Shown: in pieces, positions 1-51,544 of the stretch | Numbering within the stretch: the first letter of the stretch is position 1 | Layout of the letters: each line of letters begins with the position of its first letter | Translations under genes and position numbers: made by a program | Assembly: GCA_016188455.1 (NCBI GenBank) | Contig: JACPHR010000019.1 | Location: 1-51,544 of the forward strand | From: Candidatus Tayloriibacteriota bacterium | GTDB taxonomy: Bacteria > Patescibacteriota > Minisyncoccia > Phycocordibacterales > SIBU01 | Direction of reading: 5' to 3' | Length of the DNA stretch: 51,544 nt | Notes under the pieces: model-generated | What the model was told of the DNA's origin: nothing | The model's input: the letters and a program-made list of their open reading frames with translations, nothing else | Databases searched by the model: none

Positions 1-456
1 CGGCGCCTCCTCCGGCAGTCCGGCGCTTCCCCGCTTGGCTTGATTGATTATCGGCTTCTTTATTCTGATGTTCTCAAGAACATCAGAATAAGCGCGTTCA
101 ATATTCTTTCGTCCCAGTGAAACCAATTCGGGTACGATTTCAATCCCGACAACTTTTCCGTCCGGACCGACGAGGGCCGAGAGCAGCGCCGTGGTCCAGC
201 CGGAGCCGGAACCGACATCTAGTACCCGTTCACCCGGCTTGACGTTAAGCAGTTCCAGCATGAAAGCCACAGTGGTCGGTTGGGAGACGGTCGCGCCAAA
301 ACCGATAGGAAGCGGATAGTCCTCGTAGGCTTCATCTTTAAGTTCATCGGGGACAAAGTCGGCCCGATTGATTGTCTCAAAAGCTTCCGCAAGCGTCTTC
401 GATTGAAGCACTCGCGATTCGTATTTCAAATGACGTAAAAGTTCCTGCCGGTCCAT
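1..456 (-). CDS. pcm: Protein-L-isoaspartate O-methyltransferase (partial, runs off window start)
   Basis: Minus-strand reading from ATG at 456: MDRQELLRHLKYESRVLQSKTLAEAFETINRADFVPDELKDEAYEDYPLPIGFGATVSQPTTVAFMLELLNVKPGERVLDVGSGSGWTTALLSALVG; PCMT SAM-binding motif. Absent from ORF track because it has no stop in the window. Confidence 0.85.
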   Translation of the reverse strand, partial: MDRQELLRHLKYESRVLQSKTLAEAFETINRADFVPDELKDEAYEDYPLPIGFGATVSQPTTVAFMLELLNVKPGERVLDVGSGSGWTTALLSALVGPDGKVVGIEIVPELVSLGRKNIERAYSDVLENIRIKKPIINQAKRGSAGLPEEAP

Positions 457-516
457 GTTATTCAGGTGTTATAGATACCACTAACTTTTGATCATTCGCG
501 TTTTCATCGTAATCCG

Positions 517-801
517 TCATTCCAACTTTCCTAGGAACGTAAGAATGTTCTTTGCCCGCCTGGTGAGCGCGTGGTGCACATGGCGGCCTTGGTATCGTTT
601 GATTACAAGCCCGCCCGCTCCCATACGTCTAATGTGTTCCGAGGCCACTCGAAAATCAATATCAAGAGAAGAGGCGATTTGATCCAGGGTCAGCTCCGGC
701 TCTTCGCCGAGCAGCAGCAGTATTTCAACGCGCCGGTGATTGGCGCAACCTTTCAAAATTCGCTCCAATTCTTTTTTTGTTTTCATGTCGCTGACATTCA
801 T
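517..801 (-). CDS. ArsR-like winged-helix transcriptional regulator
   Basis: ELERILKGCANHRRVEILLLLGEEPELTLDQIASSLDIDFRVASEHIRRMGAGGLV is an ArsR-type HTH; start could be 786 or 801. Confidence 0.75.
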   Translation of the reverse strand: MNVSDMKTKKELERILKGCANHRRVEILLLLGEEPELTLDQIASSLDIDFRVASEHIRRMGAGGLVIKRYQGRHVHHALTRRAKNILTFLGKLE

Positions 802-826
802 ACATTCCTAGGAATGTATGAATGTC
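793..826. repeat. 34-bp perfect palindrome gacattcatacattcctaggaatgtatgaatgtc
   Basis: Direct reading; overlaps the start of the ArsR ORF; core resembles sequences at 518-547 and 45412-45442. Confidence 0.9.
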
Positions 827-835
827 AAATTAAAA

Positions 836-1105
836 CTAAAGCTCGCTCAGGCGCTCGCGGGCAAGTAAGAATCTTTTCCTCCCAACTCCTCGGTTATAGC
901 CGCCAAGCGCCCCATTGCTTCTGACTACCCTATGACACGGAATGGCTGGATTAAAATTTGTTCTCAAAACGGCGCCGACGGCTCTGGCGGCGCGCGGGTT
1001 GCCCGCGCGCCGCGCCACCTCCTGGTACGTCAAAACTCCGCCGCGCCGTATCCCGCGCACAACCCGAAAAACTTTTTCTTTGAAAGATTGGGTCGGCATA
1101 TTCAT
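836..1105 (-). CDS. MGMT-family DNA-binding/alkyltransferase protein
   Basis: PCHRVV active-site motif; VFRVVRGIRRGGVLTYQEVARRAGNPRAARAVGAVLRTNFNPAIPCHRVV. Confidence 0.85.
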   Translation of the reverse strand: MNMPTQSFKEKVFRVVRGIRRGGVLTYQEVARRAGNPRAARAVGAVLRTNFNPAIPCHRVVRSNGALGGYNRGVGRKRFLLARERLSEL

Positions 1106-1278
1106 AGGTTTTTAAAGTACCCCTGCACTTGTTTGGCGCTGCGCAGACAATAGTTTCCGGCAATGTCTCGGTTGGCGTAAAGTTCAATCAAAAAAATGGC
1201 GCCGCAAAACCCAAAGCGAAACTGACGATGCAGGCGGAAACCAGTTTTTCGTTGTTCTTTAAAAATACCCTCATTGCG

Positions 1279-2124
1279 TTACGTAATTGGCGGACAAAGG
1301 AAATTGCTCTCCTTGACCGCGTTATCAATAGTATCGCGGCTCAAACCAGCCGCGGTTAGCGCTGCCCCGCTTTCCCTTATATTTCGGCACAGTACCACTC
1401 CTTTTTCCATCAGGTTTCTTTTTTCCATGCCAGAGAGCGTGGTGAGACAGGTGATGGGGTGAAGGCCAGTGTCTTCAATCATGTCGTGCAGATTGCCGAC
1501 CTTCGGATAGTTCCAACCGATGAGCTTGGCGCCGGTGCACTCACTGTAAACAATGGCCTTCTCCGTAAAATTGGTATTGGTGATAAGCAGGCCTTCGTCA
1601 AGCCGGCGCCTTGGACCGTATAGAAACTCCCTATCTTTGAGATCGTCGTAACGCGCTTTGACGTAGAGCGCCACCTTGAGGTCGGACTTCATGCCTAGTT
1701 CGTTGTGAAATTTCGCTTCGGCCATGATGAGCTTGTTTTCGTTCCAAGCCACCACGTCAATTTCATGGCTGACGCAGACGCCCATTACCGTTTGGTCCGT
1801 CAAAGTTTCAAAACCCTTGGCTTTGAAAATTTCGGCCACGAATTTTTCAAACGGAAAACCCGACGGGCCCAAGTCGGCGACTGCCCGTTTTAGGGAGTAG
1901 CGCGCCGCCACCGGCTTTTCAAATTTATGAAGCAGTTCAAAAGCATGCCGGTAAATGGCAGTGGTACTCATGCCGTCCTCAATTTCCCGGGCAACGTGAT
2001 TAGCGATTTTTTCGCGCACTTCGACGGAAGCGCCGGCTTTGGTAAGGGAATCCAGGAGCTTGCTCGTACTAAACTCCTCCCTCGTCCCGTTGTTTTTGAC
2101 TATAAATATTTTTCCCGCGTTCAT
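1279..2124 (-). CDS. ATP-cone domain fused to Mrr-like restriction endonuclease domain
   Basis: N-terminal ATP-cone-like VKNNGTREEFSTSKLLDSLTKAG; C-terminal GFPFEKFVAEIFKAKGFETLTDQTVMGVCVSHEIDVVAWNENKLIMAEAKFHN resembles a PD-(D/E)XK core. Confidence 0.7.
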   Translation of the reverse strand: MNAGKIFIVKNNGTREEFSTSKLLDSLTKAGASVEVREKIANHVAREIEDGMSTTAIYRHAFELLHKFEKPVAARYSLKRAVADLGPSGFPFEKFVAEIFKAKGFETLTDQTVMGVCVSHEIDVVAWNENKLIMAEAKFHNELGMKSDLKVALYVKARYDDLKDREFLYGPRRRLDEGLLITNTNFTEKAIVYSECTGAKLIGWNYPKVGNLHDMIEDTGLHPITCLTTLSGMEKRNLMEKGVVLCRNIRESGAALTAAGLSRDTIDNAVKESNFLCPPIT

Positions 2125-2133
2125 TATCGGACA

Positions 2134-3402
2134 TTATACAATAATTCCGCCGCCAAGACAGCGTTCGCCGTCATAGAGCACGATTGATTGGCCTGACGCG
2201 CCGCCGGTTTGCGCTTGCGTAAAACGCACGCTGATTTTCGCGGATGACAACGCGGATTTTCGCTGACGCCCACCCGCACTTATCCGCGTGTTTGCAATAT
2301 CCGCCTGTATCCGCGCCAATTGGAGCGGCTGGCGATAGCGGAGGCGGGCGGATAGGCGTACCCCGTCCGACGCGGCGGACGGGGCGCGCCCTAGCCAATT
2401 CACCCGTTCAACCTCAAAAATTTTCCTTGGCTCTCCGCCCACGCTTGTTTTCGGGTCATGCGAAACGGTGAGCGTGTTTTTCCTAATGTCTTTGGCCGCC
2501 ACGTAATACGGCTTCATACCCGCGGATAACCGATGATTATGGACGCTGATTTTAGCAGATGAAATATCCGCGTTAATCGGCGTTTCTCTATCGGCGTCAA
2601 TCCGCATTACTCGGAAGCCGTGCCGTTCGCCCAAGGTGAAAAAGGCCGCCCCCTCGTGAGTACCGATAATTTCGCCTCGCTCGTTTAAGATGTCGCCTTT
2701 TTTCGGCTTGATGTAATTTTTCAAAAATTCTTTCATGTCAATCTTTCCCAGAAAGCAAAGCCCTTGGCTGTCTTTTTTAGCGGCGGTGACCAACCCGAAC
2801 CTTTTCGCCAGCTTGCGTACTTCCGTTTTCAACATGCCGCCGACTGGAAACAAAATATGCGGCAGCTGCTCCCGCTTGATTTGCCACAAAAAATAGCTTT
2901 GGTCTTTTTGCGGGTCGGAACCGGCAAAAAGACCAAAACCTTTGACTTTTGACTTTTGACTTTTGACTTTTTTCTGGCGGGCGGTCAATTGTAAATTGTC
3001 AATTGTCAATTGTTCTATTCGGGCGTAGTGTCCGGTTGCGACAAAATCCGCACCTCGCTTCATCGCCCACTCATAAAATGCGCCGAACTTTATGTGCCGG
3101 TTGCACGCCACGTCCGGGTTCGGCGTCCGGCCCGCCTTATACTCCCGAATCATGTAATTCACCACCTCTTTTTTATATTCCTTTTCCAAATCAAGCGTCA
3201 CAAAAGGGATTCCAAGCTTGGCGCAAACCCGCATGGCATCAAGTCTGTCCTCTTTCCAGGTGCATTCAATAAAGTCTGGAGACCAGACTTTAATGAACAC
3301 CCCCGTTACGTCATATCCGGCTTTTTTAAGCAGAGCGGCCGAAACGGAAGAATCAACCCCTCCGGACAGGCCGATGAAGATTTTACTTCCTTTACTTTTC
3401 AT
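2134..3402 (-). CDS. mnmA: tRNA-specific 2-thiouridylase with several in-frame repeat insertions
   Basis: IFIGLSGGVDSSVSAALLKKAGYDVTGVFIKVW, NPDVACNRHIKFGAF, DQSYFLW, GDILNERGEIIGTHEGAAFFTLGERHGF. Confidence 0.93.
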   Translation of the reverse strand: MKSKGSKIFIGLSGGVDSSVSAALLKKAGYDVTGVFIKVWSPDFIECTWKEDRLDAMRVCAKLGIPFVTLDLEKEYKKEVVNYMIREYKAGRTPNPDVACNRHIKFGAFYEWAMKRGADFVATGHYARIEQLTIDNLQLTARQKKVKSQKSKVKGFGLFAGSDPQKDQSYFLWQIKREQLPHILFPVGGMLKTEVRKLAKRFGLVTAAKKDSQGLCFLGKIDMKEFLKNYIKPKKGDILNERGEIIGTHEGAAFFTLGERHGFRVMRIDADRETPINADISSAKISVHNHRLSAGMKPYYVAAKDIRKNTLTVSHDPKTSVGGEPRKIFEVERVNWLGRAPSAASDGVRLSARLRYRQPLQLARIQADIANTRISAGGRQRKSALSSAKISVRFTQAQTGGASGQSIVLYDGERCLGGGIIV

Positions 3403-3496
3403 GTGCCGTATGCTATCAACCTAACCGGTAAAAGCAACTAGAATTATAATTACACTTTCACCTTTTAATAATGCCTAACTCCGTAAACAAGGAACG

Positions 3497-4504
3497 TTAC
3501 CGAAGGTAGTGTTCCTTGTTCGCCACATGCTCTTCAAAAGTCTTGGCGTAATGCATGTTGCCTCGCACATCGGAGAGGTAGAAAAAATACGGCGACGGGG
3601 TCGGCGTGACCGCCGCGAGGAGGGCGTCAAGGCCGGGGTTGCCGATAGCGCCGGGAGGCAGGCCTTTATACAAATAGGTGTTGTAGGGCGAATCAAACTG
3701 CAAATCTTCCGTTGTCAGCTGAAAGGTGTTTTTGCCGATAATGTATTCAAAAGGCGCGTCCACCTGAAGCGGCATGCCGAGGCCCAATCTTTTCCAAAGA
3801 ATGCCGGCGATAATTTTCCTGGTTTCCGCCGTTCGGGCTTCAGCTTCCAAAATTGAGGCCATGATGACCACGTCCTTGAGCGGCTTGCTAAACGCCGAGA
3901 GCGGCGCGGTAATGCTTTGTATGCGCGTACTGAAATTGTTTTGGAGAGCGGTGACAACCTCTTGGGGTTTGACGTTGGGAAGAAAAAGATAGGTATCCGG
4001 AAAGTTATAGCCCTCTTTGGGTTTGGCCAGGCGCAGAAATTCCTTGGCGTCAAAATCAATCAGCTCGTCCCCGAGCATCACTGACATCTGAGTAGTAGTC
4101 TGTCCTTCGGGGAAAGTAACTTTTACCGGCGTCAGACCGAAGCGACCGTGAGTCAAGCGCCACATAACAGATAAAACACCGGCGGGTTTTTCAAAAAGGT
4201 AATCTCCGGCCTGTATCCCCTTTTCTCCCGTAGTTAAAATAACCGCCACCCGAAACCAAAAGGGAGAGCGGATAATTTTACGCTCCAAGAGGTTTTGAGC
4301 GATGGCGTTGAGACCGGCGTTTTGCTCGATTGTTGTTATCGTCCGAACGGGAAACTGAGCGGGGGCTTTTAGGTAAAGAACATAAAAAGCGGCGAACAAA
4401 AAAATAAGCGACAGGACGGCCAGGTACCAAACATAAAAATGCTGGCGGCGCTCCGCCAATTTTTGCTCAATCAGACGGCGCAGAAAATTGGGGTCAAGGA
4501 CCAT
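3497..4504 (-). CDS. mltG: Endolytic transglycosylase MltG (YceG-like)
   Basis: N-terminal TM; VTFPEGQTTTQMSVML, ASILEAEARTAETRKIIAGILWKRLGLGMPLQVDAPFEYIIGK, YNTYLYKGLPPGAIGNPGLDALLAAVTP. Confidence 0.92.
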   Translation of the reverse strand: MVLDPNFLRRLIEQKLAERRQHFYVWYLAVLSLIFLFAAFYVLYLKAPAQFPVRTITTIEQNAGLNAIAQNLLERKIIRSPFWFRVAVILTTGEKGIQAGDYLFEKPAGVLSVMWRLTHGRFGLTPVKVTFPEGQTTTQMSVMLGDELIDFDAKEFLRLAKPKEGYNFPDTYLFLPNVKPQEVVTALQNNFSTRIQSITAPLSAFSKPLKDVVIMASILEAEARTAETRKIIAGILWKRLGLGMPLQVDAPFEYIIGKNTFQLTTEDLQFDSPYNTYLYKGLPPGAIGNPGLDALLAAVTPTPSPYFFYLSDVRGNMHYAKTFEEHVANKEHYLR

Positions 4505-4510
4505 GTCAGT

Positions 4511-5866
4511 TTAGATTGGCAAGTTTGCCGGCGGCTCGGCCCGTTTTGAAGGCAGGCGGACAAAACTGGGCGTGGCGGCCACGCTGCCCGGGAAGTGGTA
4601 AATGGTGGCCAGCTCCTCGGTGTTGAGTATTATCGGCGTCTGGTGAAAATTTTTGAAGGGCGGCTGAAAAAACGAGCGCAGCTTAAAAGCCTTAAACATT
4701 TCTTCTTCATGGCGGGTGCGGCGGATTCGCAGGAAATCCTGCCAAGGATAATCAAAATCGGTGAACCACCCCAGCTTGAAGCCGTTGACGTCGTCGTTTG
4801 AACTGTACTGCCGGAAGGTGCCGATAAGGCCGGTGATGCTTATGGGGTTAAACGATTCTCTTTTGGCTATATAGAGGCCGCGAATGGCCGCTTCAAAAGG
4901 CCATTTGGAAATGCTGCGCTCCAGCGCGGCAATGGTGTTCTGCTGGCCCTTGGTCGGGTTGGGCATCCCCGGAAATTCCGAACCCGGCTTTTCAATCACA
5001 GATTCTTTCCTAATCTTTTCAATCTCGCGCCTAGCTTTCTCCTTCCAATCTCCTTTCGGCACCAAGACCGCGTCTTTCTTGAGGTCCAGTTTTCTGTGGG
5101 CTTGAATGATAATCTGAATCCAAACATGCTCGCCTTTGCCCATGGAGCCCAGATATTCCAAAACGGAAGTCATCGGGTCAATCTTGAATTCCTCTTTCGG
5201 GTCTTCACTGAGGCCGTAGTCAACGTAGGTTTTGATGGGATAAACCGTGTCTTTGGTAAATTTGAAATAAGTGCCCCACATGGGAATCTCCGCCGGGTCG
5301 GGATGGCTGACCCAGCCCATATAGTCTTCGGCTTCATGTATCTCAATACTGGGATACTGGGCGTAAAGCTGGGCTTCTATCAGATTGCGGAACTTCGCCG
5401 GCGCCCAAATGAAAAATTTCACCTGGCCTTCAACTGAGACCAACTCCAGAGAAAACCACGGCCGGACTTTGCCCAACCAGTAGAGCTCCTTAAAGGTGGC
5501 CGAACCGGTTTGATAGAGCGAGGTGAAAAAAATTTCCATGGCCAAGGGCGACTTGAAAGTTTCCTTGGGAATTTTAATTTCAAGAAGCACCGACCCAGCC
5601 TCGCGGACGAAATCGGCTCGGATGTATTGCATCCAATACTTGAAAAAAAGCGCGCCGAAAAGAAGCGGCGCCCACGCTGGCGCAGAAACGTAAAGTAAGG
5701 CAAAAAATCGCGAAAAGGCGGATAAATCAAAACGGGGGAACAAATTGCCCCAAAACAAAAAAAACAGGGCGAAGACAATCAAGCCCGAGACTAAGAGCCA
5801 AAGGCTGTAAAAAAGGTCAACTAGAATGAAAAAGTAATCCTTAAACATTCCTCCATAATACCGCAA
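4511..5866 (-). CDS. Conserved membrane protein of unknown function
   Basis: 451 aa, N-terminal TM helices; conserved-looking soluble part (SIEIHEAEDYMGWV..., LNTEELATIYHFPG...). Confidence 0.7.
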   Translation of the reverse strand: MRYYGGMFKDYFFILVDLFYSLWLLVSGLIVFALFFLFWGNLFPRFDLSAFSRFFALLYVSAPAWAPLLFGALFFKYWMQYIRADFVREAGSVLLEIKIPKETFKSPLAMEIFFTSLYQTGSATFKELYWLGKVRPWFSLELVSVEGQVKFFIWAPAKFRNLIEAQLYAQYPSIEIHEAEDYMGWVSHPDPAEIPMWGTYFKFTKDTVYPIKTYVDYGLSEDPKEEFKIDPMTSVLEYLGSMGKGEHVWIQIIIQAHRKLDLKKDAVLVPKGDWKEKARREIEKIRKESVIEKPGSEFPGMPNPTKGQQNTIAALERSISKWPFEAAIRGLYIAKRESFNPISITGLIGTFRQYSSNDDVNGFKLGWFTDFDYPWQDFLRIRRTRHEEEMFKAFKLRSFFQPPFKNFHQTPIILNTEELATIYHFPGSVAATPSFVRLPSKRAEPPANLPI

Positions 5867-5920
5867 CTTTTAGGCTAGCGCCATACCAACTCGCTCATTC
5901 ACGCGATTTCATATGTTAAT

Positions 5921-7012
<1,092 letters not shown>

Positions 7013-7091
7013 TTATCATTTCAATGAGTTTAAGTCAAGCGGATTTCATTGTCAAGAGCGCCGCGCCGTTTAGCGCCATATGCTCCTTGTC

Positions 7092-10000
7092 TTAAACAAC
7101 AAGGTTTATCAGTCTGCCTGGAACATAAACGACTTTTTTAATCGTTCCGTCGCTGACCCATTTCTTTATTTCGCGCAATTCCAGAGCCCTAGTTTTGGCC
7201 TCTTCCGCCGAAAGTTCGCCGTCTATCGGCAGATTGGCTCGCACTTTGCCGTTCACTTGAATAACCAATGTTCCCGTCCCCCGCTCTGTGAGTGCCGGGT
7301 TGTAACTTGGCCACGGCTCAAGATGGATGGAAGTTTTATTTGAAAACGACCAAAGCTCTTCCGTGATGTGCGGCGCGAAAGGCGCCAACAGCCTCAAAAA
7401 AATTTCATAATGATTTTTGGAAACCGCGGGCATTTTTTCAAAATCATTTAGGAGAATCATCAAAGCGCTCACCGCCGTGTTGAAGCGCAGGGCTTCAATG
7501 TCCTCCCCAACTTTTTTGACAGTCTTGTGTAACAGAGATTCATGATTCACAATTTTAGATTCAGGATTCTTGATTCGTGATTCTTGATTGGTGATTCTTT
7601 CCCCAAGTTTCCAAACCCGTTCCAAAAACCGCCTTGGTCCAATCATTGATTCGGTTGACCACGCGATATGCTGGTCAAACGGCCCCATAAACATTTCATA
7701 GAGTCGCAAAGTGTCGGCACCGAATCGTTTTACAATCTCGTCCGGGTTCACGATATTGCCTTTGGACTTGGACATTTTCGCGCCGCCCTCGGCGAGAATC
7801 AAACCGTGAGAAGTGCGTTTGGCGTACGGCTCGCTTGTTGGTACGAGGCCAAAGTCAAAAAGAAACTTGTGCCAGAAACGTGAGTATAAAAGGTGAAGCG
7901 TGGTGTGCTCCATGCCTCCGTTGTACCAGTCCACCGGCAACCAATGTTTTATCTTCTTTTGAATATTGGGGCTTGGAAATTGTTTGGAAATTGGTGCTTG
8001 TGATTTGAGATTTTCGCTTATGCAATAAGCGATATAGTACCAAGATGAGCCGGCCCAGTTGGGCATGGTGTCGGTTTCCCTTCGGGCCGCGCCGCCGCAA
8101 TGCGGACATTTTACATTGACCCATTTTGAAACGTTTGCAAGGGGAGATTCTCCGGTATCGGTCGGTTTGTAATTTTTAACCTTCGGCAATTTCACCGGCA
8201 AATCTTTTTCAAGTACTGGAACCCACCCTGGGTTCATCAACTCCCCGTTTGAAAATTTATGATTTGTGATTTGTTTGGAATTTGTGATTTGTGATTTGTA
8301 ATTTTCCACTAATTTTCTGCAAGCATCGCAGAAAATTAGTGGTATAGGTTCCCCCCAATAGCGCTGGCGGGAAAATACCCAATCGCGGAGTTTGTAGGTC
8401 GTCATGATTTTCCCGCCGACAAATTCGGTAATTTTCTTTTTGGCGTCCGCGCTTCCAAGACCGTTAAATTGGCCGGAGTTAACAAGTAAACCGTTCCCTG
8501 TATAGGCAACGTCTTCCCCTTTTAACCTTTGCCAAAAAACCGAATTAAAACCTCTTCCCCCTTCTAAATATTTTTTAATTTCTTCTTCTTTGACCCAGAC
8601 TAAATCATGTAAAATCTTTTCTCTTTTGGAAACGGAAACTTGGTCAGAACCTGTAAGCTGAAAATATAACGGGTAAAGAAAAGTGAGGCGGTTTTGGTTA
8701 CCGTTTAAAGCAAAGTAGCGAAAAGCTATCGGAGAACCGAGTGCTTTAACAAACTTAACCTTCTGATAACCTGTTTCTTCTACTATTTCTCTTATACCGG
8801 CGGTCATTGGATTCTCTTTGCTATCAATACCTCCAGAAACGGCAACAACGACCCTTTCATCTGAATCGCTAAGCCCTTTCTTATTTAAAAACAAGTACTT
8901 ATTTTCCTGCCAATGTTTTACGAGACAAGCCACGGCTTGCCGAGTTGCCTCCGGTTCATCAGAATGCCAAGCGTCTTTACCTTCATTTCTAACAAACAAC
9001 TGAGCTACAACATTTCTAATCTGCAATTTATATTTCTTCGCAAACTCAAAATCTCGCTCGTCGTGCGCCGGCACCGCCATAATGGCGCCCGTGCCGTAGT
9101 CGGCCAGCACGTAGTCGGCCACAAAAATCGGAATGTTCTCCTGATTGGCCGGATTGACAGCGCTCACTCCTTCAAGCTTCACGCCTGTTTTTTCTTTGCC
9201 CTCCGCTGTCCGCTCAATCTCGCTTTTCTTTTTTGATAGTACGATATATCGTACTACTTCATCTTGATTCTTGATTCTGGATTCTTGATTCTGCATGAGT
9301 TTGCGGACAAACTCATGCTCCGGCGCAATCACCAAGTAGGTGGCGCCGAAAAGCGTGTCGGGGCGGGTGGTAAAAACTTTTATTTCTTCACTAAACCCTA
9401 AACCCTGAAGCCTGAACCCTATCTCCACTCCTTCGCTTCTGCCTATCCAATTTCTCTGCTGAATTTTAATTTTTTCAAGAAAATCAACGGCCTCAAGGTC
9501 GCGGTCAAGCCTGTCGGCGTACTTGGTGATGGTGAGCATCCACTGATCCTTATCACGTTTTTCCACGGGAGTGCCGCAACGTTCGCAAGCGCCGTCCACC
9601 ACTTCCTCGTTGGCCAGACCGATTTTGTCCTTCGGGCACCAGTTAATGGCCATTTTTTTCTTGTAGGCCAAACCCTTTTCAAAAAATTTCAGGAAAATCC
9701 ACTGCGTCCATTTGTAGTAATCCGGGTCGCTGGTAGCAACCTCACGCGACCAATCAAAACTGAAACCAAGCGCTTTGAGCTGGCGGCGAAAATTGTTGGT
9801 AAGCTCCCGCGTTATTGATTCCGGCGATTTTCCGGTTTTAATGGCAAAGTTTTCCGTCGGCAGGCCAAACGCGTCCCAGCCGATTGGATACAAAACATTC
9901 TGTCCTTCGGCGCGGCGCTTACGAGCGATGATGTCCATGGCCGTATAACTGCGGATATGTCCCACATGAAGTCCTTCTCCTGAAAGAAAGGGAAATTCAA

Positions 10001-10112
10001 TTAAATCGTAGAATTTTTTCTTCTTCGGGTCTGCCGTGGCTAAATTAAGTTTCTTCCGTTCCCAGTATTGCTGCCACTTTTTTTCTATTTTCCGATGGTT
10101 GTAGGATTTCAT
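7092..10112 (-). CDS. leuS: Leucyl-tRNA synthetase with Nudix-domain insertion and several repeat-encoded insertions
   Basis: FPFLSGEGLHVGHIRSYTAMDIIARKRRAEGQNVLYPIGWDAFGLPTENFA; KMSKSKGNIVNPDEIVKRFGADTLRLYEMFMGP; Nudix box GGIDSKENPMTAGIREIVEETGY inside. Confidence 0.95.
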   Translation of the reverse strand: MKSYNHRKIEKKWQQYWERKKLNLATADPKKKKFYDLIEFPFLSGEGLHVGHIRSYTAMDIIARKRRAEGQNVLYPIGWDAFGLPTENFAIKTGKSPESITRELTNNFRRQLKALGFSFDWSREVATSDPDYYKWTQWIFLKFFEKGLAYKKKMAINWCPKDKIGLANEEVVDGACERCGTPVEKRDKDQWMLTITKYADRLDRDLEAVDFLEKIKIQQRNWIGRSEGVEIGFRLQGLGFSEEIKVFTTRPDTLFGATYLVIAPEHEFVRKLMQNQESRIKNQDEVVRYIVLSKKKSEIERTAEGKEKTGVKLEGVSAVNPANQENIPIFVADYVLADYGTGAIMAVPAHDERDFEFAKKYKLQIRNVVAQLFVRNEGKDAWHSDEPEATRQAVACLVKHWQENKYLFLNKKGLSDSDERVVVAVSGGIDSKENPMTAGIREIVEETGYQKVKFVKALGSPIAFRYFALNGNQNRLTFLYPLYFQLTGSDQVSVSKREKILHDLVWVKEEEIKKYLEGGRGFNSVFWQRLKGEDVAYTGNGLLVNSGQFNGLGSADAKKKITEFVGGKIMTTYKLRDWVFSRQRYWGEPIPLIFCDACRKLVENYKSQITNSKQITNHKFSNGELMNPGWVPVLEKDLPVKLPKVKNYKPTDTGESPLANVSKWVNVKCPHCGGAARRETDTMPNWAGSSWYYIAYCISENLKSQAPISKQFPSPNIQKKIKHWLPVDWYNGGMEHTTLHLLYSRFWHKFLFDFGLVPTSEPYAKRTSHGLILAEGGAKMSKSKGNIVNPDEIVKRFGADTLRLYEMFMGPFDQHIAWSTESMIGPRRFLERVWKLGERITNQESRIKNPESKIVNHESLLHKTVKKVGEDIEALRFNTAVSALMILLNDFEKMPAVSKNHYEIFLRLLAPFAPHITEELWSFSNKTSIHLEPWPSYNPALTERGTGTLVIQVNGKVRANLPIDGELSAEEAKTRALELREIKKWVSDGTIKKVVYVPGRLINLVV

Positions 10113-10128
10113 AAAGAAAATACTATAA

Positions 10129-10162
10129 CAAAACCGCCGCGATGTACATCGCGGCGGTTTTG
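10129..10162. terminator. 34-bp perfect palindrome, possible bidirectional terminator
   Basis: caaaaccgccgcgatgtacatcgcggcggttttg between leuS start and the next ORF's stop. Confidence 0.55.
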
Positions 10163-10169
10163 TAGAAAT

Positions 10170-11117
10170 TTAAATTTTTCCGGGGCGCACGGGATAAAGC
10201 TCTGGATCTATAGTCCGTTCAAAACAGATATGACCCGGTCCATGTACCCAATTATCCGGTCCATACGGACCTTCACGCGGAACCGATTTCGGCACCGCTG
10301 GTAAATTGTTTAGATTCTGGGAGGCTGCATCAAAATCGGCGCATAATTCAAATACCAGCGCGCCCGTAACTTTGTACTCATACTCTTTCGCGGTAACGGG
10401 GTCAACAGGCATTCTGAATCCCGAAATCCGGTCGTTTAAATTCTGCAGAGATTTCGGCAGGGCTCCTTTTTGAGTCCAGTACGAATATACGATTTGATTT
10501 TGAATTGAGGAAAGTTCGGAAACACGCTGTTCATCCAGACGAATTTTTCGGATAGTCGCTGGAGAACCCATGACGAAAAATCCGTAAACAATCGCGGCAA
10601 CGACAAGGATCGGCGCTCCACACAAAAATTCTTTTCTGATTTTCGCCGCCGCGCCCGGACGCATCCGGATTTCCAGAAGACAATACCAGAGCACCAGTCC
10701 CGCCACCACGATTACGGAAACGGCTTTGGAAACGAACTTCACCGTAAGCTCTCCGCCCAAAAAATTATTGATAAGCAATATTACGTCAATCGTAAGAGTA
10801 AGTCCGGTGATAAAAATGGTGAGAGAATAAAGCCATCGGCGCAGAGGCAGAAGAAGTTTAGCCGGCTCCGCTATGGTCTCTTTTTTTATATAAGTGAATA
10901 GGAAAAGCGAGAGAGGGAAAATCACCAGGAGAGAAGCGATGGCGAAACGGATGCCGCCGGAATAGGGGTCGTAATAATAATTAAGCGGGTCCCGCCAAAC
11001 CGCGTCAAAAATGGCGAATAAAAGAGCGATAAGGCTGCCGGCGCTCCAGTAGAGCGTTACCATCGCTCCGGCGTAGAGGAAAAAATCCTTCGGAGTCATT
11101 TTTGCATCTGGATTCAT
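10170..11117 (-). CDS. DUF5671-like multi-TM membrane protein
   Basis: MTPKDFFLYAGAMVTLYWSAGSLIALLFAIFDAVWRDPLNYYYDPYSGGIRFAIASLLVIFPLSLFLF. Confidence 0.7.
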   Translation of the reverse strand: MNPDAKMTPKDFFLYAGAMVTLYWSAGSLIALLFAIFDAVWRDPLNYYYDPYSGGIRFAIASLLVIFPLSLFLFTYIKKETIAEPAKLLLPLRRWLYSLTIFITGLTLTIDVILLINNFLGGELTVKFVSKAVSVIVVAGLVLWYCLLEIRMRPGAAAKIRKEFLCGAPILVVAAIVYGFFVMGSPATIRKIRLDEQRVSELSSIQNQIVYSYWTQKGALPKSLQNLNDRISGFRMPVDPVTAKEYEYKVTGALVFELCADFDAASQNLNNLPAVPKSVPREGPYGPDNWVHGPGHICFERTIDPELYPVRPGKI

Positions 11118-11231
11118 GAGTTTTTAAGATTATTGATAAACAATCATCATACACCACTGTCTGTTATTTTTCAAAAAAATCGCCCCTCGCAAAAGCTCGG
11201 GACGACTGAAAAAATCTGCGGGAGTGAGAAG

Positions 11232-11456
11232 TTATTTTTGCACAATGGCATTGTCATGTGACATGGCTCTGTGTTTTTTCAAGTAGTAACCAATGCCCCC
11301 AAATGCCAAACTGGCGATAAAAAGAAAAATCGCCAGTCCGGACATGATATCGGCAAACCAATCTTCACTCCTGGCAACAAGTACGATGAGTAAAAAAAAC
11401 ATCGACAGAGCAAGCAAGACAACCGCGCCGATTCCGAAACCGGTCAAAGCAAGCAT
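11232..11456 (-). CDS. Small two-TM membrane protein
   Basis: 74 aa with two hydrophobic segments. Confidence 0.45.
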   Translation of the reverse strand: MLALTGFGIGAVVLLALSMFFLLIVLVARSEDWFADIMSGLAIFLFIASLAFGGIGYYLKKHRAMSHDNAIVQK

Positions 11457-11647
11457 AATTTTACCTTTCGTTTAAATTCCCGTGAACAAAACCTTCAATT
11501 ATACTAGGACAAAACCATATTAATGTCAACCACTATGCGTAAGAATAAGGTGAGTATGTTCGTATATCAAGCCTTGTAAACTAATAGGCATCATTGTACA
11601 CTTAATCATAGATTCAGCACACGAAAATCAAAACTACGGAGGACTCG

Positions 11648-11878
11648 ATGAGCAAAAAGAGTGTATTTTTGTCGAAGGTTTCAAGGTTTCTGGGACGTGG
11701 CGCTAGAAATTATTGCGCCAGCCGATTGAGCGAGAATCCGACTGATGCGGAAAAAATTTCCGCTCTCACCGGAGCGGTTCGTGAGCGACAAAAAAATCAT
11801 GCGGCAGACTCTCTGCCCTTTACTTCGAGGTCAGTCACCCGGGGAATTTATAAGTCACCACGCTCCATAAAATCCTAA
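11648..11878 (+). CDS. Small basic protein of unknown function
   Basis: 76 aa; GGAGG 5' of ATG (ctacggaggactcgatgagc); terminator-like hairpin downstream. Confidence 0.45.
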   Translation: MSKKSVFLSKVSRFLGRGARNYCASRLSENPTDAEKISALTGAVRERQKNHAADSLPFTSRSVTRGIYKSPRSIKS

Positions 11879-11898
11879 AATCAAGTGTTTTTCCAAGC

Positions 11899-11942
11899 CC
11901 CCGTTGTGGACATCGGATGTCCACAAACGGGGGCAATTTTTA
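11899..11942 (+). terminator. Rho-independent terminator-like hairpin
   Basis: gcccccgttgtggacatcggatgtccacaaacgggggc followed by aattttt. Confidence 0.65.
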
Positions 11943-11996
11943 TATCTTATTCTACCTGCCCCTCGCGAAGCTCGGTACCTCGGATTTAAAATCTTG

Positions 11997-13058
11997 CTAG
12001 ATTTTAAACTCTACGACATCTCCATCTTTGACCACATACTTCTTCCCTTCCGTGCGGACAAGGCCCTTTTCACGGGCGGCGGCGTAAGAGCCTGCCGCTA
12101 AAAGCGTGTCCCATGGAATAACCTCGGCGCGGATAAATTTTTCGCGGAAATCACCGTGGATGGCGGCGCCCGCCGCGGGCGCCGCCGACCCCTTCTCAAT
12201 CGTCCAGGCTCTGGTTTCATCTTCCCCCGTCGTAAAATACGTCATCAGTCCGAGCACTTCGTACGCCTTGCTGATAAGGGTTTCAAGTCCGGTGCCGAAG
12301 ATAGGGTCTATTTCCACATATGGAGACGCGGATTTTCGCAGATACGTACGTAGATTTGCGCTGATTCCTCTACCCGCGTGTGTCTGCGGTTTTTCATATC
12401 CGCGTTTATCTGCGGTCTCGGCATCGGTAGCCGAGACATTAAGGACATAGAGAATCGGCTTTTGGGTCAGCAGTTGCAAATGTTTTACATAAGGCGCTTC
12501 AAGCTCCGAGATGGGCTCGCCGTACGTGAGCCGCCCCGATTCCAGCGCTTTTCGGAAACGCTCCAGCACGTCCCTTTCAATGAGGGCTTCTTTCTTGCCG
12601 GTCTTGACCTCCTTGCCGAGGTTTTGCAGCCGTTTGCTGACCGTTTCCAAATCCGCCAGCACAAGCTCCAGATTAATAACTTCAACATCATTTAACGGCT
12701 CCACCTTGCCGGCAACATGAATAATGTCCTTGTCTTCAAATACCCGCACCACTTCCGCGATGGCATCCACCTCGCGGATGTGTGAGAGAAATTTATTGCC
12801 CAGCCCCTGCCCTTCCGCCGCGCCTTTGACCAAGCCGGCGATATCCACAAACTCCACCGCCGCCGGCACGGTCTTGGCTGACTTGCTGAACTCGGATAGT
12901 TTAGCGAGCCGAGGGTCCGGCACCGCCACCACCCCGACACTCGGGTCAATGGTGCAAAACGGATAATTCTCCGCGGGAACGCTCTGTTTGGTAAGCGCGT
13001 TAAACAAGGTACTTTTTCCGACATTCGGTAATCCTACAATCCCGATTGATAGACTCAT
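11997..13058 (-). CDS. ychF: Redox-regulated GTPase/ATPase YchF with in-frame repeat insertion
   Basis: [51 protein letters not shown]. Confidence 0.95.
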
Positions 13059-13137
13059 AGTAAATGCGATAAAACTAAATTTAATAAACCACTACTCGCC
13101 CCGTAGTGAACCAAATCATAGAGGTTCTACTACTGAG

Positions 13138-13179
13138 GCCGACATTGGGCAATCCAACAATTCCTATGCTTAAACTCAT
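13138..13179 (-). pseudogene. Remnant/duplicate of ychF N-terminus ([14 protein letters not shown])
   Basis: Reverse strand atgagtttaagcataggaattgttggattgcccaatgtcgg encodes the same 14 residues as the ychF start. Confidence 0.75.
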
Positions 13180-13322
13180 CCGGAAAGTATATAGTAGTTA
13201 GTAATTAGTATCTAGTTAGTAACGGCTATTTTTGTTTATAATCAATATGGTAAATCTCTTGTAAGCATGAGGTGATTCCAGGATGTGCATAACCGGAAGC
13301 GGAATTAGGTTACAATAGAGTC

Positions 13323-15314
13323 ATGTACTCCAAAGGAAGTGCGTTTGTGATTGTGCTTGTCGCGCTCGCGCTCATCGGGGGCGCGGTTGTCTTGAATCCC
13401 TCGCCGGAGGGCGGCACACAGTTGGCGGCAATTTTTTCATGGTGGAATTCAAAAACGGCTACGACTCGAACAACCGTAGAGAAGCAGACGGCAGACACGA
13501 GAGTACTCGCGGATATAGAACGAGAGCTTGGATTGGCGGAGAAAACCGGCGGCATCAGCCCAACGGCCTATGGCGCGCTTGATATAAAGCTTAAAGCGTT
13601 GGAATCAAAAGGCGTGAACGCAAAGAAAGCGCGGGCAATGCTGGCGAAATTGAAAGTGGGGGGAAAGAAATCCCCCGCCGAAGACGGCGGCGCCCCCTTT
13701 ACAAAAGGGGGGATTAAATCCTCTGCGGAAGGAAAGGCAAGCTCGGTCGCGCAGTCGCAGTTTGCCGCCGTCAAACGGGAAATAGAAGACGCGGAGAAGA
13801 AAGGCGGCCGTTTCGGGGAGGAGCATAGCGCGAGGGTTTTGCGCGACCTCGCGTCTTTTGAAACGGGAGGATACGATAGGAGTGAAATTGAACGTTTGCG
13901 ACAGATTGTCTACCGCTTGAGCCCGCACATCGTCGACAAGGCGAGGGCCGAAGAAGAGGCAAGGAAGGCGGCGAAGAGGGCTTCGGCGCCTTCAGTCGCG
14001 CCCACGCAAGACGAAGGGTGCGTTGAAGCGCCTCCCGTACTCGTCGCCGACATCACGGATGTCTCAAAAATCCAGAAAATCACTGCGCCCGGCACGGCTT
14101 CCTCCGAAGGCCCTAAAGGGCATTCCTTCATCTGGACGGGCGGAGCGCGGGTGCCAATTTACGCGCCGGTTGCGGGAATCTTTGACTCCGGTTCATATTC
14201 AAAAGACCACGCCGAAAGCAAGGCGCAGTATCTCTTATTTTTCCGCGTGAAGGAGGCGTGCGGTTTTCAATTCAAATTTGACCACATTGACGAACCCGTC
14301 TCGGCCATTCGGGCCGAGCTTCCGTCCACGCCAAAAATCGCCGACAGTCGCGGCACTCCGAGTACGAAGCAGCTGGAGTTCGCCGCGGGCGAACTCATTG
14401 GGTATACCTCCGGCAACGCGCCTTCGGGAAATTGGGACTTTGGGCTTTACAACATGAATAAGCAAGGCGCGCTTTCGGCGCACGGCTGTTACGCTTCACA
14501 TTGTAATTCCGTCTGCTGGCCTGATTTCTTTTCTGTGAAGAAACGGGATATGTATCGGCGATTGTTGGAAGGACCGGAACTCGTATGCTCGCCCTCGGCG
14601 CAACAGAGCGAAACTGCCGGAACGGTCGGCAGTGGGCAATCGCCCAAACCCGTAACGAAAACTGAAAACAATTCCGAACCGCCGCTCTTGCTCAAGAGTA
14701 TCGGCGTTGACCTCGGATACTTTGACGCCGCGACCGGCAGAGCTGGCGATTTTGTCTTCACTAGAAACCCCTTGCAGTTTAACGTGCTCCTGACCGAGTT
14801 CGGCTTCACTATTCCCGCCAATCAAAGCGCGACCCGTATGGACAAGAGAAATCCGCAACCGACTTTTGAGCTTCCGATGGGAACCAAAGTTCGCTCACTG
14901 GTGGACGGCATCGTTGTTGAAGTGCCTAGACTATATAGCGGAGATTATTCAATCATGGTCGCTCCTTCTTCAAACAGTAATTGGCGCTACGAAACCGAAC
15001 ATGTCGCCAACCCGCTGGTGAAAGTCGGAGACAGAGTTACGGCCGGAGAGGTTATCGCGGAAGTCAGCCCGCATAGCAGCGTAAACAACAGCGGCTACGG
15101 CCTCGTTGAGATAGGGATTCTTAATGGAGGAGGCAATACGCCGGAACATCTCTGTCCGTTCGCCTACCTTGACCCGTCAATCAAGGACGACATCCAGAAA
15201 AAATTGCGCGCGTTTTATAAATCATGGGAGGAGTATCGGGGCGACAACACGCTTCACAACGAAGCGGCGCAGCCGGTGCCGGGATGTCTTTCGCTTGAAC
15301 CGATCAAGGGGTAA
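13323..15314 (+). CDS. Exported protein with LytM/M23-like domain(s)
   Basis: N-terminal TM; MGTKVRSLVDGIVVEVPRLYSGDYSIMV...VKVGDRVTAGEVIAEVSPHSS. Confidence 0.6.
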   Translation: MYSKGSAFVIVLVALALIGGAVVLNPSPEGGTQLAAIFSWWNSKTATTRTTVEKQTADTRVLADIERELGLAEKTGGISPTAYGALDIKLKALESKGVNAKKARAMLAKLKVGGKKSPAEDGGAPFTKGGIKSSAEGKASSVAQSQFAAVKREIEDAEKKGGRFGEEHSARVLRDLASFETGGYDRSEIERLRQIVYRLSPHIVDKARAEEEARKAAKRASAPSVAPTQDEGCVEAPPVLVADITDVSKIQKITAPGTASSEGPKGHSFIWTGGARVPIYAPVAGIFDSGSYSKDHAESKAQYLLFFRVKEACGFQFKFDHIDEPVSAIRAELPSTPKIADSRGTPSTKQLEFAAGELIGYTSGNAPSGNWDFGLYNMNKQGALSAHGCYASHCNSVCWPDFFSVKKRDMYRRLLEGPELVCSPSAQQSETAGTVGSGQSPKPVTKTENNSEPPLLLKSIGVDLGYFDAATGRAGDFVFTRNPLQFNVLLTEFGFTIPANQSATRMDKRNPQPTFELPMGTKVRSLVDGIVVEVPRLYSGDYSIMVAPSSNSNWRYETEHVANPLVKVGDRVTAGEVIAEVSPHSSVNNSGYGLVEIGILNGGGNTPEHLCPFAYLDPSIKDDIQKKLRAFYKSWEEYRGDNTLHNEAAQPVPGCLSLEPIKG

Positions 15315-15345
15315 CTAGGCGAGGATATAAGCTTTTTGCAAAATT

Positions 15346-16209
15346 TTAGGGACAATTAAGCGCTCTGCGCCAACCGGCCGTTTGGGCTTCTTGTTCGGAG
15401 CAAAACCAACGTTCGCCGCGGCTCTCATCAATGGTGGTTTTGGCGTAAGAACCGCAGCCTTGAAGGTGATAAATTTTCTCGCCTGAGGCGCTGATGTTGC
15501 CCTTGACGGCGCATGAAGGATTTGAAGCGGATGCTTGCGCCGCCGACGGCATTACTGCCGTCGCGGGAGCGGCCGCCGAAACGCAGGCGGCCCAAAGGCC
15601 GAGCTTGCTTTCACGCGCCTGCTTTTCAGCCGCCACAAACTGGCTCTGATACTTCACATCTGGCGGATAGGAATACGACTTGGCAAATCCTTGCGCCACA
15701 AGTTCTTGATTGACAAGCACATCGCCGAGCCAGACGTATCGAAGCAGACGATTGTATTTGTCGCGGTCGGTAATGTCTTTTTCAAGCCGCACCGTTTTAC
15801 CCTCAACCAGTTCCCGGTTTTTCTTTGACGCTGCCACGCCGAAACACTGCACGGGTTTGCGAGGGTCAACCGTCTCGGGCGTATCAACGCCGATGTAGCG
15901 CACCCTCTCGCCGCCCTCAAGCTCAATGGTATCGCCATCCACCGCGCGGACAACGCGGACGAGGCCGTCCGCGGACACCGCAACGCCGTTCTTCGTCGAG
16001 CCGTTATTCAACATTCCAACATTCTCAAGAATGTTGGAATGTTGCTCAAAGACAGACACAGACGCGGCAGTTTTGGCGCTCTCAACCGCCGCTGTTTGCG
16101 CCGGCAACAGATTTAATTTTCCTCCACTGAAAGCGGAGCCGATAAAAATGCCGGCAAGGAGTATTGCCGCGCCGCCCGCGGCGTATAGGATTTTCTTTGA
16201 GATGAACAT
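15346..16209 (-). CDS. Exported thermonuclease (SNase-like) with C-terminal Cys-rich segment
   Basis: VVRAVDGDTIELEGGERVRYIGVDTPETVDPRKPVQCFGVAASKKNRELVEGKTVRLEKDITDRDKYNRLLRYVWLGDVLVNQELVAQGFA. Confidence 0.9.
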   Translation of the reverse strand: MFISKKILYAAGGAAILLAGIFIGSAFSGGKLNLLPAQTAAVESAKTAASVSVFEQHSNILENVGMLNNGSTKNGVAVSADGLVRVVRAVDGDTIELEGGERVRYIGVDTPETVDPRKPVQCFGVAASKKNRELVEGKTVRLEKDITDRDKYNRLLRYVWLGDVLVNQELVAQGFAKSYSYPPDVKYQSQFVAAEKQARESKLGLWAACVSAAAPATAVMPSAAQASASNPSCAVKGNISASGEKIYHLQGCGSYAKTTIDESRGERWFCSEQEAQTAGWRRALNCP

Positions 16210-16302
16210 CGCGTCTTATTGCAAATAGCCACAGCCGGTCCGTGAGATAAAGGCCGACTTTTTTCTCTTGAAACTTCCGAACTTATCAACTTCTAAACTT
16301 TC

Positions 16303-16893
16303 TCAATGCGCCCCGCTCCCCCAGTGTTCAAAGCGGTGCCGCCACTCGGCGGCGCGGGTTTCGGAAATAAATTTGAGCGGACCGATTTTTTTCACCCGGA
16401 CGCGGAAACCGGCGAACCAAAGAATGCACTTGCGGATTTCATTGGTGGTGTCGCCGAAAACAAAGCGCGCCAGGAGAGGCTGCGCGTCCGACATCACGAA
16501 CACCCGCGCGCTCTTGCCCGTCATCAAACGTTTCCAAAAATAACCGGCGCCAATGCCGCTCTCTTTGAAGTGAAAGGCAAAATTCGGCAGCCAAATGCGG
16601 TCAAAAAGACCCTTGAGAATGGCCGGCATGGTTGACCACCAGCTCGGGTAAAAAATCACGAAATGTTCGGCCCAGCGGATATTTTCCTGCACTTTCAGCA
16701 AATCCGGCTCAAGCGCCTGGATGGCTTTATAGCCATGGTGGAGAATCGGGTCAAAGGCGATATCGCCGAGATTCGTCCGCCGGACCTCATGCCCGGCTTC
16801 TCGCGCGCCCCGCTCATAAGCATCGGCAAAGGAACCGCTGAGCGTTTCTTTGTCGGGGTGGCCGAGTAAGATGAAAATTTTCTTTTTTCTCAT
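16303..16893 (-). CDS. NAD(P)H quinone oxidoreductase, flavodoxin-like fold
   Basis: KKIFILLGHPDKETLSGSFADAYERGAREAGHEV...HFVIFYPSWWSTMPAILKGLFDRI. Confidence 0.88.
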   Translation of the reverse strand: MRKKKIFILLGHPDKETLSGSFADAYERGAREAGHEVRRTNLGDIAFDPILHHGYKAIQALEPDLLKVQENIRWAEHFVIFYPSWWSTMPAILKGLFDRIWLPNFAFHFKESGIGAGYFWKRLMTGKSARVFVMSDAQPLLARFVFGDTTNEIRKCILWFAGFRVRVKKIGPLKFISETRAAEWRHRFEHWGSGAH

Positions 16894-16894
16894 A

Positions 16895-17083
16895 TAGAAC
16901 CTACCTCAAAAAATAATACCGTAACGAGGGCGTTTCTGTGCGCGCGGGGCGAAGCCGCGGAGACCGAGACATATCCTAGACATGCCGAGGTTGAGCGGCA
17001 AGCCGCAACCGGACAGAAACGCCCGCAGTGGCCAAGCTTATTTATATTATTATTCATGGCGGTTATTTTTGAGATAGGTTCTA
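16895..17083. mobile_element. ~189-bp MITE-like element with terminal inverted repeats and internal hairpins
   Basis: Left end tagaacctacctcaaaaaataa; reverse complement of right end tagaacctatctcaaaaataa; inner gggcgtttctgt/acagaaacgccc. Confidence 0.6.
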
Positions 17084-17084
17084 G

Positions 17085-17309
17085 TTACTCTTTAATCTCC
17101 CTCAACTCATTTTCATGAGCTTTGATGACTTGGAGCGCCGCTTCCGTCCCGTCCCTGCCTTTGGCAATTTCTGCTTTGAATTCCTCAGCCAGTTTCATGA
17201 AAAGGTCCGGATATTTTTCAACTAGCCCCACAAATTCATCCTGCTCCGCGGGCGTTAGGCCGCCAAGTTTTTGGGAAACGGCTTTTTTGAATAAAAAATC
17301 GGCAAACAT
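17085..17309 (-). CDS. Hypothetical small acidic protein
   Basis: 74 aa ORF MFADFLFKKAVSQKLGGLTPAEQDEFVGLVEKYPDLFMKLAEEFKAEI. Confidence 0.55.
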   Translation of the reverse strand: MFADFLFKKAVSQKLGGLTPAEQDEFVGLVEKYPDLFMKLAEEFKAEIAKGRDGTEAALQVIKAHENELREIKE

Positions 17310-17370
17310 AGCGAGAGTTTAGCAAGTTCTTGGCATATAATCAACACGGGGGTAAAACGCAAGGAGAAAC

Positions 17371-17408
17371 GCAAGGAGACTCCTTGATACATCAAGGAGT
17401 CTCCTTGC
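17371..17408. repeat. Palindromic element, 18-bp arms with 2-nt centre
   Basis: gcaaggagactccttgat/ac/atcaaggagtctccttgc. Confidence 0.9.
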
Positions 17409-17435
17409 TACGCCTTTAGCGGTTCGTTAGGGCTG

Positions 17436-18149
17436 TTAGCGAACATCTCTGTGCTTTTTGGTCAGAGGCCGATGCAAAATTACCTCCGAAAAGAAATTGC
17501 CGGCGTAAAGCAGGCCGGTTTTGAAAAACCCTTGGCCCTTAAATCTTCGGCCGGAGGTCCAGACGGAAAAGGAAGCCTTGAACTTTACTTTGCCGACCTT
17601 GTGCAGCCGCCGCGCCATGTTCGTATCATCGCCGTAAAAATTGATACTGGTGTCAAAACCGCCAATGTCACGAAGGGCGTCACGCTTGATGACGCAATTG
17701 CCGCCAACCGCCATATACCCCAGCAAAAAATAAACGGGGGTGGCAAGACAGTACCAGTAAACTCGCACTAAAACACTTTCAAGCCGCGTCAAATCCCAGT
17801 AAAAAAATGGGCCGCTCAGGCAGACAAGGTCGGGCCGCCGCGTGAATTCTTTGGCCGCCGACGGCAACCAATTCTTGTCAATCTCGGTGTCGGCGTCAAG
17901 ATACGCCACCAACTCACTTTGGACTTCCAAGAGACCCCTCTGGCGGGCGGCGTTCGGCCCTTTTCGCGGCTCCGAAACCAGGCGCGCTCCGCTAAACTTT
18001 CCGACAACCTCGGCCGTGCCGTCGGTGGAACCGTTATTTACGACAATAATTTCCGCGAAATTTTCGCCGCCCTCCCTGAAAATGCTCGAGAGGCATCGGC
18101 CGATATAACGCTCTTCATTGTAGGCGGGAATGACGATGCTAATCTTCAT
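17436..18149 (-). CDS. Family 2 glycosyltransferase
   Basis: MKISIVIPAYNEERYIGRCLSSIFREGGENFAEIIVVNNGSTDGTAEV...LVAYLDADTEIDKNW. Confidence 0.92.
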   Translation of the reverse strand: MKISIVIPAYNEERYIGRCLSSIFREGGENFAEIIVVNNGSTDGTAEVVGKFSGARLVSEPRKGPNAARQRGLLEVQSELVAYLDADTEIDKNWLPSAAKEFTRRPDLVCLSGPFFYWDLTRLESVLVRVYWYCLATPVYFLLGYMAVGGNCVIKRDALRDIGGFDTSINFYGDDTNMARRLHKVGKVKFKASFSVWTSGRRFKGQGFFKTGLLYAGNFFSEVILHRPLTKKHRDVR

Positions 18150-18358
18150 AAGTTAAACATACCAAATATACTAATGCATACGAATCTCCGAATAACTACG
18201 AATTACGAATATAGGTCAAACCTATAGTTCACCTTCGCTCGGACGAAATGTGAAATCAGAATTTTCCACTTCGCTCCTCGCTAGCCGAAATAAGAAAGAG
18301 CAGAATTAGTAGCCATTGGTAGTATTTAGTATAATTCGTATATTAGTATGGCGCTAGC

Positions 18359-19081
18359 CTAACGGACTTCTTCCCAAACCTTGCTGTAGGTCCGGCCGAA
18401 GAGCAAAAGCCATACGGTGTCCCTAAACCAAGTAAGCATGAGCCGCCACCAGCCGAGTTGGTGCGCCCGCCGTCCGGTGTGATAGACGGTAAGCGAGGGG
18501 ACGGTTCGGGTTTGGCCCAGCTTCCTCAGTCGCCGAAAAAGCTCAAAGTCCTCGCCGGCCGCCAGATTTTCGCGGAAACCGCCCACAGCCTTAAACGGCT
18601 CCCGTTTAATCATTTGAAATTCGCCGCCGGCCGCGCCAATCGGCAAAAAATTGTTCTGCGCCATAAAAAGATAATTAAAGATGGTGGAAAAAATCCGGTC
18701 GGTCAGAGTCTCTCGGTCGGGCAAAATTTTAAGGAAACAATTGGCCGCGACAAGATTTTGGCGGCTGCTAAAATTCGCAAGCATGCGGCTAAAAAAGGCG
18801 TCGGGTTCAGGAATAATCACGTCGGCGTCCAAAAAGACAAGGTACTCGCCCCGGGCTTCGGCGGCGCCGAGATTGCGGCCGGCGGCAATGGTCTGCCTTT
18901 TTTTGCCATGGTATATCAAAACTTTATCGGCGTATTTTTTAGCAATGAGCACGGTGCTATCGGTACTGCGGCCGTCCGAAATAATTATTTCCAAAGAGTG
19001 TTTTTTGCACCGGTGTAAATTCCGCAGAGTGGCTTCCAAAAAACGCTCCTCGTTTAAGGTTGGAATGATAACGGAAATCAT
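18359..19081 (-). CDS. Family 2 glycosyltransferase
   Basis: MISVIIPTLNEERFLEATLRNLHRCKKHSLEIIISDGRSTDSTVLIAKKYADKVLIYHGKKRQTIAAGRNLGAAEARGEYLVFLDADVIIP. Confidence 0.92.
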   Translation of the reverse strand: MISVIIPTLNEERFLEATLRNLHRCKKHSLEIIISDGRSTDSTVLIAKKYADKVLIYHGKKRQTIAAGRNLGAAEARGEYLVFLDADVIIPEPDAFFSRMLANFSSRQNLVAANCFLKILPDRETLTDRIFSTIFNYLFMAQNNFLPIGAAGGEFQMIKREPFKAVGGFRENLAAGEDFELFRRLRKLGQTRTVPSLTVYHTGRRAHQLGWWRLMLTWFRDTVWLLLFGRTYSKVWEEVR

Positions 19082-19677
19082 AGTTGGGAAGAGCTAAAAT
19101 GACGCTTCAAAAATCGGGCAAAGCCGTACATTAAAGCGGCAAATATGATTACCAGAGCGCTGACGAAAAGAATTTTCAATCCATCGGCCACCAGAAAGTA
19201 AAAGTTGCCGAAGAAATAGCCGACGGCCATGAGCGCGGCCGTCCAGATAAAGCCCCCCAGGAGATTAAAAATCAGAAATTTCTTGAATGGAATTTTGCTC
19301 GCGCCGGCGGCCATGATGGTCGGCACGGCAAAACCGAAGCCCATGGTTATTTTGGAAATGAAAAGAATTTTCGTGTCATGGCGCCTAAAAACCCCTTCCA
19401 TTTTTTCAAAAATTTCCCGAGTGACGCCAAAAAAATGGCCGAATCGCCGCAGAAAAGGTTCGGCCGCCCCGCGGCCGACCCAGTACCAAATGATATCGGC
19501 CGTCAAGTCGCCCAGAAGAAGCGTCGTATAGATGGGCAACAAAGAAAACCCGCCGAGCCGAAGCATCAGTCCGCTCGCCAACATCACAATGGGACCCTCA
19601 AAAATAGTCCCCAAAAATACAAAGGGGTATCTGTAAGTCGCCAAAAAAACCGCCAATGCGCCGAAAATTCCTTCCAT
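19078..19677 (-). CDS. DedA-family (SNARE-associated/VTT) membrane protein
   Basis: FLGTIFEGPIVMLASGLMLRLGGFSLLPIYTTLLLGDLTADIIWYWVGRGAAEPFLRRFGHFFGV. Confidence 0.85.
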   Translation of the reverse strand: MEGIFGALAVFLATYRYPFVFLGTIFEGPIVMLASGLMLRLGGFSLLPIYTTLLLGDLTADIIWYWVGRGAAEPFLRRFGHFFGVTREIFEKMEGVFRRHDTKILFISKITMGFGFAVPTIMAAGASKIPFKKFLIFNLLGGFIWTAALMAVGYFFGNFYFLVADGLKILFVSALVIIFAALMYGFARFLKRHFSSSQL

Positions 19678-19776
19678 ACGGTATATTATACATCATTATC
19701 TTTGGCGCGACATGAGGATAGCCTCATTTAGGCGAAACTGCAAAACCAGCCAAGTTGAATCGAACATTTTGCCATA

Positions 19777-19835
19777 TGGACCCAGCGAGAATCGGACTCG
19801 CGTCTTGGCAATGTCCCGATAACTCTAGTGGGCCA
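19777..19835 (-). pseudogene. tRNA-like remnant (GCC-type loop, T-arm and acceptor visible; too short)
   Basis: Reverse strand ...cattgccaagacgcgagtccgattctcgctgggtcca; normal T-arm but only ~59 nt to a matching 5' acceptor. Confidence 0.4.
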
Positions 19836-19838
19836 ATG

Positions 19839-19909
19839 TGGACCCGAGGGGAATCGAACCCCTGCCCCAGCAATGCGAATGCTGTGTAATACCACTTTAC
19901 TACGGGCCC
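19839..19909 (-). tRNA. tRNA-Ala (anticodon CGC)
   Basis: gggcccg ta gtaaagtggtattac a cagca-ttcgcat-tgctg gggc agggg-ttcgatt-cccct cgggtcc a; has the G3-U70 pair. Confidence 0.8.
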
Positions 19910-19961
19910 ACCAGAGCTATCGGGAAAACCGCTTATCTCCACATTGTCCCGAAAACAAAGG

Positions 19962-20034
19962 TGGACCGTGCGAGATTCGAACTCGCTACCCCCACATTGC
20001 AAATGTGGTGCTCTACCAATTGAGCTAACGGCCC
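19962..20034 (-). tRNA. tRNA-Ala (anticodon TGC)
   Basis: gggccgt ta gctcaattggtagagc a ccaca-tttgcaa-tgtgg gggta gcgag-ttcgaat-ctcgc acggtcc a; G3-U70. Confidence 0.93.
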
Positions 20035-20061
20035 TAAATCTGCACCAGGCGGATTCGGGCG

Positions 20062-20094
20062 ACCCCGCCCCGCCCGCCGCGGGCGGGGCGGGGT
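20062..20094. terminator. Very GC-rich hairpin between ddl and the tRNA genes
   Basis: accccgccccgcccgc/c/gcgggcggggcggggt, followed on + by ttagcccttttt. Confidence 0.5.
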
Positions 20095-20115
20095 TTAGCC
20101 CTTTTTGATAATAGA

Positions 20116-21099
20116 TTACCTCATTTTCCCTTGAAGTGCCAACTTAATCACATGCTCAAGAAATCCGGGAAAAGAGAGGCCGACGGCCGAGAGCGATTCA
20201 ATAAACGGCGAACCGGCAGCGAGGTGGGGCAAACTGTTAACTTCAAGAAAATAAACGCCGCGGGTCGGGCTGACGATAAAATCGGAACGAGAGTAGTGCC
20301 GCAAGCCCAGCGCCTTGTGGACCCGGCAAGCCGTGTTTTGCATTTCATATTTTTCCATCGTTGAAAATCGGCCGGGGTGGATTGCTTTTGTGCCGCCGCC
20401 GTATTTTGCCCGGTAGTCAAAAAAAGTTGAGCTCTCCGGCAGGACAAACTCAACGGGCAGAAGAGCGTAGGTTTCCTCACCGCGAAAAGAGCCGATTACT
20501 CCGCAGGTCGCTTCCCTGCCGGCAATGTACTCCTCAACCATAATGGCCGGACTTACCGCGAAGGCTTTTTCAAGCGCCGGTTCAAGTTCCTGAAAATTTT
20601 TCACCACCGACAGGCCTATGGAAGAGCCGAGGGCAATCGGTTTGACGATTGACGGGTTCGGCACCGCTCGCCAGAGGTCATGGAGATTCTGCCTTAGGGC
20701 GTCCTCTTTTTTCAAAAGCTTGTGATGGGGCGATTTGACGCCGTGGCTCTTGAGAAAATTTTTACTGTGGCCTTTGTGCATGGCAAGGAGCGACCCGAGA
20801 TGTCCCGAGCCGGTATAGGGCACGGCAAAGGTGTCCAGCAGACGTTGAACCGTGCCATCTTCGCCGTATTCGCCGTGCGCCGCGTTGAAAATCACGTCAA
20901 TTTTTTTAAACACTTTGGCCGGCGGCTCCGCCACCCCCTGCGCGTGCCAGACCCCACTTTTGTCTATAAAGATGTCAACCGGCTCGTAATTATCAGGCAG
21001 ATTTTTCAAAACATGGGCGCCGGTTTTGACCGAAATTTCGTGCTCGCTCGACGGGCCGCCACGCAACACACCGACTCTGATTTTTGAGCGCAAACTCAT
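20116..21099 (-). CDS. ddl: D-alanine--D-alanine ligase
   Basis: IRVGVLRGGPSSEHEISVKTGAHVL, VIFNAAHGEYGEDGTVQRLLDTFAVPYTGSG, IVKPIALGSSIGLSVVKN, DFIVSPTRGVYFLEVNSLPHL. Confidence 0.93.
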   Translation of the reverse strand: MSLRSKIRVGVLRGGPSSEHEISVKTGAHVLKNLPDNYEPVDIFIDKSGVWHAQGVAEPPAKVFKKIDVIFNAAHGEYGEDGTVQRLLDTFAVPYTGSGHLGSLLAMHKGHSKNFLKSHGVKSPHHKLLKKEDALRQNLHDLWRAVPNPSIVKPIALGSSIGLSVVKNFQELEPALEKAFAVSPAIMVEEYIAGREATCGVIGSFRGEETYALLPVEFVLPESSTFFDYRAKYGGGTKAIHPGRFSTMEKYEMQNTACRVHKALGLRHYSRSDFIVSPTRGVYFLEVNSLPHLAAGSPFIESLSAVGLSFPGFLEHVIKLALQGKMR

Positions 21100-21154
21100 A
21101 AAAATAGTATAACATGAAGCAGGAATAGCAAGAATAATAATATAAAACTTCTTT

Positions 21155-21190
21155 GTTACCTAACTCAAGCGATCGCTTGAGTTAGGTAAC
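21155..21190. repeat. 36-bp perfect palindrome abutting the uvrC stop
   Basis: gttacctaactcaagcgatcgcttgagttaggtaac. Confidence 0.95.
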
Positions 21191-21191
21191 A

Positions 21192-22577
21192 TTAGAAAAT
21201 TCTATCCCTTACCTTACGATGAAAACTGATGGCGAAGCGGTGCGCCTCACTGTTTGCCAGTAAAATAGATTTCTCATGCGCCCGGACAAGCGCTTCATCA
21301 CCCAGAACTTTTTCCGGGCGGTGGCGCTCGTTTTTGACGACCGCCGCCACCGGGATTGAAAGACCGCGGGCTTTGAGCGCCGCTTCAATAATCCTCTGCT
21401 GAGCCAAACCGCCGTCGGCCACAAAAAGCGCCGGCAGCGGCCATTCGGGATGATTCAGCCGCCGTTCAATCACTTCCTTCAAGCTGGTGAGGTCGTTGTT
21501 GCCGAACCCTCCTCTGATTTTAAATTTTCTGTAACCCGATTTTTTCGGCGCTCCGTCTTCAATCAAAACCATGGCGCCGACGACATCCGTCCCCGAAATG
21601 TGGGCGATGTCATAAGCCTCTATTCGCAGATGCGGATGTACGCGGATAGTAGCGCGGATACTCGCAGATGAAAGATGGGTGGATTCTATCCGCGTTAATC
21701 GGCGTTCCAATCCGCGTTCGTCTGCGGCGTTGCTTCCGAGCAACGCAATATCTTGGATGTGCCGAAGAGCGAAAAGAGTTTTCTTGATTGCTCCCGCCCG
21801 TTCAAAATCTCTGGCCTCGGCCGCCGCCTTCATTTCAGACTCCAAATTTTTCAGAATCTGCTTTTTCTCGCCGTTGAAAAGAAACTTGATATGGCGAATG
21901 GTGCGAGCGTAATCCGTTTTTGTAATTTCCCCGGTGCACACTCCGGGACAGAGCCCGATTTGCCGATTAAAGCAGGGTTTATCTTTTCGAACTAGGCTAC
22001 AAGACATATTTGACTTACTTATAATCATATTGTTTTCCATGCTGGTGTTCTTGAGAACATTAGAATATAGAGTGGGAGGGTTGCAACGGTCGCGGAAGGG
22101 GAAAATTTTTCTGATGATTTTAAGCGCCGCTCTCAGTCGCGAGCCGTGGGGAAAAGGGCCAAAAACAGATTGTGGCTTATAGTTAGTAGTTTGTAGAGAA
22201 GAAAAATCAAGATCCTTTTTGCGGACAAGAAGAACTCGGGGAAAATCTTCATTAGTGATGACGACGCAATTAAAACTCTTGTCGTCTTTTTCCTTGACAT
22301 TGTAGGGCGGCTGAAATTTCTTAATCAAATCCGCTTCAAGCAAAATGGCTTCAAGCACCGAGTTGGTTTTCTTGAAATCAACGCTCAGAGCCCTGCCCAC
22401 CATGTCAGAGATTTGAGGGCCGCGCCTTTCGGCCAAGTCGGCGCTGAAATAGCTCTTGACCCTGTCGCGAAGCGAGGTCGCCCGACCAACATAAAGAATC
22501 TTCCGGTTCTTCCCCAGAAAAAAATAGACACCGGGGGCGTCCGGCAATTGGCTATTTCTAAAATCTTGACGTCTCAC
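21192..22577 (-). CDS. uvrC: Excinuclease ABC subunit C, short form, with repeat insertions
   Basis: LPDAPGVYFFLGKNRKILYVGRATSLRDRVKSYF (GIY-YIG); IGLCPGVCTGEIT; EAYDIAHISGTDVVGAMVLIEDG; ends at AHRFAISFHRKVRDRIF. Confidence 0.93.
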   Translation of the reverse strand: MRRQDFRNSQLPDAPGVYFFLGKNRKILYVGRATSLRDRVKSYFSADLAERRGPQISDMVGRALSVDFKKTNSVLEAILLEADLIKKFQPPYNVKEKDDKSFNCVVITNEDFPRVLLVRKKDLDFSSLQTTNYKPQSVFGPFPHGSRLRAALKIIRKIFPFRDRCNPPTLYSNVLKNTSMENNMIISKSNMSCSLVRKDKPCFNRQIGLCPGVCTGEITKTDYARTIRHIKFLFNGEKKQILKNLESEMKAAAEARDFERAGAIKKTLFALRHIQDIALLGSNAADERGLERRLTRIESTHLSSASIRATIRVHPHLRIEAYDIAHISGTDVVGAMVLIEDGAPKKSGYRKFKIRGGFGNNDLTSLKEVIERRLNHPEWPLPALFVADGGLAQQRIIEAALKARGLSIPVAAVVKNERHRPEKVLGDEALVRAHEKSILLANSEAHRFAISFHRKVRDRIF

Positions 22578-22650
22578 AAGCTATATGCTATGCTACTCCT
22601 TAGAAAAAAGCAACATATCACTTGTTGCCTGTCGTTCGCAAATTGATGCT

Positions 22651-23007
22651 ATGAAAAAAATCCTGATTATTGACGACCAAGTAGCGCTGACCCTGGCGGC
22701 ATTGCTAAAGTACTTTGGTTATACCAACCTTGTTACCGCCTTTGATGGTGAGGAAGGCATCCGCATGTTTGAGACCGAAAAACCCGACCTGGTTATTTCC
22801 GACTTTGACATGCCGAAGTTAGACGGTATGGGGGTACTTCGGCACATTCGGTCAAAGTCAAAAACGCCCGTCATCATGACGTCATCCGACACTGAAGACG
22901 GTTTTCTCGAAAAAGCTCTCCGCGCTGAAGGTGCTGATCACTTCCTGGGAAAGCCTTTCGACACGAAGCAACTGATTGAGTTGGTCCAGAAGCTTTTGAG
23001 GAATTGA
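22651..23007 (+). CDS. Stand-alone response-regulator receiver (CheY-like)
   Basis: MKKILIIDDQVALTLAALLKYFGYTNLVTAFDGEEGIRMFETEKPDLVISDFDMPKLDGMGVLRHIRSKSKTPVIMTSS...KPF; likely start at 22651. Confidence 0.85.
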   Translation: MKKILIIDDQVALTLAALLKYFGYTNLVTAFDGEEGIRMFETEKPDLVISDFDMPKLDGMGVLRHIRSKSKTPVIMTSSDTEDGFLEKALRAEGADHFLGKPFDTKQLIELVQKLLRN

Positions 23008-23154
23008 AGGCTTGTGTGGCAGGTCTTAAATAATCCTCATAAATTCATGTTCGCCTCGCGATGCGGGGCGATTTTTTTGCCTTTTTGCGCTTAGCCTTTC
23101 GGTAACGATATGGGTCACAATATTTAAGCATGATACACAGTCCGCACAGGTTAA

Positions 23155-23600
23155 AAATTTATCGGCATCAGCATCATCGGTTGGGAAGCGGTCATCGGCA
23201 TTGAGCTCATCGGCCTGCACAGCGGCATTAGCCGCTTGTGTCCGCCGCCGAAGGGAGCGGCAATCGCGCCACTGTGACCGCCGGCATCGCGGCCATTCTG
23301 CTTCTGGTATTCGCTCTGAACCGCTTTATCTGGATTCCCCTGCTTAAAAAAGCCAACATTATACCGAATGAACCCACAATTAAAATTGGTAGTTTGTTCT
23401 ATGCCTTTCCCGATAAAAAGCGGTCGCATGTTATCGGTCCAGCCTCCTTTCAAGCGAGCCGAGGCGAATTTTTGTCCACCGGTTGGACCGTCCGATTGCG
23501 GCAAGTTAACGCTTCTTCGGCTGATTGCCGGCGTCATAAAACCATCGGCCGGAAGCATAAACCGCCGGTACTAAGAAGCCGCCGGTGCAAATACCACATG
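23155..23600 (+). pseudogene. Decayed ABC transporter (permease C-terminus and ATPase N-terminus, frameshifted)
   Basis: Frame A AAILLLVFALNRFIWIPLLKKANIIPNEPTIKIGSLFYAFPDKKR then frame B VGPSDCGKLTLLRLIAGVIKPSAGSI, a Walker-A-like segment. Confidence 0.6.
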
Positions 23601-23647
23601 ACTGTCATCATGGTCAATCGCCTCATTGTCGACACCTAGGTATACAT

Positions 23648-26356
23648 CTACAAAATTTTACTCAAATATGACCCGGTGTGAGATTGCTTCATCTGCGCCA
23701 CTTCCTCCGGCGTGCCCTTGGCCACCAAATCGCCCCCGGCCTCGCCGCCTTCCGGCCCGCAATCAAGGATGTAATCGGCGGATTTGATGATGTCCAAATT
23801 GTGCTCTATCACCACTACCGTGTTGCCGTGGTCAACCAATTGCTGCAAAATTTCAATGAGCTTCTTCACATCCTCGTAGTGAAGGCCCACCGTCGGCTCA
23901 TCCAAAAGATAAATGGTCTTTTCCAAGTGCCGGCGATACAATTCCGAAGAAATTTTTACCCGCTGGGCTTCGCCGCCGGAAAGCGTCGTGGCCGATTGGC
24001 CTAATTCCAAATAACCCAGGCCTACATCGGCTAAGCTTTTTAGCCGGTCGGCCACAGCCGGAATATCCTGAAAAAACTTCAAGGCCTCTTCAACGGTCAT
24101 ACTGAGCACCTGAAAAATATTTCTCTTTTTGTAGGATACCTCAAGCGTCTCTTTCATAAATCGCTTGCCCACGCAGACTTCGCAGGGCACATAGACCGTC
24201 GGCAGAAAATGCATCTCCACCGCCACCTCGCCGTTGCCTTGGCAGGCTTCGCACCGGCCGCCCTTTACGTTGAAAGAAAAACGGTTGGCTTTCCAGCCCC
24301 GAACCCGCGCTTCCGCCGTTTCGGCAAAAAGGGCGCGGATAAAGGTAAAAGCGCCGGTGTAAGTCGCCGGGTTTGACCTGGGCGTCCGGCCAATCGGGCT
24401 CTGGTCAATCAAAATGGCCCGAGACAGGTACTCCGAACCAGTGAAGCTGGCGCAATTGAAAACTTCGGCTGAGCGATAGCGCCGCTCAAAACGCGCCTGC
24501 AGATTTTTGTAAAGGATTTCATAAAGAAGCGACGATTTGCCCGAGCCGGAAACGCCGGTAACGGCCACCAGTCGGCCGAGGGGAATATCGGCGTTAAAAT
24601 TCTTAATGTTGAAAATTTTGCCGCCGCGGATTTTTAGAGCGCCCTTGTTTTTGTCCCGCCGCCGCTCCGGAACCGCGATTGTTTTCTGGCCGCGCAGGTA
24701 GTCAAGGGTCAGCGATTTGGCCTCGTTTGCCCGGGCGCTTAAAAGTTTTTCCACATAGCCGGAAACCACAATCCTGCCGCCGTGCGCTCCGGCCCCCGGT
24801 CCGATGTCAACCATAAAATCGGAGGAAAGAATGGTTTCCTCATCATGCTCAACCACGATAATGGTGTTGCCGATGTCCCGCAGATGGAGCAGGGTTTTGA
24901 CCAAGCGGGCGTTGTCGCGCGAATGCAGGCCGATGGTCGGCTCGTCCAATACGTAGAGAGCGCCCACCAGACCGGAGCCGAGCTGGGACGCCAGTCTGAT
25001 GCGCTGGGCTTCGCCGCCCGAGAGGGTGTGGGCCCGACGGTCAAGCGCCAGATATTCAATGCCGACGTTAATCATGAAATCAAGCCGCGATTCAATCTCC
25101 TTCAAAACCGCCTTGGCTATTTCCTTGTCCTTGGCGGAAAGTTTCAGCCGGCTGAAAAATTCCCGAGCATTTTGAATGGATAAACCAACCAACTCAGTGA
25201 TATTTTTTCCTGTTTTTTTTCCGCGTTCGTCTGCGGTCCTCCCCAGAACGACATGCAAGGCCTCCTCGCGAAGCCGCGCGCCGCGGCACTTGGGGCAAGG
25301 TTCGTCGCCGAAAAAATGCCTGGTGCCGAGACCGTTGCACTCCGAGCAGGCGCCGTAAGGGGAATTGAAAGAAAAAAGCCGCGGCTCAATCTCAGGATAA
25401 GAAAAGCCGTCGTACGGGCACATGAATTTGGCCGATATCAGGCGCTCGCCCTCCCAAGTTTCCGGTGATGCCGCTTCCGGTGATGTCTTTTGAAAAGTGC
25501 CCCACTCACTCTGTTGTTTTTTCGCCCGTCCTTGTTGAGAAATTTGGGAGGGTGAATCAGTTTGAATTTTAAGCAAGCCCTGCGATTCTTGGAGCGCCCG
25601 TTCCACGGCTTCGCTCAAACGTTCCATCGCCCCGGATTTTCCGCCTTTGAGCTCAGTCAGAAAAAATTCGTCCACCAAAACATCAATGTCGTGCTTCTTG
25701 TTTTTGGCCAGAATAATCTGCTCGCGCAGTTTTTTTATTTGGCCGTCAATTTGCACTGTGCCATAGCCTTTGCCTAAAAGGTCGTAAAGCAGCTGATAGT
25801 ACTCCCCTTTCCGGCCGACGACCAGCGGCGCGAAAATTTTCAGTTTTAAGTTATCAATAGGCACCCCTAAAACAGATTTCGGAAAATCCCTTCGGGCAAC
25901 CGACTTTTCTGAAGTCGTTTTAGCGACCGTTTCAAGAATAGTGCCGATAATTTCTTCGTGCGACAGCTTTTTAATCGGCCGCCCGCAGACCAGGCAATGC
26001 GGCACGCCGACGCGAGCGTAGAGAATCCTCAAATAATCATAAATTTCGGTGATAGTGGCGACGGTTGAGCGGGGGTTGTTGGAGCGGGATTTTTGGTCAA
26101 TGGAAATGGCCGGGGAAAGGCCGACAATCTCGTCCACATCCGGCTTTTGCATCTGCCGAAGAAATTGCCTGGCGTAGGATGAAAGCGACTCCACATAGCG
26201 CCTTTGGCCCTCGGCGAAAATCGTGTCAAAGGCCAAAGACGACTTGCCCGAGCCGGACAAGCCGGTGAACACAATCATTTTATTGCGCGGCATCTCCACC
26301 GTAATATTCTTTAGGTTATGCGTCCTAGCGCCTTTAACTATAAGTTTATTATCCAT
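23648..26356 (-). CDS. uvrA: Excinuclease ABC subunit A with repeat insertions
   Basis: [61 protein letters not shown]; two ABC signatures LSGGEAQR; zinc motifs. Confidence 0.96.
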
Positions 26357-26564
26357 AATTTTAAGGTTGCTTGCCCCGTAGTAAACATTCTGATGTTTTA
26401 CTACTGGGGTGGGTTCTGGCTCCCTTTACTATAAGTTTGTCGCTTTCGTTTTTCATAAAATTTTATTGCGTCCTTGTTATCGGTTTAGGTACAAAGCGTT
26501 AGCCCCAGGGTTTATCCCTAGGGTGAGGTACGGGCAAAACTATAGCAGAGAGGCCAGTCTAAAA

Positions 26565-26978
26565 TCAAGAGCGTTCCTGCGAATGAGTCCGCAAAACCGT
26601 TTTCAATTCTTCAATGATTTCATCCAACGTAACCGTGGCTTTTATAAGGAAACTATCGGCGCCGAGCTTTTTGCCCTTTTCAATATCGGCTTTCTGTCCG
26701 AGATTGGAAAGAATGATTACCGGGATATTTTTCGTTTTGTCGCTGGCTTTGACGCGCGAAAGCGCTTCAAAACCGTCGAGTCCCGGCAAAAGTATGTCAA
26801 GCAAAATGATGTCCGGCACTTCCTTCTCAAGAAGCGCCAGAGCTTGCTCGCCGTCGGCGGCGTGGAGAAGCTTGCATTTCTCATTTGAAAGCTTGCGGGC
26901 GATAACATCGCTTAAAAATTTGTCATCCTCAACCCACATAACTTTCTTGCCTTCAATTGAGAATTCAGTATGATTCAT
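26565..26978 (-). CDS. Response-regulator receiver protein (CheY-like)
   Basis: VMWVEDDKFLSDVIARKLSNEKCKLLHAADGEQALALLEKEVPDIILLDILLPGLDGFEAL; start taken at MNHTEF. Confidence 0.85.
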   Translation of the reverse strand: MNHTEFSIEGKKVMWVEDDKFLSDVIARKLSNEKCKLLHAADGEQALALLEKEVPDIILLDILLPGLDGFEALSRVKASDKTKNIPVIILSNLGQKADIEKGKKLGADSFLIKATVTLDEIIEELKTVLRTHSQERS

Positions 26979-27054
26979 CAAAACATTATAGCATGCTAGC
27001 AAAATCGCATGTGGGGAAGTCAAGTGGTTTCCCCGTTTCTATGTCAAAATATCC

Positions 27055-29220
<2,166 letters not shown>

Positions 29221-29308
29221 GATAAAGAAACTATAGCGCAGTTTCAGGTAAAAAGAAAAACTGCCGGAGAAAATTTCTCAAGCAGTTCCGATGTGCGGGG
29301 GAAAATCC

Positions 29309-29620
29309 CTAAGGGCAAACTTTGATTTTCCACTCTTCCAAGACCGGATTGGCAAGGTTGGTTTTTCCGTCTTTGCAGGCAACATCAATAAGCGCTTCCC
29401 ACTGCTCCGGAGTCCGCGAAGCGTCAACTTCAAACTCCAGAAACCGCCCCAACCGCAAGCTCTCAATGTTGCCGTGGCCCATTTGACGCAAAGCGTCTTT
29501 TACCGCCTTGTCGGCCGGATTCAAGGTCTGCCGTCTGGTTAAAATGGTAACCTGAATTTTCACGATGAACGGTATTTTTTGAACTGTCCACAATCTAACA
29601 CCGGCATTGGAAACAATCAA
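29309..29620 (-). CDS. purS: PurS-like protein (FGAM synthase small subunit)
   Basis: VKIQVTILTRRQTLNPADKAVKDALRQMGHGNIESLRLGRFLEFEVDAS...NLANPVLEEWKIKV; true start may be internal. Confidence 0.65.
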   Translation of the reverse strand: MIVSNAGVRLWTVQKIPFIVKIQVTILTRRQTLNPADKAVKDALRQMGHGNIESLRLGRFLEFEVDASRTPEQWEALIDVACKDGKTNLANPVLEEWKIKVCP

Positions 29621-29692
29621 GGAACGGGGCTTTACTCCTATGATAGATTAATTTTACAAGGCTTAATCTTGTAAAGCTGGCGCCGAGCGGTT

Positions 29693-31546
29693 CTATTTGG
29701 GTTTCACCTTGCCGTTTTTTCTGGCCGGCGAAGTGTCCGCTACCTCTTTCGCGATAATGTGCTCGGCCTCGGCCAAGTCGCCGCTAAATCTCTCCAGAAA
29801 CTCCAGTTCCTCACTTGTCAGCGCCCGGGAAGCGCGCACTTTGCGCAGTTTGCGAATGTGGGCGTCAACATCGCCTCGGAGCACCTTAAACGACTGGTGA
29901 AGCACCAAACTCGCCTCCTCGCTCTCCTTTCTCATTGTCCGAGTCAAAGATAGCAGTTTAAACCAGCTCCAAATCCCGGCCGCGGCAATAATCGCAATAC
30001 CGATGAGAAGCGAAAGAGCAATTAGGAAATAGTTGACGATAAAGGTGACCGCATCAGAGAAGAAATGCAACCGAACCGTAACCGCGTACGGTTTGGTTTC
30101 AGGACTGCGCGCTCCCTCGGCGTTCGTGACTCGAACCGTGAAAGTATACTGCCCCACCCAAAGGCGCTTTGAAACAAGGACGCTGAAATCTCCGAGCGAA
30201 TTACTGTTGATTCCGTCCGTTACCACCATAGCGCCGCCCTGACTCACTATAACCTCAACATCCGCATTCGGATAGGTCGTGCCGCGAACGCGCAAAATGT
30301 CTCCAACGGTTAACTCTTCGTTGTAAGAAGTCACTTTAGGCGGCTCAATCCCCACAATTTCAAAATTCTCCTCGGCAGAAGTCACATTTTCGGCGCGGTC
30401 AAAGGCCGACACAAAGACCGTGTATGAACCGGGTTCTAATTTATCAAGCGCATAGGGATTGGCATCAACCGATGCTGAAGTTCGTCTCGGCCCGCCATCG
30501 CCGACTTTAACCTCGTAATGGTCTACGCCAGATGCCTTGTCGGTGGCGTTGAATAGTATGACTGGTTGCGGATTAAGACTTACGGTGCCATGCGGAAACT
30601 TTATGCGAAATTTTTCCGGCGGGGTCTGGTCAATATTCACTTGGAATCGCGTTACCGAACCCCAACCGCTAGAGGTGCGTACCTGAAGCAAAAAATAGAA
30701 TGTGCCGTCAGGAAGATCCTCAACAGTTTTCTCGGTAATCGGCGGGGCATAGCGAATACTTGGCGTTGCTCTCGGGCTCTCGCTAATGATGGTCCGAACC
30801 TCAAGAGCGCCCGCCGGAAGAGTCCACGAAAACTCCGGGGAATTATCCCGATACCATTTTGCCTGGTCGGGATGAGTGGGCGATTGTATCTCCGCCACGC
30901 TTGAAGAACTGCCGGAAAGAGATGACGCGCTTCCCGGAGAAACCGAGGAACGCTCCGCAGGAGAGGAGAGAGTGAACTCGGCGCGCGGCAGACCGGTCAA
31001 GATATTCGTTCCTTTGCCGTCATTGGCCAAAACCGAACCGGAGGAAAAAGCAAGCGTGGCTGAACCGGCCGATTTCACCTTAAAGGTAATCTGCAAGATT
31101 TTTCCGCTTGCTCCCGTAAATCCCGGATTAAGCGCCACACCCTCAAAACTGACCGTACCGTCATTTGAAAAAGACGGTTCCTGCGCCCACAGGTTGATGA
31201 TTGAACCGCTTTTTGATACGGAAATAACTTGCAACTTGTCTCCCGGAAACGAAAGAACGCCTTCAACCGCATTCATGGCCTCCGCGGGACTAGCAACCAC
31301 GATTGAGACCGAAAAAGAGTCGCCAACCTTGAACGCGCCTGAAGAGGGCGAGACGGAAAGCGTCGCGGCAAAAACAGGAGAAGCATATAGAATATAGAAA
31401 ACAGAAAATAGTAAAAGAGTATAAATTTTGGGAGAGATGCCCATTAAACGCTGTCCAGAAACTTTTTCCGGTGATTTTAATTGTGTTTTAGGTGACATAC
31501 TCTCGTTCCTAAATTCTAATGTGCGGTCGCGCGCAAAAGAACGCAA
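29693..31546 (-). CDS. Cohesin-domain surface protein with C-terminal TM anchor
   Basis: Signal peptide; ATLSVSPSSGAFKVGDSFSVSIVVASPAEAMNAVEGVLSFPGDKLQVISVSKSGSIINLWAQEPSFSNDGTVSFEGVALNPGFTGASGKILQITFKVKSAG; Ig-like repeats; TM near C-terminus. Confidence 0.8.
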   Translation of the reverse strand: MRSFARDRTLEFRNESMSPKTQLKSPEKVSGQRLMGISPKIYTLLLFSVFYILYASPVFAATLSVSPSSGAFKVGDSFSVSIVVASPAEAMNAVEGVLSFPGDKLQVISVSKSGSIINLWAQEPSFSNDGTVSFEGVALNPGFTGASGKILQITFKVKSAGSATLAFSSGSVLANDGKGTNILTGLPRAEFTLSSPAERSSVSPGSASSLSGSSSSVAEIQSPTHPDQAKWYRDNSPEFSWTLPAGALEVRTIISESPRATPSIRYAPPITEKTVEDLPDGTFYFLLQVRTSSGWGSVTRFQVNIDQTPPEKFRIKFPHGTVSLNPQPVILFNATDKASGVDHYEVKVGDGGPRRTSASVDANPYALDKLEPGSYTVFVSAFDRAENVTSAEENFEIVGIEPPKVTSYNEELTVGDILRVRGTTYPNADVEVIVSQGGAMVVTDGINSNSLGDFSVLVSKRLWVGQYTFTVRVTNAEGARSPETKPYAVTVRLHFFSDAVTFIVNYFLIALSLLIGIAIIAAAGIWSWFKLLSLTRTMRKESEEASLVLHQSFKVLRGDVDAHIRKLRKVRASRALTSEELEFLERFSGDLAEAEHIIAKEVADTSPARKNGKVKPK

Positions 31547-32789
31547 GCAACAATATAATTATACCCGAGAGAATGAGGGTAAGATACGCGCGGCTATCCA
31601 CAGGAGCGGGCGAAACGAAGGCAACGCGCTCATTGCCCGCTTTGTCCAACGCTTTCACGAAGATAAAGCTCTTCCGGTTTTGGTCGGCAAGCGCTAAGGG
31701 GCTCTCCGCTCTCACCCATTTGCCCTCCGCCGGCAAGGCCAAGCGCGTCTCCTGCGCTTCATAATGGTCAATGCCGGACTTTTTGTCTTGCGTTTCAAAA
31801 ACAACAAAGTATTTGCCGTCCAAAATACTGCTGCTCTTTCCCACCACTGGCGCGAAAATCTCCGGCGGCTCCCGGTCCTCGTCGTAAGACAGCGTCGCGC
31901 GAAGCAAGCGGGAGGATGCTGACTCCTTTCCTCCCCGAACGAGAGAGATTAGCCCTCCTCTCACCTCGGTTGGAAGTGCGCTGCCGGCTCCATCATTTCG
32001 CAGAACTACTCCGTCAACGACGGTAATGGGCGCCTTGCCCTCTGCTACTCCTTCAAAGACAACGAAAAAGAGGGGAATCTTTTCGCCCCAAAGGCCTCCT
32101 GGAATAATCCCTGAAAATGTTATTACGCTCGGCTCTACGGCTTGCGGACGCTCAACCCATAAGCTGACGGCCGATTCCTCATACGTTATGCGATAAGGCG
32201 AGAGGAACCGAGTTGGATACATAACTTTCCCCGAAACGGCATTGGCAGTCTCGCCCTTCGTATCAAGAAAGACGCCGAGTTGAAAAAGCTCGCCTGTTGC
32301 TCCAAAGCTTGTTTTCGGCTCAAGTGAAATTTCTGCGGCAAAAACAGGTGAAGGATTTAGAATATAGAATGTAGAAAATAGGAGGATAAGAAAGAATATA
32401 GAATTTAGAATATAGGATTTAGAATGCTTGCTTTGTGACTTAATCAGGCCGTCAAGCATCTTTCCGATTTCTACAATAGATGCGCCCAATTTTTTATAGT
32501 CGTCATCGTGAAGAAAATTTAGTCTACAAGAGACCTCAATCTGACTTTCTAATTCAGCCGTTGAGGCATAAGCGATGTTGTAGAATTGTAATTTTTCCTT
32601 CTGATGGCCCCTTTTGAAACCCTCCGCTATATTTGAACTGATAGATACCGCCGAACGCCTCATTTGGTTAGTAATGCCGTACAACTCTGATTTGGGAAAT
32701 TTCTCGGTAATGGCATACACGCCCGCGGCCAAATCAAGCGCTTTTTGCCAAACCTTTAGATCTCTAAATGATTTTAATTGTCCCTGCAT
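31509..32789 (-). CDS. S23-type four-helix-bundle module fused in frame to cohesin-like exported protein
   Basis: N-term SFRDLKVWQKALDLAAGVYAITEKFPKSELYGITNQMRRSAVSISSNIAEGFKRG (S23 family); then SIFFLILLFSTFYILNPSPVFAAEISLEPKTSFGATGELFQLGVFLDTKGETANAVSGKVMYP. Confidence 0.75.
   Translation of the reverse strand: MQGQLKSFRDLKVWQKALDLAAGVYAITEKFPKSELYGITNQMRRSAVSISSNIAEGFKRGHQKEKLQFYNIAYASTAELESQIEVSCRLNFLHDDDYKKLGASIVEIGKMLDGLIKSQSKHSKSYILNSIFFLILLFSTFYILNPSPVFAAEISLEPKTSFGATGELFQLGVFLDTKGETANAVSGKVMYPTRFLSPYRITYEESAVSLWVERPQAVEPSVITFSGIIPGGLWGEKIPLFFVVFEGVAEGKAPITVVDGVVLRNDGAGSALPTEVRGGLISLVRGGKESASSRLLRATLSYDEDREPPEIFAPVVGKSSSILDGKYFVVFETQDKKSGIDHYEAQETRLALPAEGKWVRAESPLALADQNRKSFIFVKALDKAGNERVAFVSPAPVDSRAYLTLILSGIIILLLAFFCARPHIRI
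32352..32374 (+). repeat. Inverted repeat copy 1 (23 bp exact) flanking the S23 module
   Basis: aggatttagaatatagaatgtag; reverse complement at 32801-32823. Confidence 0.9.
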
Positions 32790-32800
32790 AATCCTATATC

Positions 32801-32823
32801 CTACATTCTATATTCTAAATCCT
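32801..32823 (-). repeat. Inverted repeat copy 2 (23 bp exact) flanking the S23 module
   Basis: ctacattctatattctaaatcct. Confidence 0.9.
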
Positions 32824-32862
32824 AAATCCTAGATTCTATATTCTCTATCCTTCTTCTCCCCC

Positions 32863-34581
32863 CTACCCCGTCCAATAAAACGCCATAATGCTGAAGTCAA
32901 CCAGATTCACTTTGCCGTCGCCGTTTAAGTCAACATTCTTTGGAGGATTCGGCTTTTTATACCAAAACGCGAGAATGGAGTAATCAATGAGATTAACCTT
33001 CCCGTCACTGTTCACATCTTCCTTAAGTTTGACCGACTTTTTGGGAGACGTTACTTTGGCGAGCACGGTCTTTGTCCCGACCTTAAACGCCACGCTCTTT
33101 CCAAAAGCGCTAATTTCGTTTGCTTTTGCGGCCTTGGCTTTGGTGAGATGGTCTCCAAAGTCAAGCGCGGCCGTATCAAAATTATAGAGATACGAACCGT
33201 CCTTGTCTGTCGCCACCTTGCCGAAAAATTCCTCGTCCGAATTGACGGCAATGGTAACCTCGGAGTTCGGAGCGCTCACGCCAAAAATAGCCAGGTTCTC
33301 GCCGCGTTTAACTTCGGTTTTATCCACCGCGATGGTCGGCGCTATAAAAATGCCGCCCATCTCAACCGTAACGCCCGAAGTTACCGTCACCGGAAAAGTA
33401 AAAAGCGACGACCTCCTTCCCTGACCGTCTTCAGAATAAACCCCAAAAATATAGCCGCCCGCGGAAATCCCTGAAACCGCCACCCTGAAATTCGCCGCCG
33501 GGTCGGCAAGAGTTTGTGCCGCGATTTGCGCGTCTTTCAGAATTGTCACTTTCATCCCCGGATAGGCGCGACCGGAAAAGACAACGCTCGTTACCGGGGC
33601 GATGTAACCGCCCCCTCCGCCTCCACCGCCTCCGCCTCCTCCCCCGCTACTGCTTGATGATAAAGAGGGGGTTGGAACAGGAGCCGGAGCCGTACCCATG
33701 ACCGTAAAGGTGCTGAAATGCGTTGAACTGAAAGTTACTTTGTTCTGTGTGGTATCAACAGTGCTTCCGCTTATAAGCTGCCAGGCGGAACCATCCCACC
33801 GGTAGGCGCCCAAGGTGCTCTCGTCAATGCCGCTTATGTCGTCGTCCGTGTAATAAAAGGTAATGATGGCAGGTTCACTTAGGGTCGTGATGGCGCTGTT
33901 GTCGGAGTACTTCCTAAATGACGCTTCAAACCAGGTGTTGGCGGCGAGCTTGCCGCTCGGCAGCGGTCTGCCGGAGAGCGCCGCGCTCCTCGGTATCCCC
34001 TGCATGTTCATGAAGTACCGTTCGCCGGTCCCGATGATATTTGGCGGGAGAATCATCTCATGTCTCGTCCCGTTTGGGTTCAAAATGGCGGAGGTTGACG
34101 CCGTGCCAGGGTCAAAATCCAGCGCCCGCACGGCATACACATTCGCCGTTGGCACGGCCGAGAACTCGGTTGATGTCGCGACGACAAAACCGGAAGAATT
34201 CTTCACCCGAACAACGAAATAGTATCTGGTGCCATTCGTAAGGTTCGGAAAGGAAGAAGCAGTGGTACTTCCCATGACCGTGAAAACATAAGGTCCGCCG
34301 CTTGAAAGCGCGCGTCCGACTTCATAATGATTAAAGAAAATACCGGAGGAGGTACTGGTTGCCGGCGCCCAAAACATCCAGATCTCCGCGTTCCCCGGAA
34401 AGATTTGAGGAATGGGCGGCGCGGCAAGAGGCGGCGGCACTACGGTCACATATATCGCGGTGCTTTGATTTCCGGCGTATGCGGTAAAAGCAAAAAAAAG
34501 CGCGCCGCACCAAAATGCCGTCAATAAAAAACAGAACGGAGCACCCGCAACCCGCTTTTTCGTTCGGTTTCTCTCATTCAT
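32863..34581 (-). CDS. Exported FN3-like protein with C-terminal dockerin-type domain
   Basis: C-term DVNSDGKVNLIDYSILAFWYKKPNPPKNVDLNGDGKVNLVDFSIMAFYWTG, duplicated Ca-binding dockerin repeat; FN3-like N-term; poly-Gly linker. Confidence 0.85.
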   Translation of the reverse strand: MNERNRTKKRVAGAPFCFLLTAFWCGALFFAFTAYAGNQSTAIYVTVVPPPLAAPPIPQIFPGNAEIWMFWAPATSTSSGIFFNHYEVGRALSSGGPYVFTVMGSTTASSFPNLTNGTRYYFVVRVKNSSGFVVATSTEFSAVPTANVYAVRALDFDPGTASTSAILNPNGTRHEMILPPNIIGTGERYFMNMQGIPRSAALSGRPLPSGKLAANTWFEASFRKYSDNSAITTLSEPAIITFYYTDDDISGIDESTLGAYRWDGSAWQLISGSTVDTTQNKVTFSSTHFSTFTVMGTAPAPVPTPSLSSSSSGGGGGGGGGGGGGYIAPVTSVVFSGRAYPGMKVTILKDAQIAAQTLADPAANFRVAVSGISAGGYIFGVYSEDGQGRRSSLFTFPVTVTSGVTVEMGGIFIAPTIAVDKTEVKRGENLAIFGVSAPNSEVTIAVNSDEEFFGKVATDKDGSYLYNFDTAALDFGDHLTKAKAAKANEISAFGKSVAFKVGTKTVLAKVTSPKKSVKLKEDVNSDGKVNLIDYSILAFWYKKPNPPKNVDLNGDGKVNLVDFSIMAFYWTG

Positions 34582-34600
34582 CGCCTCTTAATTCTACCTT

Positions 34601-34820
34601 ATTGTAACTGCGGAGAATACCCCGAGGCTTTGCCTCGGGGATGAATCCGCAAGTAGTAAGATGGGTCGGCGCCCGCCCGAACGTACCGAGTACGGTAGTT
34701 CGGTACGGGCGGGGAGCCGATTCTTATACAACAAAGTTTGCCCCGATGCCTCGCCTAATACCCCGCCGAGGTACTCCGAGGGAACAGCTTGCTGCGGGGA
34801 TAGGACGAGGCCAAACTTTA
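34601..34820. repeat. ~220-bp structured dispersed repeat, copy A
   Basis: Near-identical in inverse orientation to 51083-51306; several internal hairpins. Confidence 0.9.
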
Positions 34821-35750
34821 TTTGAGAGAGACCGAGATTTTCAGGCGGCGGCGCAGGAACTTGAAGAGATGAAAGAGCGCGAAGATAAGCGCCATGAGTC
34901 CGAGAAGATGCCAAACAGGAAAGGCGTAAAAGGCGACGGTTTTCGTAGTCAATTCATTCCCTTCGCCGTCAACAATGGCGAGCGCCGCCGTATATCGGCC
35001 TAGCAGAAAACCGGAAACATCCCACTGGGCAATCAAATCCCGCACGCCGGTCGGAAGCACCACTTGACCAGAAATCGGAACTTCGCCCACTTTTTTCCCG
35101 AACATATTCGCTATAGTCAAAGCGCCTTTGGGTTCAAAGTGGACGGTGCCCGTATTCTCAAATTTGATGGTAAAGCCAACTGGACTGCCAGTGACAAAAC
35201 TCGGACCTGAAAAATCCAAAATTTTACCTTTTTGCAAACTGTTGCCGGGAACCGTAACGAAAATAAGCACGCCGACTCTGGTGCCGATTTTTAACTGCCC
35301 GGCTTCCTCTAATCTAGTTGCCTTAAAAAAAACCACGCCAAAATGCGCTCCCGGCTCAGCTTTGGAAGGAGCTTTTATGCTGTACGGAATGGCTCTTGAT
35401 TCTCCTTTTTTGAAAACAAACGAGCCCTTTCCGCCTATGGTAATCCAGTCCCTGACCGTCGTAACACCTTCAGTTCTGCCAATGAATTGCAGATTAATGC
35501 TGCCGGCAGCCGGGATAAAATCCTCCACCGTTACTTCAACATTGACATCTTCATCGCTTTCATTCCTAAGAGAAATTGCGCCAGAGACCGTTTCCCCCGG
35601 CTTAATGGTATGCAAAACCTTTACCGGCTGCACGGATAGACCAATACCGGCATTCGCCACACTCGCCCCAAACAATAATAGCAATAGCAAAACCGACAGC
35701 ACCAATAACGCTGTTCTGTTAATACATAGCGTGTTCTGAATTTTTGTCAT
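34818..35750 (-). CDS. DUF916-like (WxL-interacting-type) membrane-anchored protein
   Basis: AGIGLSVQPVKVLHTIKPGETVSGAISLRNESDEDVNVEVTVEDFIPAAGS...; C-terminal TM followed by basic tail. Confidence 0.65.
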   Translation of the reverse strand: MTKIQNTLCINRTALLVLSVLLLLLLFGASVANAGIGLSVQPVKVLHTIKPGETVSGAISLRNESDEDVNVEVTVEDFIPAAGSINLQFIGRTEGVTTVRDWITIGGKGSFVFKKGESRAIPYSIKAPSKAEPGAHFGVVFFKATRLEEAGQLKIGTRVGVLIFVTVPGNSLQKGKILDFSGPSFVTGSPVGFTIKFENTGTVHFEPKGALTIANMFGKKVGEVPISGQVVLPTGVRDLIAQWDVSGFLLGRYTAALAIVDGEGNELTTKTVAFYAFPVWHLLGLMALIFALFHLFKFLRRRLKISVSLK

Positions 35751-35841
35751 TTGGATTTCTTTTGCCCGCGCGCCTGAACTTCGTCCGTGCGAAGTCGGGT
35801 GGGATTTAATGCTTCACGCTTCACGCTTCACGCTTCAAGTT

Positions 35842-36531
35842 TTACGGATTCGCGGTTGCCGTGTAAGTCAATGGCCCGGTATAGGTGCCTGTCTTCTGGG
35901 TCACGGGCACATCAAGATAGTATTGGACAGTATTTAGATGCGCGGTTGCGCTGTAGGAACCGCTGCCTGCGTTTCCAATGCGACTAACGTTCGTAGAGCT
36001 GGCAATACCCGCCCAAAGCTGACTGGCGTTAAACATGGCGTCGCTGGTCCCCCACCAGGCGGTGGAAAGAAATGACACGCCGTTAGTAGATGACGCGCTC
36101 ATCACGCGGAAGGCAAGCACATCATCACCGTTGGTAATGGAAACGGCATTGCCGGCAGAGGTGGTCGCTGAAGCCGCGGCCACAATCCACTGCGGGTCCT
36201 TGTCTGTAATCTCAGTGCCAGAGCCGTCATTCATTGCCTGCGCTGTCAGAGTCACATTATCTCCGGAGAGCGTTACATTCCAGCCGGAAGTATTATTGGT
36301 TGTGACAGACAAAGTGCTCGTCGCCTGGACCGAAGTGCCAGGGGAAAGCGTTGCAAACTGGTTGGTAGTTACCGTAAAAGACAAAGCCGAGCTAACCGTT
36401 ACGCTCAAAGTGGGAGTCTGGGTGGCTGCAAAGACAAGGTAGCCGGAAAACAGTACGAGCGCGATAAGGAAAGCGGTGATAAACGGATTGGCATCATCTT
36501 TAGAAAAAATAAAAATCTTCTTGGAAATCAT
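35842..36531 (-). CDS. WxL-like exported surface protein, paralogue of 37214-38356
   Basis: SLSFTVTTNQFATLSPGTSVQATSTLSVTTNNTSGWNVTLSGDNVTLTAQAMNDG...FLSTAWWGTSDAMFNASQLWAGIASSTNVSRIGNAGSGSYSA. Confidence 0.6.
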   Translation of the reverse strand: MISKKIFIFSKDDANPFITAFLIALVLFSGYLVFAATQTPTLSVTVSSALSFTVTTNQFATLSPGTSVQATSTLSVTTNNTSGWNVTLSGDNVTLTAQAMNDGSGTEITDKDPQWIVAAASATTSAGNAVSITNGDDVLAFRVMSASSTNGVSFLSTAWWGTSDAMFNASQLWAGIASSTNVSRIGNAGSGSYSATAHLNTVQYYLDVPVTQKTGTYTGPLTYTATANP

Positions 36532-36648
36532 TTTTTATATGTTATCAAGTGTGTAAATAAACTCGACCGATTCAAAACAAAAAACCAACTAGCTACTGCT
36601 AATTGGACCGCAAACTACCACTTCCCCAGAATTTATCTGTGTCTGTGC

Positions 36649-36674
36649 AAGAGAGAGAGAGAGAGAGAGAGAGT
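36649..36674. repeat. (AG)13 dinucleotide microsatellite
   Basis: Direct reading; ~120 bp upstream of the 35842-36531 start codon. Confidence 0.97.
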
Positions 36675-36809
36675 TAAACATGATTTTCACACTTACATGA
36701 TAGCACATATCAGAATGGCCAAGTATAATGAGTTATCCACAACCATATTCCTGAAGCCTAAAGCGTAAAACTTGAAACAAAATCAAGCTCGGGCTTCAGG
36801 TTTCAGGCT

Positions 36810-37166
36810 TCAGGCTTCGTGTTTCAAGTTCCGTATAACTCCCCATAACATTGCTCCGATATCTTCTGCCAAATTTATTGCTTGTTCATACTCATCTTTG
36901 GCAATATATTTTTCAACCAACGAAAAGTGGAGAAGATACTTTGATTCTTTAAGCGACCCGTAAGAGATTTCAAGAAAATTTTTATGGACTTTATCCCTTC
37001 CTCGAGCATATCCTTCAACATAATTAAGAATGATTGATAAAGACGCTCTCCTTAACTGAGAAGTTACGCCGTATAATTCCTCTTTGAGAAATTTCCGCGT
37101 CAGAGCATAAACTAAATGAACATATTCATCCATCTTTCTTTTTAGTTTCTCATGATAATTTTCCAT
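36810..37166 (-). CDS. S23-type four-helix-bundle protein
   Basis: MDEYVHLVYALTRKFLKEELYGVTSQLRRASLSIILNYVEGYARGRDKVHKNFLEISYGSLKESKYLLHFS. Confidence 0.88.
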   Translation of the reverse strand: MENYHEKLKRKMDEYVHLVYALTRKFLKEELYGVTSQLRRASLSIILNYVEGYARGRDKVHKNFLEISYGSLKESKYLLHFSLVEKYIAKDEYEQAINLAEDIGAMLWGVIRNLKHEA

Positions 37167-37213
37167 GTTTTTTGCTTTTTATGTTTTAGGTTTCAAGCTT
37201 CACGCTTCAAGTT

Positions 37214-38356
37214 TTACGGATTGGCCGTAGCAGTATAAGTCAAGGTTCCAGTGTAGGTGCCTGTCTTCTGGGTCGCCGGCACATCAAGATAATACTGGAC
37301 GGTGTTTAGATGGTCAGACGCGCTTAAAGAGCCGGTGCCCGCGTTTCCGATACGGCTCACATTGGTGGAACTGGCAATACCCGCCCAAAGCTGACTGGCG
37401 TTAAACATGGCGTCGCTCGTCCCCCACCAGGCGGTAGAGAGAAAGGCTGCGCCGTTGGTAGATGACGCGCTCATCACGCGAAAGGCAAGCACATCCTGAC
37501 CGTTGGTAATGGCCGTGGCGTTGCCGGCGGTTGTCGTTGCCGCACCCGAAGGAATAATCCACTGGGGAGTAAGGTCTGTAATTTCGGTGCCAGCGCCGTC
37601 ATTCATGGCCTTGGCCGTGGCGGTAACGTTATTGCCGGAGAGCGTTACATTCCAGCCGGAAGCATTGTTGGTGTTGACATTCAAAGTGCTGGTAGCTTTT
37701 ACGGGAGAGCCCGGAGAAAGAGTGGCGAAGTTGTTGGTGGTAACCACGAAGGTAAGCGAGGCTTCGGCGCCGGCTGCGGTTCCGCATATCTTGGTGGTGT
37801 AGGCAGTGCCGTCCCCCACATGGGCGTTGGTGGTTCCGGTCATTGAGCCGAGCGTGGTGTCAAAACCTGTGCAGTTCGTTGCTTGATAACCGACCGAAAC
37901 GCTCCCGCCCGAAGGCGCCTGAATGCAAGCATTATTGGCGTAATTGCTCTGCGAATTTTGCTCGGAATGCGCATTGGTCGTTGCCGATAATTTTAAGGCC
38001 GTGGCAAAAGTGCCGGAACACGAATTGCCAAGTCCCGTTACGCCGCTACAGCAGACAAGTTGAGTATAATTTGATTGGCTTGGAAGTTCGGCGTGGGCGT
38101 TAGCAGTTCCCGACATTCGCCAAATCACCGTGCCCGAGGGACAGGTGGTGGCCACCGAACAGGAAAGCGTGCCGGCATTAACCGTATGCAAAAACCCTAA
38201 CCCCACCAAAGCCAGCGTTAACCCCGTTAGAAGCCGTGCGCAGAAAAAATTTATCAAATTTTTTCTGCCTTGAAGATATCGGCCATTTGCACTATGCCGA
38301 TAATTTCTATGATAGTTTTTACTTGTGGATAACTCAACTTCTAACGGAGTTGACAT
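37214..38356 (-). CDS. WxL-like exported surface protein with N-terminal Cys-rich repeats
   Basis: LHTVNAGTLSCSVATTCPSGTVIWRMSGTANAHAE...; C-terminal half closely matches 35842-36531. Confidence 0.65.
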   Translation of the reverse strand: MSTPLEVELSTSKNYHRNYRHSANGRYLQGRKNLINFFCARLLTGLTLALVGLGFLHTVNAGTLSCSVATTCPSGTVIWRMSGTANAHAELPSQSNYTQLVCCSGVTGLGNSCSGTFATALKLSATTNAHSEQNSQSNYANNACIQAPSGGSVSVGYQATNCTGFDTTLGSMTGTTNAHVGDGTAYTTKICGTAAGAEASLTFVVTTNNFATLSPGSPVKATSTLNVNTNNASGWNVTLSGNNVTATAKAMNDGAGTEITDLTPQWIIPSGAATTTAGNATAITNGQDVLAFRVMSASSTNGAAFLSTAWWGTSDAMFNASQLWAGIASSTNVSRIGNAGTGSLSASDHLNTVQYYLDVPATQKTGTYTGTLTYTATANP

Positions 38357-38383
38357 GGTTTGTGGGAATGATATACTTAAAGC

Positions 38384-38427
38384 ACGATAGCATTCAGGGG
38401 CCTTTCGGGGCTCCTGATTTATTTTTG
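38384..38427 (+). ncRNA. Candidate small RNA convergent with NYN gene 2
   Basis: TTGACA 38350-38355, 16-nt spacer, TATACT 38372-38377; hairpin caggggcc-tttcgg-ggctcctg 38395-38416 followed by atttattttt. Confidence 0.4.
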
Positions 38428-38928
38428 AAGCCGATCTTTAAGCTTTCTTAAATCGATATACTTAGCTCTTTCCAGCAACTCTTTTGAAATGTGGCCTCTT
38501 GTGGACATCACAATAATTCTCTTGCCGACTTTTTTGATCCTGTCTATAACAACCGAAAAATCGCTGTCCCCGGAAATCAGTACGGCCGTATCATAATGAT
38601 CTCTCGTATCGTCCATCTCAAAAGCCAGTTCCATGTCCAAATTATTTTTCCACTCTAAACCGCCGTCTCTGGATTTAATTTTCTTAACCACTCTGGTTCT
38701 GATTATAAATCCCTTTGCCGAAAGCATATCCAAAAATCTCATTTCGCTTGGATTGGCTTCGTTCCTGCCGGTATAAACAAATAATTTTGTGTCTTCTCCG
38801 CATTCTTCCTTAAAGTATTTCATCAATTTTTCATACGAAACACGCCAATGTAAAGTCCTTTGCGAATAAAATAAATTTTCCGCATCAATAAACACATACA
38901 CCTTACCTTTTATAAACTGACCGATCAT
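38419..38928 (-). CDS. NYN-domain (LabA/DUF88-like) protein 2
   Basis: KVYVFIDAENLFYSQRTLHWRVSYEKLMKYFKEE...NLDMELAFEMDDTRDHYDTAVLISGDSDFSVVIDRIKKVGKRIIVM. Confidence 0.9.
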   Translation of the reverse strand: MIGQFIKGKVYVFIDAENLFYSQRTLHWRVSYEKLMKYFKEECGEDTKLFVYTGRNEANPSEMRFLDMLSAKGFIIRTRVVKKIKSRDGGLEWKNNLDMELAFEMDDTRDHYDTAVLISGDSDFSVVIDRIKKVGKRIIVMSTRGHISKELLERAKYIDLRKLKDRLQK

Positions 38929-38940
38929 AATTCAATGATA

Positions 38941-39081
38941 TCACAACCAAATCACCGTGCCCGAAGGACAGGTGGTTGCAACGGAACAGGAAAGCGTGCC
39001 GGCATTAACCGTATGCAAAAACATTGACCCTAAAGCGAGCGCCAGTAATAACTTACTTATCCACAATTTGGCTATTGACAT
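38941..39081 (-). pseudogene. Truncated leader copy of the surface-protein gene
   Basis: MSIAKLWISKLLLALALGSMFLHTVNAGTLSCSVATTCPSGTVIWL-stop; matches N-terminus of 37214-38356. Confidence 0.7.
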
Positions 39082-39108
39082 AGATATTGAGTTTGCTATA
39101 GTGTAATC

Positions 39109-39169
39109 ATCACGAACGGAAAGGGTGCCCTGATGAGGTTTTGTCCTCATCGGGGTCTTTCTTTTTTTG
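39109..39169 (+). ncRNA. Candidate small RNA convergent with NYN gene 1
   Basis: TTGACA 39075-39080, 16-nt spacer, tgcTATAGT (-10 at 39097-39102); hairpin ccctgatgagg-ttttgt-cctcatcgggg 39128-39155 then tctttcttttttt. Confidence 0.45.
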
Positions 39170-39649
39170 AACCTTGTTTCTGATGTCAACGACAAATCTA
39201 GTAGAGGGCAAAAAATCGGCTCGCTTCAGAAGCCCGGAATACCTTTTGCGGTTCGGCACCATAAGCGCAAGAAGTTTTTTCTGCTCCAATAAGTATTCAA
39301 CAAGGCAATGGAAATCGCCGTCACCGGTTATGATAAGCGCTTTATCGAAATCGTTTATATGAATCATCGTGTGTAAGACAAGTTCTGCGTCAACATTGCC
39401 TTTCACCTCTCCATCGGGAAGCTCCAGCGTCGGCTTAAAAATGCAAATATAACCACCCTCCTGAAGATATTTGTAAAGCCCCTCATTGCCTTTCACATAG
39501 CCAATGCAAAGAAATGCTTTCGTGATATTATGCTTGTCTTTCAAATATACGCGAAAACGCGCAAAATCAAGCTCCCATCCTTGCGCGCGAACGCCAAGAT
39601 TTAAATTCTGACTGTCTATAAACGCAAAATTGTTTGATTTTATTTTCAC
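39110..39649 (-). CDS. NYN-domain (LabA/DUF88-like) protein 1
   Basis: NNFAFIDSQNLNLGVRAQGWELDFARFRVYLKDKHNITKAFLCIGYV...NVDAELVLHTMIHINDFDKALIITGDGDFHCLVEYLLEQKKLLAL. Confidence 0.9.
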   Translation of the reverse strand: MKIKSNNFAFIDSQNLNLGVRAQGWELDFARFRVYLKDKHNITKAFLCIGYVKGNEGLYKYLQEGGYICIFKPTLELPDGEVKGNVDAELVLHTMIHINDFDKALIITGDGDFHCLVEYLLEQKKLLALMVPNRKRYSGLLKRADFLPSTRFVVDIRNKVQKKKDPDEDKTSSGHPFRS

Positions 39650-39661
39650 TATATAGATATT

Positions 39662-39838
39662 TCAACTTTGATAAACATTAGAAGTTCCCGACATCCGCCA
39701 AATCACCGTGCCCGAGGGACAGGTGGTGGCCACCGAACAGGAAAGCGTGCCGGCAAAAGTTGTGTTCACAAAAAATATCCCCGCAGCAAGTAGGGCAATA
39801 AAAATCGTCAGCCAATTTTTATTTGAAAATTTACCCAT
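39662..39838 (-). pseudogene. Truncated leader copy of the surface-protein gene (58 aa)
   Basis: MGKFSNKNWLTIFIALLAAGIFFVNTTFAGTLSCSVATTCPSGTVIWRMSGTSNVYQS-stop; below track length cut-off. Confidence 0.7.
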
Positions 39839-40090
39839 CATATCATATTGCCATAAGTGCGAGTATTACTGATCTGTCGCTTCGTTTTCCTGAATATCGG
39901 GGGTTGGAGTTGTAGCAGTAGCCGACATCTCATCTGGCGCAGGAGCATTGTCTGGTATTACTTCTGCTGCTTCGCTGTCAATAATATTAGTGTCAGTGGT
40001 GAACTCAGGAGAGGTGGTAAATTCAAGAGATGTGCTGGCGGTATCTTGCAGAACCGGTTCATTGGAAAATAGCTCGCTCTGTATATATCC

Positions 40091-40624
40091 TTACTCATCG
40101 TCATAGACGATAAAAATATCCCAAGGGCCGCTTCCTGCAAATATATCAGCGGAACGGATGGTGTGCTCCGAGCTTAGATTGGAAATAAAATCCTGCGCTC
40201 GCGCTTCAACTGTTAGGAAACCGTCTTCCGATGTGCCGGTTAGATTATTTGAATTAAGGATTTTTATGCGCGTAGAAACCTTACCGGTATTTCCCGAATG
40301 ATATTTCACAATCACTGCGAAATCGCCTCCGTAACTGTTTGCCTTAATCTGATCAACCGTTATGTTTTCCTGGCGAGTCAGCCAATTATTCATGGTCTGC
40401 TCTATAGTCATTGAATCTCCTATAAAAATTTTTAATTGATAATTCCCTTGCGTAAGAACGGCAAAAGCTTGAGCGTACATTCTGCCTGTTGAAGTAAAAG
40501 AAAATGCCCCTATTAGAACCGCTAGAATAAAACCTGCGGCAAATAATTTTGTCACGATGGAAGTTTTTTGCTTGTCAGGATTTTTTGCCGATTTTATACC
40601 TTGTATAAGTTTTTTGCTGGACAT
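40091..40624 (-). CDS. Membrane-anchored hypothetical protein
   Basis: MSSKKLIQGIKSAKNPDKQKTSIVTKLFAAGFILAVLIGAFSF...; frame stays open for ~74 codons after its TAA. Confidence 0.6.
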   Translation of the reverse strand: MSSKKLIQGIKSAKNPDKQKTSIVTKLFAAGFILAVLIGAFSFTSTGRMYAQAFAVLTQGNYQLKIFIGDSMTIEQTMNNWLTRQENITVDQIKANSYGGDFAVIVKYHSGNTGKVSTRIKILNSNNLTGTSEDGFLTVEARAQDFISNLSSEHTIRSADIFAGSGPWDIFIVYDDE

Positions 40625-40628
40625 AGTA

Positions 40629-41603
40629 TTAATTAGTGTAGGATATAATGTAATTATACACTGTTGACCCAATATTTTGCAGAATCATAGTCGCGCGACC
40701 CTCCTCGCCGGCCGAGCCGTCGCCTCGAATCATTACCGTTATGATGTATGGACGGTTGGGAATATACACAATCCCAGAATCAAGAAATACCCGATAGTTT
40801 TGGTTCCGCCCCCACTTGTGGGCAAACAAAATATTCTTATCTATGCCGCTTGCCAGATATTCGTCAAAATCCGTTTCCGAAAGCCACTTCAAAATTCTTG
40901 TTGAGTTTCCCCGCTTCAAAAAACTTGAAGTGTAAAGCGCCCGCCACAGCCGGGAATATTCTTTGGCGGAAAACCAACCCTTTTTATCAAACAACTCTTC
41001 CAGACCGGTCTCAATAATGATTGAATCAAGTTCGGGCGGATTCATATTTTCAAGAAATATATGATAGGCGGTATTGTCGGAATTGGTTAGGAGCTCTTGA
41101 AGAAGCCGCTCAACGGTGAAAGTAGTGCCGGCAGGGTTTTGAAACAGGGCGCCAAATTCGGCGTCTTTCTCTTCTTCTTTCAGAACAAGCTCGGTATCCA
41201 ATTGCCACGCTCCATCTTCAACCTTTTTCATAACCGCCATGGCTAAGGGCAGTTTTGACAAACTGGCCGGCCAAATCCTTACCTCTTGTCCGATGTTTAT
41301 GTTGGCGCCGGTATTCAAGAATTCAAAATAAAGCGAGACAGACCCCGGGCCTTCTTTTTGAACAAGCTCGCGCAACTCCTCGCGGAGCGGCTGCAAGTTC
41401 ACGATAAAATGCTCTTGGGGAGTAAAACTTCTCGCCGGGTCAATCAAGGGATAGGGATTGGAAAAGCCGACATTTGAGAGACGCCCTGTAATCGCCGGCC
41501 AACCCCAAACCGCCAAACTCACGGACACAAAGAAAAAAATCAATGCCAGAAGTTTCCATGTTGTTGTGGGACTTTCTGTATTGTTTTGCTCGTGTGTTTT
41601 CAT
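40629..41603 (-). CDS. Class A beta-lactamase-like serine hydrolase
   Basis: TM; PASLSKLPLAM (SxxK), TNSDNTAYHIF (SDN), AHKWG (KTG-like). Confidence 0.85.
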   Translation of the reverse strand: MKTHEQNNTESPTTTWKLLALIFFFVSVSLAVWGWPAITGRLSNVGFSNPYPLIDPARSFTPQEHFIVNLQPLREELRELVQKEGPGSVSLYFEFLNTGANINIGQEVRIWPASLSKLPLAMAVMKKVEDGAWQLDTELVLKEEEKDAEFGALFQNPAGTTFTVERLLQELLTNSDNTAYHIFLENMNPPELDSIIIETGLEELFDKKGWFSAKEYSRLWRALYTSSFLKRGNSTRILKWLSETDFDEYLASGIDKNILFAHKWGRNQNYRVFLDSGIVYIPNRPYIITVMIRGDGSAGEEGRATMILQNIGSTVYNYIISYTN

Positions 41604-41609
41604 AAAGAA

Positions 41610-43283
41610 TTACTCCAATGTTCCCTCAACGATAATGACCACATTGCCCGTGGCGGCAAGCGGCCCGTTTTGAATGGTTATCCCCTCTCCTTCGCGAATG
41701 GTCAGCTGGCGCTCGGTCGTGCTTCCGTTAAACACATAGGGAGTATTCAGCGCAACACCGGCTCTCCGAAAGTGCCCATAATAAGTTCCGTCTCCTAATT
41801 CTTCGGTCCCAAGCAGTGGCGCCAAAAGAGCGCCTCCGCTCAAAGTGGCTCCTCCAGTCGGCCCGTCTCTGGCGGTAATTTGCGCGGGAACCGCGGCATC
41901 AGAGCTGTCGTATTTGTCGGCGGTGATAGTTGTTCCACCCGTGCCCACCGCGCTCGTCCGGTACACTTCAAAAGGGGTGGTGTTGCCTACAACAGCCGCG
42001 GTTTGCCTTGCGTAAAGACTGATTCTGGTTATCTTGAGAATTTTCCCTGAACCAGAGGCGTTGAAAATGTCAATCATTTTTTTGCTGGCGCCCCCGACCG
42101 AGTTTGACTGCCAGGAATAAGTTGGCTTCTCGGTTGCGGTCGCGGCGCCTATTTGGAAGGTTATGCCGCAGGCCACCAAACCCGCGGCTGTGCCGACAAC
42201 AATTCCCCATTTGCAAGCAATTCCCTGTCCTTCTCGTAAAACTATTCTTTCAGCGGATGTATTGCCGCGATTGACATACAGCGGGACTTCGGACTGGAAC
42301 CAAGGAAATGAGCCCGCGGCTCCTGTTCCCAAATGGGCTTCTTCGGTTAAAATGCGGGAGCCGCCGAGAAAACCGCCGGTGAGTGTCGCGCCTCCTGTCG
42401 GAGCGGTTCTCGCGGTTATGTTTGCGCTAAGATTCGTATCCGTGCTGTCAAACTTTCCCGCCGAGATGGCGGTTCCCCCCGTGCCCACCGCGCTTGTTTT
42501 TCGTATTTCTACTGGCGCGCGGATGCCCGTAACTGCCGTTGTCCTTTGAAAAGCAACTACTTCAAGAATTCTGATTACCTGTCCTGAACCGGCCGCGTTG
42601 AAAAGATCCATAATAACACCGTCAGTGGCCATCACCCTGCCGGTTGAGAACATCGTGTAAGTTGCCTCGGGTGTCGGACTACCACCCGCACCAGTTTGAT
42701 CTGTCCCGCAGGAAAAAAGGTTCGTGGTGCTGTCGTAGAGAAGCTTGGCGGTAGTGCCGGCGCAACTCGCCGGCAGCGCGCGCGCAGTATATGCCGAGGT
42801 AGAATCTCCCACCAATACAGCATCGCTTACAGCGGCGGTAAGAGCTGTTCCGCCTTGCCCGACCGTAACCGCAGCGTTGCTTGTTAAAACCGTGGCGGCG
42901 GCATCAGGAAATGTAAAAATTCTTGCGGCCGTGGGCCCGGCGGCAGTGAAGTATGCTATACCCGTGCCGCCATTCGCGGTTGGTAAGATTCCGGTTATCC
43001 CATTGGTCAAATCAACCTGCGCCCAAGCCGGATTGTTGGACGCGCCGGTATTGGAAAGGTATCTCGTGGCGGTGGTGTTTTTAGCGAGAGCCGAGATAAC
43101 ATCAGTTGCCGACCCGTAGAGAATATCGCCCTGCACCACATTTCCAATCTCGGAAATAGTATGCCCAGGATTCGGCGCCGCCGCATTCACTATAGACGCG
43201 AGGGTAATCAGGAGCGCCATAAGAAAAAGAGTACTTAAAAAGCGATTGAAGACCGAGAGATGTTTTCTAAAAAACGAGTTCAT
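41610..43283 (-). CDS. Exported fibre/tail-fibre-like protein with tandem C-terminal repeats
   Basis: NGITGILPTANGGTGI; two copies of RTSAVGTGGTxIxAxKxDSxD...ITAR..PTGGATL.GG; signal peptide. Confidence 0.65.
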   Translation of the reverse strand: MNSFFRKHLSVFNRFLSTLFLMALLITLASIVNAAAPNPGHTISEIGNVVQGDILYGSATDVISALAKNTTATRYLSNTGASNNPAWAQVDLTNGITGILPTANGGTGIAYFTAAGPTAARIFTFPDAAATVLTSNAAVTVGQGGTALTAAVSDAVLVGDSTSAYTARALPASCAGTTAKLLYDSTTNLFSCGTDQTGAGGSPTPEATYTMFSTGRVMATDGVIMDLFNAAGSGQVIRILEVVAFQRTTAVTGIRAPVEIRKTSAVGTGGTAISAGKFDSTDTNLSANITARTAPTGGATLTGGFLGGSRILTEEAHLGTGAAGSFPWFQSEVPLYVNRGNTSAERIVLREGQGIACKWGIVVGTAAGLVACGITFQIGAATATEKPTYSWQSNSVGGASKKMIDIFNASGSGKILKITRISLYARQTAAVVGNTTPFEVYRTSAVGTGGTTITADKYDSSDAAVPAQITARDGPTGGATLSGGALLAPLLGTEELGDGTYYGHFRRAGVALNTPYVFNGSTTERQLTIREGEGITIQNGPLAATGNVVIIVEGTLE

Positions 43284-43660
43284 GCGGAGGACAATAACTT
43301 GTATATAAAGAATAACAAAATTAACTCCTACTCGCTAGAGCAAGCAGTGGATAAAACCCCCTAGTGCCAGTAACTCAAAAGTAAATTAAGAGCGACACCG
43401 CGGGGCTATAGCCCGTCCGAGAGCGTCCTAGAGCGTCCGCGAGTCGCTCGGAGTAGCTCTCCGGAGCCGCTCGGAGTAGCTTGGGCTCGCCCGAATAGGG
43501 CGTTCCACCTCTCTGTCGTCACGAACTGACCATGCGCACCCGCCTGCGTGCGGACACGCACGGGCAGGGAGCGCAGGGTGTTCATTCGCATGAGCGGTCC
43601 GCCTGAGGCGGATAGCGCCGCAATCCCACACTTTTTCGGAAAAGTGTGGGATGACACACA

Positions 43661-43969
43661 TCAAACCACCTTTATTCCCGTCCTCAAAATTTCTTCTACA
43701 AAAGGGGTGGAAACCGTTTTTAAATCTTTTTCAGAAAATATATGCGGCTCTATTCTCAAATCAACCTCTCTGACCAAACGCCCCAATTCAATAATAAAAT
43801 TATCTGTCTCTTTCCTTCTGGAGAAAACAGCAACATCTATATCGCTCCATTTCCTGGCTTCACCCTTGGCGAAAGAACCAAACAGATACAAACCGGATAA
43901 AGGGATCCTGTTTTTCTTCAACTTGTCAGCGTATTTTTCTACGATTTCTTTTGCGCCATTTTTTGACAT
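43661..43969 (-). CDS. Minimal nucleotidyltransferase (MNT)
   Basis: LYLFGSFAKGEARKWSDIDVAVFS. Confidence 0.88.
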   Translation of the reverse strand: MSKNGAKEIVEKYADKLKKNRIPLSGLYLFGSFAKGEARKWSDIDVAVFSRRKETDNFIIELGRLVREVDLRIEPHIFSEKDLKTVSTPFVEEILRTGIKVV

Positions 43970-44352
43970 AAATTTTTATATAATTCAGTTATCTTCTGAA
44001 AATTTTCCTCCGCGTACTCCTTGGTACAAACTTTATAGAATGCCTTTTTATAGTCATCATATCTGGCGCGGATATTAAAGGTATTCGCAACGACAAAATA
44101 ATCTTTAATGTCATTATCTAGATTTAAATTAGCCATTTTCTCCAAAATAATAAGATTATGAATCTTGGGTGGTTGTTCTTTGGTCTCCAACACCACAAAC
44201 GCCTTTAACATTTTCTCCAAAACAATATGCCCGAAAAACAAACTTTCCGGATACCTTTTGGAATCCAGCAACACCTGCATGGTCGCATAATCCCTCTCCG
44301 CGCCGTCAGTCCAGTATGTTACCTGCTCTTTTATACTTATCATGACCTTCAT
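43939..44352 (-). CDS. HEPN-domain protein
   Basis: YWTDGAERDYATMQVLLDSKRYPESLFFGHIVLEKMLKAFVVLETKEQPPKIHNLIILEKM...NIRARYDDYKKAF; overlaps the MNT gene. Confidence 0.85.
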   Translation of the reverse strand: MKVMISIKEQVTYWTDGAERDYATMQVLLDSKRYPESLFFGHIVLEKMLKAFVVLETKEQPPKIHNLIILEKMANLNLDNDIKDYFVVANTFNIRARYDDYKKAFYKVCTKEYAEENFQKITELYKNLCQKMAQKKS

Positions 44353-44448
44353 ATTAACATGAAATAATGGAAAAAAGAATAGAAGTGAAGGTAATCCATC
44401 ACGCCTCCAAATTCCTCCTTGGCTCAAGTATACAAAGCGCCAAGGACC

Positions 44449-44493
44449 TGTGGAAATCAGATGTCCACATTCTGTGGACATCTGATTTCCACA
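44449..44493. repeat. Palindromic element, 21-bp perfect arms with 3-nt loop
   Basis: tgtggaaatcagatgtccaca/ttc/tgtggacatctgatttccaca. Confidence 0.95.
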
Positions 44494-44525
44494 TCATTCT
44501 AAATCGCCGATGGCGTGAGTAGTTC

Positions 44526-44568
44526 TCCAACAGTCTGACTATTAGGTTCCAACAGTCAGACTGTTGGA
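44526..44568. repeat. Palindromic element encoding the Tgt C-terminus (NSLTVGT)
   Basis: Arms tccaacagtctgac ... gtcagactgttgga, 14 bp exact. Confidence 0.9.
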
Positions 44569-45792
44569 AACTTTATAATTGCCCAAAAAATCGTCTCTAT
44601 ATTTCTCAAATCTGCCTTCAAGAATCGCCTGCCGCATTTTCTTCATGAGATTGACGATAAAGTAGAGGTTGTGAATTGTGGCAAGAGTGCACGCTAAAAT
44701 CTCTTCGGCGCGGAAGAGGTGCGAGAGGTAGGCGCGGGTGAAATTCTTGCAAGTGTAACAGGCGCAATTCTTCTCAATCGGCGTGAAGTCGGTCTTGTAT
44801 CGCGAGTTTTCAATGGCGATAAAGCCGTACGAAGTGTAGAGCAAGCCGTTGCGAGCGCGGCGGGTCGGCGCCACGCAGTCAAACAAATCGCAGCCGTTTT
44901 CCACCGCCTCAAACAGGTCCCTCGGTTCCCCGATGCCCAAGAGATGCCTCGGTTTTTCTGCCGGCAGAATGGCGTTTACCCAACGCACCGCCGCGCCGAT
45001 GTCTTCCTTGTCAAACGAACCGCCGATGCCGAAGCCGTCAAAGCCCATGGCGCCGATGACGTCGGCACTCTGCTTTCTCAGGTCTTCAAACCGACCGCCC
45101 TGCACTATGCCAAACAACCCCTGCGGTCTCTCATCGGCTAATTCGCGCGAATTAGCTGATAACTGAATGTGCTTCCCGAGACAACGGCTGGCCCAACGGT
45201 GAGTGCGTCCGAGCGCCTCTTTCTGATACTCGTATGAAGCTTCGGGCGAGGTGCATTCGTCAAAAGCGAAAATCATGTCGGCCCCGATGTTGTGTTGAAT
45301 CTCAATGGAACGTTCGGGTGTTAATCTATGCGCGCTGCCGTCTTTGTATGATTTAAAAGTGACGCCGTCGTCGTCAATTTTTACCAACGGCGCCTCATCT
45401 GCCCTTCCTGTCATTCCTACATTCCTAGGAACGTATGAGGAACGGGGAAAGATTTTTGAGGCCTTCTTGCCAATACCGGCGCCAAGAGAAAATACTTGGA
45501 AGCCGCCAGAGTCGGTCATGGTCGGCCCCGGCCAGTTCATGAACTGATGAAGCCCGCCTGCCTGCTTTATGACCTCTTCGCCCGGCTCAAGATAAAGATG
45601 GTAGGTATTGGCCAAAACCACTTGCGCGCCGAGGCCTTTGACTTGTTCCGGCGTAAGCGCTTTGACGGTCGCCTTCGTGCCGACAACCGCAAAAGCCGGC
45701 GTTTCAATCCTGCCGCGCGGAGTTTCCAAAGTGCCCGCCCGGCCGAGGGCGCTCCTGATTTCCTTTTCAATCGTAAATTTTAAGGTTCCCAT
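44542..45792 (-). CDS. tgt: Queuine tRNA-ribosyltransferase with repeat insertions
   Basis: MTDSGGFQVFSLG, RTHRWASRCLGKH, YLMGIGEP-like HLLGIGEPRDLFEAVENGCDLFDCVAPTRRARNG, CACYTCKNFTRAYLSHLF; start taken at MGTLKF. Confidence 0.93.
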   Translation of the reverse strand: MGTLKFTIEKEIRSALGRAGTLETPRGRIETPAFAVVGTKATVKALTPEQVKGLGAQVVLANTYHLYLEPGEEVIKQAGGLHQFMNWPGPTMTDSGGFQVFSLGAGIGKKASKIFPRSSYVPRNVGMTGRADEAPLVKIDDDGVTFKSYKDGSAHRLTPERSIEIQHNIGADMIFAFDECTSPEASYEYQKEALGRTHRWASRCLGKHIQLSANSRELADERPQGLFGIVQGGRFEDLRKQSADVIGAMGFDGFGIGGSFDKEDIGAAVRWVNAILPAEKPRHLLGIGEPRDLFEAVENGCDLFDCVAPTRRARNGLLYTSYGFIAIENSRYKTDFTPIEKNCACYTCKNFTRAYLSHLFRAEEILACTLATIHNLYFIVNLMKKMRQAILEGRFEKYRDDFLGNYKVSNSLTVGT

Positions 45793-45846
45793 GTTCACCA
45801 GTATATAGGCGAGCCGAAAAAGAGCAACCGAAACCGAACAAAATTC

Positions 45847-45886
45847 TTTGTTGAACATCTAGACCATGGTCTAGATGTTCAACAAA
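45847..45886. repeat. 40-bp perfect palindrome upstream of tgt
   Basis: tttgttgaacatctagaccatggtctagatgttcaacaaa. Confidence 0.95.
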
Positions 45887-45998
45887 AAAATAAGTCATAT
45901 CAGCGGCCGGTCCTTACTGTACGGACGGTCCTTACCATGAGAACCCGGTTAACCAATAAACAAAGCCGGCGCAATGGCGTCGGCTTCCAAGAAAAACT

Positions 45999-46250
45999 CT
46001 ATCTGCCCGCGGGCAAAAACGGGTACTGGCCGGTGATTGCCTCTGGCGACAAACTGACCACCACTTGGGCGGCGTTGAAAGTGGCCACCAGAGCGTCTTC
46101 AAAACTATGAAAAACCTTCGGCAGAAAGAGCTGAAAAATGACAATTACCAACCCCAGCCCTATGGCTCGAAAAATGGGCATGGAAATGAACTTGAGAAGA
46201 GCCGGATACGTCCCGCGGACAAGCGGCAACGTTGTTGATAATTTCAACAA
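45999..46250 (-). CDS. Possible small membrane protein
   Basis: 83 aa with hydrophobic segment; no recognised family. Confidence 0.35.
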   Translation of the reverse strand: MLKLSTTLPLVRGTYPALLKFISMPIFRAIGLGLVIVIFQLFLPKVFHSFEDALVATFNAAQVVVSLSPEAITGQYPFLPAGR

Positions 46251-46377
46251 CTCTCCTCTTCACTCGGAACGGCCGAGCGCGCGGAGAGAGGAAAAGGGTT
46301 GTCGTCATTTTGGCGAAGAGCTTCTGTCCCGTCTGTTAAAACACGGTAAGCGCTTCAAAAGTTACAAAAATGCAAGC

Positions 46378-46418
46378 AAAACTCCCTGCCCCCCGCTTAG
46401 CGGGGGGCAGGGAGTTTT
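46378..46418. terminator. Strong hairpin, bidirectional terminator-like
   Basis: aaaactccctgccccccgc/tta/gcggggggcagggagtttt. Confidence 0.7.
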
Positions 46419-46428
46419 TAAGTAACTT

Positions 46429-46551
46429 ATTAATCCTTGAATTACGAAACTCGCGCTTCGAGAACTTCATCCCGCTTGCCTAAGTCCGGACAAGGCGCGC
46501 GGGATGAAGTTCTCTTCGCGGAAACCGAGTTTTGTAATTCAAGATATTAAT
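46429..46551. repeat. ~123-bp long imperfect inverted repeat
   Basis: attaatccttgaattacgaaactcg...agaacttcatcccgc / gcgggatgaagttct...cgagttttgtaattcaagatattaat. Confidence 0.85.
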
Positions 46552-46738
46552 AGCCGTTAGTCTGCCCCGAAACAGCCTCGGAACTACCGGGCTCGGCAAA
46601 CTGATTGTCGGTAAAATCAGCCTTCGGCGCTTGGCTTGCCTGAAAAATCAAGTCGCCGAAAAACAAAATGCCCAAGACAACAACGAGCGTGATGCCCACC
46701 GCGATAACTTCCTTTGTCGATAGTTTTTTCATAAACAT
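46547..46738 (-). CDS. Small single-TM protein
   Basis: MFMKKLSTKEVIAVGITLVVVLGILFFGDLIFQASQAPKADF... Confidence 0.5.
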   Translation of the reverse strand: MFMKKLSTKEVIAVGITLVVVLGILFFGDLIFQASQAPKADFTDNQFAEPGSSEAVSGQTNGY

Positions 46739-46821
46739 TAGATAGCTTATAATCCTAAATTATAACAGATGTGTGACTTTGCAAAAAGGCCTCAGTGTCT
46801 TACAATATAGCCAACCAAAAC

Positions 46822-47529
46822 ATGGCGAGTAATGAAAAAGAAAACGAATCAGAGCCGGAAGGGCTTTCCAGGGAAACCATCCGCCGGATTATCAAAGCAA
46901 AAGTCCACAGGATTGACCGCGAGTTCACCTTGGCCTTTGAATTCATAAAAAATTACGAAAAGTCGGTCAGTTTTTTCGGCTCGGCGCGTTTTACTGAAAA
47001 CAACCCCCACTATCAAAAAGCTCGGGGACTGGCCAAAAAAATTTCTGCTCTGGGCTACACCATTTTGACCGGCGGGGGCAGGGGCATCATGGAAGCGGCC
47101 AACCGGGCGGCTTTTGAAACGGGCCGGCAATCAGTCGGCCTCAACATCCGCCTGCCCCATCATCAAATCTTAAACTCCTACACCACCGACTCCATCCAAC
47201 TGGATTATTTCTTTGTCCGAAAAGTGGCCCTTTCTTTCGCCGCTGAAGCCTATCTCTTCTTCCCGGGAGGCTTCGGCACCTGTGACGAATTTTTTGAAAT
47301 CCTGACCCTCATCCAAACCCGCAAAATCCGCCGCGTGCCAATAATTCTGGTGGGCGCTGATTATTGGAACGAGCTCCATGGCTTCATTAAAAACGTCATC
47401 TACGGCAAGCACAAGGCCATTGACCCTTCGGATATGGACCTCTACACCATCACTGACGACGAAGAAAAAATTTTAGAAATCATCAAGCGAGTGCCAATCA
47501 AACTGACGCTGCAAAAAAACGGACTCTGA
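46822..47529 (+). CDS. LOG/TIGR00730-family Rossmann-fold protein
   Basis: VSFFGSARFTENNPHYQKARGLAKKISALGYTILTGGGRGIMEAANRAAFE... FFPGGFGTCDEFFEILTLIQT; start could be 46795. Confidence 0.9.
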   Translation: MASNEKENESEPEGLSRETIRRIIKAKVHRIDREFTLAFEFIKNYEKSVSFFGSARFTENNPHYQKARGLAKKISALGYTILTGGGRGIMEAANRAAFETGRQSVGLNIRLPHHQILNSYTTDSIQLDYFFVRKVALSFAAEAYLFFPGGFGTCDEFFEILTLIQTRKIRRVPIILVGADYWNELHGFIKNVIYGKHKAIDPSDMDLYTITDDEEKILEIIKRVPIKLTLQKNGL

Positions 47530-47545
47530 AATCGGTCGGTGATTT

Positions 47546-49459
47546 TCACTTTGCGGCTTTAAACATGGCCAAAATTTCCGAGAGTTTGGCGGTGGCCACG
47601 CCGACGACCGAGTCGGCGGCGCCGTAATAGAAAAACAAGGTGCCGCCCCGCCGCACCACGCCGCAGGGAAAGACCACGCCCGGCGTGGCGCCTTTCCACT
47701 CGTAATCTTCAACCGGCTCAAAAATGGGGAAAGCGCTGCGGCCGCGGACGCGCGCGGGGTCGTCGCGGTCAAGGAGCGCCACGCCCACCCGGTAGTGCGT
47801 GGTGTAAGAAACGCCGTGGTAAAAAAGCAGCCAGCCTTCCTTGGTTTCCACCAAAGGGCAAGCCAGGCCGATTTTGGCGCTGTCCCACATGCCCGGTCTG
47901 GGATGAATGAGGGGAACGCAGGAGCGCACCGGCTCAGCTTGCCATTGAAGCGAATCAACGAAGTCGGCGCAAATCATGTCGTCAAGCCGGTGAATAATCA
48001 TAAATTTTCCGTCTATCCGCCTCGGCAAAATGGCGGCGTCTTTGTTGCTGAGGGAAGCGAGGGTGATGAGCGCCGGCACATCCCACCGCCAGTCTTTTTT
48101 CAAGAGATTGCCGACATCAATGGCCGTGGCGGCAACGCGCGGCGTGGCGCCGTCGTAGGCGGTGTAAAAAATGACTACCCGCTCGCCGATTAAGGTGGCC
48201 CGAGGGTCTTCGCAGCCGTTTTTTTCAAAAGCCGCCCGGGGAATATAAACCGGCTCCGGCGACCGCTCATCCACGCAAAAACCGTCCTTGCTCGCCGCGT
48301 AGCCCCAAGTTGAGATATTGTCATTGGAAACGGCTCGGTAAAAAATATGAATTGCCCCTCCGACATCCACCGCCGCCGGATTGAAAGTGCCGCGGGCCTC
48401 AAAGGCTTTGTCGGGGCGGGGGCTCAAGATCGGATTGTTCGGAGACCTTTTCAACAAAGGTTTTTTGCCGAGCAGGGCGTTTAGAAATCTTTTCAAATTG
48501 ACTCGGGCGAGACAGCAATGGGTGTCGGCGGCGCCGTAGTAAATCTCCAGACTGTCGCCGCGCAAGAACGCGCCCGAAGGGAAAACCACGTTCGGCACCT
48601 GGCCGACCCGTTCATAATATTCTTCCGGCACCATGCACGCGCCCTCCGTCCGACCGATGATTTTCCGAGGGTTGCGCTTGTCAAGAAGCACCGCCTCTAT
48701 GCCGAAAGAGCGGTTGCCGTGAAAGTAGTCCTGGATATGGGAGTAAATAACGAGCCAACCCTCCGAGGTCAAAATGGGCGAAGCGCCCAGCTCCACCTGC
48801 TCGTTGTCGCCGCGGCGAATTTGGAGATCGCCGCGGCGAATTTGGAGAGTGTGACTAGAGACGTCGGCTTGCCATCGTTGCCAAAATTCCGGTGACCATA
48901 TATCAGACTCGCGCTCAAATTCAACGTAGCATATTTCCGAGGGCGGTTCATCCGTCCGTATCGTAAGGAGAGCCGCCATTTTACCGTTGATTTTTTTCGG
49001 GAAAAGCGCCATGGCTTTGGCGTTAAACGGCGTGACGGGATGTTTCTCAATAATCCGCATCTTGTCGTCCGCTTTGGCCAAAGCCACTTTAATGCCGGAC
49101 GCGCTGAAGGGGTAACTGGAAAGGGCGGTGTAAAAAATATAATGGGTTTTGCCCAGAGTGGTCAGGCGAGGGTCTTCGCAGCCGAATTTTTCCCATTGAT
49201 ATTCGGGCTTTATAAACTGGCGGCGATTGTCAAAACGGAGGCCGTCGGCGCTTTCCGCCAGGCCGATTGAAGAAACGGAGCGGCGAATGCCGTCCTGCAG
49301 TTTCACTTCGGACTGGGCGCGGTAGAGAGCGAGTGGGGGGTGGGACTTACCGCGCGAACCACTGACCGGACACCAGTTGAAAGCGCCGGCGGCCTCCCAG
49401 TCGTGTTCCGCTTTCGGTGAAAGGATGGGGTTGTGTTTGTCACGCTCAACGATAAACAT
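47546..49459 (-). CDS. Tandem-domain GH130-family glycoside phosphorylase/hydrolase
   Basis: Two GH130-like units: HNPILSPKAEHDWEAAGAFNW...FGCEDPRLT and NNPILSPRPDKAFEARGTFNPAAVDVGGAIHIFYRAVSNDNISTWGYAASKDGF...NGCEDPRAT. Confidence 0.85.
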   Translation of the reverse strand: MFIVERDKHNPILSPKAEHDWEAAGAFNWCPVSGSRGKSHPPLALYRAQSEVKLQDGIRRSVSSIGLAESADGLRFDNRRQFIKPEYQWEKFGCEDPRLTTLGKTHYIFYTALSSYPFSASGIKVALAKADDKMRIIEKHPVTPFNAKAMALFPKKINGKMAALLTIRTDEPPSEICYVEFERESDIWSPEFWQRWQADVSSHTLQIRRGDLQIRRGDNEQVELGASPILTSEGWLVIYSHIQDYFHGNRSFGIEAVLLDKRNPRKIIGRTEGACMVPEEYYERVGQVPNVVFPSGAFLRGDSLEIYYGAADTHCCLARVNLKRFLNALLGKKPLLKRSPNNPILSPRPDKAFEARGTFNPAAVDVGGAIHIFYRAVSNDNISTWGYAASKDGFCVDERSPEPVYIPRAAFEKNGCEDPRATLIGERVVIFYTAYDGATPRVAATAIDVGNLLKKDWRWDVPALITLASLSNKDAAILPRRIDGKFMIIHRLDDMICADFVDSLQWQAEPVRSCVPLIHPRPGMWDSAKIGLACPLVETKEGWLLFYHGVSYTTHYRVGVALLDRDDPARVRGRSAFPIFEPVEDYEWKGATPGVVFPCGVVRRGGTLFFYYGAADSVVGVATAKLSEILAMFKAAK

Positions 49460-49557
49460 AACAATACGAATGACGAATCAATACGAATGACGAATCAGAA
49501 CGAAAGTCCTATCTTATTCGTATTTTTGTACATATTTGTATTTCGTAATTAATTGTA

Positions 49558-50655
49558 TCATACCGGCTTTAACATCTTAAAAATTTTTTTAAGAGGAGCG
49601 GTGGCCACGCAGACGTACTTGTCGCCGCCGCCGTAGTAAACAAATAAAGTGCCGTCCTTGATTACCGCGCCGCAGGCGTAGACAACGCCGGGCTTAAAAT
49701 CATTCTCATACCATCGGTCTGGAGCCAGGAAAGGCTCCGGCGCTTTAGCGATGACCTTTCTCGGGTCGTTAAGGTCAAGGAGCAGGGCCCCCAACTTATA
49801 ACGGCCGGGTTCTTTTTTGCTGATGGCATGATATAAAACCAGCCAGCCCTTTTCGGTTTTAAGCGGCGGCGGCCCAACGCCGCGCCTAAAACTATCCCAA
49901 CCGGCCTGAGGTTCGCTATGGCTGAAGCGGCTCTTGATGACGCGCTGGCCCGTCGCCAAATCTTCAAGGCGGTCAACGTAATCAACGACAACGTCGGGTG
50001 AGACGGTGTGGAGTATGGCGAACCGGCCGCCGATTTTTTCCGGAAAAAGCACCCAATTTTTATTGATTTCATTCGGCGACGAGACGAAAAGCGGCTTGCT
50101 CCAAGTCCATCTCTTGGCGAAAAAATCTTTTTCCGCCACGGAAGCGACGCCGATGCGGACAAAATCCCAGCCGTCAAAGGCGTTGAAGGTAAGGTAAACC
50201 CGCCCGTCAAACCGCACCAGGCGCGGGTCTTCGGCGCCGCCCCAACTGCCGCCTGAAGGGTAGAGAACAAAGTCGTGGCGGCGCAGACCATAAAGCGCCT
50301 TGGAACGCGGATTTGGCATGGCAAAGACGGGATATGCTGCCCCTTCGCCGAAATGAAAGCCGTCTTTGCTGGAAGCGTAGCCTACCCGCGAGACGCCGTC
50401 GGAGCCGACCGCGCGGTACAAAAGGTGGATGTTGCCGTCATCGTCCTCTATGGCTCCGGGATTGAACGTGCCTTGGGATTCCCAATCGTGTTTAACGTTC
50501 GGAGAAATAATCGGGTTGCCCTGGTAACGTGAGAGTACGGAGGGTTTTAGGCGCCTATGCTTTTGCCAAAAAAGACCAACTGCGACAAGTAAAAAAATGG
50601 CGACAACTAGAATAATGGCAAATAAGACAAGCGATGTGACATTAAACGAGAACAT
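49558..50655 (-). CDS. GH130-family protein with N-terminal TM segment
   Basis: GNPIISPNVKHDWESQGTFNPGAIEDDDGNIHLLYRAVGSDGVSRVGYASSKDGFHF...GGAEDPRLVRFDGRVYLTFNAFDGWDF. Confidence 0.88.
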   Translation of the reverse strand: MFSFNVTSLVLFAIILVVAIFLLVAVGLFWQKHRRLKPSVLSRYQGNPIISPNVKHDWESQGTFNPGAIEDDDGNIHLLYRAVGSDGVSRVGYASSKDGFHFGEGAAYPVFAMPNPRSKALYGLRRHDFVLYPSGGSWGGAEDPRLVRFDGRVYLTFNAFDGWDFVRIGVASVAEKDFFAKRWTWSKPLFVSSPNEINKNWVLFPEKIGGRFAILHTVSPDVVVDYVDRLEDLATGQRVIKSRFSHSEPQAGWDSFRRGVGPPPLKTEKGWLVLYHAISKKEPGRYKLGALLLDLNDPRKVIAKAPEPFLAPDRWYENDFKPGVVYACGAVIKDGTLFVYYGGGDKYVCVATAPLKKIFKMLKPV

Positions 50656-50675
50656 AAAATACGAAATTGCGCGGA

Positions 50676-51041
50676 TTAATCTGCGGCCGCGCGGCCGTAC
50701 TTGTCCCTGAAGCGGATAATGTCATGCTCGTCAAAATCGCCCCGAGAAACTTCCAAAATCACCACGGGGTCGGAACCGGCTTCAACGCGGTGTTTGGTTT
50801 CGGGCGGTATCTCGTAATCCTCTCCCGCTTTAATGGCCGAGCCGGCCTCGCCAATGGTAATGACGCCATCACCGGAAATAATGCGCCAAAATTCAGCGCG
50901 CTTTTCGTGAGACTGCAAACTGAGAGCTTCGCCGGCTTTGACGGTTATAATTTTGACCGTCACCGGTTCGTTTAAGGCAAATTGAGTGAAAGACCCCCAC
51001 GGCCTTTCTTCCCTGTAATTTTTATACGTCACTTTAGGCAT
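50676..51041 (-). CDS. Mannose-6-phosphate isomerase type II-like cupin
   Basis: YREERPWGSFTQFALNEPVTVKIITVKAGEALSLQSHEKRAEFWRIISGDGVITIGE...GEDYEIPPETKHRVEAGSDPVVILEVSRGDFDEHDIIRFRDKYGR. Confidence 0.9.
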   Translation of the reverse strand: MPKVTYKNYREERPWGSFTQFALNEPVTVKIITVKAGEALSLQSHEKRAEFWRIISGDGVITIGEAGSAIKAGEDYEIPPETKHRVEAGSDPVVILEVSRGDFDEHDIIRFRDKYGRAAAD

Positions 51042-51082
51042 ATGACTTATGCCCCTAATTATAGCACCTCTAGATTGTGTAA

Positions 51083-51306
51083 TAAAGTTTGGCCTCGTCC
51101 TATCCCCGCGGCGAGCTGTCCCCTCGGAGCACCTCGACGGGGTATGGGGCGAGGCATCGGGGCAAACTTTGTTGTAGAAGAGTCGGCTCCCCGCCCGTAC
51201 CGAACTACTGTACTCGGTACGTTCGGGTGGGCGCCGACGCGTTCTTTCGCTGCGGATTCATCCCCGTTCCGCCGCGGCGGAACGGGGTATCCTCCGCGGT
51301 TACAAT
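51083..51306. repeat. ~220-bp structured dispersed repeat, copy B (inverted relative to copy A)
   Basis: Reverse complement aligns end to end with 34601-34820. Confidence 0.9.
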
Positions 51307-51415
51307 AAGCAACAATGAGTAACTATAACAAAAATATAATTAATAACCTATCGCTTTTATCCGCGATAGCGGATAAAAGCGATATTGTGTTATAATTACG
51401 TTGTATAATAGCGTT

Positions 51416-51544
51416 ATGATAAAAAGAGAAAAAAGGAGTGGGGTAAGAAAAAGGGTCGGACATGCGCAAAGAAAACTATTGCTCTTACTTTTTGGCGGAC
51501 TAGCTTTGGGGCTAACGCGGTCTCCTCGTCAATATTTCAGAATC
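51416..51544 (+). CDS. N-terminus of a small membrane-associated protein (runs off window)
   Basis: MIKREKRSGVRKRVGHAQRKLLLLLFGGLALGLTRSPRQYFRI; TATAAT-like boxes just upstream. Confidence 0.5.
   Translation, partial: MIKREKRSGVRKRVGHAQRKLLLLLFGGLALGLTRSPRQYFRI

What the first reader, a model, noticed from the sequence alone, without database searches (positions are those of the whole stretch)
32340..32860. S23 four-helix-bundle gene flanked by 23-bp exact inverted repeats and fused to a surface protein
aggatttagaatatagaatgtag at 32352-32374 is exactly inverted at 32801-32823, enclosing the S23 coding part. The left repeat is read as FSTFYILNPS inside the downstream protein's signal peptide, so the S23 frame runs into the exported protein without a stop. 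S23 proteins are known from rRNA intervening sequences bounded by inverted repeats. This looks like a related element that has landed at the 5' end of a surface-protein gene.
Basis: partly seen in the sequence, partly recalled or inferred. Interest (0 to 1): 0.72.

Follow-up and report, generated by a model that had tools for sequence, protein, structure and literature searches.

The report
S23 gene element with heptamer-repeat ends
A small bacterial gene of unknown function (S23, known from ribosomal-RNA insertions) sits between mirrored arrays of 7-letter repeats that form the two ends of a tiny mobile-element-like unit, and the same architecture recurs at most S23 genes tested across many bacterial phyla, which gives the long-unexplained seven-letter repeats of bacterial genomes a candidate protein partner.

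Summary
The inverted repeat is real, but it is one stretch of two mirrored arrays of degenerate heptamers (TTCTAWA) enclosing a PF05635 (S23) gene. In 244 S23 genes from CPR, other phyla and viral contigs, period-7 arrays lie at both edges (best period 7 in 63-91% of flanks by group; 10-32% in stretches 420-600 bp away). Arms match as inverted repeats in 165/240 loci, as direct repeats in 13. GIY-YIG genes of the same genomes show arrays at 3/30 loci, S23 at 34/44. Two 91%-identical copies in one genome begin and end exactly with the arrays; relatives have empty sites. Each locus has its own heptamer, which tracks S23 protein similarity even between unrelated neighbourhoods. Gene-less arrays are about 5-20 times denser in sampled S23-bearing genomes; some are in-frame insertions in leuS. 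S23 elements also lie in 16S rRNA (the known "IVS"), and S23-surface-protein fusions with heptamer-encoded signal peptides recur in another family. Best reading: a widespread minimal mobile element whose S23 pentamer recognises its own heptamers; rRNA IVSs are one habitat, bacterial heptanucleotide repeats likely relics. Element status is well supported; recognition and the moving enzyme are inferred.

The parts
32451..32765 (-). S23 / PF05635 (TIGR02436 four helix bundle) domain; ORF starts at 32789
   Evidence: Pfam E 2.6e-37, NCBIfam TIGR02436 122 bits against a cut-off of 24
32790..32857 (.). upstream arm: array of degenerate heptamers (sense strand: TAGAATW units), ending at the S23 start codon
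   Evidence: period-7 array 32780-32870, score 0.81; inverted pairs with the downstream arm
32392..32425 (.). downstream inner arm of heptamers, inverted relative to the upstream arm
   Evidence: inverted pair I1/I7; inverted score 25.5 against direct 4.0
   Evidence: inverted pair I3, 32 nt, 94%; inverted score 27.0 against direct 4.0
31509..32440 (-). exported cohesin-like surface protein read in frame from S23; signal peptide partly encoded by heptamers
   Evidence: ORF 31509-32789; similar to the paralogue 29693-31546 and to a second S23-fused protein in another family
31373..31409 (.). solo heptamer array in the signal peptide of the S23-free paralogue (29693-31546)
   Evidence: direct-repeat family D1, 87% to 32335-32381
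36810..37166 (-). second S23 gene in the window (L006)
   Evidence: PF05635 E 4e-25
37157..37226 (.). upstream heptamer arm of the second S23 gene (GTTTCAA/GCTTCAC)
   Evidence: period-7 array
36745..36841 (.). downstream arms of the second S23 gene: inner (GGCTTCA)n array and an outer inverted copy
   Evidence: period-7 array 36784-36841; inverted pair 36750-36769/36795-36814
35796..35858 (.). solo heptamer array (GCTTCAC), same heptamer type as the second S23 element
7535..7591 (.). solo heptamer array (GATTCNT) in leuS, read as a variable peptide segment
8247..8312 (.). solo heptamer array in leuS, in-frame peptide insertion absent from relatives
9244..9294 (.). solo heptamer array (GATTCTT) in leuS
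2917..2990 (.). solo heptamer array (TTTTGAC) in mnmA, read as KKVKSQKSKVK

Best explanation
The feature is one copy of a small mobile (selfish) genetic element, about 0.45-0.6 kb: left arm of about 4-6 degenerate heptamers, an S23 gene, right arm of the same heptamers inverted. The arms are the ends of the element (shown for one copy pair). S23 forms pentameric rings (published structures) and most likely binds the heptamers of its own element in a sequence-specific way, holding the two arms together as DNA or RNA while a host enzyme moves or copies the unit (inferred). Elements sit between genes of transcription units, in the direction of transcription, and in rRNA, where the arms form a stem (the known IVS). 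Arrays lacking the gene, in intergenic DNA and in-frame in proteins, are most likely gene-less copies or remnants mobilised in trans (inferred). In this window one element lies at the start of a surface-protein gene, so that an arm encodes part of the signal peptide and the frames are joined.
For: Arms at S23 genes across phyla: period-7 score >=0.6 in 50-71% of flanks against 0-6% of controls; inverted not direct, 165 against 13 of 240; GIY-YIG genes in the same genomes 3/30 against S23 34/44. Ends: copies L054/L195 in one genome, 91% identical, start and stop at the arms with unrelated DNA outside; homology confined to the element in 50 of 63 testable pairs. Empty sites at atpG-atpD and rpsO-NYN in relatives, and inverted arrays without S23 at atpG-atpD in another family. 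Heptamer tracks S23 protein: share of pairs with similar heptamers rises from 2% to 36% with neighbour-sharing pairs removed, 0 of 1000 permutations. The same heptamer positions are conserved in both arms (mean r 0.55, 119 of 129 positive). Solo arrays 165 against 8 per Mb in S23+ and S23- genomes; order-matched 44 against 9, p = 8e-4, no comparable excess at most other periods. S23-free palindromic pairs, three in one stretch. Co-orientation between co-directional neighbours 84:1 (CPR) and 50:3 (other genomes). 16S insertion.
Against: No catalytic domain is recognised in S23 and no movement has been seen directly. The clean copy pair lies about 2.7 kb apart, so a local duplication is not excluded. 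Co-orientation is reversed in the viral-contig set (3:12). About a quarter to a third of S23 loci show no clear arms at the thresholds used. Solo arrays also occur in one genome without a detected S23 (G046), although at low density elsewhere. Unit-by-unit complementarity of the arms is only slightly above shuffled order. No target-site duplication was established.
Confidence: 0.7

Rival explanations
1. S23 is an ordinary cellular gene and the arms are only a regulatory or RNA-processing hairpin (for instance RNase III sites, autoregulation by S23); the unit does not move.
For: Strong RNA stem; strict co-orientation with the operon; IVS ends are cut by RNase III in Coxiella (PMC4990558).
Against: Empty sites in relatives, copies bounded at the arms at unrelated sites, arrays without S23 throughout genomes, patchy presence (161 of 287 genomes).
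Confidence: 0.15
2. The heptamer arrays are slippage-born simple repeats and S23 genes merely land next to them.
For: Heptanucleotide repeats are over-represented in many genomes and polymerase slippage was proposed (PMC4679880, PMC4692102).
Against: Arms are inverted at each locus, which slippage alone does not make; heptamer type follows the S23 lineage; GIY-YIG genes of the same genomes lack them; the other periods tested do not show a comparable enrichment.
Confidence: 0.06
3. The element moves through RNA with a cellular reverse transcriptase, as its relative Avd works with the DGR reverse transcriptase.
For: S23 is a distant relative of Avd/bAvd; insertion is biased to the transcribed strand of operons; it sits in rRNA.
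Against: 8 of 20 S23-rich genomes have no PF00078 match, including the most array-dense one, G090; Avd scores stay below the family cut-off (46.5 of 80).
Confidence: 0.12
4. A Y1/RAYT transposase in trans mobilises the arrays as REP-like hairpins and S23 is a passenger.
For: Y1 transposase matches in 16 of 20 S23-rich genomes.
Against: Absent from G084 (11 S23 genes and the recent copy pair), G221, G331 and G197; heptamer type follows S23 rather than being shared genome-wide.
Confidence: 0.08
5. At this locus the S23-surface-protein fusion itself is the selected product (compatible with the element reading).
For: Two more S23-exported ORFs in one genome of another family, with heptamer-encoded signal peptides.
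Against: The paralogue in the window has no S23; most S23 genes are free-standing ORFs of about 106-150 aa.
Confidence: 0.15

Closest known systems
rRNA intervening sequences (IVS) with S23 ORF, e.g. Leptospira, Coxiella (PMC4990558); CPR 16S/23S insertions with 23S_rRNA_IVP (PMC11270868)
   Same: S23 gene between complementary ends, stem-forming, patchy distribution; members in 16S rRNA found here
   Different: Here the sites are mostly between protein genes or in a signal peptide; the ends are shown to be locus-specific heptamer arrays; gene-less arrays occur; neither paper describes heptamers or non-rRNA elements in the passages read
Bacterial heptanucleotide repeats: TAACTGA (PMC4679880), GGGAATC/GGGGAYT of Xanthomonas and Nostoc and the Calothrix heptanucleotides (PMC4692102)
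   Same: Degenerate 7-bp tandem arrays, intergenic or in frame within proteins, scattered phylogeny
   Different: Those reports name no S23 partner; here arrays bound S23 genes, including GGGAGTA/GGGAACA/GGGAAAA at cyanobacterial plasmid S23 genes
REPIN/RAYT systems (PMC8049555)
   Same: Short gene-less palindromic repeats plus a low-copy gene that keeps its own repeat type (own knowledge of the family)
   Different: Gene is a Y1 transposase there; S23 is a four-helix bundle without a recognised catalytic site; heptamer arrays instead of REP hairpins
Insertion sequences with MITEs
   Same: Terminal inverted repeats, bounded copies, gene-less derivatives
   Different: No transposase; ends are degenerate tandem heptamers that differ at nearly every locus; no target-site duplication seen
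Avd of diversity-generating retroelements
   Same: Same superfamily fold
   Different: No reverse transcriptase or variable repeat seen next to S23; below the Avd cut-off

Membership tests
rRNA IVS / S23 element | S23 (PF05635) ORF | tested here: met
rRNA IVS / S23 element | complementary ends forming a stem | tested here: met
rRNA IVS / S23 element | located inside an rRNA gene | tested here: not met
   window element lies in a protein gene; met only for L007 and L043
rRNA IVS / S23 element | excised from RNA by RNase III without ligation | not testable with these tools
   needs RNA from the organism or a model strain
Insertion sequence | transposase gene with known catalytic domain | tested here: not met
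   only PF05635/bAvd and exported-protein domains
Insertion sequence | terminal inverted repeats that coincide with the ends of homologous copies | tested here: met
   L054/L195
Insertion sequence | target-site duplication | tested here: inconclusive
   empty sites too diverged to define base-exact junctions
REPIN/RAYT | Y1 transposase (PF01797) as partner | tested here: not met
   absent from 4 of 20 S23-rich genomes including the one with the recent copy pair
DGR / Avd | adjacent reverse transcriptase and template/variable repeats | tested here: not met
   no RT in 8 of 20 genomes; Avd model below cut-off; no RT among the ORFs listed around the own-genome loci
Heptanucleotide repeat (STRR-like) | tandem degenerate 7-bp units, period 7 rather than other periods | tested here: met

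The most novel reading that the evidence does not exclude
S23 is itself a sequence-specific mobilising protein of a new kind: a catalytic or strand-exchanging pentamer that reads its own heptamer arrays, moves elements with changeable end sequences, and is the source of the heptanucleotide repeats found across bacterial genomes.
Probability: 0.25. Interest if true: 0.95.

Novelty: new variant of a known kind. Interest (0 to 1): 0.85.

Why it matters
S23 (four helix bundle) proteins are annotated in a great many genomes without a function, rRNA intervening sequences have no known mode of spread, and heptanucleotide repeats have been called over-represented and unexplained. The architecture shown here ties the three together and makes each directly testable: one protein, one heptamer, one binding or mobility assay. 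It would also be a mobile-element design in which the end sequence differs from copy to copy while the protein appears to follow it.

Tried and rejected
The first profile of diverse S23 proteins was too diverse for a collection scan, so a closer set was used. No S23 match in phage records at E <= 1e-5 with one query. The exported protein had no match in the three genus relatives, so no empty site for this very locus. A first count of 5 units per arm was discarded because the seed window forces it; the corrected length is a median of 33 bp, peaking at 4-5 units, still influenced by the seed. Exact unit-by-unit hairpin pairing as the main constraint was rejected as weak. A search in the class of a named Pseudomonadota genome, to look for Xanthomonas GGGAATC arrays at XCC0516, needed a genome handle that I did not have. 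Anti-phage defence families: no match. Literature searches for a heptamer-S23 link found none; only open-access papers are held.

Full report
WHAT IS IN THE WINDOW. The window is contig C27 of an 893-kb, 98% complete genome that holds nine PF05635 genes. Read by eye, all nine lie between mirrored arrays of about 7 bp, each with its own heptamer: TAGAATW, GAATCAN, GAATTAC, AGATTTA, ACTKAAT/ACTTATA (two, with some 8-bp steps), GYTTCAR, GTTGGTA, AAATGGA. One of the nine is the second S23 gene of this window (36810-37166). Another (L007) follows a 16S rRNA 5' end; in a different family the same 16S position, inside an intact 16S match, carries an S23 gene with CTGGAAR heptamers (L043).

HOW GENERAL. 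For 130 CPR, 80 named-genome and 34 IMG/VR loci, the best period between 4 and 11 in the 180 bp upstream of S23 was 7 in 92/130, 49/78 and 31/34, and downstream in 87/130, 53/79 and 26/33. In stretches 420-600 bp away it was 7 in 10-32%. Named genomes include isolates such as Dysgonomonas, Flavobacterium, Winogradskyella, Chryseobacterium and Geobacter. Upstream and downstream arms match as inverted repeats above the 99th percentile of mismatched loci in 165 of 240, and as direct repeats in 13. As a negative control, GIY-YIG genes of the same 20 genomes show an array at 3 of 30 loci against 34 of 44 for S23 (one of the 30 control flanks holds masked bases).

ENDS, COPIES, EMPTY SITES. In one genome (G084) two S23 units 91% identical lie at different sites about 2.7 kb apart. 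Similarity begins at the first upstream heptamer and stops at the last downstream heptamer, with unrelated DNA outside. In 50 of 63 pairs of loci with DNA similarity over the whole gene and room to extend, similarity stays within 130 bp of it. Where the S23 unit lies between atpG and atpD in this genome, congeners G002 and G003 and relatives G006 and G008 have a short spacer without it. G010, of another family, has inverted heptamer arrays there without a gene. The rpsO-NYN site is likewise without S23 in congeners. The unit is therefore a discrete, gained or lost element, and the arms are its ends. What was not shown is a movement event, a target duplication, or the enzyme.

HEPTAMER SPECIFICITY. 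Heptamer similarity between loci rises with S23 protein identity, only when compared in the same orientation. With pairs sharing neighbours removed, the share of pairs with similar heptamers goes from 0.2-2% below 45% identity to 36% above 65%, r = 0.25, 0 of 1000 permutations. Within heptamers some positions are fixed and others free, and the fixed positions agree between the two arms of a locus (mean r 0.55, 119 of 129 positive). Unit-by-unit copying between arms is weak (17.8 against 17.2 matches of 21). This is what recognition of a degenerate motif would leave; joint inheritance alone explains part of the first result. Solved relatives 2gsc and 2rld have five chains each and the Xanthomonas protein is published as a homopentamer (PMC4990558). 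That each subunit takes one heptamer is my inference; arms of 4-5 units fit it but the count is partly set by the method.

ARRAYS WITHOUT THE GENE. The window has five further arrays at the scan threshold: one in mnmA, three in leuS, one at 35796-35858. In leuS they are variable or inserted peptide segments; one of about 25 residues is absent from relatives. In 20-kb samples, arrays not next to S23 number 165 per Mb in S23-rich CPR genomes and 8 per Mb in S23-free ones. The first figure is driven by a few dense genomes, about half of the arrays coming from one (G090). Matched within one order it is 44 against 9 per Mb, 11 of 23 against 3 of 35 stretches, p = 8e-4, with period 8 the only other nominal signal. 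Palindromic pairs of about 130 bp without a gene occur, three in one stretch. One S23-free genome (G046) supplies most arrays of the negative set, so loss of S23 with persistence of arrays, or another route, must be possible.

ORIENTATION. Among loci whose two neighbours share a direction, S23 points the same way in 84 of 85 (CPR) and 50 of 53 (named genomes), but in only 3 of 15 viral-contig loci, several of which are near-duplicates. Either insertion is coupled to transcription or only co-oriented copies survive.

THE FUSION. The 426-aa ORF joins S23 to an exported protein with a cohesin-like domain. Its closest relative in the window (29693-31546) has no S23 but has an array at the same place in its signal peptide, 87% identical over 47 nt. 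A genome of another family has two S23 units 5.5 kb apart with almost identical upstream arms, each running in frame into a different exported protein whose signal peptide is partly heptamer-coded (FYILYSIFPISPANA); one of these proteins is related to ours. So TTCTATA-type heptamers can serve as signal-peptide code. Whether fusion or internal initiation is used is unknown.

MECHANISM. Shown: a bounded element, arms as ends, heptamer-protein association, patchy presence, an RNA-stem capacity (z -6.8). Inferred: S23 binds its heptamers, brings the ends together, and relies on host enzymes. A reverse transcriptase is not constantly present (none in 8 of 20 S23-rich genomes), nor is a Y1 transposase (none in 4 of 20); G221 and G331 have neither.

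WHAT IS KNOWN. IVSs with S23 in rRNA are described as parasitic elements with complementary ends (PMC4990558), and 23S_rRNA_IVP ORFs are reported in 16S and 23S insertions of CPR (PMC11270868). Heptanucleotide repeats are described as over-represented with no established mechanism (PMC4679880, PMC4692102). I found no paper joining the two, within an open-access library only. I therefore call this a new variant of a known kind (IVS-like S23 elements), with a real chance that it is a class of its own.

Noticed in passing
L009:2322-2750 (G000:C1): A GxxExxY-like gene next to the S23 locus lies between short inverted repeats (CATACCAATATACGAATT / AATTCGTATATTGGTATG) with no heptamer array: another IR-bounded single-gene unit.
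   Followed up: partly
L007:1333-1608 (G000:C4): The 16S rRNA gene that carries an S23 element also carries a GIY-YIG gene bounded by a short inverted repeat (CCCAGCACTTTCTA / TAGAAAGTGCTGGG).
   Followed up: partly
L254 (G090:C1:100000-119999): Extremely dense mosaics of several heptamer types in a row, repeated every few kb, in a genome without a PF00078 reverse transcriptase.
   Followed up: no
window 8480-9010 (leuS): LeuS carries an inserted stretch resembling a Nudix domain (GIREIVEETGYQ) inside the synthetase.
   Followed up: no
before PrgI-like gene (L009,L010,L016,L039,L041); rpsG-fusA (L037,L044); rpiB (L018,L019); TrxR (L032,L033,L036): S23 elements with different heptamers recur at the same operon junctions in different families: hot spots, or old insertions whose arms have changed.
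   Followed up: partly
L360 (Nostoc edaphicum plasmid pNe_5): S23 element with GGGAGTA arms between the genes of two ribonucleotide reductase subunits, opposite to their direction.
   Followed up: partly
window 36646-36672: A (GA)n run of about 27 bp in the intergenic region downstream of the second S23 gene.
   Followed up: no
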